A stretch of 29,418 nt of DNA from a virus. Within the stretch, counting starts at the first letter, position 1. Each line of letters opens with the position of its first letter. A model generated the notes under the pieces. It was not told the DNA's origin. It worked only from the letters and a program-made list of their open reading frames with translations, and did no database searches. Made by a program: the position numbers and the translations under genes. Location of the stretch: IMG/VR virus record IMGVR_UViG_3300020442_001666, positions 1-29,418 of that record; one strand, written 5' to 3'. Positions 1 through 29,418 of the stretch are shown in pieces.

Positions 1-2454
1 TGTTGCAAGCTGTGTTGTGCTTGTTCCCGCGCTCGCTGTTGGTGCAGCAGGGGTTCCGGTAAATGTAGGAGACGCAAGGGTTGCTCCATCAGTAATACCA
101 TACCCAGACAAAGTAGTCGGCTTATTTGTAAGTGACGCAAAACTTCCATCAAAAGCGTTCGGATCAATAGAACTTGGGTTTGTTTGTACCCACTGATTCG
201 AAGTACCGTCTGCATAGTACACATAAAGTACTAAAGCATCATCATCAAACCACAAGTCTCCCGCAGAAGGACTGCTAGGAGCACTTCCAGAAACCGAAAC
301 GTTGGCACCAGCACTAAATCCTGAGATTGCACTCTGCACATAAGCTGTAGTTGCAATTTGAGTAGTGTTTGTACCGCTTGTAGCTGTTGGTGCTGTTGGT
401 GTTCCAGTCAACGCAGGGCTTGCTAAAGGTGCAGCATCCGTAATGCCGTAACCTGACAAAGTAGTCGGAGTACCAGTTAAAGAACTAAATGCTCCGTCAA
501 AAGCGTCCGTGATTCCGTAGCCACTGATAGTAGTAGGCTTACCTGTAAGAGCACTGAAAGCGCCGCTAAATGTACTGTAATCTGTGCCAGCAGTTGCTGC
601 ACTTATATTTCCATTTCCGTCAGCTTTTACAATGCCATTAATTGCTCCAACTACAGGATCAGTTTCTGTATAACTAGTTAGAACACCGCTTAAATCAGCA
701 GGAGTAAAACTAAATACGCCCGTAGTATTATTATAGGATAAAGCACCTCCACTAGATGCCGAGCCTGTTGTAACACTAAAATCTGTTAAGGTTACTGTTC
801 CTGCTACGGCTGTTTGTACGAAAGCAGTTGTTGCAATTGCTGTGCCATTACTATTGCTTGCTGGAGTAGGGGCTGTTGGACTGCCAGAAAACGAAGGACT
901 TGCTAAGTTTGCTTTTAGTGCTAAGTTATTAGTTACTGTGGTTGAAAAGTTTGCATCATCACCAAGTGCTGCTGCAAGTTCATTAAGAGTATCCAGTGCA
1001 CCCGGTGCAGAATCAACTATTGCATCAACTTTCGCCTGTACGTCAGAGTCTTGAAGCTCCCATACAGGGTGAGCAGAAACTGTTAAAGTAATATAAGAGT
1101 TACCCGAGTTTGTAGTTCCTGCAGAGGTAAAAGTAAAGCTTTTTACTTTTGTATCTAATGCATTTCCAGTAGAGCGAGTAGCAGAGTTCGAACCAATAGT
1201 TGCAGTTGTGTTATCTGCATATGTTACTACTCCAAGATTAGGATCATTTACTCCAGTGCTTGAGAACGATTCAATAAAGATCGGAGTAATAAATGATACT
1301 GTACCGCTCGGTAAGCCTGTTCCTAGCTCTAGTCGAGTATCGGATGCGCCAGGAGCAGGGATAGTAATAGTACTAGAACTGCTAGATACCATAGTGTTGT
1401 CTAGCGGAACGGTAGAACTAGATGCTACAGACTTGTATAATCCGCCTGCATTGGTATCAAACCATATTTGTGCAAATGCATCAAAAGTTGGAGCAGCATC
1501 TTGGAAGTATACAGTGTTGTTTGTTTCTATAGCCTCTTCAACGCTGCTTGTTACAAATGCTGTAGTAGCAAGTTGTGTAGTGTTTGTTCCTAAAGCCGCC
1601 GTGGGAGCAGTAGGAGTACCTGTAAGCGCAGGACTCGCAATAGGTGCTGCATCAGTGATGCCGTACCCTGAAAGAGTGGTAGGAATTCCTGACAAAGAAC
1701 TAAACGCGCCATCAAACGCATCAGTAATACCATAACCTGATAAAGTATTTGGTGTTCCAGTTAGAGAGCTAAACGCACCGTCAAAAGCATCAGTAATACC
1801 ATAGCCACTGATAGTAGTAGGCGTACCAGTTAAAGAACTAAATGCTCCATCAAAAGCATCAGTAATACCATAGCCTGCTATAGTTGTAGGTTTACCAGTA
1901 AGGGAAGTAAATGCCCCATCAAAAGCATCAGTAATACCATAACCACTGATAGTAGTAGGTTTTCCACTTAAAGAACCAAAAAAGCCATCAAATGCGTCGG
2001 TAATACCGTACCCTGCTATAGTAGTAGGAGTGCTTGCAATATTTGAAAAAATTAACGTATGATTGACAAAGTTACTGCCATTATACCTTAAAAATTGTCC
2101 GTTAATTGCATTAAATACATTTGCGTCTGTAAGGTTACTTAATCCTGCATTTAAAGGCATGGCATCTGTAATACCATACCCTGCTCGAGTAGTAGGAACA
2201 CCTGTTAAAGAGCTGAATGCACCATCAAATGCATCAGTAATACCATACCCTGCTATAGTAGTAGGCTTGTTAAGGAGATCAGAAAACGCTAAAGGGTAAA
2301 CAACGTAGTCTAAAGAGTTCCACGCAGTACTACCATCCCCCAACTTTATTTTACTGGTATTAGTTTCTACGCCCAATTCACCAGAGTTAAGAGTCGGGTT
2401 AGTTGTAGACCAGTTGCTGGAAGTATCTCTTCTTAGCTGTATTCTTGCCGCCAT
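1..2454 (-). CDS. Phage tail fiber with Mtd-like N-terminus and GYGITDA repeats (partial, 3' end outside window)
   Basis: The frame is open from an ATG at 2454 to the left edge: 818 codons with no stop, so the C-terminus is missing. The start overlaps the stop of the upstream fiber gene (TAATG), implying translational coupling. Residues 1 to about 50 (AARIQLRRDTSSNWSTTNPT, then GELGVETNTSKIKLGDGST) match the N-terminal fold of phage fibers typified by the major tropism determinant (Mtd), which commonly attaches the fiber to the virion. Then follow eleven copies of a GYGITDA-containing repeat, most in 23-residue form, and three copies of a segment like SPALTGTPTAPT followed by TTQLATTAF, a common fiber motif. 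A segment with PGALDTLNELAAALGDD is shared with the neighbouring fiber. Probable role: distal fiber bearing host recognition in the unseen C-terminus. The fiber assignment is firm; receptor specificity is not visible. Confidence 0.9.
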   Translation of the reverse strand, partial: MAARIQLRRDTSSNWSTTNPTLNSGELGVETNTSKIKLGDGSTAWNSLDYVVYPLAFSDLLNKPTTIAGYGITDAFDGAFSSLTGVPTTRAGYGITDAMPLNAGLSNLTDANVFNAINGQFLRYNGSNFVNHTLIFSNIASTPTTIAGYGITDAFDGFFGSLSGKPTTISGYGITDAFDGAFTSLTGKPTTIAGYGITDAFDGAFSSLTGTPTTISGYGITDAFDGAFSSLTGTPNTLSGYGITDAFDGAFSSLSGIPTTLSGYGITDAAPIASPALTGTPTAPTAALGTNTTQLATTAFVTSSVEEAIETNNTVYFQDAAPTFDAFAQIWFDTNAGGLYKSVASSSTVPLDNTMVSSSSSTITIPAPGASDTRLELGTGLPSGTVSFITPIFIESFSSTGVNDPNLGVVTYADNTTATIGSNSATRSTGNALDTKVKSFTFTSAGTTNSGNSYITLTVSAHPVWELQDSDVQAKVDAIVDSAPGALDTLNELAAALGDDANFSTTVTNNLALKANLASPSFSGSPTAPTPASNSNGTAIATTAFVQTAVAGTVTLTDFSVTTGSASSGGALSYNNTTGVFSFTPADLSGVLTSYTETDPVVGAINGIVKADGNGNISAATAGTDYSTFSGAFSALTGKPTTISGYGITDAFDGAFSSLTGTPTTLSGYGITDAAPLASPALTGTPTAPTATSGTNTTQIATTAYVQSAISGFSAGANVSVSGSAPSSPSAGDLWFDDDALVLYVYYADGTSNQWVQTNPSSIDPNAFDGSFASLTNKPTTLSGYGITDGATLASPTFTGTPAAPTASAGTSTTQLAT
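1648..1992 (-). repeat. Five contiguous 69-bp coding repeats (23-residue GYGITDA units)
   Basis: Five in-phase 69-bp units lie head to tail at 1992-1924, 1923-1855, 1854-1786, 1785-1717 and 1716-1648. Each encodes a variant of FDGAFSSLTGTPTT followed by xSGYGITDA. Further single copies sit at 2229-2161, 570-502, 501-433 and 153-85, with shortened copies near 2290-2236 and at about 2050-1993. Units differ mainly at third codon positions and at a few residues (GTP, GKP, GIP; TIS, TIA, TLS). This indicates duplication followed by drift or gene conversion under protein-level selection. Such repeats usually form a fibrous shaft. Confidence 0.93.
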
Positions 2455-4316
2455 TACGCTCCGCCTCCATCAAGAAAAATTATTATATCGTTAGAAACTG
2501 TTGTAGCTGTTCCACCGTCTACAATAAAATTTACTGTTCCACCTGTACCCGAGCCTACGCCGCCGGACTGGTTTTGATTTATAAACTTCTGAGCAGAGCT
2601 GCTGTACGCTAAAACTTGCCCGTCTTGTAAAGTTCCGATATCTACATCGGAGAGGTCTCCTATTTCTTGTGCTCCCGCTAAATTTTGTACAAAAGCGGTT
2701 GTAGCAATTTTAGTGCTGCTGTCCAGTGCGCTAGGCGTTGGAGCAGTAGGAGTACCAGTAAGTGCAGGAGAGTTTATTGGTGCTTTTGTTGCTAAATTTG
2801 TAGCAATTGTAGTTGAAAAATTAGGGTCGTCACCTAAAGCAGCCGCTAACTCATTAAGAGTATCTAGCGCTCCTGGAGCTGCATCTATTACATCACTTAT
2901 TTCGTCAGCTACATACTGTTTAGTAGCATAAGGCGACAGATCTGGAGGAGTATAAGTGAAGACTCCCGTTGTATTGTTGTAGTTAAGGCTTCCTGTTCCG
3001 CTTGCCGTGTTTTGTACGCTTGCTGAAAGATCACTTAACTTAATCTTCTCTCGAGTAACCACATAAGTATCTAAGTTTGACTGAGAGAATAAAAATATTT
3101 GAGACGTAGAAGTCGCTACACCAATCTTTTGAGTAGTAGACGTCTTTGTCTGTGTAATTGTTCCGTTTTGTTCAATATGAACTGCATCACCTGCAGTTAG
3201 TCCAGAAAAACCATTTACTAAACCACTAAGTACAACACTAACATCTCCGTTAATGTTTGCATTTGCAAGTGCAAAACCAATAAACGCTTCACTTGTATTT
3301 GTACTACTAATTGCTTGAACTGCGCCTGAAGAAATAAACTTAACAGGAGAGTTTGCCGCTATAAATGCACCGGCAGTAAAAGTAGTTGTAAGCCTTTCGC
3401 CAATTACTGTATCAAGTGCAAATCTCTCATCTACAATTGTATTTGCAAAAGATGTTGGTATTTCGTTATCTTCTGTACCTATTGAACTATTTTGCGGTAT
3501 TAATAAACCGCCAGAAGTTGTCTCAGACAGGGAGGCTTCACCAATTGTTACCGTTCCGCCTGCAAATACGCCTTCTTTTGCATATACATACTCAAATGCG
3601 CGACTAGTACTGCCTAAGCTACTACCCGGATAGTACTGTACTATTGCACCTCCGGTAGTAGTATAGGTAGACTTAGCTACCGGTCTACTTGCGTAAATGC
3701 TTCCTAAATATGCGTGCCTAAAGTAGTTATTACTTGTACCTAAGTCAAGACTTCCAGTACCGGCGGTATTAGGTTTTAAAGTAACGTCTAATAGACCAAG
3801 CTTTGATTGTATGTACCCAGTTGTGGCTACGTTAGTGTTGCCTGATCCCGTTTGTTGGTTTGGAGTAGAAGCACTAATAATGCCTGTAAAAACTCCTCCA
3901 GACTTAGATACAAAATCAAGACCTCCGCCTGTTGTATAAATGTCGCCTTCTATGTCCGAGATTCTATCGTCTTGTTGCTCGAACTCGTGAGTCCAGTACG
4001 TAAGTTCTCTTTCTAGGCTAGCAATACCTTGCTTTAGTTGAATAAAGTTTTGATCAACTTCAATTACTGTTAGTAATTCTTCGTTAGGCTTGTGAGCAAC
4101 TGCTTGAGACTCTCCAGAGCCTAACGGAGTGGTAAAAGTTGAAAGAGGTATTGTATAGTTTGCATCCGTATCTTTAGTAACAATATTAATATTCTTACTA
4201 ATTTGTGTCTCCCAACGACCTGTAACAGTATTCCAGACATATGTAATGCCATCGACTGTTACAGGACTGCCTGCCCCGTTAGCGGGCAGGCTTGAGGAAG
4301 TTCTTGGATGCGACAT
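2454..4316 (-). CDS. Phage tail fiber protein (620 aa)
   Basis: The N-terminus (about residues 1-45) contains a GITYVWNTVTGRWE segment, typical of short virion-attachment or carbohydrate-contacting modules. About residues 75-125 are a charged, helix-prone stretch, probably a trimerising coiled coil. The middle is rich in Ser, Thr and Gly and beta-prone. The C-terminal quarter has the phage-fiber segments PGALDTLNELAAALGDD and SPALTGTPTAPTP, and KIATTAFVQ, plus one LSDVDIGTLQDGQVLAY repeat like those of the fiber at 8984-11128. It ends in a glycine-rich tail. Its stop overlaps the next fiber's start, and 16 nt separate it from the gene before. No strong ribosome binding site precedes the ATG (only GAAGAAG). 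Function inferred: structural fiber or fiber connector, with no enzymatic domain seen. Confidence 0.85.
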   Translation of the reverse strand: MSHPRTSSSLPANGAGSPVTVDGITYVWNTVTGRWETQISKNINIVTKDTDANYTIPLSTFTTPLGSGESQAVAHKPNEELLTVIEVDQNFIQLKQGIASLERELTYWTHEFEQQDDRISDIEGDIYTTGGGLDFVSKSGGVFTGIISASTPNQQTGSGNTNVATTGYIQSKLGLLDVTLKPNTAGTGSLDLGTSNNYFRHAYLGSIYASRPVAKSTYTTTGGAIVQYYPGSSLGSTSRAFEYVYAKEGVFAGGTVTIGEASLSETTSGGLLIPQNSSIGTEDNEIPTSFANTIVDERFALDTVIGERLTTTFTAGAFIAANSPVKFISSGAVQAISSTNTSEAFIGFALANANINGDVSVVLSGLVNGFSGLTAGDAVHIEQNGTITQTKTSTTQKIGVATSTSQIFLFSQSNLDTYVVTREKIKLSDLSASVQNTASGTGSLNYNNTTGVFTYTPPDLSPYATKQYVADEISDVIDAAPGALDTLNELAAALGDDPNFSTTIATNLATKAPINSPALTGTPTAPTPSALDSSTKIATTAFVQNLAGAQEIGDLSDVDIGTLQDGQVLAYSSSAQKFINQNQSGGVGSGTGGTVNFIVDGGTATTVSNDIIIFLDGGGA

Positions 4317-4332
4317 TAAACTTCTTCTTTAC

Positions 4333-6300
4333 TTATGTCAAATCTTGAAGTTGAACTGACCAAGTAATTTGCAGAGTATCTGCGGTGGCTTTGTTTACTG
4401 GATCGAAAGTTGTACGACACAGCATAGTTTGAGTAAGAGGTCCACGAGTAAAGCCATGTGCAGCAGCAGTTACTGTTTTACCGTCTTGAGTAAGTACGCC
4501 TTCAACAGGAGGATGGTCGGTACCGCCAGTCAGTGTATAGTTAATACTAGTTCCTGAGCTAGGCTTACTCACGCCCAGTCGAGTATCAATGTGTGCAAGT
4601 TCAGAATTATTTGCGTCACTGCCTGTGTACGAACGATCACCCACATCGAAAATACCAAGATCAGGAATGTGCTTGTTAAAAATGCCTGCTTCTGTAATTG
4701 GATAAATTCGATTTAGTGGAGCACGGCTAACACCTGCGGAAGCATTAAATCTGTCGTAGTCTTGCTCGGGTCGTGGATTATTTTCTTTAAATGTTGCTAC
4801 GTATACAATACGATCGCCATTCTTTTTAGCGCCTGCTACGGCATTTGGTGCGTAACTACCCCCAGCAAAATCATAGCTCAAGAACGTACCATATGCAGCC
4901 AAAGCATCTCCAGCAGCACCAGTAATAGTAAGGCCGCCACGGACTCCATAGTTGTTTTCTTCAGGGGGATAGCCTTCTGCAGTGCCGTCTTTGTCGTTTG
5001 CTACAATACTGGAGCCTACTAATGCACCCTGGAAAATTCCGTCTACAGCAGTACCAAATTGTATAAACTCTGTTCCTCGAACATTGTTTCCTGTTATAGT
5101 ATTGTTACCTACTCCAGTTGGAGCTCCTACTGCTGTAGTTCCCGAAGGCTTATCTTCTTCTGCTCCAATGAAGGGGAAGCGTGCTACGCCAGAATCAAGA
5201 ACAGCAAAAGCTGCTTCGTCAATTGTTGTTGCAACAGAAAGGCCGGCAGTATTATCAGGAAGGCCAGAAGAGTCAGTATGTGCAAGATTAATATTATATT
5301 CAATCTCTCGCTCATAGAATGCACCGATTTGTCCTCGAGCAATACCCAACATTCCTAAGCCATTTTCATTATAATCGGCACTGTTAGTTGCTCCTCTAGT
5401 TCTGTTAGTATCGGCGGCTGCAGCAGCAAAAGGACCGGTCAAATTCGATCCACCTGCAGGAACTTCAAAAACCGAACGAACCGCAGTATGGGTAGGGTGT
5501 GCAGGACTAATGTTATAGCTTGTAAGAGGAATACGATCTACATACTCTACGTCAATATGAATATCCGTATTTGCAGAGTTAGGTGTAGTAATAAGAGCAC
5601 CATCTAGTGTAACCGTAGTAGCTGTTGAGTTCGGAGTTCCTGACTCAATTTTAGCAATTTTTATTGTTTGAGCATTTTTTACATTATCACTACTTCCTCC
5701 AACAGGACCGGTATTTGAAGTACCTCCTGTAAGACCAGTAACTTGTAGGCCTACTCGTAGGCGCTTCAAAGTATTTCCGTTGTCACTACCGGTAACAAAA
5801 ATCAGTTGACTATTACCAGAGCCGTCAGTAGCGTGCATTGCAGTTGAGCCGTCTTGCTCTAGGTGTACGTTTATCAAAGGAACGTAATCACTCGCAAGAG
5901 TAGTGTCTTTCATCAACTGAACACGGAAACCGCGCTCATCTTGAAGCATACGGTCATAAGACTTTGGAATAGCAGCTTGCTTTCTAGCAGTCTTTAAATT
6001 GGTTCCGCTGGGGTCTGTAATACCGGTAACGGTAGGAATGTTATCAAAGTCTGTAGCAATGTAACGGTCTCTTGCCTCGCGAGCTGCAGCTCCGATTCCG
6101 ATTGCCATATGGCTCATCATTCGGGGCATTTTATGCTTGCCTGCACGATCCTGTCCGTCATCAATCATACGACCGATAATGTGAGCGATACCATCTTTCG
6201 TAACTTTGTTACGAATTGTTTTGTGTTGCTTTACCTTTCCGTTTTCATCACGAAGGACTAGGTTTACAACACCTTTTAAGCGACAATCGTCTATATACAT
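4333..6300 (-). CDS. Virion structural protein, probable tail/baseplate-associated (655 aa)
   Basis: An AAAGGAG site lies 7 nt before the ATG. The N-terminus (about 1-75) reads as a small beta domain (LVLRDENGKVKQHKTIRNKV) followed by an IGRMI and SHMAIGIG segment. The C-terminus has ITEAGIFN, then MLCRTTFDPVNK and DTLQITWSVQLQD. I recognise this N- and C-terminal pattern from virion proteins of many tailed phages, where it is usually annotated as a structural or tail protein of unknown role. The roughly 450-residue middle is Gly/Ser/Thr/Asn-rich and not recognised. Arginine codons here are often CGT/CGC, as in the capsid and tube genes and unlike the flanking genes, suggesting high expression. 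Probably an abundant tail-tip or decoration component; exact position unknown. Confidence 0.7.
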   Translation of the reverse strand: MYIDDCRLKGVVNLVLRDENGKVKQHKTIRNKVTKDGIAHIIGRMIDDGQDRAGKHKMPRMMSHMAIGIGAAAREARDRYIATDFDNIPTVTGITDPSGTNLKTARKQAAIPKSYDRMLQDERGFRVQLMKDTTLASDYVPLINVHLEQDGSTAMHATDGSGNSQLIFVTGSDNGNTLKRLRVGLQVTGLTGGTSNTGPVGGSSDNVKNAQTIKIAKIESGTPNSTATTVTLDGALITTPNSANTDIHIDVEYVDRIPLTSYNISPAHPTHTAVRSVFEVPAGGSNLTGPFAAAAADTNRTRGATNSADYNENGLGMLGIARGQIGAFYEREIEYNINLAHTDSSGLPDNTAGLSVATTIDEAAFAVLDSGVARFPFIGAEEDKPSGTTAVGAPTGVGNNTITGNNVRGTEFIQFGTAVDGIFQGALVGSSIVANDKDGTAEGYPPEENNYGVRGGLTITGAAGDALAAYGTFLSYDFAGGSYAPNAVAGAKKNGDRIVYVATFKENNPRPEQDYDRFNASAGVSRAPLNRIYPITEAGIFNKHIPDLGIFDVGDRSYTGSDANNSELAHIDTRLGVSKPSSGTSINYTLTGGTDHPPVEGVLTQDGKTVTAAAHGFTRGPLTQTMLCRTTFDPVNKATADTLQITWSVQLQDLT

Positions 6301-6312
6301 TTAGGTTCTCCT

Positions 6313-8349
6313 TTAAAATTGGCGTGATCTGCCAGGTGGTATTGTAGCAACATATGGTTGTAAAAAATATGCTCCTCGGGTATACTCTTCATCCCTCATC
6401 CAAGCGTATCCTACCTGTGAGGAAGAAAGCGTGTCTGTAATACCGTTCTTTTCTTTAATTAGTCTCATCTCTTTATCGTCTGCTCCAACTATAGTACGAG
6501 GAACTTTGTTAAATAGATAAGGATTAAAGCTGTCATCAGCTAAAAATCTTTCTGTTACAATTTGTGCAATTGCGGGCGTTAGTGTAAAACTTGTTACTTT
6601 TGGTTTTTCTAAAATAGGCTTTTGGGTTTCTTTTACTACTTCAGTATCAATCTCTAGTAAGTCAGCAGGTACTTTGTTAAAATGTATTACTGACTCTTCT
6701 GTTATACCCATTTTAGAAGCACTTATCTTAAATCTAGGAGTAAGTACTGAATCTTGTATTTTTATTTTTTCTTTTCGAGGTTTCTTCGCTTCTTTCTTTA
6801 CCTCTTGAATCAAACTTAAAAAGTCCAACATTTGAGTTGCAAATATAAAAGAAACGTCTCCAATACCTCCTGCGTCTCTATCTTTACTTACTACTCCGGC
6901 TCTGTCAGTAAGAACTCTGGCTTTAGTAGCAATAGTGCTGTCTTGAGCTTCTGCTACTTCTGGTAATATAATTCTTTTGTTTAAAAACTTTGCGAGTTGT
7001 ATTTTTAAGTTAATTGTAGTAAATAACCTAATAGGCATTTCTAACTTAACAAACTCCTCAAAAATTAATTTTTCTACAAAAAGCTTTGCCTTTGGAGTAA
7101 GTACAGAGCTTACTGTTTTTATTTCTTCTTTTGTTGCAAGATTTGGGTTTATAAATGTTCTTACAATTGTATCTGCAACACTTGAAAGAGGTTTTGTACT
7201 GCTTTTACTTGCAAAAGTTTTAGAAAATAATCTGTCTACTGCAAAGTTAAATCTAGAAGGAGCTATTATAGAATCTCGTATACTATACTGCTCAAGAAGA
7301 CCTCTATTTACTTTGAAAAACTTACTTATTTCTAAATCAACTACTTCTTCTGCGGATCTTGCTGTTTTCTTACTTGTGAAAGATGTTGTCCCTGCTTTGT
7401 CCGTGCTGTAAACTGCTTTTGCAACTAAGTTACTATCTCGGACTTTCGTAATAGAATTCTTTACTAGCTTTATTCGCTTGAGTGATTTATCTACTACGTC
7501 TAAAAAGTCTTGCTTTTCAAAAGTAGATTTAAAAGATCTAATATCACTTATAAATAGTCTATCTGTTTTAACTTTTGCTTTTGGAGCCAGTAAAGAGATT
7601 CTTGCATTAAGACTTTCTTTAAACTGTTTTGCCGGAGCAAGTCCTACAGCAATTAACAAATTGAGAACTTCTTCGGGTAAAGACCCTCTCTTATTTACTC
7701 TAGGAGGGTGAGATATTACTCCAACTCTATTTGTTTTTATTAATCCTTTTGGACTTAAAGCACTGTTTCTTACACCGACTCTTTCTGCTTTTTGTTTATG
7801 TACTCTTGCGTCGAGTAGTACATCAAGTACGTCTAGTACTTCTTTCTTTTGTATTCTCGTTTCTTTTGAAACTTTCTGTAATGCTTCAAGCTGGCTTAAA
7901 AACTTTTTGTGCTCTAAAAAGTCTTGACTCTCTTTAAAACTAATTTTTTCTTCTACTTCAAACGCTTTTAAGAACTGTAGAAATTGATCTATTTCTACTA
8001 TATCTCGAAGAGCTTTTCCTGCTTTCTTCGAAACGTCCTCTCTGCTGTCTATTACATCTCTGAATGCTTTGTCTTGAGAGAACGCTATAATATCTATAAG
8101 GTTCAGAGTACTTGTGATCTGCTCTTTTAATAGTACAAACAGATCTAGTTCTACATTTAAAAAGGTCGGGTCATTTATTAATGAGGCCGACCCTGCAAGC
8201 ATGGGAGTATTTTGTTCTAATCCCGCAAACAACGGCTCTAAAGAAAGTGTAGTACTTTGTACTTTAGGGCTTGTGCTCGATGCGCTTTGTAACTCAGGAT
8301 TGTTTTTTAGCTGAGATAGTAAAATTGCAATCTTGCTATCCAGTGACAT
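6313..8349 (-). CDS. Unrecognised repeat protein, eight ~55-residue repeats (678 aa)
   Basis: I do not recognise this family. A GAGGA ribosome binding site lies about 8 nt before the ATG. The protein is Lys-, Leu- and Val-rich with almost no cysteine. It has an unusual regular architecture from about residue 190 to 600. A signature like (V/I)xDSxLxPKAKxxTDRxG recurs eight times, with the central Pro (or its equivalent) near 200, 256, 310, 364, 419, 475, 538 and 592, a period of about 55. Between signatures lie amphipathic stretches such as FLDVVDKSLKRIKLVKNS. The first 190 residues are strongly helical and charged. The last 60 residues (GYAWMRDEEYTRGAYFLQPY) differ and may be a capping domain. 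Its position between a BppU-like protein and a virion protein suggests a rod-like tail appendage; that is inference. Confidence 0.75.
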   Translation of the reverse strand: MSLDSKIAILLSQLKNNPELQSASSTSPKVQSTTLSLEPLFAGLEQNTPMLAGSASLINDPTFLNVELDLFVLLKEQITSTLNLIDIIAFSQDKAFRDVIDSREDVSKKAGKALRDIVEIDQFLQFLKAFEVEEKISFKESQDFLEHKKFLSQLEALQKVSKETRIQKKEVLDVLDVLLDARVHKQKAERVGVRNSALSPKGLIKTNRVGVISHPPRVNKRGSLPEEVLNLLIAVGLAPAKQFKESLNARISLLAPKAKVKTDRLFISDIRSFKSTFEKQDFLDVVDKSLKRIKLVKNSITKVRDSNLVAKAVYSTDKAGTTSFTSKKTARSAEEVVDLEISKFFKVNRGLLEQYSIRDSIIAPSRFNFAVDRLFSKTFASKSSTKPLSSVADTIVRTFINPNLATKEEIKTVSSVLTPKAKLFVEKLIFEEFVKLEMPIRLFTTINLKIQLAKFLNKRIILPEVAEAQDSTIATKARVLTDRAGVVSKDRDAGGIGDVSFIFATQMLDFLSLIQEVKKEAKKPRKEKIKIQDSVLTPRFKISASKMGITEESVIHFNKVPADLLEIDTEVVKETQKPILEKPKVTSFTLTPAIAQIVTERFLADDSFNPYLFNKVPRTIVGADDKEMRLIKEKNGITDTLSSSQVGYAWMRDEEYTRGAYFLQPYVATIPPGRSRQF

Positions 8350-8350
8350 T

Positions 8351-8536
8351 TTAAATCCTCAAGTCTAGGCGTACTACCTCCGAGCTTTTTAATAATGGAA
8401 CGTTTCTTAACACATTTTCAGAGATTGGATCATTTGCCAATTTATTGTCTGATCTAGGTGTGTTCCCCTGTGCAGATTTAAGTTCAGGATAGTTTCCTAC
8501 GCTTGGCTGCTGTCTAAATATAAAACTCTTTTTCAT
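8351..8536 (-). CDS. Small hypothetical protein (61 aa)
   Basis: A short frame fits tightly between its neighbours, 2 nt after the upstream stop and 1 nt before the downstream ATG. No clear ribosome binding site is seen, so translation probably depends on coupling. The product is basic and polar (KKSFIFRQQPSVGNYPELKS), with no membrane segment, signal peptide or recognisable domain. The tight packing argues that it is a real gene. It could be a small connector for the adjacent repeat protein, but no function can be read from it. Confidence 0.55.
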   Translation of the reverse strand: MKKSFIFRQQPSVGNYPELKSAQGNTPRSDNKLANDPISENVLRNVPLLKSSEVVRLDLRI

Positions 8537-8538
8537 TT

Positions 8539-8874
8539 TTAGAAGTCATCCCGAACCTTAATATCTATAAGCTCGAAGACGCTCATAATTTGTCCATCAG
8601 AAAGGGTAAACTCTATTTCTGCTTCATAAAAGCCTTCCGTTGTTGCAGCGTTAGTTAAAAAACTGCTTAATGGAAATACTAACACTCCCGTAGATATAGA
8701 AGATTCAATGGTATCTATAGGGATTGTAGAAATGACAGTAGAGGTGCCTTTCTTACGGATACGAAGATTTGTATCAGAAGTGCCGCTGATAAAAGCTGCT
8801 CCTGTATCCGAACGGGTTACACTCGCTTTTAATTGTGGACCCGTATCACCCTTTACTACTTGAATTATATCCAT
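8539..8874 (-). CDS. Small BppU-N-like tail appendage protein (111 aa)
   Basis: The product begins MDIIQVVKGDTGPQLKASVT and continues as a single beta-rich domain ending in FELIDIKVRDDF. A GDTGP motif after a short strand, a middle TNLRIRKKG strand, and a final EGFYEAEIEFTLSDGQ pair of strands are typical of the immunoglobulin-like N-terminal domain of baseplate upper proteins (BppU) and related fiber-attachment domains. A longer reading from a TTG at 8952 is possible but unlikely, because that TTG lies inside the -35 box of the promoter at 8924-8952. The ATG at 8874 is therefore chosen, although its best ribosome binding site (AAAGGAG) is about 15 nt away, longer than usual. It is the first gene of the distal fiber operon. 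Role inferred: adaptor for a tail appendage. Confidence 0.7.
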   Translation of the reverse strand: MDIIQVVKGDTGPQLKASVTRSDTGAAFISGTSDTNLRIRKKGTSTVISTIPIDTIESSISTGVLVFPLSSFLTNAATTEGFYEAEIEFTLSDGQIMSVFELIDIKVRDDF

Positions 8875-8889
8875 TTCGTTTTTAACGTA

Positions 8890-8901
8890 CTCCTTTAGGA
8901 G
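8890..8901 (-). promoter_or_regulatory. Inverted repeat containing the ribosome binding site in the 8874 gene leader
   Basis: The leader contains CTCCTAAAGGAG, two complementary 5-nt arms around a 2-nt centre, so the only good Shine-Dalgarno sequence (AAAGGAG) is half of an inverted repeat. It lies between the predicted transcription start and the ATG. The spacing from GGAG to the ATG is about 15 nt. It might be a protein-binding dyad or simply a chance arrangement; two paired RNAs could also form through it. No function is claimed. Confidence 0.4.
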
Positions 8902-8923
8902 GCTTTTAGTTTTAATTACAATG

Positions 8924-8952
8924 ATTATAGCAATGCCGACATAAAATGTCAA
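8924..8952 (-). promoter_or_regulatory. Consensus sigma-70 promoter for the distal fiber operon
   Basis: On the minus strand TTGACA (8952-8947) and TATAAT (8929-8924) are separated by exactly 17 bp, a perfect match to the bacterial sigma-70 consensus. Transcription would start near 8917 and give an untranslated leader of about 40 nt before the ATG at 8874. The site lies in the gap after the fiber gene that stops at 8984. It would allow the last six genes to be transcribed independently of the main tail operon. Confidence 0.9.
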
Positions 8953-8983
8953 GATTTATTTTTTAAAGGTATGCTATGGTAGC

Positions 8984-11128
8984 TTAGAAGGGATCGTCTG
9001 TTTGGAACGTAAAGGTACCTCTAATTTGTATATATGAGCTACCTGGAATATCTTGTACTTCTAAAGGAAGTCCACCACTATTAGTATAAGATTTTATTTG
9101 CGTTCCATACACTCGTTGACTACTACTACTTAGAGTATAATAAGGGGCTAAAAAACAATGTACGGTACCTGTCCAGCTACTATCCATTCCCGTAACAAGC
9201 ACAGGAACTTGAGGGATGCCCACAGGATCATACGGGCTAGGCCAAAGCATTTCTATATTATGACTTGTGTTATTACTGTTATTCCAAGCACCAACTTGCG
9301 TAATATTTAATTCAACATGTACCAAGTCTCCTATTCTGTACCATCTTATAGGATTGCTATTACTTGAAGTTAAATAAGTAGCAGGGGATATAAGGTCATT
9401 TCCTAAAGTAACACTAGAAGTCGTTCCTTCTTTTTTGTATGTTTTCCAAACATACTGTTCTGGGTGGCTGTCCTGTGTGCTAACTTCTAATATTTTTCCT
9501 ACACTATTACTTCCTGGAATAGTTACTCCGTAAAGATCATCTAATTCAAGTACTGTGATATCCCAGTTAGTGCCGTTTTTTGCTAATACGGGCAAAGCTG
9601 TACTATTAAACTGAGGGGTTGTCGGGTTGGTACCATCTGCTGCTGTATTTACATTGGTCAAGCCGCCTAGAGTGGTTGCAGCAGCGTTTATATCATCGTC
9701 AAATGCACTTAACGGAATTTCTGAAATTAATTTTTTTCTATCTTGCCCATTATCTAATATAATTAACTCATCTTGTGCAGAGTTTACAGTTTGTGTCATA
9801 TCAGTAAGCTCTGATAAGTCTACAGAAAGACTTATTGTGCCTGAGCTTGTAATTGTTGAACCCCCGGCAAGCCCCGTTCCCGCACTAATTGTTATACTGG
9901 TTACTCCAGAGCCTGCAGGGTCTGCGTTTTCCCACTTTGCTGCACTGCTATTATACTGCAGTATTTGTCCGTTAGAAAGACCTGAAATATTAGTGTTGCT
10001 TAATGTTGACACTGATACAGAAGGAGTTCCGGCAGTCCAATTACTTCCGTTATACTTTAGTACCATTTCGTTTAGAAGATTTACACCCGTAAAACTTACA
10101 TCATTTAACTCGCTAATATTCATATCTCCAGCAAGATTTCCAGGAGTAACATTTATCCACCTTGCAGGGGTATAGGAGGTACTCCATCGTAGTATTTGTC
10201 CGTCTGTTGGAGATATAGACGCACCAGAAGCTCCTACGTCTGATAAATCATTTAATTTTATATAATCTTGAGCAAGACTGGTAGGTGTTTCATACTCCCA
10301 AAGCTGACTAGTATGATTATATTGTAATAAAAGCCCTGTTGTTGTTGCTGTTGTATTTGTTACGTTTTGAAGATCTCGTAAGCGTATATAACTTGTAGTA
10401 GCTGTTCTTAAATCTACAAACTCATAGCCATTGGAGTTTGGTGTAAAAGTTTTGTAAGTTCCTGCACTAACAGTAGAGCCTGTAACATCCCCAAGATCTC
10501 CTAAGTTTATATCCCCTGCCAAAGTAGCAGGAGTTGCGTTAACCCAGTTTGTTCCATCATACTGTAGTATATTGTCGGTAGCAACACTTGTTATTGAAAC
10601 ATCGCCTAAGTCTGTCAGGCTACCTACAACCGCGGGACCAGGAACCCAGTTAGTGCCATCATATATTAAAGCATCATTTGTACTTGGAGAGGATGCATTT
10701 ACATTTGAAAGGTCGTTTAAAACATCTACAAGATCAACAAAAGTAACAGTACCGTCTGAAGCAACGCTTAATCCTTGTCCAGTTGTTCCTCCGTTTACAG
10801 TAAGATTACTACCATCAATATTTAGAGTTAGATCTTCTCCGTCAAAGTGAAGATTTTCTCCTGCAGCGTCTCCCATTGTGACTTTATGTGCTAGTCCAGT
10901 GTTGGATAAAGTACTATCATACCCCATCCAGAAACCTTTACCAGAATCATAGTTAGTCATTCCACCTTTGATAGAACCACCACCGCCTATTGTTATACCG
11001 GCTGAGTCTTCTTCAATTGTTACACCCTCTGCTAATGCTGCATCCGCACTATTATCCGGGCTTAAGTTTGCAACTTGTCCAGTATCTTCTGTATTTATGT
11101 ATAGTTCGTATTTTATATCTGCTGGCAT
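8984..11128 (-). CDS. Tail fiber with L-x-D-L-x-D-V / W repeats (714 aa)
   Basis: The ATG overlaps the stop of the J-like gene (TAATG). The N-terminal ~125 residues are Gly/Asp-rich beta structure. From about residue 137 to 402 there are at least six degenerate repeats of roughly 40 residues. Each has LxDLxDV, a spacer, then a QILxYDGTNWVNxTP-type strand; the conserved Trp falls near 161, 195, 277, 324, 364 and 399. This repeat is frequent in phage tail fibers and side fibers. The region after about 560 (IRWYRIGDLVHVELNITQVG, then IQIRGTFTFQTDDPF) is a compact C-terminal domain, probably the receptor-binding tip. Location after J and before a promoter fits a tail-tip or side fiber made late with the tail operon. 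Confidence 0.85.
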   Translation of the reverse strand: MPADIKYELYINTEDTGQVANLSPDNSADAALAEGVTIEEDSAGITIGGGGSIKGGMTNYDSGKGFWMGYDSTLSNTGLAHKVTMGDAAGENLHFDGEDLTLNIDGSNLTVNGGTTGQGLSVASDGTVTFVDLVDVLNDLSNVNASSPSTNDALIYDGTNWVPGPAVVGSLTDLGDVSITSVATDNILQYDGTNWVNATPATLAGDINLGDLGDVTGSTVSAGTYKTFTPNSNGYEFVDLRTATTSYIRLRDLQNVTNTTATTTGLLLQYNHTSQLWEYETPTSLAQDYIKLNDLSDVGASGASISPTDGQILRWSTSYTPARWINVTPGNLAGDMNISELNDVSFTGVNLLNEMVLKYNGSNWTAGTPSVSVSTLSNTNISGLSNGQILQYNSSAAKWENADPAGSGVTSITISAGTGLAGGSTITSSGTISLSVDLSELTDMTQTVNSAQDELIILDNGQDRKKLISEIPLSAFDDDINAAATTLGGLTNVNTAADGTNPTTPQFNSTALPVLAKNGTNWDITVLELDDLYGVTIPGSNSVGKILEVSTQDSHPEQYVWKTYKKEGTTSSVTLGNDLISPATYLTSSNSNPIRWYRIGDLVHVELNITQVGAWNNSNNTSHNIEMLWPSPYDPVGIPQVPVLVTGMDSSWTGTVHCFLAPYYTLSSSSQRVYGTQIKSYTNSGGLPLEVQDIPGSSYIQIRGTFTFQTDDPF

Positions 11129-14100
11129 TATGTTGGTCTCGAAATAGTTGCCAATATAGCGTCATTTTCTTTATCAGGCCTATAAGAAGCTCTGTATAAG
11201 TTTGTTAGTGAAAGCGCATCAGCAAAGCTGCGATCTAAAGTAACTGAAGTATTTGAGTTTATGGAAGCTACAATAGCAGCCTTGCCCAGCGTTTCTGTTT
11301 GAGTAGACAAGTTTTCTAAACTAATTACATCTCCTTCTTCTAGCTCCGTAGTAAAAGAAGTTCCTGTACCGACTAAGGCTGTTGAACTTGCAGCAATTGT
11401 TGCAGTTCCCGTTAAGGCAGTCCATGCATCAGTCATTGGCTCACCTGCATCTCTCCAAAAAGCAGGATAAGATGAGCCATTTGCATTCACATCCCACTCT
11501 GCTAAGAAAACTTTTTCATCTTCGGCACTAAAATACACGTACAAAGCTCGAGTGTCATTATCTGTCACGCCTGAAAGGTCTACATAGCCATTTGGAGATC
11601 TAGCGTTAATTGTATGAGTATTAGTGGGATCGGAACAAGAAGTTATAGTAACAGGATAGTTTTCAAACTCAAAAACTTCTCGGCCAGCGGCCCCTGAACT
11701 GTTTGTACTTCGTATAGCGTATCGAGTTTGAGTCAAATTACTATTTACTTGAGTTGGCCCCGATTGTAGGCTGCCTTTTTCATATTTATCTCCCGAAATG
11801 TCCCAACGTACTCCTCGAAGAGTGCTTTCTCTTCGTATTACTTGTCCATTCCAGTACCATATAATTGAGTCTCCTTGTCTGTTTCCATAATTGTATTGAT
11901 TATGTAATATTTGAAATAACGGAGCTGTGTTAGAGTACTCCTCTTGTCCTGTTGAAGTAGAGTCTCTTCTAATAACTCCTTTTGAACTAGTAATTGCACA
12001 TTTTGGTACACCGTGCTCTAAGTTTATTGGTGCTGGTACGTCTGTAGTTCCAGAGCTTTGAACAGTAACCCAATCCGAATAATTACCTGATAAACTCACA
12101 GTTCTTATTCTTACTAAATGAACTCCAGAAGGAACATCTTGAAAAAGATAGCTGTTTCCTGTCACTGTAGTTGCTGTATCTAGTAGTGGCGATTCCAGTT
12201 CGTATCCTGCAATAAAATCAAAATTTGGAGCAACCCAACTGAGCTTTAAAACGCTCGCAGAATTAGATGCTGGGCCTTCCTTTTGAAAAGATACTGTTTC
12301 TGGTGGAGGAACAACATCAGGTTCGACTGCAGAAACATCTCCATCTTGAGGAACATCATATTCAACCTCTACTCCTTCAAACTTTAAGTTACTATGCTCT
12401 GCTGCGGATATTGTGGCTACTAAAGAATCGTCGTAAGTAATGGATAAAATCTTATACATTTTTGATGATCCGTGTTCCTCGAGATCAGCACTTTCTAATT
12501 GTCTAAGAGCCCAAATACTTCCCTCCAATGGAAGAGTACTAAAAGTATCTCCAGAGTTTAATGTTACTGTATTTGTTGTTGCTGAAGAAGAAGGAAGAGT
12601 AAAAATTTCAGTATGAAAATTTGGTCGCCACTCTACGCTAATTACTTCTCCTGAAGAGTCCCTTGCATTACTTGCTTTTTCTTCACTGTCTAGCGATGTA
12701 AGTTCAAGAGTGTCAGGAGTTCCATCTGCATTTGTATCAACATATGCGTGTGCTTTAGGCAAAAAATCTCCTCTACTATAAGTTTCTCCATCTATTGTAA
12801 TATTCTCTACTCCGGTATAGACTGCTTTACCTCCCGCTATTGTTACCAAGAGTTGATAGGTAGAAGACCCATTAAAAGCAACTGCTCTGTCAAAAGTTAT
12901 ACTTGTACTTGTTACTGCAGAAATTCTACCACTATGAGAAAGACCTTTTCTATCTGTATCATGTACGTTTATAACATCTCCGGGTCTTATAAATTTTGAC
13001 TCCAATCCGGTAGAAAAACTTACAACTTGAATTTGATTTTGTGCAGTCCAAAGCTTCCATTTTCCGTATCGTATAGCTTGGCTTTCCGAAGTACATCCAA
13101 AAGCTGTTACCTCTTTAGAAATTATTCTTTCTTCTCTTATTATTGCACTGCTATCTTCTACAATTAATTTTTCTAGCTCATAGTTTGAACTAGGGTTATT
13201 CCATAAAACTATAACTTGATTAACTCTGTTTTTAAAAGAAGAGCTTTCATAAGAAAATCTGCCGTCGATAACATTTGACTTGGAAAAACTAGCAACAGGA
13301 GACTGTGGAACATCTTGGGATAAAGTAATTTTTCCATTCATCCAATACAAAAGGCTTAAAAAATTACTTGCCATGTCTTTTAACACTTTATAAACAGGAG
13401 TGCTTTTTGTTAGTAAAAGATTTGTTCTAAACCTGGGCTCAAGCTTGCTTATTTTTCCGGTACCACTTGAAGGTATAACTTTTGCTCTAACTTCATCACC
13501 AACAGAATAACTTACTCCCGAAGTGCCTGCAAAAGTATTCCAGCTTGTGTTTCCTAGATCTACTATTTTATAGTATTCTCCTCGAACTGCATTTGAGGTA
13601 AGAGTGGTTTGATTTGTATCTACTAACTCATCACAGTACTTTGATATCCTATATAAAGCATATACGTCTATATCAGATTCAGTAATCCATTTTCCAGTTC
13701 CATATCTATCGTTTAGTAATATGTCATAAAAAATCCACGCAGGATTATCTGTGTAGTATATTTCTAGTGTAAATGTTCCGTCCCAAAATTCTGGATATAT
13801 GGCTTTACCTGTAGGAGAGTATTCTCTAGGAACGTATCCATTTGGTATTTTTATCATTTTACCCTGTATATCATAACTTCTTTTAGGTTCTTGTTGAAAG
13901 TTTCTAGAAGAAAACACACTAGAGATATGAGCTGTATATGGGTAGCTGAACTTATCTTCTACAGAAGAGGATAATGCACTTATTGAAGCTTTTGCAACTA
14001 CAGTGAACTTTCTTTTATCGGTTCCTCCTCCTTCTTTTGATGCTACAGGATTACCATTACTACATATAGGCAAGCCAATATGTCTAGAAACCCTGAATAT

Positions 14101-15495
14101 TTTTATACGAAAATCTGTATAGTCAAGATCTTCGTACTCAGACATATCTATAATATGCTGAAAATTTACAGGAGCATTTGTATCGCCTTTATGCTTTAAA
14201 TTATACGTTGCTGGTTGCCCTGTATGGTGTTTGTCGGGAGGAAGAGTGCCTACTCCATTAGGAAAAAGATCTCTGTTATGAGTAAATGTAGTACTGCTTC
14301 CTATTTTAAATTCTATTTGACAAAGATAAAAAGCATAACAAGTCATTCTCTTACTATCATTTGGGCTTTGGAAGAAAAACCCACTAGGGTATGATATGGT
14401 AAATGATAGTTTATCTGCTTCAACCTTGCTTGCAGATGTAGTAAGTCCAAAATTACTAGAGTTAAGAATTGTAGGATCGGAATTTGTATCCGAATAATCA
14501 GGAATTCCTGGGTACTTTTTACTATCGTCTTCTGTATTTGGCATTCCCTTATAACTTGCAGGAACTACATTATACGTGTTTGTGGGGTGTATCATTTTCA
14601 ACTCAGGAAGGTTAATACCAGAAGTAGTTCCCGGAGTAGTTGCATTGCTTCCCACGCCTGCAACTGCTTTTAGCGGTCTTTGGTATTTAGTTCCTCTGTT
14701 TTCTTGAACATATAAGTTTTGAACTTTGCTTATAGGTGCATCCGGATCAAAGCTATGTCCCGCTAAATCCGCGTTCGATGCAAAAGTAAATTGAGCTTGT
14801 ATAGCAAAACCAAAAGTGCCATTAAATGTATTTTCTGTTACAATTGTCCCTGTTGAAGCATTTATAGAAACTACATTTGTTATTTTAACTGTTTTTAAGT
14901 ACGCTTTTCCAGGTAGATTATTAGCATCTAATAGCCCGTGTGCTTTACCCCACTCAAAGTAACCCTGAGAGTCGCTGGTTCTATTAAAGTGGCCTTTATG
15001 ACTTGAGACACTTCCGTCATCCCAATGTATTTCGAGTTCAGAAGCTCGTACAAGTCCATTGTAAGCTGAGTGGTCAGTATTGTGAGTTCCTGCAACAAAA
15101 GTTCCTGTACTTCTAGTAAGAGTAACTCTTTGATTATTACTATTTGTAGGAAGTATATGATTACTTAAAGTTACCTCTACGTAAGCCTCTCCACTTTCAA
15201 ATAACTCAATTCTTCTTGCTTTTTCTACGTAATTTGTCAAATCAACAGGTATAAAGGTATTAGAATCTACAGTCCCTGTTGTGGAATTATTAAAAGTTAT
15301 TGTTCCAGAAACATCGGTTCCTACTTGAGCAGTTCTAGGAGGCTTATAAGACCAATATTTTGAATTTTCAGAAGTATTATTATCAAAGTACACAGAAGCA
15401 CTGCCATTAACCAGTCCGGCAATAGGCCCTTCACAAAGTATGTCTGTTACCCCAATAAGCTGGGATTTATCTCCTTCATACGCGTTTGCTGACAC
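11128..15495 (-). CDS. J: Central tail hub/tip attachment protein, lambda gpJ-like (1455 aa)
   Basis: The start is GTG at 15495, preceded by AAGGAG that overlaps the stop of the I-like gene. The N-terminus carries DILCEGPIAGLVNGS, the hallmark opening of gpJ-type hub proteins. About residues 580-640 contain YDILLNDRYGTGKWI and DVYALYRISKYCDEL, also typical. The next ~250 residues (KVLKDMASNFLSLLYWMNGK, then RYGKWKLWTAQNQIQVVSF, then FIRPGDVINVHD) form the hub region that closes the tube. A fibronectin type III-like domain (KLSWVAPNFDFIAGYEL) follows near residue 1085. The C-terminus is variable and probably contacts the fiber. Lambda J is about 1130 residues, so this one is longer. In lambda-type phages J contacts the outer-membrane receptor; which receptor is used here cannot be read. 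Confidence 0.93.
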   Translation of the reverse strand: MSANAYEGDKSQLIGVTDILCEGPIAGLVNGSASVYFDNNTSENSKYWSYKPPRTAQVGTDVSGTITFNNSTTGTVDSNTFIPVDLTNYVEKARRIELFESGEAYVEVTLSNHILPTNSNNQRVTLTRSTGTFVAGTHNTDHSAYNGLVRASELEIHWDDGSVSSHKGHFNRTSDSQGYFEWGKAHGLLDANNLPGKAYLKTVKITNVVSINASTGTIVTENTFNGTFGFAIQAQFTFASNADLAGHSFDPDAPISKVQNLYVQENRGTKYQRPLKAVAGVGSNATTPGTTSGINLPELKMIHPTNTYNVVPASYKGMPNTEDDSKKYPGIPDYSDTNSDPTILNSSNFGLTTSASKVEADKLSFTISYPSGFFFQSPNDSKRMTCYAFYLCQIEFKIGSSTTFTHNRDLFPNGVGTLPPDKHHTGQPATYNLKHKGDTNAPVNFQHIIDMSEYEDLDYTDFRIKIFRVSRHIGLPICSNGNPVASKEGGGTDKRKFTVVAKASISALSSSVEDKFSYPYTAHISSVFSSRNFQQEPKRSYDIQGKMIKIPNGYVPREYSPTGKAIYPEFWDGTFTLEIYYTDNPAWIFYDILLNDRYGTGKWITESDIDVYALYRISKYCDELVDTNQTTLTSNAVRGEYYKIVDLGNTSWNTFAGTSGVSYSVGDEVRAKVIPSSGTGKISKLEPRFRTNLLLTKSTPVYKVLKDMASNFLSLLYWMNGKITLSQDVPQSPVASFSKSNVIDGRFSYESSSFKNRVNQVIVLWNNPSSNYELEKLIVEDSSAIIREERIISKEVTAFGCTSESQAIRYGKWKLWTAQNQIQVVSFSTGLESKFIRPGDVINVHDTDRKGLSHSGRISAVTSTSITFDRAVAFNGSSTYQLLVTIAGGKAVYTGVENITIDGETYSRGDFLPKAHAYVDTNADGTPDTLELTSLDSEEKASNARDSSGEVISVEWRPNFHTEIFTLPSSSATTNTVTLNSGDTFSTLPLEGSIWALRQLESADLEEHGSSKMYKILSITYDDSLVATISAAEHSNLKFEGVEVEYDVPQDGDVSAVEPDVVPPPETVSFQKEGPASNSASVLKLSWVAPNFDFIAGYELESPLLDTATTVTGNSYLFQDVPSGVHLVRIRTVSLSGNYSDWVTVQSSGTTDVPAPINLEHGVPKCAITSSKGVIRRDSTSTGQEEYSNTAPLFQILHNQYNYGNRQGDSIIWYWNGQVIRRESTLRGVRWDISGDKYEKGSLQSGPTQVNSNLTQTRYAIRSTNSSGAAGREVFEFENYPVTITSCSDPTNTHTINARSPNGYVDLSGVTDNDTRALYVYFSAEDEKVFLAEWDVNANGSSYPAFWRDAGEPMTDAWTALTGTATIAASSTALVGTGTSFTTELEEGDVISLENLSTQTETLGKAAIVASINSNTSVTLDRSFADALSLTNLYRASYRPDKENDAILATISRPT

Positions 15496-15506
15496 TTTAA
15501 TACTCC

Positions 15507-16103
15507 TTAGTTAAAAATAACTCTTTCTTCGTTTCTAACTTCAAAACTTACTGGTCTTCCTGGAATTCTCATTCTTCCGTAACAAATAGGTATAGGCTCT
15601 GTACTATTTATGGTCTGTCCCGATCCTTGAAACAGATAAGAAGTATCTTCTTGATCGGTACTAGGGTCTTCTGTTAATAAATCCTCTAAGCTGTTATCAA
15701 ACAACCAGCTACCTCCAATTTTAAAGAAAGTACCTAAAGCTGCTCCTGCTTTTCCGCTTCCAAGAAGCGCTACGCCTAGCTGTGGGGCAAAAACCATAAC
15801 AAGTATTCCTGCTACTACTTTTAAGGCATCCTTTAGCTTACCTTCTCCGACAGGAACAGGAGTTATAATTATATCTCCCTTCTCTAAAGTTAAAAATAAT
15901 TTGTCAGGGTCTTCTACTATTTCGTCATTTATTTTCCACGCAAAAACAATATCGTCTTCTAAACAACTTGCGTAGTATTCTGAAAAGTCTTCAAAATTAG
16001 CAGTGAGGCATCCCATAACCTCGACTAAGTTATCTGCCTTCATTCTTCGAACGGACCCATAGCGGGCACCTAGCTCTCCTTCTAAGTATACATTACGCAG
16101 CAT
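15507..16103 (-). CDS. I: Tail tip assembly protein, lambda gpI-like (198 aa)
   Basis: The ATG at 16103 lies inside the end of the K-like gene (11-nt overlap) and has GGAG 7 nt upstream. The N-terminal half (VYLEGELGARYG, then KLFLTLEKGDIIITPVPVG) fits the ubiquitin-like beta-grasp domain of gpI. A glycine/alanine-rich hydrophobic stretch, ALKVVAGILVMVFAPQLGVA, is at about 92-111. The C-terminus has YLFQGSGQTINSTEPIP and CYGRMRIPGRPVS, matching the family's conserved tail. In lambda, gpI is needed for tail-tip assembly and is thought to help start the tip complex with J, K and L. The position directly before J supports the call. Confidence is high for the family and moderate for function. Confidence 0.9.
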   Translation of the reverse strand: MLRNVYLEGELGARYGSVRRMKADNLVEVMGCLTANFEDFSEYYASCLEDDIVFAWKINDEIVEDPDKLFLTLEKGDIIITPVPVGEGKLKDALKVVAGILVMVFAPQLGVALLGSGKAGAALGTFFKIGGSWLFDNSLEDLLTEDPSTDQEDTSYLFQGSGQTINSTEPIPICYGRMRIPGRPVSFEVRNEERVIFN

Positions 16104-16413
16104 TTACTTTCTCCGGTTGCACTATATTTAGTTCCATTTCTGGATATTTGAAAATATAATAGGGTATCTGCAGTGCATTGCAGCTTTTAATATCTGATTG
16201 AGAGGGTTCATTGCCCTCGTTAATATGATTATGTACAATACCTGTTATATTGTATCGTACTCTTAAATTTAAATATTCCGTCGGACAAAAACCAAAGCTA
16301 GAAGGGCCAGGATTTACATTTTTGCATGGAATAAAATAGCTATTGTCAACTATAATTCCACACCCTTCATTTGGGTATTCTTTTTCAAAATGAGAATAAA
16401 TATCGTCTATCAT
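16093..16413 (-). CDS. K: Tail assembly protein, lambda gpK-like JAMM/MPN+ peptidase domain only (106 aa)
   Basis: The ATG overlaps the L-like stop (ATGA). The product is a minimal JAMM (Mov34/JAB1) metalloprotease domain. Glu16 lies in YPNEGCGII, the zinc ligands His61 and His63 in GIVHNHINEG, and Ser71 and Asp74 in the SQSD of the H-x-H-x7-S-x2-D motif, so all catalytic residues expected of the family are present. Lambda gpK is about twice this length because it also has an NlpC/P60 cell-wall hydrolase domain; none follows here, since I begins immediately. It should act in tail-tip maturation, or cleave a peptide or isopeptide bond during assembly or entry; its substrate is unknown. Confidence 0.9.
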   Translation of the reverse strand: MIDDIYSHFEKEYPNEGCGIIVDNSYFIPCKNVNPGPSSFGFCPTEYLNLRVRYNITGIVHNHINEGNEPSQSDIKSCNALQIPYYIFKYPEMELNIVQPEKVNAA

Positions 16414-18326
16414 ATTACTTTCTTAGTCCCTGGAAATCCTCCGAAAGGCAGAGAAACTGTTTTATCTAAATATTCAGGGCCAGGAACGGTTCCTACAAGA
16501 GTACTTGAGTCTGATACTAGGTCGCTTTGCTTACCTTGAAATCTTAATCTGCACGAAGTAAGCCGCTTACCACAAACATCTATTCTTTTCCAAGAATATT
16601 TATTGTATTCTGGTTCGTCTCCTGTGTTGCTTCTTAAAGCTTCCCATATTCTATAGCAATTCGCTTTTGGTGACGTTCTTACCCTATTACCTATAGCATA
16701 CGAAGTAGAAGAAGACCAAGCAGCTATATTATTAATATTTGTAGTAATTAACCTATCATTTTCATCAAAGTATCTGCTAAAAGAGTCTCCGGGAACTGTG
16801 CATCCTCCTCTATTATATAAAGACCCTCCTTGATATTCCCATACACAATATTTGGCGGCGGAAAGGCGGCCTGGAATTACCGCATGTTCTAAGTCTGCAG
16901 GACTTGCTAGTTCTACTTCTAATACCATTCCCTGATCGTTTGATACTCTATCTATGAGATAAGTATAACTAGGATATTCTAGGCCTATGCTTGGAGTATC
17001 TGTAGATTGAAATGTGTATTTTAAAAGAGTGCACCTAAAAACTACTTTTGATTTTAATAAATCTGTTGAAGTTTTTAAATTTGCATCATCAAGTATTTCA
17101 GCTAAATTTGTTTCATCATCTGTTCCGTCCGAGTTATCTACAAGACTTCTTCCAAGAACAGGGATATTTGCTAAAGTCAGCTTAGGGCGAGGAGACTCTC
17201 CTGTACGTACTTCTAAACCCTCTATACCTATCGGAAATGCTATATACTCGTTTAAACCAGTCCCTGCTTTATTTGGAAAATAGATATTTTTGCCTGTACC
17301 AGACTCAAAGTTTAGACCATCATGTAAGTATAAAGTTGTAGGAGTAGTCTCATCATCTGATGGAAGAGTTATTTCAAATAAATTAACAATAGAGTCCCCG
17401 AGTTCCTGCTTTTGAGATGCTTTTATAATCTCAGAAGGGCCTCTTCCAACAGTTCCAGATACTGTAAGCTCTCTTTTAGTAACTCCTGCTGAATTAAATC
17501 TTGTAAAGTGCTCTATAAAAAATAAGGTATTTGCTGTTGTTGCACTAGAACTGTTTATAAACTGATATAAAAATACAATTATTCGATAAGTTCCATCGGA
17601 TGGAAAAGTTTGTCGAGTTCCAGTAAAACTGTCTGCATGTATTTCTACCCAGTCGCCAGTTCCTATATTTAACGCCCAAACAACAGACTTATCATTAGTC
17701 GGTGCACTTCCGTCAAAAGTTATATAGTCTCCGGTACTGCCTGTAAATTCCGGGCTATAGACATATCCTCGATTTAGTCTTCTAAAACTAGTTGCAGTAT
17801 TCCATTTAGTATAAACTTGAAGTCGTAGGCGCCTGTTTGCAACACTCGGATAATCGTTTGTTTCTGCTTTTTCGAAAGGACCGCCAACACTTGTCCAAAG
17901 TATATTACTGCTTGAGTAAGAAGTATAAGGACGGCTGTACCCAACTGTAGCTCCAAAAATTGTGCTGCTAGCATAGATATTTGCATCTACATAACCCCAG
18001 CCATTCTTATAAGCAATCGGAGTATTAGAAGTGCTAGTATTTGTTCCGTCATTAAAGTTTACAAAGTTTGCATCACTGTCTGTCCCAAAGTCGGGACCAG
18101 TATTTTTTAAAGTAAGTGAGTATGATGCGATATTACTTGAAGAAAAATCTGCAGTAAACGTTTTATCTGTTGCACTTATTGATGAAGGAGTAACAGTACA
18201 GTTTGTGGGGGTGCCCACAACACTTAAAGGATAGGCTACTCTATTAAAATCGATCTCTAAAGTATCGTCTCGCGTTAAGTTAAATGTAGCATCTGTATCA
18301 AAAAGATTTAAAGTTTTTACGCTCAT
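16410..18326 (-). CDS. L: Minor tail protein, lambda gpL-like with large N-terminal extension (638 aa)
   Basis: The ATG overlaps the M-like stop by 4 nt. The C-terminal half is gpL-like: IIKASQKQELGDSIVNLFEI near 300, then CVWEYQGGSLYNRGGC, DVCGKRLTSCRLRF and LPFGGFPGT at the end. Four cysteines at about 494, 509, 585 and 592 sit where lambda gpL binds a [4Fe-4S] cluster; a fifth at about 557 is extra. Lambda gpL is about 230 residues. Here an additional N-terminal region of about 300 residues precedes it. That region starts with a short beta segment (TLNLFDTDATFNLTRDDTL) and has Ser/Thr/Asn-rich beta stretches with several aromatics, resembling an appended Ig-like or carbohydrate-binding module. 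It forms part of the tail-tip ring joined to the tube. Confidence 0.9.
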   Translation of the reverse strand: MSVKTLNLFDTDATFNLTRDDTLEIDFNRVAYPLSVVGTPTNCTVTPSSISATDKTFTADFSSSNIASYSLTLKNTGPDFGTDSDANFVNFNDGTNTSTSNTPIAYKNGWGYVDANIYASSTIFGATVGYSRPYTSYSSSNILWTSVGGPFEKAETNDYPSVANRRLRLQVYTKWNTATSFRRLNRGYVYSPEFTGSTGDYITFDGSAPTNDKSVVWALNIGTGDWVEIHADSFTGTRQTFPSDGTYRIIVFLYQFINSSSATTANTLFFIEHFTRFNSAGVTKRELTVSGTVGRGPSEIIKASQKQELGDSIVNLFEITLPSDDETTPTTLYLHDGLNFESGTGKNIYFPNKAGTGLNEYIAFPIGIEGLEVRTGESPRPKLTLANIPVLGRSLVDNSDGTDDETNLAEILDDANLKTSTDLLKSKVVFRCTLLKYTFQSTDTPSIGLEYPSYTYLIDRVSNDQGMVLEVELASPADLEHAVIPGRLSAAKYCVWEYQGGSLYNRGGCTVPGDSFSRYFDENDRLITTNINNIAAWSSSTSYAIGNRVRTSPKANCYRIWEALRSNTGDEPEYNKYSWKRIDVCGKRLTSCRLRFQGKQSDLVSDSSTLVGTVPGPEYLDKTVSLPFGGFPGTKKVI

Positions 18327-18718
18327 GGCTCGTACACTCTTCTAAATGAAGCCGACATTGAATGATATAGTTCACTAATATAAGTTATTCCGTACTCTTC
18401 ACATACAACTTTTACAGTAGTATCTCCGCTGTGATCAGTTACAACTAAATCAAATGCTTTTCCAGTTTGTGCATCAAAAAATGCGGCTATTTCATATATC
18501 TTTGCAGCTTCTCTGTTGTTAAAAGTTATGGAAAAATTTTGATCTGAAGGGTTTACTCCATCGGCCACTCTTTGCTCGTACCCATCTCCAAACTTTGCTA
18601 CTAGTATCCTTGGAGTAGCGCTTCGAGAAAGACCTCTATCTGCCACAACTGTAACATCTGTAGCAGGATCTCCTGTAGCTATAGAGCCAGCGGTTATTGT
18701 AAATTGAAACTGGGCCAT
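18323..18718 (-). CDS. M: Minor tail protein, lambda gpM-like (131 aa)
   Basis: The ATG at 18718 shares its first base with the last base of the tape measure stop. The protein has the family pattern: ATPRILVAKFGDGYEQRVADG (given in part), a FSITFNNREA strand, IAAFFDAQTGKAFDLVV, and a closing VVCEEYGITYISELYHSMSA with FRRVYEP. Lambda gpM is about 109 residues, similar to this. It is the distal-tail protein that joins the tube end to the tip complex. Position directly after the tape measure and before L is conserved. The family call is confident. Confidence 0.92.
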   Translation of the reverse strand: MAQFQFTITAGSIATGDPATDVTVVADRGLSRSATPRILVAKFGDGYEQRVADGVNPSDQNFSITFNNREAAKIYEIAAFFDAQTGKAFDLVVTDHSGDTTVKVVCEEYGITYISELYHSMSASFRRVYEP

Positions 18719-21700
18719 TATCGTGCTCCATACGGGCTAAGTAACCCGCCATGTCTTTTCTGTTTTTGAATTTCATTTTGTACGGCGCTTGCAATAGCCT
18801 TTCCTAAATCTTCACCGCCAGTTTGACTATCCACCGCTGTAGTTGATGAGCCATCGTTGTTCATATTAACACTTACACTTACATTATTTACAGAAGATCC
18901 TGAACCAGACATTTCTACTGGAATAGATCTACCATTTGGAAGAGGTACTACTGCTTCGGTTCCGTGTAAGATTGCGGGGTAGCCGGCAGCAGTTCCTCTT
19001 GCTATACCTCCGGCCCCGTAGCCCATTGCTGCACGCGCTGTCAGTCCCGCAGCAGCAATTCCGCCCATTCGAAACTTTTTACTGCCTTTTTTAAGCAATA
19101 ACATCATCATAATTAGAGGCATTGCCTGTTGCATCATTAGCATAGGATTTCCTCCTAAGAAGGGTATTCCGCCTGCACCGAAAATTCCGCCAAACATTGC
19201 TTTTGGTCCAGTAAACTTTCCTCCGTATCTTCCCGAAGGGGCAGCACCTCCTGCACCTCCTGCACCTCCAGTAAAAAAGCCTACAGCCATTCTGAATAAC
19301 CCTGAAAGAAAGCCACCGCCTTCACCACCTCCCATACTCGAAAAGGCTGTGCTTATTTTTGAAATGAGAGTATTAAATAAAGTTTTAAAGAGATTGCCTC
19401 CTTCCGAAAAAATATTTCCCATTTTTTCTAAAAAACCGCCTTCAGTATTGGAGTCAAAAAGATCTTTTAAACTTGTTGTAAAATGCCCAAAACTTTCTGC
19501 AACTGTTTCAGTTCTTGAAGCAATTACTTTGACTTCTTCTATCATTTCTCCATTGTGCTCAGTGTAACCAACCTCTGTTCTTTGCATCCCTGCTGTTACA
19601 GTTGCAGGCGTTTTTACTTCTGTCTTTTCTGCTGCTTTCTGTATTACTTTTGTACTTGAAGAATCTAATTTAACAGGTTTATCACAACAACCCATCTTTC
19701 CATCAAAAGTTGCAAATGCGCTTGTGATTGCGGTTGCTACTTTTCCAGCTCCAGTAGTGTGTGCTGTTTGAATTTGAGTTGCGCCCGTTTGCATTGCTGT
19801 GGCCATTTGAGCCGCCGGATCGTCCGCCCCAAAAAGAAAATCAGTAATTGCTTGAGATGCTCTTTTCGACGCCTCTTCAACCACCCCTCTCCACATTGCA
19901 TTACCCATCTTTTTAAGAGCTTCTGTACCACTACCTCCAGAACCTATCTCTGTAAGTGCTCCAGTGAGTCCGGATTGGAATCCGCTTCTTGTTGCTTGAT
20001 CTATTGCATTAGTAAAATTTTCGTCTTCGAGCGCTCGCTGGAATCCTTTTAAAGCTCCATCAGCGGTAGCAATTGCTGCAGCTCTGTTTATTCCTGCCGC
20101 AGCTCTCGCAAGAGTTGCCGAATCTCCTGCGTTTGTGATTACCTCATCATAAAGACCAGTAATAGTAGGGTCCGCCTCTCTGCCCTGTGACTGCATACGG
20201 TCTTTGTACTCTGCTTTTGCGAGTTTAGTTCTTGCGACAAGAATCTTTTCTTCCATATCAATCATTGCCACTTTTAAATTATATTCTTGATTTGCAGTGG
20301 CTATACGATTTTTTACAATTTCTTTTTCTACAGCAATCTTTGCTTTTAATATTTGCTCTTCGGAAGCATTTGGATTTTCTCGAAGTACATTTTCAAGCTC
20401 GTAACGTAAAACTCTCTCACGAGCAGCAGCCGCAGATAACATCTCTCGAGCACCCCTTTGCTGTAGGTCGAGAATTTGTTTTTGTAGATCCAGAGCTTTT
20501 TGTCCTTCCTTTAAGTTCAAAATGTCGCTTTTTTCATCGACTGCATCAAGTTTTACTTGTCTTGTATCTCTTAAAACTTGTAACAAATATGCAGCTACGT
20601 CTACTTCTGCCTCGAGGTCTGCGATTCGTACAAGAGCTGCTGCTCTTTCTTTAGGAGCTAGAAGCATTGCTAGAGCTCTTTCAGTATTTACTTGTTGTAC
20701 TTTTTCTGCATGAGCCTGCTCAGCTGCTGCTATATCGTCTACAATCTTTGCTCTTTCTCGATCGAGAGGATTAAGAATATTTGCAGTGTCTATTTGTTGC
20801 TTTTGTAAGGTTACACTTGAAGTTCGCAAGTTATCTTGTTCTGTTTGTAACCCTTGTAACTTCTCTCTAAACTCAGTTGCGGTAGTTCCTGCTTTTTCAA
20901 AAACAGCATCATAACGCTCCATAATTCTTAGATTGCCAGTTACATCTTTAGTGCTTTCTACAGCAGCATTTGCACTCTTTTTAAATTCATCCATGACAAA
21001 GACTGCACTTATTAAATCTGATCCAGCAATTGTTGAACCAAAGTTTGCGAGCTGATCTGTAAACGCATTGTAGTTTGCGTTTCCATCTTGTGCGGCTCTT
21101 TGCATACTCTCCAGTTTGTCAACAAAACCGTCAGCAGTAAAGCTAGTGCTAGTTAGAACTTCTCGTAGTTGAGGAATGTGCTCGAGTAGGGGCCCTAAAG
21201 ATTCTACGAATTCTTGGGCTTTGCCTACCTGCTTGTCTAAGGGCAAATCTTTAATGTCTTGAGCTAACCCGCTGATATCTAAAGTTGCGAGAGCGGTCAT
21301 TGTTTTTTCTTGTATACCTCTCTCCGCGTCTCTCGCTGCTCCAAGATCTCCTTCTGCTGCAAATCTGTCACGAGCCGCTGCTGCTCTTACTAAACCTTTA
21401 GCAATATTAGAAGCATCAGTTGCAGTAGCTTTCAGACTGCTTTCGACCGCTTTTACTTCTTCTCGTATTTTTCTATAATCTTTTACGCCTTCTCTTCCTG
21501 AAGCTAAAAACTTTTGAAATCCACTACCTTCATATAAGTTGCCCAGGCCTGCAAACTTTGCTATACTACCTACAACTCCTTCTGCGGCTGCAGTAATACT
21601 TAGCGCGGTTTCTTTAAGTATATCAACTAAGCCTGCAAGAGCTAGTATATTTACTAACTTTCCTATAGCTTTTACTAATTTACCTGCACCGTCTGCAGCT

Positions 21701-23091
21701 GCATTTAATCCTGTGGCGAGTCCTTCTCGTATTTTAGCACCAGTAATTTTAGCAGATAAAGCAATGTTTTTAAAAGCTATTTTAAATTTACTTTCTGTTA
21801 CTTTTGCAGCCTCTTGTGAGTTTGTAAAAGCTGTGCTAAGATTAGTAACTATTGAATCTTTTACTCCTGCAAAAACTCCCTTCATTACAGTACCTGTTGC
21901 AGCAGAATCTGCTTCAGCTCTTGCTAAAGTATTTTTAAATGAAGCCATTTCTATCGCAGGAACATCTTGACCCGCTGCAATTTTTGCAACTGTTTTGCTC
22001 TTGCTACCAGCTTTTACGGCTGCTATAGCTGCGTCTTGCAAAGCTTTCTTTTGATCTTTAAATGCTAATGAGTTTTTGTCAATTGCTTTTTTATAGTCTT
22101 CTTGAGCTTTTTTCGCTGCATTAACTTTTGCTGTAGCATTATCTCCAAACTTTTTTATTCCGGCATTTATTTCATCCATCGGAAGAATAGTTTTAGCAAT
22201 TGAAAGCCCTAAAGCACCAAATACGGTTGCTGCTGAAACAGCAGATCCATTAATGATTTCAGCAAAAGCAGAAAAGACAGGTAAAAGTGTCTGAGTAACA
22301 CTTTTAATAATGTCTTCAAAAGTTTTCTTTAACTGAATAAAAGGGTTTACAGGAGCATCGATGGAGCCAAACTGAGAATCTAACTGTCTTTGAGTTTCAA
22401 GTAATACTGCCTGGCTTCTTTGAGCTTCTGTCAATTGATCTGCTTGTAGCCCTAAAGCATCAGCATACCTTTTTGTAGCCGTTTCAAGTCGAAGTGTGAT
22501 ACCTAATTCATCCAAAAGTTCTGGTTCGGCTTTTGATACACCACGTACTAATCTGTCAAAAGCATCTTCAAAGTCTCTACCCAGTACTGCTGATACCTTT
22601 CTCGCGCCTACCGCTAGCTTTTCCAGCTGATCGGGACCAAACCCTTTTGCCACACCAATGGCGGCGGCTTGTGCGGCTTCTCTGAAGCCTAGCATTCCGT
22701 CGGATGCTTCTCTGAGAGACGCCGTTACTGAAGCGAGAGCTACGCCAGTGTTTCCAGCAAAAGATATCTGAGCTTTTTCTAATTGATCTATTTGTGCAGC
22801 GTTCTTTAAGAATTCAAAAGCCGCACTTAATGCAAATACGTTTGCGGCTACAGTTGCATAGGCTCCTACAAGACCTCCCATGCCTTGAGACATTTTAGCA
22901 AATTCTTTTGTACCGTTGGAGGTGGCTTTTGCAGCACCTTTCATTCGGCGATCTGTTTCTCCTGCAGATCTTCCTACTTTTCCTTGCTGCTCATCTACGT
23001 CTGCTAATGCTTTACGCAGCTTTTTAGCAGAAAGCGTGGCTTTTTGCATTTTGCCATTTACTTCAATGTCTATTTGAATTTTCTTAGCCAT
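18718..23091 (-). CDS. H: Tail tape measure protein (1457 aa)
   Basis: The ATG overlaps the stop of the frameshifted chaperone by one base. This is the longest gene, as expected for a tape measure. Residues about 1-70 are basic and helical, and 71-95 are a hydrophobic segment (VGAYATVAANVFALSAAFEF). The region to about 250 has ELLDELGITLR and related tape-measure motifs. About 780-1010 is a long charged helical region likely to form a coiled coil. The C-terminus has Gly-rich and Met-rich hydrophobic stretches, MLMMQQAMPLIMMMLLLKK among them. It ends with the family signature PAILHGTEAVVPLPNG and the KRHGGLLSPYG tail. At about 0.15 nm per residue, 1457 residues predict a tail near 200-220 nm; this is an estimate. 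The hydrophobic segments may form the channel for DNA entry. Confidence 0.95.
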   Translation of the reverse strand: MAKKIQIDIEVNGKMQKATLSAKKLRKALADVDEQQGKVGRSAGETDRRMKGAAKATSNGTKEFAKMSQGMGGLVGAYATVAANVFALSAAFEFLKNAAQIDQLEKAQISFAGNTGVALASVTASLREASDGMLGFREAAQAAAIGVAKGFGPDQLEKLAVGARKVSAVLGRDFEDAFDRLVRGVSKAEPELLDELGITLRLETATKRYADALGLQADQLTEAQRSQAVLLETQRQLDSQFGSIDAPVNPFIQLKKTFEDIIKSVTQTLLPVFSAFAEIINGSAVSAATVFGALGLSIAKTILPMDEINAGIKKFGDNATAKVNAAKKAQEDYKKAIDKNSLAFKDQKKALQDAAIAAVKAGSKSKTVAKIAAGQDVPAIEMASFKNTLARAEADSAATGTVMKGVFAGVKDSIVTNLSTAFTNSQEAAKVTESKFKIAFKNIALSAKITGAKIREGLATGLNAAADGAGKLVKAIGKLVNILALAGLVDILKETALSITAAAEGVVGSIAKFAGLGNLYEGSGFQKFLASGREGVKDYRKIREEVKAVESSLKATATDASNIAKGLVRAAAARDRFAAEGDLGAARDAERGIQEKTMTALATLDISGLAQDIKDLPLDKQVGKAQEFVESLGPLLEHIPQLREVLTSTSFTADGFVDKLESMQRAAQDGNANYNAFTDQLANFGSTIAGSDLISAVFVMDEFKKSANAAVESTKDVTGNLRIMERYDAVFEKAGTTATEFREKLQGLQTEQDNLRTSSVTLQKQQIDTANILNPLDRERAKIVDDIAAAEQAHAEKVQQVNTERALAMLLAPKERAAALVRIADLEAEVDVAAYLLQVLRDTRQVKLDAVDEKSDILNLKEGQKALDLQKQILDLQQRGAREMLSAAAARERVLRYELENVLRENPNASEEQILKAKIAVEKEIVKNRIATANQEYNLKVAMIDMEEKILVARTKLAKAEYKDRMQSQGREADPTITGLYDEVITNAGDSATLARAAAGINRAAAIATADGALKGFQRALEDENFTNAIDQATRSGFQSGLTGALTEIGSGGSGTEALKKMGNAMWRGVVEEASKRASQAITDFLFGADDPAAQMATAMQTGATQIQTAHTTGAGKVATAITSAFATFDGKMGCCDKPVKLDSSSTKVIQKAAEKTEVKTPATVTAGMQRTEVGYTEHNGEMIEEVKVIASRTETVAESFGHFTTSLKDLFDSNTEGGFLEKMGNIFSEGGNLFKTLFNTLISKISTAFSSMGGGEGGGFLSGLFRMAVGFFTGGAGGAGGAAPSGRYGGKFTGPKAMFGGIFGAGGIPFLGGNPMLMMQQAMPLIMMMLLLKKGSKKFRMGGIAAAGLTARAAMGYGAGGIARGTAAGYPAILHGTEAVVPLPNGRSIPVEMSGSGSSVNNVSVSVNMNNDGSSTTAVDSQTGGEDLGKAIASAVQNEIQKQKRHGGLLSPYGAR

Positions 23092-23929
23092 TAGCCTTGT
23101 ACACTATGGGTGAAATTTTTTCCACCGCTATTGCGATTTCTTCGCTCTTCTGCTTTTCGTTTATTTTCTGCGTCTTTTAGTCTATAATCTACTAGTACTC
23201 TTTCATACATTTTCATAAAGAATAAAGTGTGTGTAGGATTGTCTATATCATGAATCTCAAACAAATACCCTAAGTCATTCCAGTGCTTTCCCATGTATGT
23301 TCCACTCATTCCTTCCCATGAGTCTGAAAGAAGGCTGAACATAAAAAATGCCACTTGAACTTCTTCGGGGAAAACCGAAAGCTCGAGCGGCATTTTGGCA
23401 GGATTGGGTTCTTGTCCTAGTTGCTCACAGACAAGTAGATATTTGTCAACATCAATAGGAGAGTGTTGCTCTTGTACATATCGAGCAAGTAGCTTCTCTA
23501 TTTCTGCTACTTGTTCCCAGTAAAATTTTCAAGATCACCTACAGTTTCAGTTACCCATGTATCAAAATCAGTTGAGTTTTTCATGAGTAGCTCTGCATTT
23601 TCTTGAGTATAAGCTAATTGATCGTCTGGGTCCAAATCTCCTATATCTACCAAAAGAAGCTCTTCTAGGTAACGATACTTAAGACCGGTCCAGCCTTTAA
23701 CAACTGCTCTTACGTATTCTGTTAGAAACTTATCTTCATCAAGCTCTTCTTCAGGCTGCCTAGACTTTTTATTGAACTTTGTAGTCAGACAACGTTTTCG
23801 GAGCTTAACTAGCTCTTCTCGAGCCAGGTAGGTTAATTCTACAGACATTCCACTATAGCCTGGAAAGTCTATGCCTACAGTTTTGCTTGGAGTCATTAAA
23901 CTCGCTAAAGAAACGGGGGTGTCACTCAT
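23091..23929 (-). CDS. GT: Tail assembly chaperone G-GT fusion, made by -1 frameshifting (279 aa)
   Basis: The first 136 residues are those of the G product. At the heptamer A-AAT-TTT (23528-23522) a -1 slip changes the frame so that reading continues as TAC TGG GAA with no stop until 23091. This adds 143 residues: 43 linking codons followed by the frame that starts MPLELSVFPEEVQVAFFMF. There is no ribosome binding site before that ATG (AATCCTGCCAAA), so the T part should appear only through frameshifting. The layout, a stop in frame 0 four codons after the slip and a tape measure gene just downstream, is the lambda G/GT plan. In that system the G part binds the tape measure and the T part recruits tube subunits. 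Confidence 0.93.
23486..23528 (-). promoter_or_regulatory. Programmed -1 frameshift signal: slippery AAATTTT plus stem-loop
   Basis: The heptamer AAATTTT (23528-23522) is in the correct phase (A AAT TTT) for X XXY YYZ slippage. After an 8-nt spacer a perfect 8-bp stem forms between CAAGTAGC (23513-23506) and GCTACTTG (23493-23486) with a 12-nt loop. Spacing of 5-9 nt to a stimulatory stem is typical of -1 frameshifting. The frame 0 stop codon (TAG) lies inside the stem's first arm. All elements were read directly; the efficiency is unknown. Confidence 0.93.
23507..23929 (-). CDS. G: Tail assembly chaperone G (140 aa)
   Basis: This is the non-shifted product, which ends TGNK-stop immediately after the slippery site. 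AAGGA lies about 6 nt before the ATG, and the gene is the first after the promoter at 23967-23995. The product is acidic and helical: LTYLAREELVKLRKRC, then DEDKFLTEYVRAVVKGW, then VDIGDLDPDDQLAYTQENA. It fits tail assembly chaperones of siphoviruses, which coat the tape measure during assembly and are absent from the virion. No other function is suggested. Confidence 0.9.
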   Translation of the reverse strand: MSDTPVSLASLMTPSKTVGIDFPGYSGMSVELTYLAREELVKLRKRCLTTKFNKKSRQPEEELDEDKFLTEYVRAVVKGWTGLKYRYLEELLLVDIGDLDPDDQLAYTQENAELLMKNSTDFDTWVTETVGDLENFTGNK

Positions 23930-23966
23930 TTTGTATCCTTATATGAAAGTAGTAATTTATTTTGTA

Positions 23967-23995
23967 ATTATATTGGAAGGCAGCTAAAAAGTCAA
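23967..23995 (-). promoter_or_regulatory. Sigma-70 promoter for the tail shaft/tip operon
   Basis: On the minus strand TTGACT (23995-23990) and TATAAT (23972-23967) are separated by 17 bp: 11 of 12 hexamer bases match the consensus. It lies between the terminator at 24015-24041 and the chaperone ATG at 23929, giving a leader of roughly 30 nt with the AAGGA site. It would restart transcription after the tube gene's terminator. Confidence 0.88.
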
Positions 23996-24014
23996 GAACT
24001 TTTTTTCGTACCAT

Positions 24015-24041
24015 AAATAAAAAACCCGCCGAAGCGGGTTT
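24015..24041 (-). terminator. Intrinsic terminator after the tail tube gene
   Basis: Reading the minus strand, AAACCCGC and GCGGGTTT form an 8-bp stem around a TTCG loop closed by C-G, the extra-stable C(UUCG)G type, followed by a run of six T (part of it in the stem). It starts 17 nt after the tube gene's stop (24058). A very strong candidate for rho-independent termination. Confidence 0.95.
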
Positions 24042-24057
24042 CAAGAAAGGTTAGATA

Positions 24058-25278
24058 TTAAGCACCAGTGTAAGTAATAGTTACCTCGTCTGCTTCGCTG
24101 ATGTTGCTTGGAAGAGCATGGAACCCTGTCTCCAAAGAAATAACATCTTCGATTTGGTGAGTAGGAATATCAATGTGTGCACCTGGGAACTCAACTACAA
24201 GGTTAGGAGCTGACGCACCACCAATTGTAAATTGAACGTTAAACTTATTTCGAGTCATAGTCTTGTTATTTACCAAGTCTTCGAAGAAAGATGCACTACG
24301 TCCGCCAGTAACACCAGTGTCGTCATCGTTCAAGTAGCAGTTAAAGCTTCCTGAAATATTACGAGTTCCTGTGATGTGACCGATAGGAGTATTTACTTTA
24401 CATAGCTCTTCTGGAGTCAAGAAAGTAATATTGTTTTCAAAGTTGATTGAGCCTCCAGTAAGAGTCAAGTGATACTCAGTCTGGAAATCATCACCAGTAG
24501 TACCGCCTGCGCTACCTGTTGTTGAATCTCCATCTTGATCCAAGTCACCAGCTTCGCCGAATACTTGATCACCATCTGCATCTGGACGAAGACGAAGTGA
24601 AGTAATACGATTACGCAAGAAGTTTGAAGTGCTGCTGCTTCCAGCGTAGCCTAAACGAGAAGTTGCACCTGACATATCAAGAGCACTAATTTGTTCGATC
24701 TCTGCTCCGAAACCAGACCAGTTAATAGTAGTAATTCCGTCGATATCAAAATCAATACCAGCAGTATTTACTACGCAGCCTGTGAGCTTGTAAATAGTTT
24801 GTCCGTTTGCAGAGCTATATGTTGCAGGAGTTGCTCCAGGAGCACATCCGCCAAGTACAAAGTAAAGATCAAATGTACCAAGTTCTGCAAGATCAGATTG
24901 AGCAGAAGTAACAACCATGTTGCTTGTACGAGTAGCGCTTACAGCAGCAGGTGACCAAACATCAGTAGTGTCATTCCACGTTTTTGCTCCAAAGAAATGC
25001 GCCCACAGTACTTCTTCTACTGCTGTGTGTGAAGAGCTCTCAAGAGTTGGACGAGCATAAGTGGAAAAAGACCACTCTGCTGGCTCAAGAGCGTTTGTAA
25101 ACATAGAGCGACCACGGTTTGAAGCGCCTGATGAATCTTGCATTTCATTCAGAGTTACTTCAGTAGTTGATGTCGCCTGCGAAAAAGAGAACCCGTCCAG
25201 TACTGGAATCTTCCAATATGTGGTTCCTTTTCCAATAAAGACGTGAGTATCACGACTTAGTTGAATTGTTGCTGGCAT
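24058..25278 (-). CDS. Tail tube (major tail) protein, T5 pb6-like (406 aa)
   Basis: AGGAGA lies 6 nt before the ATG. The N-terminus (LSRDTHVFIG, then STTEVTLNEMQD, then NALEPAEWSFSTYARP) parallels T5 pb6. The C-terminal part (GGSINFENNITFLTPEELCK, then ITGTRNISGSFNCYLNDDD, then HIDIPTHQIEDVISLETGFH) also aligns with it. These comparisons are from memory of pb6. T5 pb6 is about 464 residues with a C-terminal Ig-like domain; here the protein stops at the tube fold, so that decoration domain is absent. pb6-type subunits carry two tube domains and form trimeric rings. Codon choice (CGT/CGC for Arg, more GC) differs from its neighbours and fits abundant expression. It is bracketed by a gap with its own ribosome binding site and a terminator. 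Confidence 0.93.
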   Translation of the reverse strand: MPATIQLSRDTHVFIGKGTTYWKIPVLDGFSFSQATSTTEVTLNEMQDSSGASNRGRSMFTNALEPAEWSFSTYARPTLESSSHTAVEEVLWAHFFGAKTWNDTTDVWSPAAVSATRTSNMVVTSAQSDLAELGTFDLYFVLGGCAPGATPATYSSANGQTIYKLTGCVVNTAGIDFDIDGITTINWSGFGAEIEQISALDMSGATSRLGYAGSSSTSNFLRNRITSLRLRPDADGDQVFGEAGDLDQDGDSTTGSAGGTTGDDFQTEYHLTLTGGSINFENNITFLTPEELCKVNTPIGHITGTRNISGSFNCYLNDDDTGVTGGRSASFFEDLVNNKTMTRNKFNVQFTIGGASAPNLVVEFPGAHIDIPTHQIEDVISLETGFHALPSNISEADEVTITYTGA

Positions 25279-25302
25279 AGCATTTCTCCTAAATATTGAA
25301 AG

Positions 25303-25334
25303 GACAAGGACGTGAACATTTGTTCGTGCCTGTC
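25303..25334 (-). other. Imperfect inverted repeat in the tube gene leader
   Basis: Between the stop at 25339 and the tube ribosome binding site (25285-25290) the minus strand reads GACAGG, then CACGAACA, AA, TGTTCACG, then TCCTTGTC. GAACA pairs with TGTTC (effective loop 4 nt) and the outer GACA with TGTC, interrupted by an internal loop and a bulge. No T-run follows. It may be an RNA processing or stabilising hairpin in front of a highly expressed gene, or chance. Confidence 0.35.
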
Positions 25335-25338
25335 GTTT

Positions 25339-25800
25339 CTAGTAATGAACCTGTAGTAGAACTTCTCCCACGCCAAAAGGTTCAAGAACTCCTTCATCAG
25401 TATCTATACTGATAATTAAAATATCATGGGTATACTGAGTATTACCTTGCTTATCAGTATACGCTAGTCTTCCGTTTTGTTCGACTACTGTTTCTACGTC
25501 TTCGAGCAGCTTGTCTAATGCAACTACTGCGTCTTCCTCTTTAACGTAACATCTGACGGTAATACTTAAGTATCTATCTTTGTATGCACCGCCTTGGTAA
25601 TCCCGAGTCTCGGCTCCTGCATTTAGATGCAATGCTGGAAAAACCTCTACTTCGTCCCAAAACTTTAATCTTGGGTAAACTTCTTCATATAAATCAGTTA
25701 AAAAGTTACCCGTTAAGTTTATTTCTTTTAGCTTTTCAACTAAAGCATCAACAATGGCAGATCTTCGAGTAGTATACTGTCTATGATTTACTTCTGCCAT
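25339..25800 (-). CDS. Tail terminator protein (153 aa)
   Basis: The ATG overlaps the preceding stop by one base (TAATG). The product is a compact alpha/beta protein: a helix, RRSAIVDALVEKLKEINLTG, then FWDEVEVFPALHLNAGAE, YKDRYLSITVRCYVKEEDA, a helix LDKLLEDVETVVEQNG, and a final strand GVLEPFGVGEVLLQVHY. This size and strand order fit tail terminator proteins such as lambda gpU and T5 p142, which cap the tube and connect it to the head. Its position immediately before the tube gene is the usual one. The family call rests on fold pattern and context rather than a signature motif. Confidence 0.8.
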   Translation of the reverse strand: MAEVNHRQYTTRRSAIVDALVEKLKEINLTGNFLTDLYEEVYPRLKFWDEVEVFPALHLNAGAETRDYQGGAYKDRYLSITVRCYVKEEDAVVALDKLLEDVETVVEQNGRLAYTDKQGNTQYTHDILIISIDTDEGVLEPFGVGEVLLQVHY

Positions 25801-27155
25801 TACTGTCTCCTAGTATAGAAGCGTCCCATTGCATATTGAGCTGCTATTTCTCGTATAGATCTGTCAATAAGTCTTCTTGGGTCTCTGTCTGTATCTCTTT
25901 CAAACTTATCGTAAGGAGATCGTTGATATGTGTACCCAATGCTTGGGAATCCTTGTGCAGTTACATTTATATCTGTAATTCTGACAGATCCCGCAAATCT
26001 ACCTGTTCTGTTTTCAAGTCTGGGTGCCCCCATATTCTCTCTAACAGTTTCATTTATTTGATTGTTCAAAGGGCCGATAAGCTTTTGAAGAGATAGCCTA
26101 TCTCCTTGGCTTGAAGTTTTTCGTCTACCACTTAGCTTTACTGCTTTTTCTTTAACTACAGGAGCTAGTGTTGCTTTTATCTTTTTAGTTTTACTTTTGC
26201 CTTTTCCGGCTCTAGTATTTATTTTTTGCTTTTTAAGAGTAGACTTTTTATTTCCTGCCCCTGCGAGAATATTTGTTACTGTTTTTTCAAGTACTTCTAT
26301 AGGAGCGTCTGAGCCTTTTGCGTTTGGAAATCCAAGTGCTTGGTCTTCTATAATTTTATCAAGAGCCTGTTGCAAGAATCCTGCATCTTCTGCGTCTTGA
26401 AAGGCTTTTGATCTGTTTCCTTTAACAGTTTCAATTCCTGCATTAAATATTGTTTTTCCGTCTTTTTGAGTTGGCCCTTTGGTAACTCTTACAAAAACTC
26501 CATCAAAAACTTCGCGAACATATTTATTTACTGCAGGATTCATTTTATCGCTTGTAAACTTTAAAAGAATTTCTTCCGCTCGCTGTGATCTAAATGCTGC
26601 GTTTGTAGTTTCTTGATCGTGACCAATATCTAAAAAAGGGCCACTAACTCTACGTTGTTTAGTACCGTCTTTGTTAATCTTACCTGTTTCTTTTGCAAGT
26701 CTTTTTTCACCCAGACCTCTTTCTAAAATTATATCGTCTAGTGCTAAAATTAATGGTCTTTGAGCTACTTGTTTTACTCTTCTGAAATAATTGTAAACTT
26801 TTGCTCTTCCTGTCTTACTTTCTATAATAATCGTAAATGATTTAGCAGAGCCTAGTATTTTTACATCGTAAGTTCTACTTCTTTCCATTGCGTGAGTAAA
26901 AGACTTTCTAAACTTTTGTACCATTTTTGGTACTTCTCTTTTAACTACTTTTTCAAACTCTTCTGGTAGTTTTTTAGTGGAGCTAAGTCCTAAAATGTTT
27001 CTTACTTCGTTTCTGACAGTTTTTCTAAGCTCAATTTCATTTATTGTGAATGCGTGTATTTCTTTTGCTGTAACCAACTCTCTAAAAATATCAGACGAAG
27101 CATATAACTTATTTAAAAGTATATCTGCTAACTGGTCTAAGTCTTTTTGAGCCAT
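25800..27155 (-). CDS. Probable neck/tail-completion protein, expanded (451 aa)
   Basis: The ATG shares one base with the adaptor's stop. The position between the gp6-like adaptor and the tail terminator is where HK97 gp10-like/minor-tail-Z-like proteins occur, which are usually about 120-200 residues. The C-terminal ~100 residues fit that family: LENRTGRFAGSVRITDI, then SIGYTYQRSPYDKFERD and a terminal helix. Before it lie an N-terminal helical domain of about 120 residues, a middle section with SGPFLDIGHDQETTNAAFR that I do not recognise, and a very basic linker near 305-345 (STLKKQKINTRAGKGKSKTK). The basic linker may contact DNA or the portal. No separate head-closure gene is seen, so this protein may combine two neck functions. 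Confidence 0.65.
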   Translation of the reverse strand: MAQKDLDQLADILLNKLYASSDIFRELVTAKEIHAFTINEIELRKTVRNEVRNILGLSSTKKLPEEFEKVVKREVPKMVQKFRKSFTHAMERSRTYDVKILGSAKSFTIIIESKTGRAKVYNYFRRVKQVAQRPLILALDDIILERGLGEKRLAKETGKINKDGTKQRRVSGPFLDIGHDQETTNAAFRSQRAEEILLKFTSDKMNPAVNKYVREVFDGVFVRVTKGPTQKDGKTIFNAGIETVKGNRSKAFQDAEDAGFLQQALDKIIEDQALGFPNAKGSDAPIEVLEKTVTNILAGAGNKKSTLKKQKINTRAGKGKSKTKKIKATLAPVVKEKAVKLSGRRKTSSQGDRLSLQKLIGPLNNQINETVRENMGAPRLENRTGRFAGSVRITDINVTAQGFPSIGYTYQRSPYDKFERDTDRDPRRLIDRSIREIAAQYAMGRFYTRRQ

Positions 27156-27727
27156 TAAAAGTTTTTATACAAATCTAGAACTCTTTTAATGTGTGCAGGG
27201 AACCCTACAGCTTCAACAACAGGAACATTTTCAAGTGTAGCTCCTGCAAGAGTTCGTCGACCCTTATACTCATCCTTGTAGTAAAAGTTAATTAAATCAA
27301 TAATTGCAAGTTGCAAATCTGCAGGAGTTTCTGCATATCCTGCTGTGTAAGTTACTCTTACAGAACCAGCCCCCTTAGGCCAGTTTTTATAGGTGGATCC
27401 CGTAACGTACAGTACACTATCCGTCGTTTTCTCAAGATAATAGTCTGTAGTTGGCACGGTGGTGTAACTTTCCGTTACGGAATCTCTTTTTTCTACTGAA
27501 ACAATATTATTTACAGGACTTTCTGTAAGCTGCACCACATGAGTAGGCCAATCAATACTAAAGTCTTCTACTTTATTTGTAGAGTAATAATCAATAATAC
27601 TATTTCCACAATAAGTTTTTACTAATTGATTCACTGAGGCTATAATTCGGTCAAGCTTGAAATCATCACGAACATTCGTAATGTTTTCAGCATCCTTGAA
27701 CTGTTGTAAAGTAATAAAATTAGCCAT
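27155..27727 (-). CDS. Head-tail adaptor, HK97 gp6-like (190 aa)
   Basis: The protein starts MANFITLQQFKDAENITN and has an early helix (FKLDRIIASVNQLVKTYCGN). A beta section follows (VVQLTESPVNNIVSVEKRD, then YYLEKTTDSVLYVTG, GSVRVTYTAGYAETPADLQ), and it ends with a helix (AIIDLINFYYKDEYKGRR). This is the arrangement of gp6-like connector proteins that sit below the portal. It is the first gene after the terminator at 27741-27770, yet no convincing promoter or strong ribosome binding site is seen in front of it, so it may depend on readthrough. The family is confident and the ring position in the neck is inferred. Confidence 0.85.
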   Translation of the reverse strand: MANFITLQQFKDAENITNVRDDFKLDRIIASVNQLVKTYCGNSIIDYYSTNKVEDFSIDWPTHVVQLTESPVNNIVSVEKRDSVTESYTTVPTTDYYLEKTTDSVLYVTGSTYKNWPKGAGSVRVTYTAGYAETPADLQLAIIDLINFYYKDEYKGRRTLAGATLENVPVVEAVGFPAHIKRVLDLYKNF

Positions 27728-27740
27728 AATAAATCAATTA

Positions 27741-27770
27741 GAAAAAACTTGGGGAGGAAACCCTCCCCAG
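27741..27770 (-). terminator. Intrinsic terminator after the major capsid gene
   Basis: On the minus strand CCCTCCCC and GGGGAGGG-type arms form a GC-rich stem of 7-9 bp (cores 27768-27762 and 27757-27751) around a GTTT loop, followed by six T residues (27747-27742). It begins 17 nt after the MCP stop. It should limit transcription into the neck genes, so MCP message greatly exceeds connector message. Confidence 0.93.
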
Positions 27771-27786
27771 TTTATTTAGCTAGCTA

Positions 27787-29175
27787 TTAAGCTACGCAGA
27801 GGAGCTTAACTACTGACTTGTCAGCAGATGTATCTGCTGCGAGCTGAGTAAAGCCAAGGTTTTGAGTAGCAACGATTACTCGACGCTGATTCATTACCTC
27901 GTAGTCCTGCTCTACGTTTACACCACGGAGGCGTGGAATAACGAAGTTACGGACGTTAACAGCATAACCTACAGTTGCGTTGTCTGCTTCAGCTTCGAGC
28001 TGATCAGATACGATTACTGGAGTACCGAAGATAGCACCTACAGTACCAGTGATCTTTGTCGCAATGTCTGAACCTACATCAGTGATATCAGCAAACGCCG
28101 CATCAGCAATCAGGTCATAGTAACGCTTCTGAGAGATTACGTATACGAGATCAGAAGGATTCATACCGTACTTACCCATCAACTTACGAGCTGAAAGGAA
28201 GTTCTCAGCAAGCACTGAAGTACCTGTGAGGTTAGCAGCTGATACTGCTGTATCGAATGTAGTTGTACCAAGTGCCTCGAGGCCGTTGAAGCCTTGAGAA
28301 CCACCTGCAGTACCGTTGATGATTGCATCGTCAACAGCGCGTGCGTGAGCGCGTGCTACTGATTCTACAAGCATAGGCATCAGGTTGATGAGCATCTGCT
28401 CGTCAGTCTGGTTATCCATGAAAGTAGTTGAAATCAACTTGGTTGCTTTCATGATAACATTTGAAGGCTGGTAACCGTTTGAACCTGTTGGGTTCTCAAG
28501 AACACCGTTAACTTCTGCATTTGAACCCCAAGTTGCCTTGTTGGTGTCAGTCTGCAGTGGCATCAATGTAGTCTCAGAGTTAACTGTTACTTCACGGAAT
28601 GCTTGAGCAAGACGCAGTTCCTGCATGATCTCTTTTTCGATCTGCGTAGATACGTCTGTTGCGAGGCTGAGGTTCTCAGAAGTTGCTGTGAAACCGCCGC
28701 CTGCTTTCTCGAATAGATCACGTGAGTAGTCTGTGTCCCATCCCTTACCAGTCATTACACCGAGGAAGTGACCATACATGAACTCTTTGCCCCACTTAGA
28801 CATAACGTCACCAGTTGAACGGTCAGCGAATACACGCTTAGACTCACGCATTGCAGTGATTTCTGCATTCTTCTCTTCGAGGTCTGCCTTGTACTGAGCG
28901 ATTACCTCTTCAATCTTAGCATCTTTCTCGTTGAGCTTAGCTTCAACGTCAGCTAAAAGGCGCTCAGCGCCTGACTCGATACCAGTCTTAATAACAGACT
29001 CAACTTCTGCTTGCTTAGCAAGCTCAGCGTCTGCTGCTTCTTGAGCTGCCTTAGCTTCTGCTTCAGCGGCTGCTTTTTCTTCGGCCTGACGAATTGCGAT
29101 CTTAGCAGCAGTCTCATCCGCTACCTTCTTAGCAAAAGCCTCCAGGTCGATTTCGGGAGTTTGTACTTCCGACAT
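27787..29175 (-). CDS. Major capsid protein, HK97 fold, with N-terminal delta/scaffold region (462 aa)
   Basis: The ATG at 29175 (MSEVQTPEIDLEAF) is preceded by AAGGAGA 5-6 nt upstream, a strong site. Residues about 8-115 are almost entirely charged and helical (EKAAAEAEAKAAQEAADAEL and similar), the delta domain that scaffolds HK97-type proheads and is removed by the protease. A likely cleavage zone lies around MRESKRVFADRS, before about 120. The rest has the phage-capsid pattern: TSENLSLATDVSTQIEKEI, then LMPLQTDTNKATWGSN, SVARAHARAVDDAIINGTAG, SARKLMGKYGMNPSDLVYV, and VIVATQNLGFTQLAAD at the end. Codon use is notably richer in GC and in CGT/CGC, as expected for the most abundant virion protein. 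The gene is in frame with, and open into, the protease upstream. Confidence 0.95.
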   Translation of the reverse strand: MSEVQTPEIDLEAFAKKVADETAAKIAIRQAEEKAAAEAEAKAAQEAADAELAKQAEVESVIKTGIESGAERLLADVEAKLNEKDAKIEEVIAQYKADLEEKNAEITAMRESKRVFADRSTGDVMSKWGKEFMYGHFLGVMTGKGWDTDYSRDLFEKAGGGFTATSENLSLATDVSTQIEKEIMQELRLAQAFREVTVNSETTLMPLQTDTNKATWGSNAEVNGVLENPTGSNGYQPSNVIMKATKLISTTFMDNQTDEQMLINLMPMLVESVARAHARAVDDAIINGTAGGSQGFNGLEALGTTTFDTAVSAANLTGTSVLAENFLSARKLMGKYGMNPSDLVYVISQKRYYDLIADAAFADITDVGSDIATKITGTVGAIFGTPVIVSDQLEAEADNATVGYAVNVRNFVIPRLRGVNVEQDYEVMNQRRVIVATQNLGFTQLAADTSADKSVVKLLCVA

Positions 29176-29418
29176 GTTCGTCTCCTTTTGAACTGACTTT
29201 TCAGTTCCATCCGGTGTATCACTAGCTTCAAATGAATCTTCATCTTTAGCCAGAGACTGACCGGCTAGATCTACACTATTTTTGAAAGTTTTTTTGAATT
29301 CTTCGTACTCATCCATTGAGTCAAAAGATTTCGCCAGAGAGAAAGTTGCTGCTTGATTGCAAGGTACCGATACAACTGATACTTCAAACAACTCAGCATC
29401 CTTAATCTTTAATCCGTC
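27787..29418 (-). CDS. Prohead protease C-terminus in frame with the major capsid protein (5' end outside window)
   Basis: Reading the minus strand from the right edge, the frame is open as DGLKIKDAELFEVSVVSVPC and continues NQAATFSLAKSFDSMDEYEE. The segment AELxEVSVVxxPxN is the conserved end of the catalytic fold of HK97-type prohead proteases (peptidase family U35). No stop occurs before the MCP start. The linker, about 45 residues rich in Asp, Glu and Ser, passes through KSVQKETN straight into the MCP Met. Translation from the upstream protease start would therefore give a protease-capsid fusion, while the internal ribosome binding site gives MCP alone. The catalytic Cys/His/Ser region is upstream of the window. 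A lost stop by sequencing error cannot be excluded. Confidence 0.8.
   Translation of the reverse strand, partial: DGLKIKDAELFEVSVVSVPCNQAATFSLAKSFDSMDEYEEFKKTFKNSVDLAGQSLAKDEDSFEASDTPDGTEKSVQKETNMSEVQTPEIDLEAFAKKVADETAAKIAIRQAEEKAAAEAEAKAAQEAADAELAKQAEVESVIKTGIESGAERLLADVEAKLNEKDAKIEEVIAQYKADLEEKNAEITAMRESKRVFADRSTGDVMSKWGKEFMYGHFLGVMTGKGWDTDYSRDLFEKAGGGFTATSENLSLATDVSTQIEKEIMQELRLAQAFREVTVNSETTLMPLQTDTNKATWGSNAEVNGVLENPTGSNGYQPSNVIMKATKLISTTFMDNQTDEQMLINLMPMLVESVARAHARAVDDAIINGTAGGSQGFNGLEALGTTTFDTAVSAANLTGTSVLAENFLSARKLMGKYGMNPSDLVYVISQKRYYDLIADAAFADITDVGSDIATKITGTVGAIFGTPVIVSDQLEAEADNATVGYAVNVRNFVIPRLRGVNVEQDYEVMNQRRVIVATQNLGFTQLAADTSADKSVVKLLCVA
29181..29187 (-). promoter_or_regulatory. 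Internal ribosome binding site for the major capsid protein
   Basis: AAGGAGA lies 5 nt before the ATG at 29175, inside the coding frame of the protease-capsid fusion. It is the strongest Shine-Dalgarno sequence in the window and decides the separate MCP start. Confidence 0.88.

Follow-up and report, generated by a model that had tools for sequence, protein, structure and literature searches.

In a 29,418-bp virus record (IMG/VR record IMGVR_UViG_3300020442_001666, analysed over its whole length and hereafter the window), the C-terminus of a prohead protease reads without a stop into an HK97-fold major capsid protein (MCP). The ORF lies on the minus strand and runs stop-free from 29418 to 27787, with its 5′ end open at the contig end. 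It very probably represents a nested gene with two products: a protease-MCP fusion and, from an internal start in the same frame, the MCP alone. The arrangement touches an old question, how the correct quantity of protease gets into a closed phage procapsid. If this reading is true, the protease is itself a capsid subunit and its dose may equal the ratio between two starts sharing a frame. Hundreds of contigs from an uncultured group share this fixed nested design, and a pseudoknot-like element embedded in the protease coding region might give a head gene a further level of translational control.

The protease part of the window (29176..29418, minus strand) is the C-terminal part of an S78 prohead protease, comprising the core end ELFEVSVVSVPCNQ and a tail/linker of about 60 aa, and is cut by the contig end. 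The frame opens with DGLKIKDAELFEVSVVSVPCNQ, residues from the end of this protease, and the Peptidase_S78 profile is matched at positions 130-162 of 165 only (E 0.007) because the contig stops there. The nested MCP reading frame (27787..29175, minus strand, 462 aa plus stop) matches Phage_capsid (E 6e-8), with PF05065 above its cut-off, and T5-type structures. Two claims of the preliminary description, that no stop separates the protease C-terminus from the MCP and that AAGGAGA precedes an ATG at 29175, hold true, with 6 nt between GGAG and ATG. Most of the protease is missing from the window, and the complete protease is visible in relatives only. In L002, which is 95% identical to the window, the whole ORF of 668 aa starts with MEKIFNLTSTFK and contains a complete S78 protease (S78 E 4e-14; PF04586 53.6 bits, cut-off 21; TIGR01543 68 bits, cut-off 59). 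The His, Ser and Glu motifs (NH, FSVGF and ELFE) are conserved, residues H62, S108 and E131/E134 being invariant in 29 diverse members, and we infer that the family protease cleaves. Downstream of the MCP lies a head-tail adaptor gene (27155..27727, minus strand; phrog_442, E 9e-28), followed by tail terminator, major tail protein, tail chaperone, tape measure and lambda-like tail-tip genes. A 451-aa ORF without a PHROG match (25800-27155) sits between the head-tail adaptor and the tail terminator, and positions 1-2454 encode a tail-fibre-like protein of many near-identical 'TISGYGITDAFDGAFSSLTG' repeats.

The fused group consists of widespread, mostly marine, uncultured phages. A scan of viral contigs gave 80 relatives with 62-95% identity to the window; in all those whose contig extends sufficiently upstream, the frame goes on through an entire protease, and the protease starts of fused relatives are MEKIFNLTSTFK or near variants. 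The set was enlarged by two further scans with more distant members and by one genome scan, in which only seven MAG contigs match, so that no firm host can be named. Each locus was called fused or separate from protease and MCP queries run separately on it. The preliminary description expected relatives to show neither a stop nor a frameshift at the junction, and to carry, ahead of the junction and in its frame, a complete protease. Fusion is indeed seen in all 237 family loci that could be judged, rather than the separate protease and MCP genes of a T5-like head module, and none of the 237 has a stop or frameshift in the linker; the complete protease is present in relatives such as L002, the window itself being cut off. 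Some contigs were fetched twice under two locus ids, and the distinct complete fused ORFs number 158. Separate loci amount to 31: 30 are T5-like and one, L160, has a frameshift within the MCP part. Together with L342 and L381, L160 makes up the three interrupted cases, all with their break beyond the internal start, within the MCP part. The other two belong to a set of 80 loci, picked by a DNA motif in the protease and not by MCP similarity, all of which, given a long enough contig, read through the linker in frame; an in-frame GGAG-N6-ATG occurs in 62/66 of these motif-picked loci.

The internal start consists of a Shine-Dalgarno sequence, AAGGAGA (29181..29187, minus strand), conserved as nucleotides, with GGAG placed 6 nt before the ATG (29173..29175, minus strand) from which the nested MCP product would begin. 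This column holds M in 157 of the 158 distinct fused ORFs, and the spacing between GGAG and ATG is 6 nt in 155 of these 157 and 9 nt in two. The only ORF without the aligned ATG, that of the distant L270, has a GGAG before an ATG farther downstream, at MSVEVGLSGVEKLVADLQAK, which precedes a shorter delta domain. The Glu codon of the site is GAG throughout (155/155, and 49/49 among representatives, i.e., family members of <85% identity), against a background of 29% among Glu codons elsewhere in the same ORFs. The residue before this Glu varies (K/Q/T/E/M), but its codons (AAG/CAG/ACG/GAG/ATG) all end in G; Thr codons otherwise have third-base G in about 5% of cases. Codon 201 is among only seven of 200 conserved-residue columns with one codon in all representatives, the remaining six all lying within the protease RNA element treated in the next paragraph, and the third base of codon 200 is more uniform than that of any other among 426 columns with at least three residues. 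Mean anti-SD duplex energies in the representatives are -8.0 kcal/mol for the internal site vs. -5.6 kcal/mol for the protease start, the internal site being the stronger in 40 of 48; for other in-frame ATGs the value is -2.3 kcal/mol. An anti-SD pairing at least as strong as -8 kcal/mol occurs at 48% of internal starts but at 1.6% of the remaining in-frame ATGs. Judged by this nucleotide conservation, the internal MCP start is real and selected as a ribosome site.

A second constraint at the nucleotide level affects protease codons 103-124 of the fused ORF (L002:4941-5006), the synonymous sites of which are unusually fixed. The fixed pattern is consistent with an H-type pseudoknot: a putative stem A of 8 pairs would join codons 103-105 with 113-115, and a putative stem B of 12 pairs codons 108-111 with 121-124. 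Only the last 6 nt of the 3′ strand of stem B (GACGGA, 29413..29418, minus strand) fall within the window, the rest lying beyond the contig end. The proposed stems leave 98% of cells paired vs. 31-58% when the partner is slid. Changes on both sides of pairs are absent in the aligned sequences and the shuffle control for the stems is weak (24/500), because the protein code fixes most partners. All 20 pairs are formed in 38/50 representatives (mean 19.7), whereas 500 resampled synonymous-codon sets averaged 15.5 pairs and did not exceed 16.2. This coding-aware control is the stronger of the two; it would also respond to codon fixation of any other cause, and the structure was derived from the same sequences. 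Stem B is kept in 78/78 motif-selected loci, the selecting motif fixing only half of it. An Rfam search of four loci gave no match at E ≤ 1. Control of the fusion output by this element would be a guess.

The MCP part points to maturation of the T5 type. The best PDB matches of the L002 query are the T5-type capsid structures 5tjt/8zvi/8ho3, and alignment to T5 pb8, which is annotated as cleaved after K159, predicts a helical delta (scaffold) domain of 157 aa (28705..29175, minus strand), compared with 159 in T5. An invariant Lys, residue 157 of the MCP in the window, is shared by all 50 representatives, always followed by A or V (EK|A or EK|V), and lies at most one residue from the T5 K159 column. 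Delta is probably cleaved after this Lys (28707-28705, minus strand; EK|A in the window, one residue from that column), and a mature MCP with the HK97 fold is predicted at 27790..28704 (minus strand) from profile, PDB matches and alignment. The cleavage had previously been placed near ESKR/VFADRS, which is not where the T5 site maps: it falls on the Lys, about 40 residues farther downstream. A predicted structure of the entire fusion (A2, 29 sequences) has a mean pLDDT of 48, too poor for fold searches; this low-confidence model hints at delta helices.

We propose that one transcript would carry two in-frame ribosome sites. Translation from the upstream one would produce a protease-delta-MCP fusion of ~670 aa, and translation from the internal one an ordinary delta-MCP precursor. 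Because the frame is stop-free between the parts, essentially all of the protease would be joined to a capsid subunit. The fusion and the plain MCP would co-assemble via the delta and MCP domains of the fusion, thereby carrying the protease into the procapsid, a step that HK97 and T5 biology make somewhat more credible than its opposite. The protease would then cut after the conserved Lys at the end of delta, removing delta and its own tether. The dosage of the fusion would be set by start-site use. The preliminary description regarded the fusion as a minority product, and the internal site is indeed the stronger on average (40/48), but the two sites of L002, the closest relative of the window, are nearly equal (-8.7 vs. 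-8.3 kcal/mol); a minority fusion can therefore not be claimed for L002, in which the fusion might be no small minority. It is doubtful that the protease reaches the procapsid only as a minority chimera, with a two-site dose tuned by a pseudoknot specific to the fused lineage.

Other readings of the same frame are possible. The protease and MCP could be made as an obligate single fusion, in which case the protease would free itself by linker cleavage and the internal ATG would be a vestige of the ancestral MCP start. In line with this reading, the NF045541 fusions and those of RcKemmy, PPpW-3 and Murka each carry a single-protein annotation. However, a vestige would not hold an exact GGAG-N6-ATG and forced codons while adjacent residues vary, and one protease per capsid subunit would be far above the content generally assumed for HK97-type heads; a single fusion is highly improbable. 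The dual-product gene must also be weighed against recoding. Many members have an A7 run in the linker, at which some slippage might release the protease alone, and a conserved pseudoknot-like element lies upstream; in such a scheme the protease would end early by slippage at the run or at the pseudoknot, the MCP would come from the internal start and the fusion would be negligible. The A7 run is, however, absent from a good part of the representatives, no canonical -1 slippery heptamer precedes the pseudoknot at a suitable distance, and the in-frame linker is open and partly conserved in all members. A programmed -1 frameshift at either place was rejected, the A7 run not being conserved throughout and the canonical heptamer being absent, and recoding in general appears highly improbable. 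The window is a single metagenomic contig, in which a stop codon might have been lost by an assembly or sequencing artefact, but the relatives, hundreds of contigs of varied sample origin and some from MAGs, all have the same open junction, which refutes this reading and leaves it practically no probability.

The closest cultured homologues of both parts are the protease pb11 and the major head protein pb8 of T5-like phages (Demerecviridae). Gene order is the same and sizes are similar (210 + 458 aa in T5, ~203 + ~462 aa in the fused family), the lengths of the MCP alone and of its delta domain matching pb8. As in T5, in which delta is cut after a Lys, a Lys cut is predicted in the fused family. 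In T5-like phages, by contrast, the two proteins are encoded by separate adjacent genes with a stop and a gap of 7-17 nt, in the same or, often, in other frames, and the protease lacks the pseudoknot-like element of the fused lineage, which was not found in these relatives. The acidic stretch formerly described as a linker is one only in part: some of it is the ancestral C-terminal tail of the protease, found also in T5-like proteases. The simplest origin of the fused ORF would be a T5-like gene pair that lost the protease stop and kept the MCP ribosome site. In Aeromonas phage vB_AdhS_TS3 (L279:1500-2060, OP820700.1), a T5-like protease frame contains several in-frame TAG codons; the gene is annotated only as a fragment, and TAG looks to be read there as an amino acid, perhaps Gln.

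Protease-MCP fusion as such is already known, from NCBIfam NF045541 ('prohead protease/major capsid protein fusion protein') and from several cultured phages. RcKemmy, PPpW-3 and Murka are annotated with such fusions, and PHROG 4523 ('major head and protease protein') is fused like the present family. NF045541 likewise has both parts in one reading frame, but the family scores only 52-54 bits against it, over the protease/delta part only, below the cut-off of 525, and NF045541-like loci (L322, L325) combine a ClpP-like protease with a different MCP, unlike the family. ORF14 of B8b ('Peptidase U35', 685 aa) is tabulated, apparently with proteomic counts (PMC4294664); the listing fits a fused ORF and, as tabulated, gives no N-terminus. 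Fusions of the Jilinvirus type (Enterobacter phage Arya, Alux-21, ECO1230-10 and relatives) join protease and MCP likewise, in ~680 aa, but are unrelated in sequence to the family beyond the protease. Most members of these Arya-type fusions (L277, L278, L283-L311) have an in-frame ATG at the boundary (16/19 loci), mostly with an SD-like AGGA/GAGG/GGAG; the internal SD is weak to moderate, weaker and less uniform than that of the family, and some members have no ATG. Candidate nested starts were also seen, by inspection, in VP882, RcKemmy and ClpP-type fusions. On account of these candidates and the Arya-type boundary ATGs, the nested start may be a recurring design among fused lineages, perhaps of independent origin. 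Moraxella phage Mcat9 (L276, KR093633.1) shows another compact but unfused layout, in which the MCP gene shares 4 bases with that of a protease bearing the annotation 'coat protein'.

Full-text searches of the open-licence literature turned up no account of a protease-MCP fusion with a nested MCP start. As far as could be checked, the T5-like lineage of fusions and the conserved nested MCP start are new. The tripartite capsid gene of Gifsy-2 reportedly comprises protease, scaffold and MCP; like the family, it is one composite capsid gene, and its protease is said to be ClpP-like. In lambda, an in-frame internal start in the protease gene C gives the C-terminal part, Nu3, alone. The likeness drawn earlier to this nested in-frame product is apt, because one frame here holds protease and MCP with a selected internal MCP start. 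The nested product of lambda, however, is a scaffold, whereas that of the fused family would be the capsid protein with its delta domain.
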